NCBI GenBank assembly: GCA_947626785.1 | Contig: CANQTO010000021.1 | Span: forward strand, 1 to 39,415 | Direction of reading: 5' to 3' | DNA from: an uncultured Oscillospiraceae bacterium | GTDB lineage: Bacteria > Bacillota > Clostridia > Oscillospirales > Oscillospiraceae | DNA length: 39,415 bases | Part shown: piece after piece, positions 1 through 39,415 of the stretch | How the letters are laid out: every line of letters starts with the position of its first letter | Position numbering within the stretch: the first letter of the stretch is position 1 | Program-made: the position numbers and the translations under genes | Notes under the pieces: model-generated | Databases searched by the model: none | Told to the model about the DNA's origin: nothing | What the model saw: only the letters and a program-made list of their open reading frames with translations

Positions 1-1643
1 CCGTCTGGTACGGGGACACCAAGATCAACATCGTGGACACCCCGGGCCACGCGGACTTCGGCGGCGAGGTGGAGCGGATCCTGAAGATGGTCAATGGTGT
101 CATCCTGCTGGTGGACGCGGCGGAGGGCCCCATGCCCCAGACCCGCTTCGTGCTGAGCCGGGCCCTGGAGCTGGGCCACCGGGTCATCGTGGTGGTCAAC
201 AAGATCGACCGGCCCGACCAGCGGGTCCACGAGGTGGTGGACGAGGTGCTGGAGCTGCTGATGGACCTGAACGCCACCGACGAACAGCTGGACTCCCCCA
301 TGCTCTTCTGCTCCGGCCGCCAGGGCACCGCCAGCTACTCTCCGGACGTGGTGGGCACCGATCTGAAGCCCCTGTTTGAGACGATCCTGGAGTACATCCC
401 CGAGCCGGAGATGGACACCCAGGCCCCCTTCCAGATGCTGGTCAGCAGCATCGACTACAACGAGTATGTGGGCCGCATCGCCATCGGCCGCATCGAGCGG
501 GGCACCGTGCGGCAGAACCAGGAGATCGAGGTCTGCAATTACCACGACCCGGAGGCCCCCAGCCTGAAGGCCAAGGCCGTCTCCCTCTATCAGTTCCAGG
601 GCCTGGAGCGGATCCCTGTCACCGAGGCCGGCGCGGGCAACATCATCGCCATGAGCGGCATCGGCGAGGTGACCATCGGGGACACCATCTGCGAGCGGGG
701 CGCGGCGGAGCCGCTGCCCTTCGTGAAGATCGGCGCGCCCACCATGGCCATGACCTTCACTGTCAACGACAGCCCCTACGCCGGCCAGGAGGGCAAATTC
801 GTCACCTCCCGTCAGATCCGGGAGCGGCTCATGCGGGAGACCCTGAAGGACGTGTCCCTGAAGGTCAGCGACGTGCCCAACAGCACCGACAGCTTCAACG
901 TGGCCGGCCGGGGCGAGATGAGCCTGTCCATCCTTATCGAGACCATGCGCCGGGAGGGCTACGAGTTCCAGGTGACGCCGCCCCGGGTGCTCTTCCAGGA
1001 GATCGACGGGAAGAGGTGCGAACCCGTGGAGCGGGTGGTGGTGGACGTGCCCCAGGACTATATGGGCTCCGTCATGGAGAAGCTGGGCGCCCGCAAGGGG
1101 GAGTTTCTGGAGATGACGCCCCAGGGCAACCGGATGAAGCTGGAGTATCTGGTCCCCTCCCGGGGCCTCTTCGGCTACCGGAGCGAGTTTCTGACCGACA
1201 CCAAGGGGGAGGGCATCCTGGCCTCCGTCTTTGAGCGCTATGAGCCCTACAAGGGCGAGATCGCCCGCCGCAGCACCGGCTCCCTGATCTCCTTCGAGAC
1301 GGGGGAGGCGGTGGCCTACGGCATCTGGAACGCCCAGGAGCGGGGCGCCATGTTCATCAGCCCCGGCACCAAGGTCTACGCCGGCATGGTGGTGGGCGTG
1401 TGCAACAAGTCTGACGACGTGCCCGTGAACGTCTGCCGCACCAAGCACCTGACCAACACCCGGGCCTCCGGCTCCGACGAGGCCCTGCGCCTGGTCCCGC
1501 CCAAGCAGATGAGCCTGGAGCAGTGCCTGGAGTTTTTGGCCGACGACGAGCTGCTGGAGGTCACGCCCAAGAGCCTGCGCCTGCGCAAGAGCATCCTGGA
1601 CCACAGCCAGCGGATGAAGGCCGTTATGCGCGGCCGGGCATAA
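1..1643 (+). CDS. typA: Ribosome-associated GTPase TypA/BipA (5' end outside window)
   Basis: Translational GTPase of the EF-G/LepA superfamily that binds the 70S ribosome and helps ribosome assembly and stress adaptation. The reading frame is open from base 3, so the gene enters from the left; about 70 N-terminal residues (including the P-loop) are missing compared with the usual ~605. Visible are the G3 motif DTPGHADFGGEV at 36-71, the G4 motif NKID near 200, then the beta-barrel domain II, the EF-G-like domain III and the BipA-specific C-terminal domain ending in a basic tail. The stop TAA at 1641-1643 is followed directly by an intrinsic terminator, so this is the last gene of its transcript. 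Family assignment is secure from the unbroken colinear match to known TypA architecture. Confidence 0.97.
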   Translation, partial: VWYGDTKINIVDTPGHADFGGEVERILKMVNGVILLVDAAEGPMPQTRFVLSRALELGHRVIVVVNKIDRPDQRVHEVVDEVLELLMDLNATDEQLDSPMLFCSGRQGTASYSPDVVGTDLKPLFETILEYIPEPEMDTQAPFQMLVSSIDYNEYVGRIAIGRIERGTVRQNQEIEVCNYHDPEAPSLKAKAVSLYQFQGLERIPVTEAGAGNIIAMSGIGEVTIGDTICERGAAEPLPFVKIGAPTMAMTFTVNDSPYAGQEGKFVTSRQIRERLMRETLKDVSLKVSDVPNSTDSFNVAGRGEMSLSILIETMRREGYEFQVTPPRVLFQEIDGKRCEPVERVVVDVPQDYMGSVMEKLGARKGEFLEMTPQGNRMKLEYLVPSRGLFGYRSEFLTDTKGEGILASVFERYEPYKGEIARRSTGSLISFETGEAVAYGIWNAQERGAMFISPGTKVYAGMVVGVCNKSDDVPVNVCRTKHLTNTRASGSDEALRLVPPKQMSLEQCLEFLADDELLEVTPKSLRLRKSILDHSQRMKAVMRGRA

Positions 1644-1649
1644 AAAGAC

Positions 1650-1690
1650 AAGGGACCGTGAAACGACGATTTCGCGGTCCCTTTGGTTTT
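1650..1690 (+). terminator. Intrinsic terminator of typA
   Basis: A 14-bp stem (AAGGGACCGTGAAA paired with TTTCGCGGTCCCTT, one G-U pair) with a 6-nt loop starts seven bases after the typA stop and is followed by a T-rich run. Confidence 0.9.
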
Positions 1691-1796
1691 GTATAGGTAT
1701 AAACAGATTAACACTTGATTTCAGCTATCTATTATGCTATTCTGACTTTGGTGCTTTTATGCACTGGGATGCTGCACAACGGCAGGCGGTTGCGTC

Positions 1797-1967
1797 AAAA
1801 CAAGGCTGTAAAGCCATTTTGCGGTACAGGCACCGCAAAATCGGCGGACAGCCTTGTTTTTCCTTCTCAAACCGAAACGCTTGTTTCGGTTTGAAGAGGA
1901 GGCAGAGTGGAGCAAATGAGCTTTCCCGTTTATGGGGAAGCGAATGCGTGGAACTTCTGCCGACGAC
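1797..1967. repeat. Structured intergenic element, copy A (three modules)
   Basis: Three adjoining parts. (1) Compound hairpin 1797-1860: outer stem of 13 perfect pairs (AAAACAAGGCTGT with its complement), an internal loop AAAGCC/CGGCGG, and an inner 10-bp stem ATTTTGCGGT/ACCGCAAAAT. (2) Hairpin 1867-1894, TCAAACCGAAAC-gctt-complement. (3) A module of about 75 nt, 1892-1967, with closing stem GGCAGA/TCTGCC and an inner stem GCTTTCCC/GGGGAAGC. Copy B (7575-7745) repeats all three parts with changed stem sequences but the same internal loop; copy C (17862-17968) repeats a hairpin plus part 3. The function is unknown: RNA, processing/termination element or mobile palindromic repeat are all possible. 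Short open frames read through it on both strands are probably spurious. Upstream, 1691-1796 holds no convincing gene. Confidence 0.7.
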
Positions 1968-2124
1968 GTGAGGCATATGCCTATCACATTGACGTTACAT
2001 ATCTGCGGATATACCATAACGCTGACTGTGAAAAGGACGAACCGCCACCCTGGCCGGTGACGGTTCATTAAGACTGTACACTAACTTGGGCTAACCGCTT
2101 GTCGCAGCATCCCTTTATGTGCTT

Positions 2125-2154
2125 ATTATAGACCCTGGCGGGCTTGCCTGTCAA
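2125..2154 (-). promoter_or_regulatory. Sigma-A-like promoter reading leftward into element A
   Basis: On the minus strand TTGACA (2149-2154) and TATAAT (2125-2130) are both perfect, separated by 18 bp. Transcription would start near 2118 and run left through 2068 and the structured element at 1797-1967. No convincing protein gene lies in 1968-2282; a 103-codon leftward frame (1757-2068) runs through the repeat and looks spurious. The product may therefore be a non-coding RNA. Confidence 0.6.
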
Positions 2155-2282
2155 GGTCTTTTCCCCAAAAGAGGATGTATCTGTGAAATAAGTGCCAGTC
2201 CTCACCCCCCTACACAAGGAGGCATAGGGTGCGGCATTAAATCTATTGTGCAGCAATATCATCCTACTTAACAAAACGCCCG

Positions 2283-2483
2283 TTACTCTTCCCTGTACTC
2301 GGCGATATCCTCCAATTTGCAGTTTAATATCCCGCACAAGCGGTTTAAAGTATAGGTGCTGACGTTTTCGTTCTTCTTTAAACGGTCTAACTGTCCGCGG
2401 CTGACGCCGTAATCTTTTATCAGCTTGTACTGCGATATCCCGCACTGGCGCATCATATCCCATAACCGGTCAAATACGATCAT
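2283..2483 (-). CDS. Small XRE-type helix-turn-helix regulator (66 aa)
   Basis: A 66-residue Cro/CI-type DNA-binding protein: MIVFDRLWDMM, then helix-turn-helix around residues 17-40 (QYKLIKDYGVSRGQLDRLKK) and the typical closing stretch LNRLCGILNCKLEDIAEY. Such single-domain proteins bind DNA as dimers and often autoregulate. The ATG at 2483 is chosen because GGAGGGG lies nine bases upstream; longer in-frame extensions lack a ribosome site and have Arg/Ser-rich antisense-like composition. It is divergent from the DUF6809-like gene, and a palindrome sits in that gene's promoter, so it may control that promoter (inference). Confidence 0.85.
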   Translation of the reverse strand: MIVFDRLWDMMRQCGISQYKLIKDYGVSRGQLDRLKKNENVSTYTLNRLCGILNCKLEDIAEYREE

Positions 2484-2538
2484 GCTTATCCCCTCCAGGC
2501 TTACTTTTATTAATCCATCATAGGATGAGCCCCGCAGG

Positions 2539-2567
2539 TTGACAATTCCCCGAATACGGGGTATAAT
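2539..2567 (+). promoter_or_regulatory. Consensus sigma-A promoter with palindrome in the spacer
   Basis: TTGACA (2539-2544), 17-bp spacer, TATAAT (2562-2567), all perfect. CCCCG-AATA-CGGGG (2548-2561) fills most of the spacer, an operator-like position where a bound dimer would block RNA polymerase. The divergent HTH gene is the obvious candidate ligand. Confidence 0.85.
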
Positions 2568-2604
2568 CGTGAGCAAAGTTCTGTACGGCAAGGAGGGCCC
2601 AAAT

Positions 2605-2883
2605 ATGAGCGTGTTAGAGGAGCTGTGGGAGGGCGGGCTGCACCCGGCGGAGCGGTCCTCGGTCTGGGATGGGGAGAGCCGGGAACAGCTCCGGCGTCTG
2701 CGGGAGCGGGAGGAGGCCCTGACGGCGGGGCTGAGCGCCGAGCAGCGGGCCCGGTTCGAGACCTTCATGGAGGCCTATACCCAATACCATGGACTCAGTG
2801 AAAAAGAGCGCTTTATCGCGGGATTTCGCCTGGGATCGCGTCTGACAGCGGAGGCTCTGGTGAAAAATACCGGAATCTCATAA
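2605..2883 (+). CDS. DUF6809-family protein (92 aa)
   Basis: Small acidic, mostly helical protein starting MSVLEELWEGGLHP and containing the later signature EKERFIAGFRLGSRL. This pattern (short N-terminal ILEELW/Y..G, charged middle helix, F..GF.LG..L near the end) matches the DUF6809 family of Clostridia, whose function is unknown. The ATG at 2605 follows AGGAGGG with seven bases spacing and lies 38 bases after the consensus -10 box. It has no membrane segment or catalytic motif. The gene is probably expressed alone, since a new promoter for rpsO follows its stop. Confidence 0.8.
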   Translation: MSVLEELWEGGLHPAERSSVWDGESREQLRRLREREEALTAGLSAEQRARFETFMEAYTQYHGLSEKERFIAGFRLGSRLTAEALVKNTGIS

Positions 2884-2890
2884 TTTTTTC

Positions 2891-2919
2891 TTGACTTTCC
2901 TCCTATTCAATGATACCAT
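2891..2919 (+). promoter_or_regulatory. Likely rpsO promoter
   Basis: TTGACT (2891-2896), 17-bp spacer, TACCAT (2914-2919). A start near 2926 gives a leader of about 108 nt before rpsO. S15 often represses its own translation through its leader in other bacteria; I cannot assign a specific fold here. Confidence 0.5.
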
Positions 2920-3033
2920 ACCAAAGAACGCGCCCGCGCTCTCAGCTCCGGGGTCATGCCGCCGTCGCGGTGTCCTTTCCGCCCGCAGCTTGGACGCAGG
3001 GTATAGAATGTTGAAGAAAGGGGTATCCTGAAC

Positions 3034-3300
3034 ATGATCACCAAAGAAGTCAAGACCAAAGTTATCAGCGAGAACGCCACCCACGAGGGCGACACCGGCT
3101 CTCCGGAGGTCCAGATCGCCATCCTCACCCAGCGCATCCGCGAGCTGACCGAGCATCTCAAGCAGCATCCCAACGACGGGCACAGCCGTCTGGGCATGTA
3201 CAAGATGGTCGGCAAGCGCCGCCGCCTGCTGGACTATCTGGCCAAGAAGGACATCGAGCGTTACCGCGCCATCATCGCGAAGCTGGGCATCCGCAAGTAA
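3034..3300 (+). CDS. rpsO: Small ribosomal subunit protein S15
   Basis: Primary 16S rRNA-binding protein of the 30S platform, exactly the family length (88 aa). The sequence [11 protein letters not shown], then [39 protein letters not shown] and a basic C-terminus are diagnostic. GAAAGGGG lies ten bases before the ATG. In many bacteria rpsO and pnp are adjacent and co-transcribed; here a strong terminator and a PIG-L gene separate them. Confidence 0.98.
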
Positions 3301-3344
3301 AAACGCTTGCGCCCCGGCCTTTCTGAAGGGTATGAAGGTTTTTT

Positions 3345-3381
3345 GCAGGGGGACAAGTGAATACTGTCCCCCTGCTTTTTT
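3345..3381 (+). terminator. Intrinsic terminator of rpsO
   Basis: Eleven perfect pairs (GCAGGGGGACA with its complement), a 9-nt loop, then six T. It lies 45 bases after rpsO and before the next gene's ribosome site, so rpsO is likely monocistronic. Confidence 0.95.
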
Positions 3382-3408
3382 CCTGAAAAAAACCGGACGG
3401 AGGCGGTC

Positions 3409-5352
3409 ATGAGAAGGGGAGAACGGATAAAAAAAGCGCTCTTCAGCCTGCTGCTGGGCGCCGAAGCGGCCGTTCTGGCCGACCTGGCGGGCCTGGTCAT
3501 GCAGAAGTACCCGCCGTTGCCGCTCCTGCTGGCCGTCTTCCTGGCCGCCGCCGCGCTGGCCTTTTTCGGGCGGGCCCGGGCGAGGACCCTGGGCCGCCTC
3601 TTCGCGGCGGCCGCAGGCGCCGGTCTGGCCGTCGTGGCTCTCTGCGCCGGGACGCTGGTCCTCTTCGCCCGCGGATCCGGCTATGCCGGCGGGGATGAGG
3701 GCAAGGCCGCTCTCTTCGGAGAAAAAACGGTGCTGGTCGTCGCCCCCCATGAGGACGACGAGTTGAACGTCGCCGGCGGCCTCGTGGAGGAGTTTTTGCG
3801 CTGCGGCAGCCGGGTGCGCCTGGCCTTCGCCACCAACGGAGACTACGATACCACCGGCGAGCGCCGGCTGCGGGAGGCCCTGGCCGCGGCGTCGGAGATG
3901 GGTGTCCGGGAGGAGGACGTGATCTTCCTGGGTTACGGGGACGGGAAAAATGCCCAGGGGCAGCATCTGTACACCATGCCCATGGACGAGCCCTTTATCT
4001 CCGCCGCGGGCTATGGAGAGACCTACGGCCTGCCGGAGCACCCGGCCTACAACGAGGGAAACCTTTACACGCGCCGGCACTTCTGCGAGGACCTGCGGGA
4101 CCTGATTCTGGAGACCCGGCCGGATCTGATCCTGTGCACCGGCTACGAGACCCATGCGGACCACTCGGCGGTCTGCCTGTTTACCGAGGAGGTCCTTGCC
4201 GGGATCCTGCGGACCGAGCCGGACTACCGGCCGGTGCTGCTGGAGAGCCTCAGCTACGCCACTGCCTATTACGCCCCGGAGGACTTTTACAGCCCGAACA
4301 TCCTCTCGATCCAGAACCCCTTCGGCGGTCAGCCCTTCGGACCCATTCCCGTCTATGAGTGGGAGGGGCGGGTCCGGCTGCCGGTGAGCGAGGAGAGCCT
4401 GGCCCGGTCGGTCTTCGGCAGCTCCACCTATTGGCAGCTGCGCTGTCACGGCTCCCAGGGCGCGGTGGACCGGGCGGAGAGGATCATCAACGGAGACAAG
4501 GTCTTCTGGCTGCGGGATACCAACTCTCTGAGTTATGGGGCGCAGGTCCGGACGAGCTCCGGGGACGCCTCCCTGCTCAACGACTTTAAGCTCCTGGACA
4601 CGGCGGACATCAGCGCCGCCGCCCCCTGGGACGGGACCTGGGTCCCGGAGTCCGGCGATACCGAGCGGCGCGCGGAGCTGATCTTCCCCCAGGCGGCGGA
4701 CCTGACGGAGCTGAGGCTGTACGATAACCCCTCTCTGACGGACAATGTGCTCCGCGTCTCGGTGAGCCTGGACGGGGGAGAGCCCGTAGAGCTGGGGCCG
4801 CTGAAGCCAAACGGCGCGGCCAGCGTCTTCCCCCTGGAGGCGGAGGGCGTGACGCGCCTGGAGCTCCGCCTGCTGGAGACGGAGGGCGAGGGGGCCGGGC
4901 TGACCGAGCTGGAGGTCTGCAAGGGCCAACAGGCGAGCGGCCTGGATTTTCTCAAGCTCCAGAACCTGACAGGGGACTTCGTCTATGACTACTACATAGA
5001 CCCCGGCGGTCAGGAGGCCTTTACGGTCTACGCCTCCGGCGCTGCCCAGGAGGAGCTCTCCCAGCTCCGGCTGAGCTGCGAGGGTGAAGGCTGCCAGGCG
5101 GAGCTCCGGGATGGACAGGTCCTGGTGAGCTGCCCCCGGGGCAAGAGCTGCACCGTGACCCTCAGCAGCGCCGATGGGCGCTATACCGACACGGCGCGTA
5201 TCTCCAACCCCTCCCCCCTGAAGCGCGGCGCGCTCCAGAGCTTTGAGGCCTTTATGAGCCACCGGGTGTTCAGAGATCTGGCCCAGCTCAGCAGCTACCG
5301 GCTGCTGCGCTCGGTCTACCGGCTGCTGCGCTACGGCCCGGCGGCGGTTTAA
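3409..5352 (+). CDS. Membrane-anchored PIG-L/LmbE-type deacetylase, 647 aa
   Basis: The PIG-L fold uses a zinc ion to remove N-acetyl groups from sugars or related amides. Residues 10-90 hold two or three hydrophobic segments, so the enzyme is probably membrane-tethered with the catalytic part outside. The catalytic domain starts near 105: VVAPHEDDELNVAG (112-118 core, a variant of PHPDDE), ATNGDYDTT at 141-149, and the second metal site THADHSAV (H249, H252). Residues from about 400 form beta-rich, acidic domains of unknown role, possibly carbohydrate- or wall-binding; the core family is only about 230 aa. GGAGG precedes the ATG. It sits between rpsO and pnp, after the rpsO terminator. A wall or glycolipid substrate is plausible but not shown. 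Confidence 0.85.
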   Translation: MRRGERIKKALFSLLLGAEAAVLADLAGLVMQKYPPLPLLLAVFLAAAALAFFGRARARTLGRLFAAAAGAGLAVVALCAGTLVLFARGSGYAGGDEGKAALFGEKTVLVVAPHEDDELNVAGGLVEEFLRCGSRVRLAFATNGDYDTTGERRLREALAAASEMGVREEDVIFLGYGDGKNAQGQHLYTMPMDEPFISAAGYGETYGLPEHPAYNEGNLYTRRHFCEDLRDLILETRPDLILCTGYETHADHSAVCLFTEEVLAGILRTEPDYRPVLLESLSYATAYYAPEDFYSPNILSIQNPFGGQPFGPIPVYEWEGRVRLPVSEESLARSVFGSSTYWQLRCHGSQGAVDRAERIINGDKVFWLRDTNSLSYGAQVRTSSGDASLLNDFKLLDTADISAAAPWDGTWVPESGDTERRAELIFPQAADLTELRLYDNPSLTDNVLRVSVSLDGGEPVELGPLKPNGAASVFPLEAEGVTRLELRLLETEGEGAGLTELEVCKGQQASGLDFLKLQNLTGDFVYDYYIDPGGQEAFTVYASGAAQEELSQLRLSCEGEGCQAELRDGQVLVSCPRGKSCTVTLSSADGRYTDTARISNPSPLKRGALQSFEAFMSHRVFRDLAQLSSYRLLRSVYRLLRYGPAAV

Positions 5353-5393
5353 TAAGGAAGCAAGTAATATTAAGTATATTGAGGAGAAAGACC

Positions 5394-7514
5394 ATGATCA
5401 TCACCAACAAGCAATTCCCCAACTACCGGAAGTATGAAATGATGTACGAGGGCCGTCCCCTGAGCATGGAGGTGGGCAAGCTGGCCGAGCTGTGCAACTC
5501 CGCCGTTCTGGTCCGCTACGGCGAGACCACCGTTCTGGTAACCTGCACCGCCTCCGCCCGCCCCAAGGACGGCATCGACTATTTCCCCCTGTCCGTGGAC
5601 TTCAACGAGAAGCTCTACGCGGTGGGCCGCATCCCCGGCAGCTTCATGCGCCGTGAGGGCCGCCCCAGCCTGCCCGCCGTTCTGGCCAGCCGGCTCATCG
5701 ACCGCCCCATGCGCCCCCTGTTCCCCTCCGACCTGCGCAACGATGTCATCATCGCCTGCGAGGTCCTGTCCGTGGACCGGGACTGCTCCCCGGAGATCAC
5801 CGCCATGATCGGCGCCTCCGCCGCCGTCTCCATTTCCGATGTGCCCTTCAACGGGCCCATCGCCGGCATCGTCCTGGGCTGGGACGGGGAGAAGTACCTC
5901 TTCAACCCCACCAAGGCCCAGCGGGAGACCAACCGCATGACCACCACCATCGCCGCCACCCACAAGAAGATCGTCATGATCGAGTCCGAGGCCGACCAGG
6001 TCCCCGACGAGGTGATGTACGAGGGCATCGTCCAGGCCCACGAGCATCTGCAGCCCGTGCTGGACCTGATCGATAAGATGGTCGCCGAGGTGGGCAAGCC
6101 CAAGTTCGAGTACGAGCACGCCGCCTTTGACGAGGAGCTCTTCGAGCTGCTGGTGAACAACGAGTTCGAGTCCATGGAGTACTGCATGGACACCGACGAC
6201 AAGAACATCCGCGAGGCCCGGGTCAACGACTGGGTGACCATGGTCCAGGAGAAGTACGGCGAGGAGCATCCGGACATGATGCAGTACATGGACGAGATCC
6301 TCTACAAGCTCCAGAAGAAGGTCGTCAAGAAGTGGCTGCTGGCCGGCAAGCGCGTGGACGGCCGCCGCATGGACGAGATCCGGCCCCTTGCCGCCGAGGT
6401 GGGCGTCATTCCTCAGGTCCACGGCTCCGGCCTTTTCACCCGCGGCCAGACCCAGGTGCTCTCCATCGCCACCCTGGCCACCCTCAGCGAGGCCCAGAAG
6501 CTGGACACCATCTGGGAAGAGGAAGAGAAGCGCTTCATGCACCACTACAACATGCCCCCCTACTCCACCGGTGACGCCCGGGCCGCCCGCAGCGCCAGCC
6601 GCCGGGAGCAGGGCCACGGCGCTCTGGTGGAGAAGGCGCTCCAGTGCGTCATCCCCGAGGTGGAGGACTTCCCCTACGCCATCCGCGTAGTCTCCGAGGT
6701 GCTCTCCTCCAACGGCTCCACCTCCCAGGGCTCCATCTGCGGCACCACCCTGGCCCTCATGGACGCGGGCGTGCCCATCAAGGCCCCTGTGGCCGGCATC
6801 TCCTGCGGCCTGATCCAGGACGGGGACAACTTCACCACCTTTATCGACATCCAGGGCGTGGAGGACTTCCACGGCGAGATGGACTTCAAGGTGGCCGGCA
6901 CCAAGAAGGGCATCACCGCCATCCAGATGGACCTGAAGAACGACGGCCTGAAGCATGAGATCGTCAAGAAGGCCTTTGAGATGACCCACGAGGCCCGGCT
7001 GCAGATCCTGGACGAGATCATGCTGCCCGTCATCAGCGAGCCCCGCCATGAGCTGGCCCCCACCGCCCCCAAGATGATCAAGATGACCATCGACCCGGAC
7101 AAGATCCGCGAGGTCATCGGCTCCGGCGGCAAGGTCATCCAGAAGATCACCGCCGACACCGGCTGCAAGATCGACATCAACGACGACGGCTCCATCTTCA
7201 TCGCCTCCTCCGACATCGAGGCCTGCCGGGCCGCCCGCAAGACCATCGAGGACATCGTCTTCGAGCCCGAGGTGGGCGCGCTGTACTACGGCGAAGTCAA
7301 GCGCGTCATCTCCAACCTGGGCGCTTTCGTGGAGCTGGCCCCCGGCAAGGACGCCATGTGCCACATCAAGGACCTGGAGTTCAAGCGCACCGAGAAGGTG
7401 GAGGACGTGCTGAACGTGGGCGACAAGACCTGGGTCAAGTTCATCGGCATCGACGAGAAGGGCCGCTGGAACATCTCCCGCAAGGACGCCCTGCGCGAGC
7501 GCGGCGAGAAATAA
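5394..7514 (+). CDS. pnp: Polyribonucleotide nucleotidyltransferase (PNPase)
   Basis: Phosphorolytic 3'-to-5' exoribonuclease of the RNA degradosome; it can also add tails. At 706 aa it has the family's normal size. Order: first RNase PH domain (residues 1-140), helical linker, second RNase PH domain (about 310-540) with the NGSTSQGSICG and FHGEMDFKVAGT signatures, KH domain near 570 (IREVIGSGGKVIQKI) and S1 domain from about 625 (GEVKRVISNLGAFVEL). The ATG at 5394 is preferred over an in-frame TTG 15 bases upstream because GAGGAG lies seven bases before it. The gap from the preceding gene is 41 bp with no terminator, so the PIG-L gene and pnp may be co-transcribed. Confidence 0.97.
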   Translation: MIITNKQFPNYRKYEMMYEGRPLSMEVGKLAELCNSAVLVRYGETTVLVTCTASARPKDGIDYFPLSVDFNEKLYAVGRIPGSFMRREGRPSLPAVLASRLIDRPMRPLFPSDLRNDVIIACEVLSVDRDCSPEITAMIGASAAVSISDVPFNGPIAGIVLGWDGEKYLFNPTKAQRETNRMTTTIAATHKKIVMIESEADQVPDEVMYEGIVQAHEHLQPVLDLIDKMVAEVGKPKFEYEHAAFDEELFELLVNNEFESMEYCMDTDDKNIREARVNDWVTMVQEKYGEEHPDMMQYMDEILYKLQKKVVKKWLLAGKRVDGRRMDEIRPLAAEVGVIPQVHGSGLFTRGQTQVLSIATLATLSEAQKLDTIWEEEEKRFMHHYNMPPYSTGDARAARSASRREQGHGALVEKALQCVIPEVEDFPYAIRVVSEVLSSNGSTSQGSICGTTLALMDAGVPIKAPVAGISCGLIQDGDNFTTFIDIQGVEDFHGEMDFKVAGTKKGITAIQMDLKNDGLKHEIVKKAFEMTHEARLQILDEIMLPVISEPRHELAPTAPKMIKMTIDPDKIREVIGSGGKVIQKITADTGCKIDINDDGSIFIASSDIEACRAARKTIEDIVFEPEVGALYYGEVKRVISNLGAFVELAPGKDAMCHIKDLEFKRTEKVEDVLNVGDKTWVKFIGIDEKGRWNISRKDALRERGEK

Positions 7515-7523
7515 CTAATAACT

Positions 7524-7550
7524 GCTCAAAAAGGCAGAGCCTTTTTGAGC
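7524..7550 (+). other. 11-bp hairpin after pnp
   Basis: GCTCAAAAAGG with its complement around a 5-nt loop. It has no T run after it, so it may act in processing or mRNA 3'-end protection rather than as a simple terminator. Confidence 0.6.
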
Positions 7551-7574
7551 AAAAGGGCTGCAGCCCACTACGTC

Positions 7575-7745
7575 AGAAGAACGCTGCTAAGCCACCTGGC
7601 GGCCCAAGTGCCACCAGGTCGGCGGGCAGCGTTCTTCTTCCTTATCAAACCAAAGCATTTGCTTTGGTTTGAAGAGGACGAGCAGCGGCGTGAACGAGCT
7701 TTCGGCTTTCAGACGGAAGCGAGTGAATGAAGCTTGCGAGGACGA
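7575..7745. repeat. Structured intergenic element, copy B
   Basis: The same three-part layout as copy A. (1) Compound hairpin 7575-7638: outer stem of 13 perfect pairs (AGAAGAACGCTGC with its complement), internal loop TAAGCC/CGGCGG, inner stem ACCTGGCGGC/GCCACCAGGT with one mismatch. (2) Hairpin 7645-7672, TCAAACCAAAGC-attt-complement, in which two base pairs differ from copy A but remain paired. (3) A more diverged tail module, 7671-7745, still recognisable by GAGCTTTC, GGAAGCGA and TGAAGCTT. The flank CGTCA before the first stem is also shared with copy A. The role is unknown. Confidence 0.7.
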
Positions 7746-7780
7746 GGGCGCGAAACTCTGCGAGGCTGTTTTTACGAACT

Positions 7781-7830
7781 AAAGAGCCTGGAGTTGAACC
7801 TGAGCAGGGTCCAGCACCCGGCTCTTTTTT
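7781..7830 (+). terminator. Probable rightward terminator
   Basis: AAAGAGCC (7781-7788) pairs with GGCTCTTT (7820-7827), followed by T's; the long loop contains a further small TGGA/TCCA stem. It overlaps the stop of the convergent metallopeptidase gene and probably ends transcripts from pnp and element B. Confidence 0.55.
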
Positions 7831-9637
7831 ACTTAGCTCCCGTCAGGAGCCGGAAGCAGAAGTCTTCGTCCAGGGGGAGGGCGGAAAACAGCAGCAGCCG
7901 CACCGAGCCGGACTCGGTGACGGGGGTATAGCCGGCGCTGAACCAGGCCCAGGGGTGCGTCTCGGAAAAGGCCTGGCCTGACTCGTTGGTGCGGGAGGCA
8001 TAGAAATTTTCAAAGCCGTTCGGGCGGAGCTCGTCCTGATAGACATAGACGGCGGTGCCCAGGCTGTAGTTATAAAAGACCCGGCAGAGGAAAATCGCTC
8101 CCGTGCCGCCCGGGTCCTGCCGCGGCCAGACCGTGCCCAGGCTCTGAAAGCCGGAGCCCTCCGGCAGAGAGACCAGGGGCAGCTCATAGGCGGCGGCGTA
8201 GTCCTCCTCGCTGAGGGCGCTGTCCCAGTCCTCCATGTCCTGCCGGAGCCAGCCGGTGAAGTTCTCCTCGTCCGAGAGAATGTCCGCCCGCCGGCGCTCA
8301 TGCTCATCCATGTCCTCATAGGCCGCGAAGACCAGCAGCTCCCCGTCCAGCTCCACGCAGAGACCGTGGGGCAGGGCCGCGCTGCTGTAGCGCCGGAGGG
8401 TCAGGCCCGCCAGCCGGGAGTCGCTCACCTCCAGGTCCGCACGGGGTTCCGCCCCGGCGGGGGCCGTCAGCAGGCCGAAGTCCTCCCGGGCAGAGCACAG
8501 CGGGCCGGAGAGCACGCTGTCCGTGTAGCTCAAAAAGTACAGCTTCCCGCCGTAGTACAGGCTGGGCAGAGGCTTTTGCGCTGGGACAGCGCCGCTGTCT
8601 GCCGCCGGAGCGGCGGACGGAGCAGCGATAGGCGAGGTGGAGACCGGGGCGGGCACGGGGGCCGCTTTCTCTTCCACGGGCCCGGCATAGCCCAGCCGGA
8701 GGGCCAGAGCCCCGCACAGCAGCACCAGCAGCAGGGCTGGCAGCGCCGTTTTGGGGCGGCGGGCGATGAGCCGGACCCGGTCCCGGAGACTGCGCCGGGA
8801 GGCAGACATACTGGTCCCCAGGTCCAGGGCGCTCCGGAGACCGGCGGGCCCGGCCACCAGAGCCAGCAGGGTCCGGCCGTAGTCCAGCCGCTCCTTCTCC
8901 CCTAAGGCTCCGATAGCCGCGGCGTCCGCCGCGGCCTCCGCGTCCTGCCGGGACAGGAAGCAGGCCCACCAGACCAGCGGGTTATACCAGTGCAGCGCCA
9001 AGGCCAGCAGCCGCAGCAGGGCCCAGAGGGGGTCCCAGTGCCGGTAGTGGGCCCGCTCATGGGCCAGCACGTGGCCCAGGGCCCGGTCGTCCACCGCCAC
9101 CGCCTCCGGCACGTAGATCGCCGGGCGGCACAGGCCGAAGAGGCAGGGCGCGGCGGGGCAGGGGCTGATGTAGATTTGCCTGGGCGGCACGGTCCATTGG
9201 CCCGGCAGGGGCCGGGCATCTTGCCGCAGCCGCCGCCCCAGCCGCCGGTTGGCGATCAGCGCGGCCAGCAGCAGCCCGGCAGCGCCGCTGAGGTAGAGGC
9301 TCCAGAGCACCGCCCGCCAAGGGAAGCTCCCCTCGGTTAGGGCCGTTTTGTGAGCACTCTCCGCCGCCTCCGGCAAAGCCGGAAGGGCCTCGCCTGCGGG
9401 CGCTTCTGCTTCGATACTCTCCACCGGAGGCAGAGCCGCCCTGCTCTGCACCGCCAGCTCCGCCAGCCCCGGCAGGCTCAGCGCGCTGTGGAACAGGGGC
9501 AGGGGACACAGCAGCCGCAGCAGCGCCAGCAGCCACAGGGCGTAGCGCAGCCGGGGGTCCAGACGGCTCTTCAACAGCGCCCGCAGGAGCAGCGTCAGCA
9601 AAAGCAGGGCACAGGAGGAGAGGACCCAGTCAGCCAT
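7829..9637 (-). CDS. BlaR1/MecR1-like M56 metallopeptidase sensor, 602 aa
   Basis: Integral membrane zinc protease of family M56 that, when activated by an outside signal, leads to removal of the BlaI-type repressor. Several hydrophobic segments lie in residues 5-50, 110-130, 203-225 and 298-315. The zinc motif HERAH is at 193-197 in VLAHERAHYRHWDP, with a likely third ligand at E234. After the last membrane segment comes about 285 residues of outside domain, acidic and rich in Pro/Ala at first; I see no penicillin-binding SxxK/SxN/KTG pattern, so the signal is probably not a beta-lactam. The ATG at 9637 follows GGGAGA; it overlaps the repressor stop by 8 bp, indicating translational coupling. 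Confidence 0.88.
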   Translation of the reverse strand: MADWVLSSCALLLLTLLLRALLKSRLDPRLRYALWLLALLRLLCPLPLFHSALSLPGLAELAVQSRAALPPVESIEAEAPAGEALPALPEAAESAHKTALTEGSFPWRAVLWSLYLSGAAGLLLAALIANRRLGRRLRQDARPLPGQWTVPPRQIYISPCPAAPCLFGLCRPAIYVPEAVAVDDRALGHVLAHERAHYRHWDPLWALLRLLALALHWYNPLVWWACFLSRQDAEAAADAAAIGALGEKERLDYGRTLLALVAGPAGLRSALDLGTSMSASRRSLRDRVRLIARRPKTALPALLLVLLCGALALRLGYAGPVEEKAAPVPAPVSTSPIAAPSAAPAADSGAVPAQKPLPSLYYGGKLYFLSYTDSVLSGPLCSAREDFGLLTAPAGAEPRADLEVSDSRLAGLTLRRYSSAALPHGLCVELDGELLVFAAYEDMDEHERRRADILSDEENFTGWLRQDMEDWDSALSEEDYAAAYELPLVSLPEGSGFQSLGTVWPRQDPGGTGAIFLCRVFYNYSLGTAVYVYQDELRPNGFENFYASRTNESGQAFSETHPWAWFSAGYTPVTESGSVRLLLFSALPLDEDFCFRLLTGAK

Positions 9638-10022
9638 GCCGCTTCTCCCGCTCGCCCTCCAATAACCCCAGCAGCTCCTCCAGCTCACCGTCGCTGAGCT
9701 CGCCCGCGTCCACCATGGCGTTCATCAGAGACAGAGGACTGCCCCGGAAGACCCGGTCCAGGAAGGAGCGGGTCTCCTCCAGCACGGCCTCGCTCCGCTC
9801 CAGCAGCGGGTAATACTGCTTGGCCCGGGCTCCCTGCTCCACCCGGAACAGGCCCTTCTTCTCCATGCGGGTAACGGTGGTCTCCGTGGTGGACAGAGCC
9901 AGCCCCGTCCGCTGAGAGCAGCGCCGGCGCAGCTGGGCCAGCGTCAGCGGAGATTCTTCCCAGAGACATTCATAGACCGCCCACTCGCCGGGGGTCAGTT
10001 TGGTTTTCTTCAAAGCAAACAC
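9630..10022 (-). CDS. BlaI/MecI/CopY-family transcriptional repressor, 130 aa
   Basis: Winged-helix repressor: LTPGEWAVYECLWEESPLTLAQL is followed by the recognition region LALSTTETTVTRMEKKGLFR and a C-terminal dimerisation helix pair. Family members bind TACA-type inverted repeats as dimers and are released by cleavage triggered by the partner M56 protease, encoded directly downstream with an 8-bp overlap. The start is taken as GTG at 10022 after AGGGCAGG. The operator and promoter immediately upstream imply autorepression. No transport or resistance gene lies in the same transcript within the window, so the regulon target is unknown. Confidence 0.92.
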   Translation of the reverse strand: MFALKKTKLTPGEWAVYECLWEESPLTLAQLRRRCSQRTGLALSTTETTVTRMEKKGLFRVEQGARAKQYYPLLERSEAVLEETRSFLDRVFRGSPLSLMNAMVDAGELSDGELEELLGLLEGEREKRHG

Positions 10023-10027
10023 CTGCC

Positions 10028-10074
10028 CTACAGTGTAATGTAATTATGATAGCATCACATTGTAGGGCTGTCAA
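10028..10074 (-). promoter_or_regulatory. Promoter and operator of the blaI-blaR1-like pair
   Basis: Minus strand: TTGACA (10069-10074), 17 bp, TATCAT (10046-10051). An inverted repeat, CTACAGTGTAATG (10028-10040) against CATCACATTGTAG (10053-10065), matches at 11 of 13 positions and covers the spacer and start site. Its TACA/TGTA core is typical of BlaI/CopY operators. Confidence 0.85.
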
Positions 10075-10123
10075 GTTTTTTCGCATGCCGGCAGCAAAAA
10101 TGCGGCGGAGCTTGAAAAAAGTA

Positions 10124-10152
10124 TTGACAAAAGCCGCGCTTTTTGGTATAGT
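10124..10152 (+). promoter_or_regulatory. Promoter of the tRNA-Asp/tRNA-Thr unit
   Basis: TTGACA (10124-10129), 17-bp spacer, TATAGT (10147-10152), ending 11 bases before the first tRNA. Confidence 0.88.
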
Positions 10153-10163
10153 AGCTAAGCCGT

Positions 10164-10240
10164 GGCCGAGTAGTTCAGTCGGTTAGAACGCCGGCCTGTC
10201 ACGCCGGAGGTCGAGGGTTCAAGTCCCTTCTCGGTCGCCA
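10164..10240 (+). tRNA. tRNA-Asp (GTC)
   Basis: 77 nt with encoded CCA. Acceptor stem GGCCGAG/CTCGGTC, anticodon stem CCGGC/GCCGG enclosing CTGTCAC (anticodon GTC at 10198-10200), and T-loop TTCAAGT all fold normally. Confidence 0.98.
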
Positions 10241-10241
10241 C

Positions 10242-10266
10242 ATATGCCCCTTTCTTAGGGGCATAT
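10242..10266 (+). other. Inter-tRNA hairpin
   Basis: ATATGCCCC pairs with GGGGCATAT around a 7-nt loop in the spacer between the two tRNAs. The T tail is weak, so it may be a processing signal or partial terminator. Confidence 0.55.
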
Positions 10267-10271
10267 CATTT

Positions 10272-10347
<76 letters not shown>

Positions 10348-10349
10348 AA

Positions 10350-10382
10350 AAAAGCCCGAAATCTCAAGAATTTCGGGCTTTT
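10350..10382. terminator. Bidirectional terminator between tRNA-Thr and integrase
   Basis: Thirteen perfect pairs (AAAAGCCCGAAAT with its complement) around a 7-nt loop. T runs follow on both strands, so it can end the tRNA transcript rightward and the integrase transcript leftward. Confidence 0.9.
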
Positions 10383-10389
10383 GCTTTTT

Positions 10390-11808
10390 CTATGAAACTT
10401 CCTCTTTTTTGGGTTTTGGGGTGATTTTGGGGTGAATGTCGTTCTGAAACCGATCCATCACCTCCGCGGCCCGGGCCTCTGCGGAAGCTATGACGTGGGA
10501 ATAGATGTTGCTGGTGGTGCTGACCTGGGCGTGGCCCAGGTTGCCGGCAACGACCACCAGAGGGGTGTGGTCGGCAATCAGCAGGCTCGCGTACGTGTGC
10601 CGCAGCGAATGGATACTGCTGGACGGCAGCCCGGTCCGCTTGATGAACTTCCCCATCCATTGGGTGATGGAGGTCGGGAACAGGGGCCGGCCCAGCTCGT
10701 TGGTGAAGACCCGGTCGTCCTCCGGGTCCCCCTCCCAGGCGTCTCCGACTTTCTTACGCAGCTCATCCTGCCAGGCCTGATACTCCAACAGGAGGAGGAC
10801 CGCCGTCCGGGAAATCTTCAGATAGCGGGCGGAGTCTTCCGTCTTGGGCGTGCCGACGTAGGTACCGAAGCCGGAGACATAGTTGGAGGTCTGGAAGATA
10901 CGGATCACCTGATCGTCCAGGTCCACGTCCTGCCAGCGGAGGCCCAGCAGCTCCGCCCGGCGCAGGCCGGAGAGCAGATCGAAGATGATCGGGGCCCGCC
11001 ACTTGATGGGCTCATCCTGGAGCAACTGAAGAAGCCGTTTAGCGTCGGGCTCGTCCAGATACCGGGCCTTGTGCCCGGCCAGCGAAGGGAGCTCCACCTT
11101 GTCCGCCGGGTTGGAGGGGATGAACCGCCATTTGACGGCCCTCTCCAGGATGGAGGAGAGGGTCCGGTAGTAGGAGTGGACCGTGGCCGGGGCCAGGGGC
11201 GCGGTGTCCTTTCTGACGGTAAACAGGACCTTCAGCTCGACGCCGGCAGCGGCGGCGATCTTCTCCGCCGAGGACAGGGCGACAGGGGCGCCGCCGAGAG
11301 CGGCCGACACCGTCTGATGAGCAAGGCCCGCCTCTTTGGCCAGGGCGCTCTGCGTGGTCTTGTTCGCCTTCATCCATTCGCCGAGGGCGGCGTTGGCTGT
11401 GGCGGTGGTATGCTGCCGGACGCCCTCCTCCTGAAGGTTTTTTATAAAGGCCTGAAGGTGGAGAGCGGTCAGGTCCTTCAGGCGGATATGGCCGATGGCC
11501 TTATTGATCCGGACCAGGTTCCTCTTATAGTTTGCCTGAGTGGTGGGCTTTAAATTATGGGGGGCGTACTCCTCCATATACCGGGCGGCGAAGTCCGCGA
11601 AGCGGATCGAGCCGTCCGAGACCTGACCGTTCCTGACCTGCTCCTCAAACTGCACGACCTGGCGGTTCAGCTCCTTCTCAAGCTGCCGGGCCGTCAGCTT
11701 CCTGTCCGGGGTCCAGACCATGCGGCGGCGGATCTGCTTCCCGTCCATGTCCACGCCGTCGGCCACGGTGATCCGATACCCTTTGCCGCGCTTTTCTACA
11801 GTCGCCAT
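10390..11808 (-). CDS. int: Tyrosine integrase with an inserted helix-turn-helix segment, 472 aa
   Basis: Catalyses site-specific integration and, with an excisionase, excision. It has an N-terminal arm-binding domain (1-60), a core-binding domain starting at about 68, and a catalytic domain from about 245. Catalytic residues visible: R283 in SGLRRAELLGLRW, K322 on the beta hairpin, H400 and R403 in SIHSLRHTYAS, H426 in LGHAQVSTT, and nucleophile Y436 in NIYSHV. Residues about 138-200 look like an XRE-type HTH (ANKTTQSALAKEAGLAHQTV, then SSAEKIAAAAGVELKVLF) set into the core-binding domain, which then resumes at LAPATVHSYYRTLSSIL. Normal phage integrases are about 380 aa, the difference being this segment. 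ATG start with GGAGG upstream. Confidence 0.95.
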   Translation of the reverse strand: MATVEKRGKGYRITVADGVDMDGKQIRRRMVWTPDRKLTARQLEKELNRQVVQFEEQVRNGQVSDGSIRFADFAARYMEEYAPHNLKPTTQANYKRNLVRINKAIGHIRLKDLTALHLQAFIKNLQEEGVRQHTTATANAALGEWMKANKTTQSALAKEAGLAHQTVSAALGGAPVALSSAEKIAAAAGVELKVLFTVRKDTAPLAPATVHSYYRTLSSILERAVKWRFIPSNPADKVELPSLAGHKARYLDEPDAKRLLQLLQDEPIKWRAPIIFDLLSGLRRAELLGLRWQDVDLDDQVIRIFQTSNYVSGFGTYVGTPKTEDSARYLKISRTAVLLLLEYQAWQDELRKKVGDAWEGDPEDDRVFTNELGRPLFPTSITQWMGKFIKRTGLPSSSIHSLRHTYASLLIADHTPLVVVAGNLGHAQVSTTSNIYSHVIASAEARAAEVMDRFQNDIHPKITPKPKKEEVS

Positions 11809-11860
11809 TTTTCCTCCTTTTCTTCTTGCACCGATGGCCCCCGTATGATATACTAAACGG

Positions 11861-11947
11861 GCATAAAGGTGCCTTGATTTGATCGTTGGGGTGACTTCAT
11901 GCGTCTATGCCGCCTCCGGTGTGCCAGCACCGGGGGCGGTTTTTGTT
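11861..11947 (+). ncRNA. Candidate 85-nt small RNA between integrase and HIRAN gene
   Basis: A possible promoter TTGCAC (11826-11831), 17 bp, TATACT (11849-11854) is followed by a strong 12-bp terminator hairpin (CCGCCTCCGGTG against CACCGGGGGCGG, one G-U) and a T run at 11940-11944. No convincing open frame lies between them. The layout is like antitoxin RNAs of type I systems, but I find no small toxin gene on the opposite strand. The -35 box is weak. Confidence 0.45.
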
Positions 11948-12644
11948 ATGTCACAATCCAGATAGACACGGAATAGTTTACTTCGTCAGTTGTAAGCGTG
12001 TAGATTTCCCTGTCTTTTTCGTCGTCGTACTCACTCTCAACGAGTTTAAATTTGCCGCCGCCGATTTTGGCAGCAATTTTTTGAATCTTCCTGTTATTCA
12101 TCAACTTTTTTACATGTGCGGTGCTTCCGCTCTTGATGTAGCCGACATGTACCCCATCGATGACAACTTTAATAGCATTAGGGTCGTGCGGATTATCAGG
12201 CTCTTCTATGAGTTGCACATCCTGCGGTGAAAAGGTCAATTCATAAATACGCTCATCCGTCAGCCCCAGGTCAATCAATTCTCTTTTAGTATAAGAAAAT
12301 TCCTCGTTCGGCTTGCCAAGGGATTCAATCCCTTCCCGCCGATATGACGTTCCAGCAATGCGATGCCTTTCGCCAATCTCCAAATCAGTTTCTTCCTCAT
12401 CAGCTTCCGCAGAATGATCTTGGGGGGGATATTTCTTAACAAGTTCCTCATGGGTAAGAGCGGGAGAGCTTTGCTCAACAGGTGAGTACTTCCCTGATTT
12501 ACGCCCAATAATGATTATGAGTATGCCAAACACAATGCCTAATACGCCTGCGATCGGCGATACAATGAGTAACAGCATGCTCATGACGATAAGCAAGATG
12601 CCAACAGCCAGTATAAAAACTCTATATAATTTCTGATGCTTCAT
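11946..12644 (-). CDS. Membrane-anchored HIRAN-domain protein, 232 aa
   Basis: Two hydrophobic helices fill residues 8-47, followed by a charged linker and, from about 135, a HIRAN-like domain: DVQLIEEPDNPHDPNAIKV, then VHVGYIKSGSTAHVKKLM. HIRAN domains bind DNA ends or damaged DNA and are usually attached to helicases or nucleases; a membrane-linked stand-alone form is unusual. AGGGGG precedes the ATG. It follows the CI repressor in the same direction with a 38-bp gap, so it is probably expressed in the lysogen. One sample line (12481-12540) is 42% GC by hand count, well below the flanking genes, suggesting separate acquisition. A role in superinfection exclusion or defence is inference. Confidence 0.75.
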   Translation of the reverse strand: MKHQKLYRVFILAVGILLIVMSMLLLIVSPIAGVLGIVFGILIIIIGRKSGKYSPVEQSSPALTHEELVKKYPPQDHSAEADEEETDLEIGERHRIAGTSYRREGIESLGKPNEEFSYTKRELIDLGLTDERIYELTFSPQDVQLIEEPDNPHDPNAIKVVIDGVHVGYIKSGSTAHVKKLMNNRKIQKIAAKIGGGKFKLVESEYDDEKDREIYTLTTDEVNYSVSIWIVT

Positions 12645-12682
12645 GGTTATTACCCCCTATAGATTTTCTCTATGTATAGCTG

Positions 12683-13327
12683 TCATCTTACAGCGCTTGT
12701 GAAAGCGACTGCTTTTCCAATAATGCGGATCTCGGCCAGCTGATCCCCCTCATATTGCAGCACGGGAAAGGTGGGGTTCTCCGGGCGGAGCTCCAGACGG
12801 CCGGGGTACTTATATACCCGCTTCAGGGTAGCCTCGTCTCCGATCAGGACGGCGGCGATCTGGCCGTTGTCTACGTCGTCCTGCTGGCGGATGTAAACAA
12901 TGTCGCCATCAAAGATCCGGGCGTTGATCATGCTGTCCCCCTTGCAGTGGAGGGCAAAGTCCGCATGGATGTGATCCGGGAGATCCACTTCCCCGTCAAT
13001 GTTCTCCTGGGCCAGGATCGGCTCTCCGCAGGCAATGGTCCCGATGAGAGGGATTTTCCGCATCTGCGGCATAGGGAGAATGGTATCTGGATATGAAGGA
13101 GGGATAACAGAGGCCCTTTTTTCCACATCAGAGCGCCCTATCAAGTAGTCCATGTCCACATTAAAAATATCAGCAATAGCCTCACAAGTTTCGAAATCTG
13201 GTTCACGCTGCCCGGTTTCATACATACTGATAGCACTTCTGGAAACTTTGAGCATTGAGGCAAGCTGATCTTGAGAATAACCTCGCCCCACTCGTAACTT
13301 TCTGATCCTTTCAGCGTAAATCTTCAT
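12683..13327 (-). CDS. CI-like repressor: XRE HTH plus S24 self-cleaving domain, 214 aa
   Basis: Maintains lysogeny by repressing the early promoter and is inactivated by RecA-stimulated self-cleavage after DNA damage. HTH at residues 5-65 (SQDQLASMLKVSRSAISMYE). The LexA/S24 peptidase part has a Cys-Gly cleavage site at 100-101 (GTIACGEP), Ser132 in CKGDSMINARI and Lys169 in ATLKRVY. All catalytic residues are present, so the prophage should be SOS-inducible. ATG start; GGAAGGA lies upstream. It is divergent from the Cro-like gene across the operator region. Confidence 0.95.
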   Translation of the reverse strand: MKIYAERIRKLRVGRGYSQDQLASMLKVSRSAISMYETGQREPDFETCEAIADIFNVDMDYLIGRSDVEKRASVIPPSYPDTILPMPQMRKIPLIGTIACGEPILAQENIDGEVDLPDHIHADFALHCKGDSMINARIFDGDIVYIRQQDDVDNGQIAAVLIGDEATLKRVYKYPGRLELRPENPTFPVLQYEGDQLAEIRIIGKAVAFTSAVR

Positions 13328-13361
13328 TAAAGCACCGTCCTTCCTGCTGCTACTAAGATAG

Positions 13362-13396
13362 TATCACGAATCGTGATAAAGTCAAGGAAAAAATGT
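13362..13396 (-). promoter_or_regulatory. Operator O1 within the cI promoter
   Basis: A perfect 17-bp palindrome, TATCACGA-A-TCGTGATA (13362-13378). On the minus strand TTGACT lies just upstream and TACTAT overlaps its edge, with a 16-bp spacer, so O1 fills the cI promoter spacer: binding would make cI autoregulatory. Confidence 0.75.
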
Positions 13397-13407
13397 CACA
13401 AAATGTG

Positions 13408-13460
13408 TTGACAAATCGCGGCCTTGTGGTATAATGCCCATATAGTCACGAAACGTGACA
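13408..13460 (+). promoter_or_regulatory. Rightward early promoter with operator O3
   Basis: TTGACA (13408-13413), 16 bp, TATAAT (13430-13435). O3, GTCACG-AAA-CGTGAC (13445-13459), covers the transcription start. A weaker, partly matching site (TGTCACAAAATGTG, from 13394) overlaps the -35 region. This is the expected lysis/lysogeny switch. Confidence 0.88.
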
Positions 13461-13479
13461 TACAGAGAGGAGATGTAGC

Positions 13480-13680
13480 ATGGACAGTGAACTGATCGGA
13501 AAGAAGCTTATAGGGCTCCGCGGAGAAAAAAGCCGTGAGCGCGTGGCCTACGACCTGGGAATAAGCGTCTCTGCGGTGACAATGTATGAACTGGGAGCCC
13601 GAATACCCCGTGATGAACTAAAAAAGAAAATTGCGGAGTATTACGGGGTCACCGTTGGAGAGCTTTTTTTTGCGAGTTAA
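13480..13680 (+). CDS. Cro-like XRE regulator, 66 aa
   Basis: Single-domain helix-turn-helix protein: MDSELIGKKLIGLRGEKSRE, recognition part DLGISVSAVTMYELGARIP, and the family ending AEYYGVTVGELF. It is the first gene after the early promoter and divergent from cI, the classical Cro position; it probably competes for the same operators and favours lytic growth. GAGAGGAGA precedes the ATG. Confidence 0.9.
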   Translation: MDSELIGKKLIGLRGEKSRERVAYDLGISVSAVTMYELGARIPRDELKKKIAEYYGVTVGELFFAS

Positions 13681-13697
13681 TGCCACGTTTCGTGACA
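13681..13697. promoter_or_regulatory. Additional operator-like site O4
   Basis: TGCCACGTTTCGTGACA, one position short of the O3 palindrome, starts directly after the Cro stop codon. A half-site TGTCACGA also occurs in the next gene. Repressor bound here could block elongation or tighten repression. Confidence 0.6.
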
Positions 13698-13716
13698 AAG
13701 AAAGGAGTGTGAGAGG

Positions 13717-13875
13717 ATGAAGGACAATCCGCTGCCGTATGTCACGAAGACTGAGGAGGATGAGATCGCTCAGGAGATCATAGACCTGCTCAAGACGAAG
13801 AGCCTCCCGATATGGCAAGTAAAGGACGTTCTGTCAAAAGCAAAGCAGCTTGCTGACTGGCAAACATTGAAGTGA
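13717..13875 (+). CDS. Small early protein, 52 aa, unknown
   Basis: Starts MKDNPLPYVTKTEEDEIAQE and is helical and charged, with LLKTKSLPIWQVKDVLSKAK resembling a short HTH-like pair of helices. No recognised family. The leader AAAGGAGTGTGAGAGG before the ATG is almost identical to those of the next two early genes. It lies 36 bases after the Cro-like gene in the same direction. Confidence 0.7.
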   Translation: MKDNPLPYVTKTEEDEIAQEIIDLLKTKSLPIWQVKDVLSKAKQLADWQTLK

Positions 13876-13898
13876 GCGGTAGCTCCACCTACCGCTCA
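13873..13898 (+). other. 10-bp hairpin at end of small early gene
   Basis: TGAGCGGTAG pairs perfectly with CTACCGCTCA around a 6-nt loop and begins with the stop codon of the preceding gene. There is no T run, so it is a possible attenuator or mRNA-stabilising stem. Confidence 0.5.
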
Positions 13899-13938
13899 CC
13901 CCATATCATTCTGGGATACGGGGAAGGAGTGTGAGACC

Positions 13939-14154
13939 GTGAACATTCAGGAGGCAACAAGGGCCGCCTTGAGATTAGGGTGTGAAATAACAAGAGGCAT
14001 CTGGGAAGGCTTGGGGATCTGGATAAAGCCAACCAATAGCGGCGAATGCTGCATCATCGGCGCAAAAGGGCAAGCCCCCTGCCCGCGGTGGGAGCCGCAG
14101 GCGGAGGACCTGATGGCGGATGACTGGCAGTGTGTTTCGGTATCAGAGCCTTGA
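13939..14154 (+). CDS. Tad2-like (Thoeris anti-defence) protein, 71 aa
   Basis: Short protein: MNIQEATRAALRLGCEITRG, then WIKPTNSGECCII, PCPRWEPQAEDLMADDWQCV. The N-terminal NIQEA..AL...G..ITR and the C-terminal P.WxP.AEDLMADDW are hallmarks of the DUF2829/Tad2 family; known Tad2 proteins bind the cyclic ADP-ribose isomer that signals in Thoeris defence and so block abortive infection. GTG start after AAGGAGTGTGAGACC. Its place in the early region fits a protein needed soon after entry. Whether it sponges a nucleotide here is inference from family. Confidence 0.85.
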   Translation: MNIQEATRAALRLGCEITRGIWEGLGIWIKPTNSGECCIIGAKGQAPCPRWEPQAEDLMADDWQCVSVSEP

Positions 14155-14184
14155 GTTTCCAAACAATGAAAGGGGTGTGAGAGG

Positions 14185-14367
14185 ATGGAGGAAGTTCTTA
14201 TAGCCTTAGCTTTGATCTCTCTATTGTGTATACCAAAAGCGGTCCTGGAGGCCATATACTTCCAGGACCGCAAGACGGCAAAGAAAACGGTGTCAGTCTG
14301 GGCTGTCGGGGCAGGATGCCTCAGCCTTGCACTTTGCCTGTCGCTTCTCTTCGATTACTGCGGTTAG
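14185..14367 (+). CDS. Small two-helix membrane protein, 60 aa
   Basis: Starts MEEVLIALALISLLCIP; a second hydrophobic stretch is VWAVGAGCLSLALCLSLLF, separated by a basic loop (FQDRKTAKKTV), giving two membrane segments. No family recognised. The leader AAAGGGGTGTGAGAGG before the ATG matches those of the preceding two early genes. Its 3' part overlaps the convergent gene on the other strand by 75 bp, and a hairpin that looks like that gene's terminator lies inside it, so one of the two could be spurious. Confidence 0.55.
   Translation: MEEVLIALALISLLCIPKAVLEAIYFQDRKTAKKTVSVWAVGAGCLSLALCLSLLFDYCG
14235..14271 (-). terminator. Leftward terminator of the antisense early gene
   Basis: Eleven perfect pairs (GCGGTCCTGGA with its complement) with an 11-nt loop; on the minus strand TTTT follows. 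It lies 21 bases after the stop of the leftward gene. Confidence 0.6.
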
Positions 14368-14700
14368 AGCCCGCTCAATCTCCTGCTTATTACGGTCGCT
14401 GATGGAGATATAGAGGCGATCCAGACAAGCCCCCAAGCTGCCGGACTCTTTAGCGCGGAGAGCGGCCGACTTGGCCGAAGCGTCTGTAAAATTGTGCGGA
14501 GTATCAGACCGAAGGAATCGGGCGACTGCCGAGGCCAGCTCCGCAAATTCATCATCCGAAGAGACGATATCTTCCCGTTTCCACGTGAGACGCAGTTTTT
14601 CAAGTTCCTTGTTTGCTGTTGACCGAGAAACAAACCAGGCTACGAGAGACGAGATAAATACTCCGGCAAATGAAATGATGCCAGGAATTATATCTTTCAA
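14293..14700 (-). CDS. Single-span membrane protein on the opposite strand, 135 aa
   Basis: One N-terminal hydrophobic helix (IIPGIISFAGVFISSLVAWF) followed by a cytoplasmic, charged, helical domain: RSTANKELEKLRLTWKRE, later SDRNKQEIERALTAVIEEKR. No family recognised. TTG at 14700 is preferred because GGAAGGGGG lies ten bases before it; a GTG at 14718 is possible. It runs against the early operon and has its own promoter-like boxes and terminator, the layout of a moron gene expressed in the lysogen. A role in superinfection exclusion is only a suggestion from topology and position. Confidence 0.65.
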   Translation of the reverse strand: MKDIIPGIISFAGVFISSLVAWFVSRSTANKELEKLRLTWKREDIVSSDDEFAELASAVARFLRSDTPHNFTDASAKSAALRAKESGSLGACLDRLYISISDRNKQEIERALTAVIEEKRQAKCKAEASCPDSPD

Positions 14701-14723
14701 AATGGCACCCCCTTCCACACACT

Positions 14724-14753
14724 ATTTTACTACGGACAGGAGCGGGAGGGCAA
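14724..14753 (-). promoter_or_regulatory. Probable promoter of the antisense membrane gene
   Basis: Minus strand TTGCCC (14748-14753), 18 bp, TAAAAT (14724-14729). The -35 box is only partly consensus. Confidence 0.5.
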
Positions 14754-14788
14754 CACAAACCTATAACTGAGAAAGAAGGCGACAAAAT

Positions 14789-15061
14789 ATGCCGAATGAT
14801 GCTATCCCGCGTATGCGGACCGCGCCGAAGATCGTGGCTGAGCTCAAGGCCCTGGACCCGGAGAGCGAGGTCACAGAGCATTTTGTCCGGAAGCTGGTGA
14901 AAGACGGGCTGTTAAAGGTGACCTGGGCCGGGAACAAGGCTCTGATCAACCTGAATGACGTTCTGGAGCTGCTCCGCGCCGGCAGCGACCGGCCGGAGGC
15001 AGTACAGCCCGTGGCGGAAGGTATCCGCCGGATCGATGAAAGGAGGGCGGTATGGAGATGA
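14789..15061 (+). CDS. Excisionase-like winged-helix DNA-binding protein, 90 aa
   Basis: The stretch ESEVTEHFVRKLVKDGLLK followed by VTWAGNKALINLNDVLELL is the winged-helix pattern of excisionase/MerR-like proteins: a helix-turn-helix, then a GNK wing, then a closing helix. In temperate phages such proteins bend attachment-site DNA and direct the integrase to excision, or act as early regulators. AGAAGG lies before the ATG. The last ten bases overlap the start of the next gene. Confidence 0.65.
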   Translation: MPNDAIPRMRTAPKIVAELKALDPESEVTEHFVRKLVKDGLLKVTWAGNKALINLNDVLELLRAGSDRPEAVQPVAEGIRRIDERRAVWR

Positions 15062-15492
15062 AAGATAAGCCCCGCCTGGCGGAGATCCTGGGTGTGGAGG
15101 TGAGGCAGAAGTTCGCCATTGACGGGTTCGACATTATCGGGGAGTGTTGGATCGACGAGGACGGGTTCATCATTAATAACGGCAATGGGCTTGTTCCAGC
15201 GGCCGTATTGGCCCGCATCATCAACACCCCGGAACTTATCAACCGCGCCGTAAACCTGACGCCGGCGGAGCTGGCGATCTGTAGGGCGCTGGGAGCCCGG
15301 TGGGTGAGCCGGGACAACAGCGACTGCACCGATGAGTGGGTGGACGTATGGTCCGCCAGGCCGGAGCGGAAGGGCACGGTCTGGGACGCCGGGCACGAGG
15401 ATCACCTGGCGGCGGTCAAGGTGGGGCTCTTCCCCAGCCTGCGGCCGGGGGACCTGGCGGAAGTGCCGGAGGAGAGGGAAGCCAAGACGTGA
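15052..15492 (+). CDS. Phage protein of unknown function, 146 aa
   Basis: The first half (LAEILGVEVRQKFAIDGFD, then WIDEDGFIIN and VPAAVLARIINTPELI) and the second half (LTPAELAICRALGARWVSRD, then VDVWSARPERKG and LFPSLRPGD) resemble hypothetical proteins common in early regions of Clostridia phages, but I cannot name a domain. AAAGGAGGGCGG precedes the ATG, and it overlaps both neighbours by a few bases, indicating an operon with coupled translation. Confidence 0.8.
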   Translation: MEMKDKPRLAEILGVEVRQKFAIDGFDIIGECWIDEDGFIINNGNGLVPAAVLARIINTPELINRAVNLTPAELAICRALGARWVSRDNSDCTDEWVDVWSARPERKGTVWDAGHEDHLAAVKVGLFPSLRPGDLAEVPEEREAKT

Positions 15493-16025
15493 ACAAATGC
15501 GGACACAAAGACTGTGTATACAGGATGCGCAAAGAAATAAGCCAAGGGGGCGGCCCGCGCTGTGATTATTTTGGGGTAACAGGCCAGACCAGACTCCGGG
15601 TCATCTCTGCGGGCGCCGGAATGAGCGCCTGGGAAGCGGTCCAGGCCGGGCTGCTGGACCCGGAGGCCTGCCCCCTGTACTGCAAGGGCGACATGGAGAG
15701 CAAAGCCGAGCTCTCGATCATCCGGCCGCGCCAACGGCTGAGACCACACGAGGAGGCAAAACGCCGGGAACTCTATGACCGCGGAATGAGCGACCATCAG
15801 ATCGCGGCCGCACTGGGCGTAAGACCTTCGACCATCTGCGCATGGAGACAAAAGCGGAAGCTGAAAGCCAACTATGACCGAGGCGGGAGGTGCAAACGTG
15901 AATTACGGCTATGTCCGGGTGAGCACCAGGGAGCAGAACGAGGACCGGCAGCTCCTCGCACTGCGGAGGCTGGAGATCCAGGGAAAGAACATCTTCCTGG
16001 ACAAGCAGAGCGGCAAGGACTTTGA
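15489..16025 (+). CDS. Cys-containing protein with HTH, up to 178 aa
   Basis: Starts at GTG overlapping the previous stop (GTGA). The N-terminus NKCGHKDCVYRM and later CPLYCKGD suggest a metal site; residues about 85-122 form a helix-turn-helix like those of small terminase or resolvase tails (LRPHEEAKRRELYDRGMSDH, QIAAALGVRPSTICAWRQKR). The frame stays open into the next gene and ends at 16025, giving an unusual 128-bp overlap; the last 40 or so residues are Gly/Pro/Arg-rich and look like out-of-frame reading of the resolvase, so either the tail is not conserved or a stop has been lost. The role is unknown. Confidence 0.65.
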   Translation: MNKCGHKDCVYRMRKEISQGGGPRCDYFGVTGQTRLRVISAGAGMSAWEAVQAGLLDPEACPLYCKGDMESKAELSIIRPRQRLRPHEEAKRRELYDRGMSDHQIAAALGVRPSTICAWRQKRKLKANYDRGGRCKRELRLCPGEHQGAERGPAAPRTAEAGDPGKEHLPGQAERQGL

Positions 16026-16506
16026 GCGACCGCAGTGGAAAAGAATGGTGCGCAGGCTGAGAAGCGGGGACGTGCTCTACATCAAGAGCATCGACCGGAT
16101 GGGCCGCAACTATGACGAGATCTTAGAGCAGTGGCGCTTTCTGACCAAGGAGAAGGGCGTGGACATCGTGGTGCTGGACATGCCCCTGCTGGATACCCGG
16201 CGGGGAAAGGATCTGATCGGCCAGCTTATCTCCGACATCATCCTGCAGTTACTGAGCTATGTGGCCCAGACAGAGCGGGAGTTCATCCGGCAACGCCAGG
16301 AGGAAGGGATCGCCGCGGCCAAGGCCCGGGGCGTCCGCTTCGGGCGGAAAGCGAACCCCGTGCCCGTCAATTTCAACGACGTGATGGAACGATGGGACCG
16401 CAGGGAGATCTCCGGGACCAAAGCCGCAGAGCTGTGCGGCCTGCCGCTGAGCACTTTCCTCCGGAAGGCGAGGGCGGCCATGGAAGGGAAAAAGGAGGAG
16501 CTATGA
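15898..16506 (+). CDS. Serine recombinase/resolvase, 202 aa
   Basis: Small resolvase/invertase-type serine recombinase. GTG at 15898 gives MNYGYVRVSTREQNEDRQL with catalytic Ser9; GGGAGG precedes it. The catalytic domain continues with LYIKSIDRMGRNYDEIL and the long helix REFIRQRQEEGIAAAKARG, then RFGRKANP and a C-terminal HTH (SGTKAAELCGLPLSTFLRKA). It could invert or resolve DNA; integration is most likely by the tyrosine integrase, so this is an accessory recombinase. An in-frame ATG at 15874 would add eight residues. Confidence 0.93.
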   Translation: MNYGYVRVSTREQNEDRQLLALRRLEIQGKNIFLDKQSGKDFERPQWKRMVRRLRSGDVLYIKSIDRMGRNYDEILEQWRFLTKEKGVDIVVLDMPLLDTRRGKDLIGQLISDIILQLLSYVAQTEREFIRQRQEEGIAAAKARGVRFGRKANPVPVNFNDVMERWDRREISGTKAAELCGLPLSTFLRKARAAMEGKKEEL

Positions 16507-16718
16507 ACTGGTTCGTTATACAGGAGAACATCATGCCGCCGGAGGAGGAGCCGTGGTGGATCAATGTGGGGCAGACGCGCTACAACACTGCGGAGGAGGC
16601 CAAGGCGTACTTTGAGCAGCTGCCAGAAGAGGAGCGGAAGCGCTGCCGGGTGGCGGAGGCCTACACCGTCACCGTCTCGCAGACGAAATACCGGGACATC
16701 CGGAAACCAAGAAGATAA
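16503..16718 (+). CDS. Small phage protein, 71 aa, unknown
   Basis: MNWFVIQENIMPPEEEPWW, then VGQTRYNTAEEAKAYFEQL, then YTVTVSQTKYRDI: a compact alpha/beta protein without recognised domain. ATGA overlaps the resolvase stop; the ribosome site AGGAGG lies inside the resolvase end, so translation is coupled. It ends 13 bases before the next gene. Confidence 0.8.
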   Translation: MNWFVIQENIMPPEEEPWWINVGQTRYNTAEEAKAYFEQLPEEERKRCRVAEAYTVTVSQTKYRDIRKPRR

Positions 16719-16731
16719 GGAGGAAAACCAT

Positions 16732-17100
16732 ATGGAAAAAACTAACCGGGACAGCATCCTGTCCATGGCCCAGGGGGCGATCCAGGAGCGGGTCGATTAT
16801 GAGGTCGGCAAGTGCATCGACAACATCCTGGACCTGAACACCAAGGCGGACGCCAAGCGCAAGATCACCATCACGCTGGAGCTGCTGCCGGACGCCGACC
16901 GGAAGCGGATCAGCATCTCGGCAACGGCCAAGTCCACCCTGGTATCCACGGCGGCGGTCAGTACGGCGATGATGCTCACCACCGACGGCAACGGGGAGGT
17001 CGTAGCGGTGGAGATGGTGCCGCAGATCCCCGGTCAGCTGGACATGAACGGCAGAGAACAGACACAGCCGAAGATCCTTCGGCTGGTCAATCAGAATTAA
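16732..17100 (+). CDS. Phage 'replication terminator'-type protein, 122 aa
   Basis: SILSMAQGAIQERVDYEVGK, then KRKITITLELLPDADRKRIS, then a small beta-rich part ending PQIPGQLDMNG. This matches a widespread Firmicutes phage family whose members are annotated as replication terminator protein, although the biochemical role is not established. AAGGAGG precedes the ATG. It forms a conserved-looking pair with the next gene, 15 bases downstream. Confidence 0.7.
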   Translation: MEKTNRDSILSMAQGAIQERVDYEVGKCIDNILDLNTKADAKRKITITLELLPDADRKRISISATAKSTLVSTAAVSTAMMLTTDGNGEVVAVEMVPQIPGQLDMNGREQTQPKILRLVNQN

Positions 17101-17115
17101 AAGGAGGAAATACCC

Positions 17116-17835
17116 ATGCTTCAGAAAGCACTTGAGTATCTTGTTGGCCTGAAGGACAACAAGACCTATGAGATCGGGGGCAAGACCTGGAGCGACCACC
17201 CGCTGAACCTGATCGAAGAGAGGAAGAAGTACAGGGGAGAGCTCCAGTTCGGGAGCCTGGACGCCATCGTGCAGATGGTCCGGCAGGAGCTGGCGGACTA
17301 CGACGGAATCCTCCCTCTCTACATCCAGGTCAAGGACCCCAAAATCGTGCGGGTGTTCACCCGGCCGGATGAACTGGAGGAGAGGGTCTTCCCGTACTGC
17401 GCCGTCTGCGACGACGTGGAGTTCAGGCCGGGATGGAGGGAGCAGGACAACGCCATTATCGAGCTGCGGAGCCGCTTCCTGCCGACGGAGGACACGGACT
17501 ACCTGCTCAACCTGATCTCCCGGATCAACAACGACCAGGGCGTCCAGACTACGGACAACGGGGTGAGCCAGACGGTGGTAGCCAAGCAGGGCGTCTCCCT
17601 GGTGGGCTCTGAGACCGTCAAGCCGCGCCTGCTGCTCCAGCCGTTCCGGACCTTCCGGGAGGTCCCTCAGCCCCAGAGTGAGTTCATCCTGCGGCTGGAC
17701 GAAAACGGCAGAGTGGGCCTATTTGAGGCCGACGGTGGGATCTGGAAGATGGAGGCCAAGGACAACATCAAGAACTACTTCCTCCAGGCCCTGGAGCGGG
17801 AGGTCAAGGAAGGCACCGTCCTGGTGATGGTGTGA
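17116..17835 (+). CDS. Conserved phage protein, 239 aa, DUF2303-like
   Basis: Begins MLQKALEYLVGLKDNKTYEI, with HPLNLIEERKKYRGELQFGS and an all-alpha/beta body. The segment order (short N-terminus, target-like ELQFGSLDAIVQMV, then EFRPGWREQDN and LFEADGGIWKMEAK) and its position after the replication-terminator-like gene resemble DUF2303/YfdQ-like phage proteins, whose function is unknown. I am not sure of the family. AAGGAGGAAA precedes the ATG. No terminator precedes the repeat that follows. Confidence 0.7.
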   Translation: MLQKALEYLVGLKDNKTYEIGGKTWSDHPLNLIEERKKYRGELQFGSLDAIVQMVRQELADYDGILPLYIQVKDPKIVRVFTRPDELEERVFPYCAVCDDVEFRPGWREQDNAIIELRSRFLPTEDTDYLLNLISRINNDQGVQTTDNGVSQTVVAKQGVSLVGSETVKPRLLLQPFRTFREVPQPQSEFILRLDENGRVGLFEADGGIWKMEAKDNIKNYFLQALEREVKEGTVLVMV

Positions 17836-17861
17836 TACCCGGCAGAGCGGGAGCAAAAAAA

Positions 17862-17968
17862 CCCCAGCGAAGGAAATCCCTTCGCTGGGGAGAGGAGGCA
17901 GAGCGGAACGGATGAGCCTTCCCGATTGCGGGGAAGCGAAGGATGTGGAGCTTCTGCCGACGAAATGG
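17862..17968. repeat. Structured intergenic element, copy C (inside the prophage)
   Basis: Hairpin of 12 perfect pairs (CCCCAGCGAAGG with its complement, 5-nt loop, 17862-17890) directly followed by the tail module of copy A: GAGGAGGCAGAG, GAGCCTTCCCG, GGGGAAGCGAA and GGAGCTTCTGCCGACGA all recur in order. A run of seven A precedes the hairpin, so on the minus strand it is a terminator with seven T. Another hairpin, GGCCG..CCCG/CGGG.CGGCC, follows at 17967-17992. The rest of the 233-bp gap (17993-18068) shows no gene and contains the next ribosome site. Confidence 0.7.
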
Positions 17969-18068
17969 CCGCCCCGCTGCCACGGGACGGCCCAGGAAAA
18001 TGTGAGTCAAACAAATCCTGTGAGGTCATTGTACCAAACAGGGCCGGAAAAATCAATAGGAGGATTGT

Positions 18069-18422
18069 GTGAACACTCTGGAAAAGTGCGTCGAGCTGAT
18101 CGAGGGTCAGCAGAAGGGCATAGAGGGGACCGCCCCATGGGTGGTGGGTGAGCAGTTGAAGGAGCTGCTGTGGGCCGAGCCGGAGCTGGCCGGGACGGTG
18201 CTGAAGGACCTGGAGGGGCCCGGGATGGGCCTGGCCGACTGCGAGAAAAAGATCAAGGCCGAGGCGGACAGGGTCCGAAGGGGGAATTTCGCCTATGTTT
18301 CCCCGGCCCGGGCCGAGGAGCTCATCCGGGCGTTCTACGGTCTGCCGGAGCGGGGCAGGAAAGCCGCGGCACCGGGGAAAGCGGCCGGTGGGAAGATCCT
18401 GGACCTGGCGGACTTCCTGTAA
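18069..18422 (+). CDS. PcfK-like protein, 117 aa
   Basis: MNTLEKCVELIEGQQKGIEG, then WVVGEQLKELLWAEPELAG and ADCEKKIKAEADRV, followed by the phage/plasmid PcfK signature ending in a short C-terminal helix (GGKILDLADFL). PcfK was named in the conjugative plasmid pCF10 and almost always precedes PcfJ; its role is not established. GTG start with AGGAGG upstream. It lies 12 bases before pcfJ. Confidence 0.85.
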   Translation: MNTLEKCVELIEGQQKGIEGTAPWVVGEQLKELLWAEPELAGTVLKDLEGPGMGLADCEKKIKAEADRVRRGNFAYVSPARAEELIRAFYGLPERGRKAAAPGKAAGGKILDLADFL

Positions 18423-18434
18423 GGAGGCGGCAGG

Positions 18435-20315
18435 ATGAAAGGAAACGACTGGACAAGGGCCATGGAAGAGGCCCTGCCGGAGAAGCCGGGATTTGACCCG
18501 GAGGAAATTGCCAGAGACTGCGGCTTGGACATGGAGCTCATTATCTACCGGCGGGAGAGCATGTATAAGACGCCGGCCTTCGAGGGGATGCTGATCACCC
18601 CGGAGGACAGGGAAAGAGACAGGAACAGGCCCAGGGGCTGGGGCGCCATGTGCATGTGCACGGCCTGCGATTCGGAATTCGCGGCGGGCTATGCCTCGGG
18701 CACGTCATACGACGGGGAGAACTTCTCGACCGGGATCTATCAGATCATCGGAGAGGACGGGCAGCCGTACAGCGGCTATGCGGAGAGGGACACGGTCGAG
18801 GCGGTGGCCTTCGAGGAGGGCGAGACGGTGACCTGCCCGATCTGCCTGGCGGACGGCGAGCTGATCCGGTCCAAGCGCCTGAGCAAGGGGAGAACCTACG
18901 CTATGACCGTGGTCACGCTGGAGGAGATCAACGGGGCGGCGGTGCTGATTTGGTGGCTGATGCGAAAGCACTTTGAACAATACGGCTGGGCCGGCCTGGA
19001 GGTCAGGCCCAGAGAGGCGATCGCCGTGGCCCCGGGGGGAAAGCTGGTCCGGTTCACGCACACAAAGTACAGCGAGTGCGGCGAGTCCCCGGAAAAGGAA
19101 TGGCGCAGGGCCCAGTTGAACGACCCGGAGCTCATCCCGTTTTACTCGGCGGAGGACGGGAGACCGGGGCGGCACACGATAGGCACGTACTACATCGGGG
19201 ACAGGCTGCCGGACCTGGAGGGCACCACCGGAGAGAAGACGGGGCTGGTGGAGTACCTGAGCTGCGGGGGCATATACGCCTTCAAATACCTGGACATCTG
19301 GACAAAGCACCGGAACATCGAGAACCTGGTGAAGGCTGGGCCGCGCTGGGCAAAGCTGGTGAAAGAGGACATTAAGGAGCAGCTTGACAGAGACATCACA
19401 TACAACATGAGGCCGCTGCACCTGACCCTGGACTGGATAGACTGGAGCAAGATGCGGCCCCACGAGATGCTGGGGCTGAGCCGGGAGGAGTTTCGGAGCG
19501 AGGACCACTTCTGGACCTTGCAGGAGATCATGGCCTTCTACGAGGCGCGGCAGTATGCGGAGGTGACCGGGGAGAGATTCCTGGAGTACGAAAAGATGTT
19601 CGGTATCCACGATACCTTAAAACTGCTGATGATGGATCTGAAGCGGACGGGATTTTCGACTGCGGACAAGCTGGCCCGGTATCTGGCAAAGCAGCAGTAT
19701 ATCAGTCAGGAGACCAAGGTCACGACTTACGAGGACTACCTGGACATGATGTACCGCCTGCGGCCGGAGCGGGTGACCGTGGAGATGCTGCGCCCGCCGC
19801 ATCTGGCGGAGGCGCACGACCGGATGATGCAGACGGCGAAGATGTGCCGGGACGAATTCAAGGGAGAATTTGCCGAGCTGAAGATCCGATACAAGCCCTT
19901 GGAGTGGAGCGACGGGGAGCTGTGCATTGTAGTGCCGGCCTCCAACCAGGATCTGATTCGCGAGGGCGCGGTGCTGGACCACTGTGTGGGCAGCTACGGA
20001 AAGAAGCACACGAGCGGAAGGCCGGTCTTTTTCGTGCGGCATGCCCGGAGGCCGGAGCGGAGCTGGTACACCCTAAATGAGGACATGACAGTGTTTCCGC
20101 CGAGGCGGATCCAGCTGCACGGGTACAAAAACGAGTGGTACAAAACCCGGCAGGGGTACGGCGGGCACATCCCGCGGAAGGTGCTGGACTTTGTGGAGCG
20201 CTGGGAGCGGGAGGTCCTGCTGCCCTGGACGGCGGAGGAACGGAAAAAGGCGAAGGCGGCCGCTGAGGAGGCCGGAGCCGCAGGAGAGACAAAGAAGGAG
20301 GTCAACGCGGCGTGA
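18435..20315 (+). CDS. PcfJ-like protein, 626 aa
   Basis: Long protein with an N-terminal cysteine cluster suggesting a zinc site (C73, C75, C78 in MCMCTACDS; C134, C137 in TCPICL), a helical middle and the PcfJ signature near residue 510-550: GAVLDHCVGSYGKKHTSGRP then FFVRHARRPERSWYTL. PcfJ-type proteins occur in conjugative plasmids and phages with PcfK; their biochemical activity is unknown. The basic C-terminal tail is rich in Lys/Ala. AAGGAGG precedes the ATG, and the stop overlaps the next gene's GTG. Confidence 0.88.
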   Translation: MKGNDWTRAMEEALPEKPGFDPEEIARDCGLDMELIIYRRESMYKTPAFEGMLITPEDRERDRNRPRGWGAMCMCTACDSEFAAGYASGTSYDGENFSTGIYQIIGEDGQPYSGYAERDTVEAVAFEEGETVTCPICLADGELIRSKRLSKGRTYAMTVVTLEEINGAAVLIWWLMRKHFEQYGWAGLEVRPREAIAVAPGGKLVRFTHTKYSECGESPEKEWRRAQLNDPELIPFYSAEDGRPGRHTIGTYYIGDRLPDLEGTTGEKTGLVEYLSCGGIYAFKYLDIWTKHRNIENLVKAGPRWAKLVKEDIKEQLDRDITYNMRPLHLTLDWIDWSKMRPHEMLGLSREEFRSEDHFWTLQEIMAFYEARQYAEVTGERFLEYEKMFGIHDTLKLLMMDLKRTGFSTADKLARYLAKQQYISQETKVTTYEDYLDMMYRLRPERVTVEMLRPPHLAEAHDRMMQTAKMCRDEFKGEFAELKIRYKPLEWSDGELCIVVPASNQDLIREGAVLDHCVGSYGKKHTSGRPVFFVRHARRPERSWYTLNEDMTVFPPRRIQLHGYKNEWYKTRQGYGGHIPRKVLDFVERWEREVLLPWTAEERKKAKAAAEEAGAAGETKKEVNAA

Positions 20316-21343
20316 ACGAGTTGCAGACGGTGGAGGCCGGGAGCGTGGAGGCGGTGCGGACGCCGGAGATCATCGGCGCGGAGATCCGGACGCTGACCCA
20401 GCAGGGGCGGTGTATCACGCTGCTGTACAGTATCGAGATCGGCCGGAGGCTGAAGGAGGCCAAGGCCCTGCTGGAGCACGGCGAGTGGCTGCCCTTCCTG
20501 GAGCGGGAGACGGATTTCTCCAGCTCCAGCGCGGCCCGGTACATGAAGGTCTACGAGGAGTACGGGTCGGCCCAGATCAGCATTTTCGGGGAGACAAATT
20601 TCCCAACGTTGGGAAATTTGAGCGTTTCCAAGGCCCTCCAGCTGCTGGCGGTCCCCGCCGAGGAGCGGGAGGAGTTCGCGGAAGAGCACGATGTGGAGCA
20701 CATCAGCGCCCGGGACCTGGAGAAGCTGCTGAAGGAAAGGGCGGAGGCCCAGGAGGAGGCCGCGAGGGTCCGGGAGGAGCTGGACCGGGAGCGAGAGGAC
20801 GCCGAGGGCGCGGCGATGGAGCTGGACCGGCTGCGGGAGGAGAACCGGGAGCTGAAGGCCCGGCCCGTGACGGTGATGAAGGAGCGGGACGAGGAGGCCA
20901 TCGAGGAGGCCGCCCAGGCGGCCAAGGCGAAGGAAGCAGCGGAGTGGGCGGTAAAAATGACCGAGGCGCAGAAGAAGCTGGAAAAGGCCAAGGCCAAGGC
21001 CGAGAAGTACAAGGCCGAGGCGGAGAAGGCCGCCGGCAGCGCCCAGGAGCAGTTTGACGCGGCCCGGAAGGAGGCCGAGGAGAAGGCCGCCGCCGCGGAG
21101 AGGGAGGCGGCCCAGGTCCGGGAAGAGCTGGAGCGGGCCCGGAAGGAGCTGAGCCTGGCCTCCCCGGAGGCGACGGCCTTCAAGCTGCGCTTCGCCCAGA
21201 TCCAGGAGGATTTTCAACAGCTTTTCCAGACCCTGGAGCAGCTGGGAACGGGTTCGGAGCTGGGGCAGAAGCTGACAAAGGCCCTGGGGGCCCTGCTGGA
21301 GCAGATGGCCGGGCAGCTGAAAGAACTGGAGGCAGACACATGA
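20312..21343 (+). CDS. DUF3102-family coiled-coil protein, 343 aa
   Basis: The N-terminal 130 residues match the DUF3102 pattern: LTQQGRCITLLYSIEIGRRL, KEAKALLEHGEWLPFLE, then the ParB-like helical segment SSSSAARYMKVYEEYG and VSKALQLLAVPAEEREEF. Residues 135-290 are a long charged coiled coil (many EAEKAA/REEL repeats), followed by a short globular end. The family is common in phages near replication genes; function unknown, DNA-binding likely. GTG overlaps the PcfJ stop. A 26-bp perfect palindrome lies in the coding sequence. Confidence 0.85.
   Translation: MNELQTVEAGSVEAVRTPEIIGAEIRTLTQQGRCITLLYSIEIGRRLKEAKALLEHGEWLPFLERETDFSSSSAARYMKVYEEYGSAQISIFGETNFPTLGNLSVSKALQLLAVPAEEREEFAEEHDVEHISARDLEKLLKERAEAQEEAARVREELDREREDAEGAAMELDRLREENRELKARPVTVMKERDEEAIEEAAQAAKAKEAAEWAVKMTEAQKKLEKAKAKAEKYKAEAEKAAGSAQEQFDAARKEAEEKAAAAEREAAQVREELERARKELSLASPEATAFKLRFAQIQEDFQQLFQTLEQLGTGSELGQKLTKALGALLEQMAGQLKELEADT
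20595..20620. repeat. 26-bp perfect palindrome inside the DUF3102 gene
   Basis: CAAATTTCCCAAC joined directly to its exact reverse complement, encoding NFPTLGN. It is AT-richer than the surrounding coding sequence. Confidence 0.85.
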
Positions 21344-21507
21344 AACAAGAGATCGTCCTGTGCCCACGGTGCGCTGCGGTGTACAGGGCGGGATATCAGC
21401 TGCGCGAGAGCGACAGCGGAGCGGCGGGAAAACGGGAGTGCGCTCAGTGCAGTATGAAGGGGTACTTCCCCCGCTACGAGCTGACAAAGAAAGGAGCGGG
21501 AACATGA
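21340..21507 (+). CDS. Small zinc-ribbon-like protein, 55 aa
   Basis: MKQEIVLCPRCAAVYRAGYQ and later ECAQCSMKGYFPRY give two CxxC pairs 26 residues apart, typical of a zinc ribbon. The ATG overlaps the stop of the DUF3102 gene (ATGA) and its own stop overlaps the next ATG, so it is part of one coupled operon. Function unknown; a nucleic-acid-binding accessory role is plausible. Confidence 0.8.
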   Translation: MKQEIVLCPRCAAVYRAGYQLRESDSGAAGKRECAQCSMKGYFPRYELTKKGAGT

Positions 21508-22073
21508 CTTTGCCGAAGATGATCTGGAACTGGTTTTGCAGACGTGAGAACCGGCTGCTGCCGCTGCTGTTTGCCCTGATCTGGGCGCTGGTGATCCTGC
21601 TGGGCTGCCGGGTGCAGCAGCGGGACGTGGCCCTGGCCGAGACCAGAGGCCGGGAGGCGGCCCTGGAAGAGCTCAGCGCCGCCGTGGTGGAGCCGGAGGA
21701 CCCAGCGCCGGCCGAGGACAGTGAGGCTAAACTGCTGGCCCGGATGCTCTACGGCTACTATCAGGCCGGGGCCACAAGGGCAGATCAGTGGGAGCTGATC
21801 GCCTGGGTGGCCGTCAACCGGACGGAGGCGTCCCTATGGCCGGAGGAGCTGCGGGAGGTGCTGCTCCAGCCGGAGCAGTGGCAGGGTTTTTCGGAGGGAA
21901 ATCCGATCTTGCAGGACATCCTGACGGTGGCCGAGAATGTGCTGGAGGTCTGGCACTCCGGCGGGGCCCGGCCCCTGGCCCCGGAGTTTGTGTATCTGGC
22001 CCAGAGCGGGAGCCGGACACAGGCCCGGACCGAGTACATCGAGAGCGGGACTTGCCGCTATGTAGAGAGGTGA
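21504..22073 (+). CDS. Membrane-anchored SleB-like protein with changed catalytic Glu, 189 aa
   Basis: One N-terminal membrane segment (LLPLLFALIWALVILLGC, residues 18-35), a Pro/Glu-rich linker, then a Hydrolase_2/SleB-like domain: LLARMLYGYYQAGATRADQW, then LIAWVAVNRTEASLWP and LLQPEQWQGFS. In active members of this wall-hydrolase family the equivalent of YGYY is usually YGEA with a catalytic Glu, so this copy looks catalytically altered. It is not in a lysis position but among early genes; a role in entry, exclusion or wall binding is possible. ATG overlaps the previous stop. Confidence 0.65.
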   Translation: MTLPKMIWNWFCRRENRLLPLLFALIWALVILLGCRVQQRDVALAETRGREAALEELSAAVVEPEDPAPAEDSEAKLLARMLYGYYQAGATRADQWELIAWVAVNRTEASLWPEELREVLLQPEQWQGFSEGNPILQDILTVAENVLEVWHSGGARPLAPEFVYLAQSGSRTQARTEYIESGTCRYVER

Positions 22074-22079
22074 AAGACC

Positions 22080-22391
22080 ATGAACGAGATCGGATATGAC
22101 AAGAGGAAGGCCGTGTATGAAAAGGCGATTTGCCGGTGGGGGAACGAGGCTCAGATCCTGATGGTCATCGAGGAGATGAGCGAACTGACCAAGGAGCTGT
22201 GCAAGTGTTTCCGGGGCAAGGGAGACAGGGACGCCATCGCAGATGAGACGGCGGACGTGACGATCATGCTGGAGCAGCTGAGGCTCATCTTCAACAACAA
22301 CGACGAGGTCTGTGAGCACATAGACCGGAAAGTCCTCCGCACGGCGGACCGGCTGGGCATGGACCTGGACAGTCTGCTGGGCGGGGAATGA
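22080..22391 (+). CDS. MazG-like NTP pyrophosphohydrolase, 103 aa
   Basis: All-alpha NTP pyrophosphatase fold: the metal motif EEMSEL (E31, E32, E35) and the second motif DETADV (D55, E56, D59) are correctly spaced for the MazG/dUTPase superfamily. Such phage enzymes hydrolyse (d)NTPs or alarmone-type nucleotides, sanitising pools or altering stringent signalling. The ribosome site AGAGG lies before the ATG, six bases after the preceding stop. A strong hairpin follows. Confidence 0.85.
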   Translation: MNEIGYDKRKAVYEKAICRWGNEAQILMVIEEMSELTKELCKCFRGKGDRDAIADETADVTIMLEQLRLIFNNNDEVCEHIDRKVLRTADRLGMDLDSLLGGE

Positions 22392-22396
22392 GGAAT

Positions 22397-22425
22397 CCCT
22401 TACTCCGCGTTCCGCGGAGTAAGGG
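22397..22425. other. 13-bp hairpin with 3-nt loop upstream of the HUH gene
   Basis: CCCTTACTCCGCG pairs perfectly with its complement around TTC. No T run follows; it may attenuate transcription or be an origin stem-loop for the following HUH protein. Confidence 0.75.
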
Positions 22426-22484
22426 CCTGAAAGAAGGGCCAATGAGGAGTTGACCTTTCTTTGAGGCGAGAGGAGGGGAAAGCT

Positions 22485-23264
22485 TTGCGGGTAAAAAGGC
22501 GGGTGTACTCCGGCGCGGTCTGTGAGATCGAGGTCTATGACGTGCCGGACAGGACCCGGGACATCCGGCGGGCGGAACCGGCAAAGCCCCGCTTCAAGAC
22601 CGACGAGGAGCGGGAGCGGCACCGGGTGGGGATCTCCAGGCGGGAGCACAACCGGAAGTTCAACGCCAATGTGGGCCCGGACTGGCTCTACTCCACCCTG
22701 ACCTGCGACCGGGAAAACGAGCTGCACAGCCTGGAAGAGGGCTACGAGGAGGCTACCAAACTCCTGCGGCGGCTCAAGTACCGGAACCGGGAGGCCAAGA
22801 TCTTCCTGTACATGGGCCGGGGCAAGCGGACCCACCGGATCCACTTCCATCTTGTGACCGAGGGGCTGACAAGGGAGCAGATCGTTAGCGCCTGGCCCCT
22901 GGGCGAGGTGTGCCGGATCGAGCCCCTGCGGAGGCACAACAAATACGAGGGGATCGACTGCGGCCGGGACTACACGGGCCTGGCCAATTACCTCTTCGAC
23001 CACTGGACGCCGGGGCAGCCGGGGCGGGAGCGCTACCGCTGCACCGCGAACCTGCGGCAGCCGGAGAAGGAGGACGCCAAAGAGGTCCGCCGGGTCTACA
23101 GTCCGGGCAAGCCGCCCAGGACGCCCAAGGGCTACCGGGCTATCGGCGTCACGGACAACCGGGCGGGATATCTCTGTTTTAAATATGTAGTGGAGGACGC
23201 GGAGGCCGGGCCGGAGGCCCGGAGGAAGCGGCGAAAAGTAGGGACAGGGCCGAAACCGAAATAG
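22485..23264 (+). CDS. HUH-type rolling-circle replication-associated protein, 259 aa
   Basis: Motif 2 is the HUH metal site in HRIHFHLV (H120, F121, H122); motif 3 with candidate tyrosines is DYTGLANYLFDHW (Y163, Y169). The N-terminus VKRRVYSGAVCEIEVYD, the basic block and the C-terminal SPGKPPRTPKGY match a family annotated as rolling-circle replication-associated proteins in Clostridia phages. It would nick a specific strand and join to its 5' end. TTG at 22485 is chosen because AGGAGGGG lies six bases before it. No DnaB/DnaC-like gene is visible nearby, so it may serve replication; alternatively it acts as a nickase in recombination. Confidence 0.8.
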   Translation: MRVKRRVYSGAVCEIEVYDVPDRTRDIRRAEPAKPRFKTDEERERHRVGISRREHNRKFNANVGPDWLYSTLTCDRENELHSLEEGYEEATKLLRRLKYRNREAKIFLYMGRGKRTHRIHFHLVTEGLTREQIVSAWPLGEVCRIEPLRRHNKYEGIDCGRDYTGLANYLFDHWTPGQPGRERYRCTANLRQPEKEDAKEVRRVYSPGKPPRTPKGYRAIGVTDNRAGYLCFKYVVEDAEAGPEARRKRRKVGTGPKPK

Positions 23265-23329
23265 AGCGGCCTTGGATGCCTTGTAAATAGGAGTAAAGTC
23301 TGACGACAAAACCGGAAGGAGGAGCGCAT

Positions 23330-23704
23330 ATGTCGAACGGACCGGCGAAAGCCCGGGAGTACCCGGTGATCTATCTCTGCTGGGAGTGCCGGCAGAAGCT
23401 GATGGACATCCACTGGGTAGGGGAGATCAAGGAGCCTCAGAGGCACCGGGTCTGTTTCTGCGGGAAAAGCCCATGGGGCTGGCCCTATGTGCATTACCCC
23501 AAGAAGAGCTATCCGCCCTATGTGCCCCGCTGGGCCTATGAAGAGACGGCCGGGATCCGTCCGCCCGAGGAGCAGATCGCCGAGGCGGAGCTGGCGGCCA
23601 TCGCCGCGGCCCGGGCCCTGGAGAGAAGAAACCGGGAGAGGTCTGCCCGTCCGGCCCGGGGCGGCGGAGAGAGGAGACGGGCAGAGAGAGGGGAAACAGC
23701 ATGA
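23330..23704 (+). CDS. Cys-rich phage protein, 124 aa, unknown
   Basis: CWECRQKL and HRVCFCGK give a four-Cys cluster 27 residues apart that could bind zinc; the C-terminal third is a charged Arg/Glu-rich helix (ARALERRNRERSARPARGGG). GGAGGAG precedes the ATG, and the gene overlaps the next by four bases. No family recognised. Confidence 0.78.
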   Translation: MSNGPAKAREYPVIYLCWECRQKLMDIHWVGEIKEPQRHRVCFCGKSPWGWPYVHYPKKSYPPYVPRWAYEETAGIRPPEEQIAEAELAAIAAARALERRNRERSARPARGGGERRRAERGETA

Positions 23705-24102
23705 CCTTGAAGGAACTGTCACAACTGCACTGGCTGAACCGGGAGATCGAGCAGGACCGGGAGCGCCTGCGGGAGTTGGAGAGCCGGGCCTACAGCGTGG
23801 GCGCTGCCAAAGCCGGGAGCGCACCGCAGTCCTCCGAAACGAGCCGGAAGGCGGAGCGCTATGCGCTGGAGCTGGCGGGTATCCGGGAGACCATCCGGGC
23901 CAAACAGGAGCGATGCCTTGAGGAGCGGCGCCGCCTGGAGACTTACATAGCCGGGATAGACGACTCTATGATCCGGCAGATCTACACCCTGCGCTTTATC
24001 AACGGCCTGCCTTGGGCACAGGTGGCTGCTTCCTTGGGCGGAGGCAACACAGCGGACGGAGTGCGGATGATCTGCAAGCGGTATCTGCGAGAGCATCCGT
24101 AA
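23701..24102 (+). CDS. Sigma-region-4-like late transcription regulator, 133 aa
   Basis: N-terminal coiled coil (LNREIEQDRERLRELESR), then a C-terminal helix-turn-helix resembling sigma-70 region 4: MIRQIYTLRFINGLPWAQVA followed by ASLGGGNTADGVRMICKRYL. This fits the DUF1492/ArpU-like group, which regulates late genes in Gram-positive phages. It lies immediately before a promoter with repeated upstream motifs and the packaging genes, the expected place for a late activator. ATG overlaps the previous stop. Confidence 0.78.
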   Translation: MTLKELSQLHWLNREIEQDRERLRELESRAYSVGAAKAGSAPQSSETSRKAERYALELAGIRETIRAKQERCLEERRRLETYIAGIDDSMIRQIYTLRFINGLPWAQVAASLGGGNTADGVRMICKRYLREHP

Positions 24103-24104
24103 AC

Positions 24105-24138
24105 TTGTTCGTTTTGTTCGGTCGGTATGTGTTATACT
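24105..24138 (+). promoter_or_regulatory. Probable late promoter with tandem TTGTTCG repeats
   Basis: TGTTATACT forms an extended -10 (TATACT 24133-24138). There is no good -35; instead two TTGTTCG copies two bases apart (24105-24120) occupy that area, consistent with activator dependence. Confidence 0.65.
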
Positions 24139-24159
24139 GGCAGCGTAGAAAAAGCAAAC

Positions 24160-24186
24160 GCCCGGCCAGTACATCACTGACCGGGC
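24160..24186 (+). other. Leader hairpin before the HNH gene
   Basis: GCCCGG-c-CAGT, 5-nt loop, ACTG-a-CCGGGC: ten pairs with one mismatch, in the 5' leader of the late transcript. Confidence 0.6.
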
Positions 24187-24202
24187 ACAGCTATGGAGAA
24201 AA

Positions 24203-24562
24203 ATGGCCAAAGAGTTCAGCAAATCATTTTACCGCTCCAAGGAATGGCAGAAGGTGCGGGCCTGCTGCCTCATGCGGGATAAGTACCTGTGCCAGCGATG
24301 CGGGAAGCCGGCGGAAGAGGTCCACCACATCAAGCCCTTGACGCCGGAGAACATCATGGACGTGAGGGTGTCACTGAATCCGGCAAACCTCACGAGCCTA
24401 TGCCGGGACTGTCATTTCCTTGCGCACAAATGGGATCAGGCCGAAGGACGCGCACGAAAGCACGGGACCGATACGCTGCCGGAAATCGTGTTCGACGAAA
24501 ATGGAAACGCTGTGCTATCCCCCCGGTCTCAGGATCACAACTTGCTCCACGGGGACCGGTGA
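24203..24562 (+). CDS. HNH endonuclease, 119 aa
   Basis: SKSFYRSKEWQKVRACCLMR then C30xxC33, the catalytic HH pair at 41-42 (EEVHHIKPL), N62 in NPANLTSLC, and CRDCH (67-71) complete the zinc-held beta-beta-alpha metal nuclease fold. In HK97-like cos phages an HNH protein just upstream of the terminase genes is needed for terminase cutting at cos. GGAGAAAA precedes the ATG. Confidence 0.93.
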   Translation: MAKEFSKSFYRSKEWQKVRACCLMRDKYLCQRCGKPAEEVHHIKPLTPENIMDVRVSLNPANLTSLCRDCHFLAHKWDQAEGRARKHGTDTLPEIVFDENGNAVLSPRSQDHNLLHGDR

Positions 24563-24599
24563 GCGGCCCATAAATCTTTACGCGGGGAGTTTTCGTAAG

Positions 24600-24618
24600 C
24601 CCCCCATCGCGCGCGCGA
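24600..24618. other. GC-palindrome region, candidate cos site
   Basis: Between HNH and the small terminase gene: CCCCCC (24600-24605) then the perfect 12-bp palindrome TCGCGCGCGCGA (24607-24618). Cos sites of HNH-type phages usually lie nearby and are GC-rich. Position is the only support. Confidence 0.3.
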
Positions 24619-24639
24619 ATCAATCGAGGTGAATTATCC

Positions 24640-24987
24640 GTGGGAAGACCAAAAAAGAGAGACGAAAAGGCGTACAAGGAAAAACTTCTGGAGATTTACG
24701 CGGGAATTCCGGAGGGGAAAAAGAAGAAAGCGGATGAACTCATAGAACGGCTTGCCGATGTGCTGCTCATGATGGACAAATGCCGGGACAGGATCAAAGC
24801 CGAGGGCTTGGTCACGGAAATGCAGCAGGGAGATTACTCCATAGACCGGGAAAATCCGTACTCAAAGATCTACGACGCCAAACACAAGCTCATGCTGGCA
24901 ACCTTCGACAAGCTGGATAAGCTACAGCCAGAAGCAGAAAGCGGCCGAGATGAGCTGATGAGCTTCCTGGAAGATGATGGCGCGTGA
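24640..24987 (+). CDS. terS: Terminase small subunit, P27 family, 115 aa
   Basis: Recognises the packaging site and recruits the large subunit. MGRPKKRDEKAYKEKLLEIY, then the helix LIERLADVLLMMDKCRDRIK and NPYSKIYDAKHKLMLATFDK are typical of P27-type small terminases. GTG start with GAGGTG upstream; the stop overlaps the start of the large subunit by four bases (GTGA). Confidence 0.85.
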   Translation: MGRPKKRDEKAYKEKLLEIYAGIPEGKKKKADELIERLADVLLMMDKCRDRIKAEGLVTEMQQGDYSIDRENPYSKIYDAKHKLMLATFDKLDKLQPEAESGRDELMSFLEDDGA

Positions 24988-26633
24988 CAGATTTTGAGAA
25001 GTACTTTACCGGGATCTGCGACGGGAAGATCACAGCCTGCCAAAAGATGCAGCGCATCGCCGAGCGCCTTCTGAACGACTTCTATGACCCGGACGAGTAT
25101 CATTTCGACCACGCTATCGCAGAGCGGCACGTCCGTTTTATCGAAAAGTTCTGCAAGCTGCCAAGCGGCGATATCGGCCAGCCCCTGAAACTGGAACTAT
25201 TCCAGAAGGCAAGGCTCCAGGCGCTGTTTGGCTTTGTGGACGACAACGATCTGCGACGGTACAACGAGTGTCTGATCATCGAGGGCCGGAAAAACGGGAA
25301 GACGACCGAGATGGCCGCTGTCGAGCTTGACCTCCTGATGAACGACCGGGAGGGCGCGCCGCAGATCTATAACGTGGCTACGGCTTTAGACCAGGCGAAG
25401 CTGGGATTCAACGCCGCCCATAAGATGATGATGCAATCGCCGCTCCTGAAAAAGCATATCCGAAAGAGAGCGGCGGATCTGTATTTCCCGAAAAACTTCG
25501 GGTTCATCAAAGCTATTGCCAGCAACTCCAACACGATGGACGGCCTGGACGTCCACGGAGCGGTCATCGATGAGCTGTCGGCCATCAAAAACCGCGATAT
25601 CTACGACCTTATCAAACAGGCAATGGGTGCCAGACGGCAGCCGTTGCTTTTTTGCATCACAACCTCCGGCTTTGTGCGGGATGGGGTCTACGATGCGCAG
25701 TACAGATATGCAGCCGATGTTATCAACGGGACGATAAAAGACGAGCGCTTTCTCCCGTTCGTCTACGAGCTGGACGATCCGGCAGAATGGCAGAATGAGG
25801 CGAACTGGGTCAAAGCAAACCCGGGGATCGATACGATCAAGAGCCGGGACTATCTGAGACAGATGGTCAGGAAGGGCGAGAAGGACCCTTCCTTTAAGCC
25901 GACTGTGTTGGTCAAGGATTTCAACGTCAAACAGAACGAAGCCGCGGCCTGGTTGCCGTTTGAGGCGGCTGTGAATGAGACGGTCGCGGACATGAAGCGG
26001 CTGAAGAATTCCTACGCAATCGGAGGATGCGATCTGTCCGCCACTACGGACCTGACCTGCGCCACACTGCTGATCCGCAAGCCGGACGATGAGACGGTGT
26101 ATGTGCTCCAGCAGTACTTTATCCCGCAGCGAAAGATCGACATCGTGGAAGAGCAGCAGTCCAAAGAGGCGCCGTACAAGCTCTGGGCGGAGCAGGGATG
26201 GCTGACCGTCAACCCGGGAGCTCAGGTAGATTACCACAACGTGACCGCTTGGTTCGTGCGCATGGTGAATGAGTACAACATCCGGCCGCTGTGGATCTGC
26301 TATGACCGGGCCCTGTCCGGATACTGGGTGCCGGAGATGGAAGATTTCGGTTTTGACATGGAAAAGACGGCCCAGGGGCCGTATACCTGGAGCCAACCCA
26401 TGAAAGAGATGGGCGCGGCTTTTTCGGAACACCGGGTGGTCTACCAGAACAACCCGATCCTGCGCTGGTGCCTGCTCAACACGGCGGTAAAATCGGCCAA
26501 CAAAGAGGGAATAGAGAGCATCCAGCCTGTGAAGATCCAGCAGCACCGGCGGATCGACGGCACGGTGAGCCTGCTGAATGCTTGGGTGGGCTATGTGAAG
26601 AATTTCAACGAGTATATGCCCTATGTGAGGTGA
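24984..26633 (+). CDS. terL: Terminase large subunit, 549 aa
   Basis: Packaging motor: ATPase plus nuclease. Walker A is EGRKNGKTT (100-108), Walker B AVIDEL with D196-E197, and the RNase H-like nuclease starts at GGCDLSATTDLT (first Asp D350), with WICYDRALSGYWV contributing a later acidic residue. The length is normal for HK97/P27-group terminases. GTG start, coupled to terS. Confidence 0.95.
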   Translation: MTDFEKYFTGICDGKITACQKMQRIAERLLNDFYDPDEYHFDHAIAERHVRFIEKFCKLPSGDIGQPLKLELFQKARLQALFGFVDDNDLRRYNECLIIEGRKNGKTTEMAAVELDLLMNDREGAPQIYNVATALDQAKLGFNAAHKMMMQSPLLKKHIRKRAADLYFPKNFGFIKAIASNSNTMDGLDVHGAVIDELSAIKNRDIYDLIKQAMGARRQPLLFCITTSGFVRDGVYDAQYRYAADVINGTIKDERFLPFVYELDDPAEWQNEANWVKANPGIDTIKSRDYLRQMVRKGEKDPSFKPTVLVKDFNVKQNEAAAWLPFEAAVNETVADMKRLKNSYAIGGCDLSATTDLTCATLLIRKPDDETVYVLQQYFIPQRKIDIVEEQQSKEAPYKLWAEQGWLTVNPGAQVDYHNVTAWFVRMVNEYNIRPLWICYDRALSGYWVPEMEDFGFDMEKTAQGPYTWSQPMKEMGAAFSEHRVVYQNNPILRWCLLNTAVKSANKEGIESIQPVKIQQHRRIDGTVSLLNAWVGYVKNFNEYMPYVR

Positions 26634-26636
26634 GAC

Positions 26637-27797
26637 ATGAGCTTTATTGATTACCTGCGCCCGCAGAATCTGCGGCAGATATACCGGCAGTGGAAGGAGT
26701 TGGGGGCCTACAGAGCGGACTTCACACCTTTCGGGACCGATATCTTCAAGTCAGACGCGGTGCGCGCCTGCGTCCGCACGCTGGCGGACTTCACCGGGAA
26801 GGCGGAGGTAAAATGCTCTGACAGCCGGCTTCAGCATATACTCAACGACCGCCCTAACCTCTACATGAACGGCCACGACTTCCTCCGGAAAGTCAGGACG
26901 ATCTATGAGCTGAAAAACACCGTGTTCATCTGCATCATGCGCGATGACCGGGGCCGGGCGATAGGATTCTATCCGGTCCCATGCGCAAGCTACGAGGCGA
27001 TCGAATATCAGGGCAGACTCTATATCCGGTTCTTTTTTACAGGCGAGGCGGCACGGGAGCTCGTTTTCCCCTGGGAGGACCTGGCGGTGCTCCGGAAGGA
27101 TTACAACGGGAGCGACATCGCCGGAGACGGCAACAGCGCCATTTTGCAGATGCTGGATGTCCTGAACACCACGAACCAGGGAATCGCCAACGCGGTGAAA
27201 TCCACGGCAAATCTGCGGGGGATCCTGAAGTCTACCAAGAGCATGCTGGACCCGGTCGACGTCAGGAAGCAGAAAGATCAATTCGTCAAGGATTACATGA
27301 CGCTGGAGAATGAGGGCGGCATTGCCTCTCTGGATGCTTCGCAGGAATTTACACCGATCACGATGAACCCGACGGTGACCGGATTCTCGACCTTGAAAGA
27401 GTTCCGGGAGAATGTGCAGCGGTATTTTGGCGTCAACGACAAAATCATCATGGGCGCCGCCTCGTCAGATGAAATCGAAGCCTTCTACGAAATGCGCATA
27501 GAGCCGTTCCTGGTGACTTTGTCCAGCGAACTGTACAGCCGGGTATACACGGAGCGGGAGCGGGCTTTCGCCAAAAACACCATCGTCTACGAGACAAACA
27601 AGCTCCAGTTCGCCAGCCTGGAAAAGAAGATCAAGATGTTCAAAGAGGTCGTGCTGTATGGCGGCATGACCGTCAACGAGTGGCGCGCCGGATGCAACAT
27701 GGGGCCGATCGAAGGCGGCGATGTGCGCATCATGCGTCTGGACGCCGCCAAAGCGGACGACAAAAAGGAGGAGGACGACAATGGCGATCAGGAATGA
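26637..27797 (+). CDS. HK97-type portal protein, 386 aa
   Basis: Dodecameric head vertex through which DNA passes. The stretch DAVRACVRTLADFTGKAEVK, then the long helix NTTNQGIANAVKSTANLRGI and the C-terminal part FGVNDKIIMGAASSDEIEAF match HK97-family portals. GAGACATG: the ATG lies one base after the terL stop region. The 3' end overlaps the protease gene by 17 bp. Confidence 0.93.
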   Translation: MSFIDYLRPQNLRQIYRQWKELGAYRADFTPFGTDIFKSDAVRACVRTLADFTGKAEVKCSDSRLQHILNDRPNLYMNGHDFLRKVRTIYELKNTVFICIMRDDRGRAIGFYPVPCASYEAIEYQGRLYIRFFFTGEAARELVFPWEDLAVLRKDYNGSDIAGDGNSAILQMLDVLNTTNQGIANAVKSTANLRGILKSTKSMLDPVDVRKQKDQFVKDYMTLENEGGIASLDASQEFTPITMNPTVTGFSTLKEFRENVQRYFGVNDKIIMGAASSDEIEAFYEMRIEPFLVTLSSELYSRVYTERERAFAKNTIVYETNKLQFASLEKKIKMFKEVVLYGGMTVNEWRAGCNMGPIEGGDVRIMRLDAAKADDKKEEDDNGDQE

Positions 27798-28386
27798 TAG
27801 AGAGTACAGGAATTACAGTTTCCCGCTGGAGGCCCGCCAGGCCGGGGACGATGATTACCAGGTTGCGGGTTACGCAGCCACCTTTGAGCCGTATGTGCTC
27901 TACACCATCGACGGCGTGGACTACATAGAGCGGATCGCCCCGGACGCCTTCGACGGGGCGGACATGTCCGATGTGATCTTTGTCTTCAACCATGAGGGCA
28001 TGGTATTTGCCCGGAAGAAGAACGGCACGCTGGACCTGAGCGTGGATGAGCATGGCCTGAAGATCAAGGCCGATCTGTCCAAGACCGAAGCGGCCAGACA
28101 GATATACGAGAGCATCCGCGCAAAACTCATCGATCAGATGAGCTTCGCCTTTCGGGTCCGGGAGGACAGCTACGACAGGGAGACCCACACCAGGACCATC
28201 CTGAAAATAGAAAAAGTCTACGACGTTTCACCGGTATCTCTTCCGGCCAACCCGGATACAGATATCAGCGCGGTTTCTGCCCGCGACTACCTCCACGGAG
28301 TGATGGAGGCAGAGAAAGCGGAGCGACTGGAGCGGGAGAAGAGACTCGCGCTGGCAAATGCGACCTACCACTACAAATCGATCTGA
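27781..28386 (+). CDS. HK97-type prohead protease, 201 aa
   Basis: Serine protease of family S78 that trims the capsid and scaffold. Domain from about 15 to 170: VAGYAATFEPYVLY, active-site His H71 in FNHEGM, active-site Ser S121 in QMSFAF, then IEKVYDVSPVSLPANP. ATG preceded by AAGGAGGAGG inside the portal gene. Confidence 0.92.
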   Translation: MAIRNDREYRNYSFPLEARQAGDDDYQVAGYAATFEPYVLYTIDGVDYIERIAPDAFDGADMSDVIFVFNHEGMVFARKKNGTLDLSVDEHGLKIKADLSKTEAARQIYESIRAKLIDQMSFAFRVREDSYDRETHTRTILKIEKVYDVSPVSLPANPDTDISAVSARDYLHGVMEAEKAERLEREKRLALANATYHYKSI

Positions 28387-28397
28387 GGAGGAAAAAC

Positions 28398-29573
28398 ATG
28401 AAAATCGAGGAACTGATGAATATGACACTGGGGAAGATCCAGACCCGCATCGCAGAGCTGGACACCGAGGTCGAAACCCTAAACGCGGGCGAGGCCACCG
28501 AGGAGGCCATTGCCCGGATCAATGCCGCTGCCGAGGAGCGGCGCATGCTTGACGCCCGCAAGAAGGATCTGGAGGACTTGGAGAAGCGCCAGAAGGGCGC
28601 ACAGCAGCTGGCCGGCGGAAGCGCCAGCGGAACCCTGCTGGAGCGCGGCGGCATGGGCGGCGAGGAGTCCGCCATTGAAAAGCGGGCCAAGACTCTGGTG
28701 GAGACGGGGCGCATGGAGATGCGCCAGCTCCTGAGCACCGGGACGCTGACCCCGGAGGCGGCCAAGAAGGAGATCGGAGAGCTGCCCACAGTGATGAGCT
28801 CTATCGTGGACGATGTGAACAGCTTCGAGCTGGAGGGCAACGGCGCGTGGACCTTCGCTTATCGCAAGACGGATAGTGTGGCGGCAGATGTCACCGAGGG
28901 GGAGACTATCGGCGGTACTGCCGGCAGCTTCGGCACCGGCAGGATCGAACCGTCCACCTGGGGCATCCTGGACGAGATCAGCAATCAGGTCAAGAAATTC
29001 AGCCCCTTGGCCTATGAGCAGAGCGTCCGCAATAACGCCTATCTGGCCCTGCGCCGGTTCGCGAAGAAGAAGATCACCAAGGCGATCCTGGACAGCGAGC
29101 TGGTGGACAAGGTGGAGACCATGGCCATCGACGAGAGCTTCCTGCGCACTCTGGTCCTGGGCTTCAACGGTGATGAGAGCGTAGCCGGAGGCACCAAGCT
29201 GTACCTGACCAAGGCAACGCTCCAGAAGCTGGGCAAGATCCGGGGGGCCAACGAGAAGAAGCCCCTGTATGAGATCACCTTCACCGATGAGAACAACGGC
29301 AAGATCAAGGAGGGCGGGACAGAAGTGACCTTCTCCATCCTGTCCGATCTGGCCGACACGGGCCTCATCGAGAGCGGTGCGAAGGATGTCATGATCTACG
29401 GCCAGATGAAGTCCGTGGACATGCCTCTGTGGGGCAACTTCGAGGTCAAGACCGACGAGGGCGGCGACTACTTCAAGCGGAACATGATGGGCATCCGGGG
29501 CCTCCAGACGGCCGGCGCCGGCGTGACCAGGCTCCACACCATTCAGGTCATCAACAACAAAGCAAACCCTTGA
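28398..29573 (+). CDS. HK97-fold major capsid protein, 391 aa
   Basis: The N-terminal 75 residues form a coiled coil (IAELDTEVETLNAGEATEEA, AEERRMLDARKKDLEDLEKR), the delta or scaffold domain normally removed by the protease. The HK97 fold follows: PTVMSSIVDDVNSFELEGN, then the conserved WGILDEISNQVKKFSPLA, KDVMIYGQMKSVDMPLWGNF and GIRGLQTAGAG. GAGGAGG precedes the ATG. The last codons, AAC CCT TGA, form part of a slippery heptamer; a -1 shift would extend the protein through the next frame. Confidence 0.95.
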   Translation: MKIEELMNMTLGKIQTRIAELDTEVETLNAGEATEEAIARINAAAEERRMLDARKKDLEDLEKRQKGAQQLAGGSASGTLLERGGMGGEESAIEKRAKTLVETGRMEMRQLLSTGTLTPEAAKKEIGELPTVMSSIVDDVNSFELEGNGAWTFAYRKTDSVAADVTEGETIGGTAGSFGTGRIEPSTWGILDEISNQVKKFSPLAYEQSVRNNAYLALRRFAKKKITKAILDSELVDKVETMAIDESFLRTLVLGFNGDESVAGGTKLYLTKATLQKLGKIRGANEKKPLYEITFTDENNGKIKEGGTEVTFSILSDLADTGLIESGAKDVMIYGQMKSVDMPLWGNFEVKTDEGGDYFKRNMMGIRGLQTAGAGVTRLHTIQVINNKANP

Positions 29574-29615
29574 TCGGGCCTGACGGAGTAAAGGTACCCG
29601 ACCAGAGTCAGGCCC
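29564..29615 (+). promoter_or_regulatory. Candidate programmed -1 frameshift signal at the capsid 3' end
   Basis: Slippery heptamer A AAC CCT (29564-29570) in the capsid frame, stop TGA right after, 5-nt gap, then GGGCCTGAC (29576-29584) paired perfectly with GTCAGGCCC (29607-29615). The -1 frame continues for 135 codons. Heptamer, spacing and stem are all of the standard form. Confidence 0.7.
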
Positions 29616-29977
29616 TGACAGGACTCGGCACCAAGACGGTGTCGGACCTTATCGGGGAAAACTTCAAGCTGACCGTAGCTGATACCACGGTCACAGCGAC
29701 CGGCGATGTGAAGAACATCAAGGAGCCGTGGACAGAATACGACGAGACGGACAACACCGGACACTTTGCCCCTTTGATCCTTCCGGCTACACTGAAAGAC
29801 CAGAAGATCATACTCGGCGGACGTACAGGCGGAGACAGGACCATCGAAAAGATGAGCGACGATCTCCTGCTGGTGGTCCGGTTGGAGAATCTGACCGAGG
29901 CCCAGGAACTGACCGTCAAGAAGGACGGCGAACTGGTGATGACGGTGGATTTCTCCGGCGTATCGAAGGAAAGCTGA
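29570..29977 (+). CDS. Beta-rich capsid-extension/decoration domain, 135 aa
   Basis: Begins at TTG within the capsid stop (TTGA) and lacks any ribosome site, so it is probably made as a C-terminal extension of the capsid by -1 frameshifting, giving about 526 residues; reinitiation at TTG is the alternative. The sequence is beta-rich: NFKLTVADTTVTATGDVKNI, then GHFAPLILPATLKDQKII, and the closing KKDGELVMTVDFSGV. Similar domains occur directly after capsid genes in Clostridia phages and may decorate the head surface; I see no named fold with certainty. Confidence 0.75.
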   Translation: MIGPDGVKVPDQSQALTGLGTKTVSDLIGENFKLTVADTTVTATGDVKNIKEPWTEYDETDNTGHFAPLILPATLKDQKIILGGRTGGDRTIEKMSDDLLLVVRLENLTEAQELTVKKDGELVMTVDFSGVSKES

Positions 29978-29997
29978 GCGGAACAGGAGGGTGCTCC

Positions 29998-30282
29998 GTG
30001 CTGGAAAAGATAAAGATCGCCCTGCGGGTCAAAACGGACTACTTCGATGCGGAGATCAGTTCTGTCATCAAAGCGGCCCGGATGGAGCTCATCCGGGCCG
30101 GCGTCCGGCCAAAAAAGGCAAACAGCGACGATGACGAGCTGATCACCGCTGCCATCCGCGCCTACGTGCTGGCAAACTACGCCACCGACCAGGATCTGAA
30201 GGACGGATATATGAAGTCCTTCGACTGTCAAAAGGACTGCCTGCGTAAATCCAAAGGCTACAGAAACGAGGCCAGGACATGA
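29998..30282 (+). CDS. Head-tail connector (gp6-like), 94 aa
   Basis: All-helical: KIKIALRVKTDYFDAEISSV, RMELIRAGVRPKKAN and ITAAIRAYVLANYATDQDLK match HK97 gp6/DUF-type phage connector proteins that form a ring under the portal. GTG start with CAGGAGGG upstream; four-base overlap with the next gene. Confidence 0.85.
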   Translation: MLEKIKIALRVKTDYFDAEISSVIKAARMELIRAGVRPKKANSDDDELITAAIRAYVLANYATDQDLKDGYMKSFDCQKDCLRKSKGYRNEART

Positions 30283-30587
30283 CCGGCTTCGATATCCTGT
30301 CCCTGATATCAGAGACGTACACCGTGGACGAACTGGGGCAGCGTATACCAAAGGAAAACAGGCGGGACGTGTTCTGCCGAGCGGAAAGCGTCTCCCAATC
30401 GGAGTTCTTTTCCGCTGGGCGCATCGGCCTGACGCCGGCCTACAAAATGGTGCTGGCTACGGAGCTGGACTATGGCGGGGAGGAGATCGCAGAGTTCGAT
30501 GGCAAAAGGTACGCCATATACCGCACATACGCGCCGGCCGACGGCGGGATCGAGCTGTACCTGCAGCGCGAAACGGGGGTGCGGTGA
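30279..30587 (+). CDS. Head closure protein, 102 aa
   Basis: Beta-barrel adaptor: RIPKENRRDVFCRAESVSQS then EFFSAGRIGLTPAYKMVL and FDGKRYAIYRTYAPADGGIE have the layout of SPP1 gp16/HK97 gp9-type closure proteins, which plug the connector. ATGA overlaps the previous stop. Confidence 0.85.
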   Translation: MTGFDILSLISETYTVDELGQRIPKENRRDVFCRAESVSQSEFFSAGRIGLTPAYKMVLATELDYGGEEIAEFDGKRYAIYRTYAPADGGIELYLQRETGVR

Positions 30588-30588
30588 G

Positions 30589-30999
30589 ATGGCTTCGTCG
30601 AAAAAGGTGACGATCGTCAACCTGTCAAAGGAAGTCCAGAGAACTTTGGATAAGTATGTGGACGATATTGCGGACGGGACTGATAATGCGGCGCTGAAAA
30701 GTGCAAAGGCATGCTTGAAAGAAATTAAGAACAGAGCCAAAAGCATGTTCAAGCCGCACGGAAAGACTGAGCCTTACAGCACGATGTGGAAAATGAAGCA
30801 GACGACGAGCGGGCGGGGACAGTGTGGATATACAATTTACTGCGATCCGCCCGGTCTTCCCCATCTGCTGGAAAACGGCCACGCCAAAGTGGGCGGCGGT
30901 CGGGTGGCCGGACGGCCGCATATCGCCCCAGCGGCGGAAAAGGCGGCGGAGGATTTCCAACAGGAGGTGGAGGAGGTGATCCGCAACGCAGGCGGATGA
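30589..30999 (+). CDS. HK97 gp10-like tail completion protein, 136 aa
   Basis: VNLSKEVQRTLDKYVDDIAD, AKACLKEIKNRAKSMFKPHG, then LPHLLENGHAKVGGGRV and GRPHIAPAAEKAAEDFQQEV: the 'LLExGH' and 'RPHIxPA' motifs are typical of HK97 gp10. It starts with ATG two bases after the preceding stop; its 3' end carries a full 11-nt Shine-Dalgarno site for the next gene. Confidence 0.88.
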   Translation: MASSKKVTIVNLSKEVQRTLDKYVDDIADGTDNAALKSAKACLKEIKNRAKSMFKPHGKTEPYSTMWKMKQTTSGRGQCGYTIYCDPPGLPHLLENGHAKVGGGRVAGRPHIAPAAEKAAEDFQQEVEEVIRNAGG

Positions 31000-31297
31000 G
31001 ATCAAGAGCCGGCTGGAAGAGAGCGGACTCCCACTTGCCTACCGTACTTTTCCGGAGGGCGAGGCACCGGACCTGCCCTATGAGGTGTGGTACATCGGCA
31101 GCGAAGAGAACTTCCCGGCGGACGGAGAGAACTACTACAACATCAAGCAGATCACTGTGGAGCTGTATACCAAGTTCAAAGATCTGGAGGCGGAGGCCAG
31201 CGTGGAGCAAACGCTGGCCTTTGCCGTTTGGAGCAAGACGGAGGAGTACTTGAGCAGCGAGCAGTGCTATCAGATCGTTTACTATCTGGAGGTGTAA
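30986..31297 (+). CDS. Tail terminator/minor tail protein with probable ACG start, 103 aa
   Basis: DEIKSRLEESGLPLAYRTF then VWYIGSEENFPADGENYYNI and TVELYTKFKDLEAEASVEQT are typical of small tail terminator proteins that cap the tail tube. No ATG, GTG or TTG occurs between the in-frame stop (30977-30979) and the conserved N-terminus; the best start is ACG at 30986, nine bases after AGGAGG within AGGAGGTGATC (30971-30981). A GTG at 31085 would remove the conserved N-terminal third. Thus either translation starts at ACG or an ATG was lost by one base change. Confidence 0.75.
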   Translation, partial: TQADEIKSRLEESGLPLAYRTFPEGEAPDLPYEVWYIGSEENFPADGENYYNIKQITVELYTKFKDLEAEASVEQTLAFAVWSKTEEYLSSEQCYQIVYYLEV

Positions 31298-31299
31298 CA

Positions 31300-31872
31300 A
31301 TGGCCAAAAAAGGCAAGAACAAAGTCAAATTCAACCTGAAAAACGTGCACATCGCGCCTATCGATCCGGAGACCGGAGAGTATGACGCTGTGTTTGCCCT
31401 CCCGGGCGCGGTCTCCCTGGCCTTGGAAGCCCAGGGAGACATGGAGCCCTTCTATGCGGACGGCGTCGTCTACTACCGGAGCGCAGCAAACAACGGCTAC
31501 GAGGGGACACTGGAGATTGCGCTGGTCACGGACGAGTTCCGGGAGAAGATCTTCAGCGAGGTGCCCAACGAGGACAAGGTCGCCCTGGAAAATGTGGACG
31601 ACATCTTCAATGACTTCGCCCTGGGCTTCCAGGTGGACGGCGATATCCACAATACGCTCTTTTGGTACTACAACTGCGCCGCCAACCGGCCGGCGCAGAA
31701 CGCGTCTACGAACGAGGCCTCCAAGACGCCGCAGACGGACACACTGGATATCTCCTGCACCTGCGACAAGGACGGCAACGTCCGGGCCAAGACCACCTCG
31801 GAGACATCTGACGATATCCGGGGGAAGTGGTTCCAGAGCGTCTATAAGCACCAGGCATCCGAGGCAGTGTGA
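31300..31872 (+). CDS. Major tail tube protein, 190 aa
   Basis: Beta-rich tube protein: VKFNLKNVHIAPIDPETGEY, then VSLALEAQGDMEPFYADGVV and YEGTLEIALVTDEFREKIF are typical of phi13/TP901-type major tail proteins. ATG two bases after the previous stop, with GGAGG upstream. Position between tail terminator and chaperones fits. Confidence 0.9.
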   Translation: MAKKGKNKVKFNLKNVHIAPIDPETGEYDAVFALPGAVSLALEAQGDMEPFYADGVVYYRSAANNGYEGTLEIALVTDEFREKIFSEVPNEDKVALENVDDIFNDFALGFQVDGDIHNTLFWYYNCAANRPAQNASTNEASKTPQTDTLDISCTCDKDGNVRAKTTSETSDDIRGKWFQSVYKHQASEAV

Positions 31873-31883
31873 GGTGAGCGGGA

Positions 31884-32186
31884 ATGGTCAAAGAATTTCA
31901 AATCGGCGGAGAGAAGGTGCTTTTCAAAGCCTCTGCCGCGCTGCCTATCCTGTACCGGAATCTCACTGGGCGCAACTTCTTTGCCGACGTCTCCGATAAC
32001 GAGCGCTCTCTGGAGGTCGCCTGGTGCATGTATCGCCAAGCCAATCCGGATGTCCAGACAGATCTGGAGGCATGGCTGGACCGGTTCAGCTTTTCGGAGC
32101 TGTACAGCGCGCTGGGCGATATCCTCTCTATGCTGACAGAAAGCATGAAGAGCACTTCCAGCGCAAAAAAAAAGAACGTGAAATAG
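31884..32186 (+). CDS. Tail assembly chaperone, G-like, 100 aa
   Basis: FQIGGEKVLFKASAALPILY, then DVQTDLEAWLDRFSFSELYS and LTESMKSTSSAKKKN: the pattern of Gram-positive tail chaperones. It binds the tape measure during tube assembly. It ends in a Lys-rich tail encoded by nine A's, where ribosomes can slip by -1 to make the longer G-T protein of about 158 residues. Confidence 0.88.
   Translation: MVKEFQIGGEKVLFKASAALPILYRNLTGRNFFADVSDNERSLEVAWCMYRQANPDVQTDLEAWLDRFSFSELYSALGDILSMLTESMKSTSSAKKKNVK
32168..32174 (+). promoter_or_regulatory. Tail chaperone -1 frameshift heptamer A AAA AAG
   Basis: Within nine consecutive A's followed by G. Slipping back joins the G frame to the T frame that ends at 32359. 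This arrangement is conserved in tailed phages. Confidence 0.9.
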
Positions 32187-32359
32187 ACCGGGAGATGAAT
32201 GCCGCACTGTACGCGCTCAGGTGCGTACAGTGCGGCATCTCCATAGGCGACCTGGAGCACCTGTCCATCGGGCTGGTCTATGACATGTTCACGGAGGCCG
32301 CCAACGATGACTATGACTACCCGGTCAAGGCAACTCAGGAGGATATAGACCGGCTCTGA
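32174..32359 (+). CDS. T part of the G-T tail chaperone (frameshift product)
   Basis: Sixty-one residues in the -1 frame: EREIDREMNAALYALRCVQ, then ISIGDLEHLSIGLVYDMFTE. Short C-terminal T domains of this type are characteristic of siphophage chaperones. It has no ribosome site of its own at the internal ATG (32196), so it is made only as a fusion. Confidence 0.85.
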   Translation, partial: EREIDREMNAALYALRCVQCGISIGDLEHLSIGLVYDMFTEAANDDYDYPVKATQEDIDRL

Positions 32360-32373
32360 CAAGGAGGGGGAGA

Positions 32374-34779
32374 ATGGCCAACAGAATAGCCGGTATCACT
32401 GTCGAGATCGGCGGCGATACCAAGAAGCTGACATCAGCACTCAGCGGCGTAAACAAGCAGATATCGTCTACCCAGACCGCCCTGAGGGATGTGGAGAAGC
32501 TTCTGAAGCTGGACCCTGCCAACACGGAGCTGCTGAGCCAGAAGCAGGAGCTGCTGAAGGATGCGATCTCCGAGACTAAGGACAAGCTGGCCACGCTCCA
32601 AGAAGCGGCCGCCAACAGCGATCTGGGAGCCAGTGAGCACGACGCCCTCCAGCGGGAGATCATCGAGACGCAGCAGAGGCTGGAGTCACTGGAGGAACAG
32701 TATAGGGATTTCGGCTCCGTCGCGAAGCAGCAGCTCCAAGCTGTCGGCGGTAAGATGCAGGAGATCGGAGGGAAAATCTCTGAGGTAGGCGACAAGATAT
32801 CAGGCTTCGGAAAAAATATAACCACCCGTGTCACGCTTCCGCTTGCCGCAATAGGAACGGCTGGAGCGGCAAATTTTGCAGAAGTAGACAAGACAATGCA
32901 GCTTGCCAATAAAACGATGGGAAATACCGAGAAAGAGGCGAATGCGCTTAATGAAGCGATGAAAACAGCGGCAGCCAATTCCACATACGGCATGAATGAC
33001 GCTGCAACAGCGGCGCTCAATTTTGCCAGAGCGGGATTGAATGCCGAACAAGCGGCCTCTGCACTTGGCCCGGCGATGAACTTGGCTGCTGGAGAGGGCG
33101 GCAACTTGGACACGGTGTCTTCCGGACTTGTGGCTACAATCAATGGATTTCACGGAGCCTTTTCAGATGCAGAGAAATACGCAGATGTTTTTGCGGCAGC
33201 CTGTAACAATTCTGCTCTTGATGTAGACAGCCTCTTGCAAGCAATGTCTGTCGCAGCACCAATCTTTTCTTCCGCAGGGTATACAGTAAATGACGCCGCT
33301 CTTTATATGGGGGTTATGGCGAACAACGGAATTGAAGCTGAACAGGCAGCGAACTCTTTAAAAACCGGTCTTGCGCGTCTCGTATCGCCCGCTAAAGAAG
33401 GTTCAGAGATGTTGCAGCAGTTAGGTATATCTGTCACTAATGCAGACGGTTCAATGAAAAGCTCCGTCATGATTCAGCAGGAACTCCATAACGCTTTTAC
33501 GCAGCTATCCGAATCCGAACAGATAGCGGCCGCATCAGCTATATTCGGAAAAAACCAGATGGCCCCGTGGCTGGCTTTAATAAATACTGCTCCAGCGGAT
33601 GTGGGCAAGCTGAATGATTCCCTGATAGGGTGCTCTGGTACGACAAAGGAAATGGCAGACACCATGATGGGTGGATTTGGCGGCTCTATTGAGAAGCTGA
33701 AATCATCCATTGACGTTCTGGTGTATTCATTAGGCCAAGCCCTGTCTCCGACTATTCAAAAGGTTGTTGACTGCATACAAAGCCTGGTGGACAAGTTCAA
33801 CGCTCTATCCCCAAAACAGCAGGAAATCATTACTAAGATCGCCCTGGTGGCGGCTGCTATAGGGCCTGTCATCACGGTGATCGGCTCCGTAGTCAGCGGG
33901 ATCGGCTCTGTAATCTCCGTGGCGGGGACGCTCATGTCCGCGCTGGGCGCGCTGCTCTCCCCGGTGGGCCTCGTTGTGGCCGCTATCGCGGGGGTAGTAG
34001 CCATCGGTGTGGCCCTGTATAAAAACTGGGACGAGATCTCAGCCTGGGCCTCAGAAAAATGGACCGCCATAAAGGATACCGTATCTGGGGCAGTCCAGCA
34101 GGTGAAGGACAAGATCTCCGGGACCTGGGACAATGTCAAGAGCAAGACATCAGAAGCCTGGGAGAACGTCAAGAGCAAAACTTCGGAGGCCTGGACGAAC
34201 GCGAAGAGCACGGTCGCGGACAAGGTGAACAGCATGGCAGCAACTATCAGCGATAAATTCAGCTCAGCTAAGAACGCCGCGGTCAGCATCTTCGACAGCA
34301 TCAGAACCGGCATACAGAGCCGGATCGAAGCTGCGAGAGACACTGTAAAAAGCGCCATCGACAGGATCAGGAGCTTCTTTAACTTCTCCTGGAGCCTGCC
34401 GAACATCGCGCTGCCACACTTCTCCATTTCTGGCAGCTTCTCCCTGAATCCTCCGAGCATCCCGCAGATCTCCGTCTCATGGTACAAGAAGGCGATGGAC
34501 AATGCGATGGTGCTGGACAATGCGACCATTTTCGGAGCTGCCGGCGGACGGCTCCTGGGCGGCGGTGAGGCCGGCCGGGAGGTGATATCCGGAGAGGGTC
34601 ACCTTGTGAGCATGATCGACGCCTCCGTCGAGCGTGCCATAGGACAGCATATAGACGGGATCATTCGCCTGATGGAGCGGTATCTGCCGGCCTGCGCGCA
34701 GGCCAAGGTGGTCATGCCCGTCGACACGATGGACGGCGTACTCGCGGAAAGATATGCCAGGACGGCCGGCGTATGGTGA
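32374..34779 (+). CDS. Tail tape measure protein, 801 aa
   Basis: Sets tail length and is ejected with the DNA. N-terminus IAGITVEIGGDTKKLTSALS with long coiled coils to 190, the TP901-type domain at 190-480, a hydrophobic block near 488-549 (IALVAAAIGPVITVIGSVV onwards) and near-repeats NVKSKTSEAW around 586-610. At the usual 0.15 nm per residue the tail would be near 120 nm. The middle, about 32810-33830, is clearly less GC-rich than both ends (47% at 33181-33240 against 68% at 33901-33960, counted by hand), suggesting mosaic exchange. Confidence 0.93.
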   Translation: MANRIAGITVEIGGDTKKLTSALSGVNKQISSTQTALRDVEKLLKLDPANTELLSQKQELLKDAISETKDKLATLQEAAANSDLGASEHDALQREIIETQQRLESLEEQYRDFGSVAKQQLQAVGGKMQEIGGKISEVGDKISGFGKNITTRVTLPLAAIGTAGAANFAEVDKTMQLANKTMGNTEKEANALNEAMKTAAANSTYGMNDAATAALNFARAGLNAEQAASALGPAMNLAAGEGGNLDTVSSGLVATINGFHGAFSDAEKYADVFAAACNNSALDVDSLLQAMSVAAPIFSSAGYTVNDAALYMGVMANNGIEAEQAANSLKTGLARLVSPAKEGSEMLQQLGISVTNADGSMKSSVMIQQELHNAFTQLSESEQIAAASAIFGKNQMAPWLALINTAPADVGKLNDSLIGCSGTTKEMADTMMGGFGGSIEKLKSSIDVLVYSLGQALSPTIQKVVDCIQSLVDKFNALSPKQQEIITKIALVAAAIGPVITVIGSVVSGIGSVISVAGTLMSALGALLSPVGLVVAAIAGVVAIGVALYKNWDEISAWASEKWTAIKDTVSGAVQQVKDKISGTWDNVKSKTSEAWENVKSKTSEAWTNAKSTVADKVNSMAATISDKFSSAKNAAVSIFDSIRTGIQSRIEAARDTVKSAIDRIRSFFNFSWSLPNIALPHFSISGSFSLNPPSIPQISVSWYKKAMDNAMVLDNATIFGAAGGRLLGGGEAGREVISGEGHLVSMIDASVERAIGQHIDGIIRLMERYLPACAQAKVVMPVDTMDGVLAERYARTAGVW

Positions 34780-34792
34780 CGGGAGCTAAAAA

Positions 34793-35500
34793 ATGAAAGT
34801 CAGATATATTCTTTTTGGAGGCGTCGACAGCAGAGACTTCGGCGCCATCGTTGATGGAAGCGAAACCTATGTCTGGGCCGAGCGGGATCTCGATTCCGTT
34901 GCCGTCCCCGGGCGCAATGGTGAGCTGCCGGTCGATAACCGGAGATTTAAAAATATCTCCGTAAATTACAGCATGCTTTTCCGCTCTGTCCGAAAGATGG
35001 AGGAATACCGGGCCAAGATGTTGGCTTTGACGGGATATCAACGCCTTGAGGACGCCAGGCGGCCGGAAAGATTTCAACTGGCGAGGCTCCAGGGCGGCTT
35101 TGTACCGAAGGTGTCCGGAGTCGGAAACCGGGAGGGAGAGGTGAAGCTGACCTTCGACGCCAAGCCCCAGCGGTATCTCAGGAGCGGGGAGCGGGTGATC
35201 CGGCCGGTGTCGGGCGGGACGCTCCTCAACCCGGGCTTTCCGGCCCTGCCGCTGATCACCGTCTGGGGCTTCGGCGCGGGTCTGCTCAGGATCGGGGACG
35301 GGGAGGTCGCCTTCACGGAGCGCTTTTCCGGGCCCGTTATCTTAGACTGCGACACCCAGAACGCCTACTACGGCGCGGAGAACAAGAACCGGGAGATCTC
35401 CGCGCCGGCTTTTCCCGTCCTGCCGGCCGGTGAGAGCAGGGTCAGCTGGAGCGGGGGCGTGGAGCGGGTGGAGCTCATCCCCAGGTGGTGGACCGTATGA
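34793..35500 (+). CDS. Distal tail protein (Dit), 235 aa
   Basis: Hexameric hub at the tail tip. VRYILFGGVDSRDFGAIVDG, SVAVPGRNGELPVDNRRFKN and GNREGEVKLTFDAKPQRYLR are family hallmarks (N-terminal ring, then galectin-like C-terminal domain). The stop overlaps the next gene's start. Confidence 0.9.
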   Translation: MKVRYILFGGVDSRDFGAIVDGSETYVWAERDLDSVAVPGRNGELPVDNRRFKNISVNYSMLFRSVRKMEEYRAKMLALTGYQRLEDARRPERFQLARLQGGFVPKVSGVGNREGEVKLTFDAKPQRYLRSGERVIRPVSGGTLLNPGFPALPLITVWGFGAGLLRIGDGEVAFTERFSGPVILDCDTQNAYYGAENKNREISAPAFPVLPAGESRVSWSGGVERVELIPRWWTV

Positions 35501-37593
35501 GCTACCCGATCCTGTACGGCAGCGCGGAGACGGCCTTTGCCGATAACGGCCTGGGCATCCTGTCCGACGCCGTGTCCTGCACGATCACCGAGGAGCGAAA
35601 CGGAGCCTTTGAGCTCCAGATGCAATACCCGGTGACGGGTATACACTTCGGCGAGATCGCCCTGCGGTCTCTGATCCTGGCAAAGCCGAATCCGGTGGAT
35701 GAGGCCCAGCCTTTCCGGATCTTCCGCATCACCCGGCCGTTAAACGGCATCGTGACCGTCTACGCCCAGCATATCAGCTATGACCTCTCCGGCGTCCCCG
35801 TGGCGCCCTTCACGGCCGCCAACGCGGCGGACGCCCTCGGCAAGCTGAAAACCAACGCCGCCTCCGGCTGTCCCTTCAGCTTCTGGACGGACAAGAGCAC
35901 TTCCGCCGCCATGACGGTGAGCAAGCCCTCCAGCATCCGGTCCCTCCTGGGCGGCTCCGAGGGGAGCGCCCTGGATCTGTACGGCGGGGAGTACCGGTGG
36001 GACCGCTTCACCGTGCGCCTGTACGGCCAGCGGGGCGCGGACCGGGGCGCCTCCATCCGCTATGGCAAGAACCTGACGGATATCAAACAGGAGGAGAACT
36101 GCGCCAACGTCTATACCGGGGTGTACCCCTACTGGCTGGGCCAGGACGGGACCCTCGTGCAGCTGCCGGAGAAGATCCTGGACGCTCCGGGCAGCTATGA
36201 TTTTACCCGGGTCCTGCCGCTGGACCTCTCCGCCGAGTGGCAGGAGCAGCCCACGGAGGAACAGCTCCGGGCGAGGGCCCAGAGCTACATCCAGGCAAAC
36301 GACATCGGCACGCCGAAGGTCTCCCTGGACGTGTCCTTTGTCCAGCTGGAGCAGACGGAGGAGTACAGGGACCTGGCCCTCCTGGAGCGGGTGGAGCTGT
36401 GCGACACCGTCTCGGTGGTCTTCCCGGCTATGGGCGTCTCGGCCACGGCCAAGGTCATCACCACCGTCTATGATGTGCTGTTGGAACGGTTCACCAAGGT
36501 CTCTATCGGCGACGCCCGGTCGACCCTGGCGGATACTCTCGTCCAGCAGCAGCGGGCCATCGAACAGGCGCCCACGCGCACGGCTATGCAGCAGGCCATT
36601 GACCACCAGACCCAGCTCATCACAGGCAACCGGGGCGGCCACGCCATCATGCACGACTCGGACGGGGACACTTTCCCGGACGAGCTGCTTTTTACGGACG
36701 ACCTCGACTTAAGAAAGGCTCTAAAGCTCCTGCGCATCAACAAATCCGGCATTGGCTTCAGCCAGAGCGGGTACAACGGCCCCTACACCACAGCCTGGAC
36801 GCTGGACGGCGTTTTCAACGCCAGCTTCATCACGACCGGCACTCTGGACGCCTCCAAGGCGACGGTCAACAACCTGAACGCCTCCAACATCACGACCGGC
36901 ACCCTGTCCGCGGACCGGATCGCCGCCGGGAGCATCAAGGCAGACAAGCTGAGTATCACGGATCTGTCCGCCCTGAAGGCCACCATCGGCGGTTTCACCA
37001 TCGGCCAGAGCGCGATCTACAGCGGCCTGTCCTCCTTCGGCGGCACCACAAACGGCGTGTACATCGGGACCGACGGCATCAGCTTAGGCGGCGGGAAATT
37101 CAAGGTGGACAATCAGGGCAATCTGACCGCGATGACCGGCCAGTTCCTCGGCACGATCCGGGCCAACATGATCCAGGTGGGCGGAGATGCGGGCTACATC
37201 ACCGGAAGTCAGATCGGGAGCGGGACGATAAGCGGAGGAAACATCGGCAGCGGGACCGTGGGCGGCGGGAACATCGCCTACCAGACCATTGGCGAGGGAA
37301 ATCTCGGCACCGACAGCGTGATAAACCGCTGCATACAGAGCGGGGCCATCTACAACAGCACCATAAACAGCGGAGCAGCGATCGAAAAAGGCAAGTTCAG
37401 CCAGGAGGTGCAGAACATCCTGGCCGATGTTGCGGCTATTCGCTTGATGGTCAGCAGCTCTATTTCCACTGGGACTCTGAGCGCAACAAGCGTTGACACA
37501 GTTAACCTGACTGTAAATATGGGCAAAGCGTCCTGGAAAAATACGACTGTTTCCACACCCAGCGGTTCTGTTTCCATGCACTATTTAGGATAA
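35497..37593 (+). CDS. Tail spike/tail-associated protein (Tal), 698 aa
   Basis: N-terminus MSYPILYGSAETAFADNGLG and the first 380 residues resemble the siphophage Tal/gp44-like hub. Residues from about 430 form repeats such as NASFITTGTLDASKATV and ASNITTGTLSADRIAAGSI, then a glycine-rich beta region (GSQIGSGTISGGNIGSGTV). I see no wall-hydrolase motif. ATG at 35497 overlaps the Dit stop. Confidence 0.9.
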   Translation: MSYPILYGSAETAFADNGLGILSDAVSCTITEERNGAFELQMQYPVTGIHFGEIALRSLILAKPNPVDEAQPFRIFRITRPLNGIVTVYAQHISYDLSGVPVAPFTAANAADALGKLKTNAASGCPFSFWTDKSTSAAMTVSKPSSIRSLLGGSEGSALDLYGGEYRWDRFTVRLYGQRGADRGASIRYGKNLTDIKQEENCANVYTGVYPYWLGQDGTLVQLPEKILDAPGSYDFTRVLPLDLSAEWQEQPTEEQLRARAQSYIQANDIGTPKVSLDVSFVQLEQTEEYRDLALLERVELCDTVSVVFPAMGVSATAKVITTVYDVLLERFTKVSIGDARSTLADTLVQQQRAIEQAPTRTAMQQAIDHQTQLITGNRGGHAIMHDSDGDTFPDELLFTDDLDLRKALKLLRINKSGIGFSQSGYNGPYTTAWTLDGVFNASFITTGTLDASKATVNNLNASNITTGTLSADRIAAGSIKADKLSITDLSALKATIGGFTIGQSAIYSGLSSFGGTTNGVYIGTDGISLGGGKFKVDNQGNLTAMTGQFLGTIRANMIQVGGDAGYITGSQIGSGTISGGNIGSGTVGGGNIAYQTIGEGNLGTDSVINRCIQSGAIYNSTINSGAAIEKGKFSQEVQNILADVAAIRLMVSSSISTGTLSATSVDTVNLTVNMGKASWKNTTVSTPSGSVSMHYLG

Positions 37594-37606
37594 GGAGCGA
37601 TTGATT

Positions 37607-37930
37607 ATGGCATCAAAAATCAGGTTCAAATCCGGAAAGGAAATTGACATTCTGTCTTGCGGTTTTTCCTCGTTCAGCACGATCCACATCGACTGCGTTC
37701 TTCCGTTTGAAGAAGTGGTGAAATTGTTCGGCAACATGGAAGATGTTGAAGAGCTCTATTATATCCATGAAGAAGAAGTTTCAGAGCGAAAGATCATTAC
37801 GACCGAGGAACAGATAAACTGCGATTCTATCGTGAGTATCGCCGCTCAGTTTAACAATTGGATAACCGGAGATAAGACCGTCTCCGTTATCCTTCACGGC
37901 ACACATATCCCTGTTACAGAGGAGGCGTAA
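37607..37930 (+). CDS. Tail-region protein, 107 aa, unknown
   Basis: MASKIRFKSGKEIDILSCGF, IDCVLPFEEVVKLFGNMED, with a beta-rich end (TVSVILHGTHIPV). It is lower in GC than the structural genes around it. ATG at 37607 is about eight bases after AAGGAGCG. Function unknown; position suggests a tip accessory. Confidence 0.75.
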   Translation: MASKIRFKSGKEIDILSCGFSSFSTIHIDCVLPFEEVVKLFGNMEDVEELYYIHEEEVSERKIITTEEQINCDSIVSIAAQFNNWITGDKTVSVILHGTHIPVTEEA

Positions 37931-37931
37931 C

Positions 37932-38087
37932 ATGACCGACAATGAAAAAGCCACCATCCAGGCCGTGATCCGCACGCTGGACAGCATCCCGGTCCAGGGG
38001 CTGGAGAGCATGAACAAGCTCCTGGGCTGCGCCAAGGCGCTGCAAGCGATGCTCAGCAGCGCCGATCAGCCGAAGGAGGCGGAGTGA
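37932..38087 (+). CDS. Small tail-region helical protein, 51 aa
   Basis: MTDNEKATIQAVIRTLDSIP, then VQGLESMNKLLGCAKALQAM: one amphipathic helix hairpin. It resembles the short proteins that sit between tail spike and fibre genes in Clostridia phages. GGAGG precedes the ATG; its stop overlaps the next ATG (TGATG). Confidence 0.75.
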   Translation: MTDNEKATIQAVIRTLDSIPVQGLESMNKLLGCAKALQAMLSSADQPKEAE

Positions 38088-39415
38088 TGGACTTTATCTC
38101 TACACCGGCAGTTACCTCCACGCCGCCAGAGACCAGCATCCTCCAGACAGTCTCCGTCCGCATGGACAGCCGGGATGAAATGCCGCCTGTCGTCCACCTG
38201 ACCCAGTACGACCAGACGCTCCCCGTGGTCGCGGTGAACGCCTGGTACAATAGCAATCAGTATAAGTTCCCGGACGGCGCGGCGGTCAATGTCCGCATGT
38301 CCAAGCCCGACGGGAAGCACGTATACGATCCGGCCCTGGGCCTCTCTGCGGACCGGCTGACGGCCTATATCGCTGTCACGGCCCAGATGACGGCGGCCAA
38401 GGGCGAGGGCCTGGCCATCCTGGAGGTCGTCCTGGACGGCGGCATCGCCGGCACAGCGCCGATCGCCTTCTGCATTGATAAAAACCCCGTGCCGGTGGAG
38501 GCCTACGAGAGCTCGGACGAGTACAAGACCTTGTATGACCTGGTCCAGGACATGACCGAGGCGGCCGCGGCGGCGGCAGAGTCGGAGCGGCTGGCCGGAG
38601 AGCATGAGGCGGCCGCCGGGGAGCACATGCAGGCCGCGGCCGGAAGTGCCGAGGCCTCGGAGACGTCCCGACAGGCGGCGGACGCGTCGGCCCAGGCGGC
38701 AGCGAAGTCCGAGACCAACGCCGAGGCCTCCGAGCAGTCGGCCGCGGACAGCGCGGAGCGGGCGGCGGACAGTGAGACGGCGGCCGGACAGTCTGCCGAT
38801 GCAGCTGCCCAGAGCGCGGCCCAGGCGGAGGATTGGTCCGACACCGCCAAGAGCTGGGCCATCGGCGAGGGTCTGGGGGAGAAACGGCCCGATGAGGCCA
38901 CCGACAACGCCAAGTACTACGCCGGCCGGGCCCAGGGCAGCGCCGAGAGCGCGGCGGGCAGCGTGCGGGTCATCGAGGAGAACGCGGAGGCTCTGCAAAC
39001 CGTCCAGGACAATCTGGAGGGCATCCTGGCCGCGCCGGAGGCGGCGGACCGGGCGGAGGCGGCGGCCGATTCTGCGGAGTTCGACGCCGATCGTGCTGAC
39101 GAAGCTGCCAATAGAGCCCAATCTATCGCTCAGGGCGCTAAGGGTTATTATGAGACGCCTGAAACTCTTCGCGAGGCCATTTCAGAAGGAACGACTGGTG
39201 ACTGGGCCATCGTAGGCAGTACGGACACCATTTGGGTCTGGGACAGCGAGTCCGGAGATTGGAAGAACACTCACCAGACGACGGATCTGTCCAACTACTA
39301 CACCAAGAACCAGGCCGATGAGGAGAACAACAAGCTCTTGGCGCAGATCACCCAGGAGACGGATGAAAAGCTGGCGGAGAAGCTTGGCAAGACGGAGAAT
39401 GCCGCCAGCGCATCG
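38087..39415 (+). CDS. BppU-like upper baseplate/tail fibre protein (3' end outside window)
   Basis: The frame is open for 443 codons to the window end. Residues 1-150 resemble the BppU N-terminal domain (TVSVRMDSRDEMPPVVHLTQ, then YDQTLPVVAVNAWYN and IAYICD-like FCIDKNPVPVEAYES). A long alanine-rich coiled coil follows (AADASAQAAAKSETNAEASE), typical of trimeric fibres. Near 348-385 there is a small beta domain of the type ETLREAISEGTTGDWAIVGS with WVWDSESGDWKN, then another helix. It probably carries the receptor-binding end beyond the window. Confidence 0.85.
   Translation, partial: MDFISTPAVTSTPPETSILQTVSVRMDSRDEMPPVVHLTQYDQTLPVVAVNAWYNSNQYKFPDGAAVNVRMSKPDGKHVYDPALGLSADRLTAYIAVTAQMTAAKGEGLAILEVVLDGGIAGTAPIAFCIDKNPVPVEAYESSDEYKTLYDLVQDMTEAAAAAAESERLAGEHEAAAGEHMQAAAGSAEASETSRQAADASAQAAAKSETNAEASEQSAADSAERAADSETAAGQSADAAAQSAAQAEDWSDTAKSWAIGEGLGEKRPDEATDNAKYYAGRAQGSAESAAGSVRVIEENAEALQTVQDNLEGILAAPEAADRAEAAADSAEFDADRADEAANRAQSIAQGAKGYYETPETLREAISEGTTGDWAIVGSTDTIWVWDSESGDWKNTHQTTDLSNYYTKNQADEENNKLLAQITQETDEKLAEKLGKTENAASAS

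What the first reader, a model, noticed from the sequence alone, without database searches (positions are those of the whole stretch)
29564..29977. Programmed -1 frameshift extending the major capsid protein
The capsid gene ends AAC CCT TGA, forming A AAC CCT; the stop follows at once, and a perfect 9-bp GC-rich stem (GGGCCTGAC/GTCAGGCCC) starts 5 nt later. The -1 frame holds a 135-residue beta-rich domain without ribosome site. Heptamer, spacing, stem and open frame together fit programmed frameshifting, which is known to add Ig-like domains to some phage capsids. Here the added domain appears different, and a mixed capsid of short and long subunits is implied.
Basis: partly seen in the sequence, partly recalled or inferred. 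Interest (0 to 1): 0.8.

Follow-up and report, generated by a model that had tools for sequence, protein, structure and literature searches.

The report
Mobile frameshift cassette decorating phage capsids
At the end of its shell-protein gene this gut-bacterium prophage carries a roughly 410-base module, made of a ribosome slip site, a stop, an RNA hairpin and a small beta-rich domain, which appears to make a fraction of shell proteins longer and which seems to have moved as one piece between unrelated virus genes.

Summary
The major capsid gene (28398-29573) ends A AAC CCT TGA. A perfect 9-bp stem starts 2 nt after the stop, and a 135-codon frame -1 ORF without a ribosome site follows. Programmed -1 frameshifting is well supported: of 33 non-identical junctions, window included, 32 have a stop with a stem starting within 5 nt, mostly behind a slip-like site (one, L105, has an A-run instead). 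The stem covaries (29 two-sided changes against 7.9 shuffled), and a close relative with the domain in frame has lost it. At 9 of 35 junctions no start codon exists nearby in the domain frame. DNA similarity between carriers with different upstream genes starts at the slip site (44 of 47 pairs) and does not pass the domain ORF by more than 17 nt. Upstream genes fall in nine PHROG families: several capsid families, a cement protein and others. The domain is a predicted beta-sandwich without a convincing Pfam family. Longer capsid subunits have not been seen experimentally; a display or adhesion role is inferred. Rating: new variant of a known kind (frameshift-added virion domains).

The parts
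28398..29573 (+). major capsid protein gene, HK97 type (PF05065, phrog_10), 391 codons, ends ...AAA GCA AAC CCT TGA
29564..29570 (+). slippery heptamer A AAC CCT (AAC to AAA, CCT to CCC on a -1 slip)
   Evidence: family comparison
29571..29573 (+). zero-frame stop TGA, directly after the heptamer
   Evidence: a TAA or TGA in the same place at the other listed junctions except L105
29576..29584 (+). 5' arm of the putative stimulatory stem, GGGCCTGAC
   Evidence: covariation
29607..29615 (+). 3' arm of the stem, GTCAGGCCC
   Evidence: covariation
29570..29977 (+). -1 frame ORF (135 codons plus stop): linker encoded by the stem-loop, then a predicted beta-sandwich domain
29564..29977 (+). putative mobile cassette: slip site, stop, stem and domain; about the stretch shared with carriers that have other upstream genes (BLAST edges -5 to -7 and +388 to +400 from the stop)
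27721..28386 (+). prohead protease (Peptidase_S78), neighbour; the listed start may lie too far upstream
30001..30282 (+). head-tail connector gene, next gene after the cassette

Best explanation
Most ribosomes stop at TGA 29571 and make the 391-residue capsid protein. A minority, held by the stem 5 nt ahead, slip back one base on A AAC CCT (Asn and Pro tRNAs re-pairing on AAA CCC), miss the stop and add 135 residues, giving a subunit of about 526 residues whose extra C-terminal beta-sandwich is displayed on the capsid. Slip site, stop, stem and domain form one mobile cassette of about 410 bp that can be attached behind the last codons of many virion genes and brings its own recoding signal, so the domain is made at a fraction of the parent protein. 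Shown by sequence: the anatomy, covariation, loss of the stem in an in-frame relative, island-like DNA sharing. Inferred: that slipping occurs and at what rate, that the fusion enters virions, and that the domain serves adhesion or surface contact.
For: (1) 33 non-identical junctions, window included; the longest stem starts exactly 2 nt after the stop in 23 of 33 and within 0-5 nt in all, though for L105 that stem is not convincing. Every junction examined that was not an in-frame fusion lay in the -1 frame; the list was built by looking for a stop in that frame, and four rows (L033, L034, L035, L037) were found by a pattern that fixes slip site and 5' arm, so only their 3' arm, upstream ORF and domain are independent. 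(2) Covariation on 30 related rows: 29 cells changed on both sides against 7.9, 0 of 500 shuffles as high; one pair occurs as CG, GC, UA and AU; RNAalifold finds a 6-bp core of the helix by itself. (3) Natural control: L100 has a domain 82% identical to that of L034 but fused in frame to a capsid gene; its arms match 3 of 9 against 9 of 9 in L033, L034, L035 and L101. (4) The cassette model R1, over 66 sources, gives 37 sense-strand matches (repeats included), all at such junctions, and 4 antisense ones (E 0.35-0.59); none in 22 domain-less capsid loci or 8 in-frame loci. In 394 genomes its 10 matches were all junctions, but all ten were training sequences or copies of them. (5) 19 of 35 junctions lack ATG/TTG over the stop, 9 of 35 have no ATG/GTG/TTG from codon -10 to +16. 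(6) In-frame fusions of the domain to capsid, tail tube and sheath proteins exist. (7) CCT is 9% of Pro codons in ten window genes yet used at 12 of 12 sites of that type (related sites, not independent).
Against: No proteomic or reporter data. Only 8 of 33 junctions have a full XXXYYYZ heptamer; N GAC CCT and G GGG GAA allow good re-pairing of one tRNA only, so the slip may depend on a slow stop codon rather than on two-tRNA slippage. L019 (G CCG GAA) and L105 (A-run, stop later) do not fit the motif. L026 and L031 have only 5 and 6 uninterrupted pairs. The folding z-score at the window is modest. Two junctions (L022, L081) have a 5-nt and five others (L013, L014 first site, L016, L017, L037) a 4-nt Shine-Dalgarno match before an overlapping or adjacent start. 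The window itself has a TTG over the stop, so re-initiation there is not excluded by sequence. Synonymous changes in the stem codons were not clearly suppressed.
Confidence: 0.88

Rival explanations
1. Termination-reinitiation: ribosomes end at TGA and restart on the overlapping TTG (or ATG), making the domain as a free protein.
For: The window has TTG over the stop; 16 of 35 junctions have TTG or ATG there, two of them (L022, L081) with a 5-nt and five with a 4-nt Shine-Dalgarno match. Gene callers list the domain as a separate protein.
Against: 19 of 35 have ATA, TTA or CTA there and 9 of 35 no start within codons -10 to +16. It does not explain the covarying stem or its loss in the in-frame relative.
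Confidence: 0.06
2. Transcriptional slippage on G or A runs instead of ribosomal slipping.
For: Many relatives have G5-G6 runs and L105 an A9 run. P0158 looks like a fusion made permanent by a change in the run (protein only).
Against: Of the 12 junctions with A AAC CCT or N GAC CCT, the window among them, 10 have no run of 5 within 15 nt before the stop (L014 second site and L016 have G5); a stem at near-fixed distance is a translational signal.
Confidence: 0.03
3. The stem is a terminator or the -1 ORF is a broken gene; the arrangement is accidental.
For: The stem is GC-rich.
Against: No T run after the 3' arm; the head genes continue on the same strand. The domain frame is conserved in 32 proteins, and outside the stem third-position differences are the most numerous in 15 of 15 pairs of six relatives.
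Confidence: 0.01

Closest known systems
-1 frameshifted virion proteins of phages T3/T7, Lactobacillus phage A2, Listeria A118/A500 (passage in PMC5009743)
   Same: Two products from one coat (or tail) protein gene, the longer one by -1 frameshifting.
   Different: Here the domain is another sequence family and slip, stem and domain are shared by unrelated genes as one DNA unit. The original A2 papers were not read (not held).
Promiscuous Ig-like domains on phages (Fraser et al. 2006; seen only as a reference and through the PMC5009743 passage)
   Same: A C-terminal beta domain found on different virion proteins, by frameshift or in frame.
   Different: No Ig-like/FN3/Big Pfam match in 31 members. 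The review passage suggests that domains land in or out of frame by recombination and frameshifting is sometimes selected afterwards; here the recoding signal appears to arrive with the domain.
+1 shifty stops: 936 phages and SPP1 (PMC4759559 and PMC8718954 passages), PSA (legend in PMC5009743)
   Same: Slip at or near the stop codon adds a domain to a tail or capsid protein.
   Different: Direction is +1 there and -1 here.
K1F gene 10/10b display (PMC13370021 passages)
   Same: A natural -1 site gives minor capsid subunits with an added C-terminus; adhesin domains placed there enhanced epithelial adherence.
   Different: There the domains were added by engineering; here nature appears to do it with a movable module.
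phrog_31690 (unknown function)
   Same: Profile matched by 8 of 31 domain members and by in-frame fusions (9 of 10).
   Different: The window's own domain does not reach it.

Membership tests
Programmed -1 ribosomal frameshifting of a virion gene | slippery site allowing -1 re-pairing before the stop | tested here: met
   A AAC CCT in the window; XXXYYYZ in 8 of 33, partial forms in most others
Programmed -1 ribosomal frameshifting of a virion gene | downstream RNA structure at short distance, conserved by covariation | tested here: met
Programmed -1 ribosomal frameshifting of a virion gene | -1 frame conserved as protein | tested here: met
Programmed -1 ribosomal frameshifting of a virion gene | -1 frame without start signals of its own | tested here: inconclusive
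   clear at 9 of 35 junctions; the window has a TTG over the stop without Shine-Dalgarno match
Programmed -1 ribosomal frameshifting of a virion gene | fusion product made in cells or found in virions | not testable with these tools
   needs proteomics or a reporter
Phage Ig-like domains | sequence match to an Ig-like/FN3/Big Pfam family | tested here: not met
   0 families for the window domain; 31 members gave 7 weak families (best PF18221 MU2_FHA, 4 members, E 0.00097), none of them a phage Ig-like, FN3 or Big family
Phage Ig-like domains | Ig-like fold | tested here: inconclusive
Phage Ig-like domains | promiscuous attachment to several virion proteins, mostly at the C-terminus | tested here: met
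Termination-reinitiation gene pair | start codon overlapping the stop in all members | tested here: not met
   16 of 35 only
HK97-type major capsid protein (PF05065) | Pfam score above gathering threshold | tested here: met
   25.5 bits against 24.2; TIGR01554 below its cut-off, 25.1 against 27.5

The most novel reading that the evidence does not exclude
A portable recoding element: a self-contained block of about 410 bp holding slip site, stop, stimulatory hairpin and display domain, which recombines as one unit onto the 3' ends of non-homologous virion genes (capsid families, cement protein, a phrog_3099 protein) across gut Clostridia phages, so that any new host gene at once makes a minor share of decorated subunits. 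The RNA signal and the protein domain are selected and inherited together.
Probability: 0.7. Interest if true: 0.82.

Novelty: new variant of a known kind. Interest (0 to 1): 0.74.

Why it matters
Frameshift-added domains on phage virions are known, but the published suggestion (PMC5009743 passage) is that the domain lands out of frame and frameshifting is then selected. Here the frameshift signal appears to move with the domain, which would make recoding a transferable trait and explain how a domain can be put on unrelated capsids without overloading them. Gene callers split this virion protein in two, also in Flavonifractor phage Chenonceau from a cultured host, so the idea can be tested directly.

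Tried and rejected
TTG/ATG re-initiation, transcriptional slippage, terminator and pseudogene readings were tested and set aside (see rivals). +1 slipping: frame +1 after CCT reads GAT CGG GCC TGA and stops at once. DNA pattern RACCCTTRANNGGNCCTGA in viral contigs: 25 hits, none a real junction. Pattern GGGGGAATRANNGGGNCTGA: 6 of 6 real, two of them copies of others; GGGGGGTTRANNGGGNCTGA: 3 of 5 real. Domain searches in viral contigs with the window's own domain or A1 found nothing; A3 was too divergent to search with; the L034 domain found 7. In the phages collection the window domain found nothing, the L034 domain 2 records, and in plasmids none. Domain over the phylum: only the own genome of 398. 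No solved structure by sequence below E 0.3; neither Foldseek search gave a match at E 0.001 in the PDB, which does not prove a new fold. Upstream-block identities came from a poorly set aligner and are not used; BLAST replaced them. A synonymous-change test in the stem codons was not clear-cut. Long in-frame ORFs in L089 and L091 were not examined at the junction. A pseudoknot and flanking repeats were not tested. Print search: searches listed no paper that I recognised as being on this module (20 best shown at most; most subscription papers are not held).

Full report
What is there. The window looks like a prophage: two tRNA genes at 10164-10344 with an integrase-like ORF beside them (10390-11808, minus; by eye, not searched), then head genes and tail genes (by eye). 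The capsid gene 28398-29573 (PF05065, phrog_10) ends A AAC CCT TGA, followed by TC and a perfect 9-bp stem with a 22-nt loop; the -1 frame stays open for 135 codons, then come the connector genes. Every stated feature is real. Taken alone it is suggestive rather than decisive: 12 XXXYYYZ-plus-stop strings exist in the window, 20 of 1878 stop triplets have as good a stem, and 22 of 20000 synonymous shuffles of the first 25 codons do as well.

The junctions. Loci came from genome contigs (7 loci: 6 Oscillospiraceae and 1 Lachnospiraceae MAG), 394 genomes of the window's order (9 with the domain, own included), 400 of the family (16, own included), viral contigs and two phage records. One search took 37 junctions, dropped 4 identical ones (L036, L038, L077, L078) and lists 33: G GGG GAA 16, A AAC CCT 5, G GAC CCT 5, C GAC CCT 2, G GGG GGT 3, L019 G CCG GAA, and L105, which has an A-run upstream and a stop later. 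Loci that repeat the same place (such as L066-L076, L080, L099, L102-L104, L118) were not entered. Some of the 33 are close kin. A TAA or TGA follows directly in all but L105. The longest stem starts 2 nt after the stop in 23 of 33 and within 0-5 nt in the rest (L105's is not convincing). L117 and L119 were added later, making 35. L033, L034, L035, L037, L117 and L119 were found with a pattern that fixes slip site and 5' arm, so these features are theirs by selection.

Why ribosomal frameshifting. The stem covaries: on 30 cassettes 91.3% of cells pair, 29 cells are changed on both sides (shuffled mean 7.9; 0 of 500 as high; the rows are related, so this is not a probability), and sliding the partner by one column drops pairing to about 50%; RNAalifold finds six of the nine pairs unaided on 21 rows. 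The commonest double change alters the amino acid on both sides of the linker (P/A/S/T against A/P/T/S), so the RNA pairing, not the protein, is kept. L101 carries a G-C to C-G double change within a 9/9 stem. In L100 the domain, 82% identical to that of L034, sits in frame on a phrog_10 capsid protein, and there the arms match 3 of 9. The R1 model over 66 sources found 37 sense matches, all at junctions, 4 weak antisense ones, and no match in 22 domain-less capsid loci or 8 in-frame loci (no domain in those 22); it missed L105. In 394 genomes it found 10 places, all domain junctions and all in its training set or copies of it, so this shows specificity only. Nine junctions outside the training set were found (L064, L065, L079, L081, L082, L083, L084, L085, L101; L082 only at E 0.042). 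Start codons are not kept: the codon over the stop is ATA 12, TTG 11, TTA 6, ATG 5, CTA 1 of 35, and 9 of 35 have no start from -10 to +16. Many in-frame fusions exist: 26 proteins, 11 of them listed with PF05065 and one with a tail sheath domain; ten of the 26 were checked in PHROGs, and seven matched capsid, tail tube or sheath families. P0158 looks like the L101 type with the slip made permanent (SGGIIASD, protein only, sequencing error not excluded).

The mobile unit. Upstream genes belong to phrog_10, 544, 212, 267 and 909 (all described as major head protein; the 909 one has 129 residues), 563 (cement, PF22758), 3270 (head maturation protease), 5707 and 3099 (unknown). Nine labels were given by likeness to a searched protein, not by a search: L014 first site, L015, L016, L029, L035, L064, L085, L101, L117. 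The domain tree (33 rows; L033 and L119 left out) mixes the labels: 14 changes where 8 is the least possible; the shuffled mean is 17.2, as low in 5 of 200, so there is some clustering; the program warns of long branches; the window's copy groups with four phrog_544 copies (97/93). BLAST of 373 pairs with different upstream families (32 junctions) gave 47 with similarity over the junction, the other 326 being too far apart at E 1e-5; in 44 of 47 the similarity starts between -15 and +5 of the stop (median -8; the heptamer starts at -7), 2 start at -22 and 1 at +53; the right edge passes the end of the first row's domain ORF by at most 17 nt; 2 pairs have other similarity in the flanks searched (up to -1500 and +1800, less where the locus is short). 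L064 (Chenonceau) and L065 share 10 of 10 slip bases, 67 of 70 over the cassette and 244 of 300 in the domain, but 5 of 20 just upstream, and nothing else within about 4 kb at E 1e-3. The window against L013, L015, L016 and L017 also shows one island each, starting at -5 to -7, with shorter flanks for L015 and L017; L117 against L118 shows the island and two short pieces far upstream. So the RNA signal and the domain are shared together. How the unit recombines is unknown.

Likely role. The module sits on proteins that mostly belong to the virion outside (capsid, cement, tail tube, sheath). The same domain occurs in long cell-surface-like bacterial proteins (L086 with a signal-peptide-like start, by eye, and a divergent InlB-type repeat; L090 with five copies). 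This fits adhesion to cells or glycans at low copy, as reported or proposed for other domains on K1F and SPP1 (passages of PMC13370021 and PMC8718954). That is inference.

Limits. No product has been seen. The exact slip mechanism is open, because N GAC CCT and G GGG GAA fit two-tRNA slippage poorly; stop-assisted slipping of one tRNA would fit several types. Genome sampling covers one order, a Lachnospiraceae MAG and viral contigs; 398 genomes across the phylum gave only the window's own copy. Papers were seen as listings or passages only; Fraser 2006, Garcia 2004, Rodriguez 2005 and Zimmer 2003 only as references.

Noticed in passing
window 31884-32359: Tail-chaperone-like gene pair with an A9 run at 32165-32173 (GCA AAA AAA AAG AAC) and a -1 frame continuing to 32359: a second likely -1 frameshift in the same prophage, the lambda G/GT kind (recalled; not searched).
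   Followed up: no
L064 4001-4402 (ON453904 27950-28351): Flavonifractor phage Chenonceau has the module (G GGG GGT TAA), but its domain is annotated as a separate protein from a TTG inside the domain (WAK79811.1).
   Followed up: partly
L086 337-3411, L090 1-2868: The same domain in long secreted-looking bacterial proteins, up to five copies in one ORF.
   Followed up: partly
L018 4001-4735, L021 1495-2241, L024 1498-2292, L079, L081, L082: The -1 ORF is long enough for a second domain copy (L021), or holds two by profile (the others), behind a single frameshift site.
   Followed up: partly
L013 4001 and 6883; L014 1698 and 4580: Two separate cassettes in one locus, one behind the capsid gene and one behind a phrog_3099 gene about 2.9 kb downstream.
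   Followed up: partly
P0173: Tail sheath protein (651 aa) with the domain profile phrog_31690 matching at residues 131-174, that is, inside the protein and not at its end.
   Followed up: no
P0034: Capsid protein 93% identical to the window's that ends in SGE, not ANP, as if the cassette had been exchanged for the GGG GAA type; only the protein was available.
   Followed up: no
L105 2950-3010: A relative in a viral contig uses an A9 run and no cassette stem, a different solution for the same fusion; a slip in transcription is possible there.
   Followed up: partly
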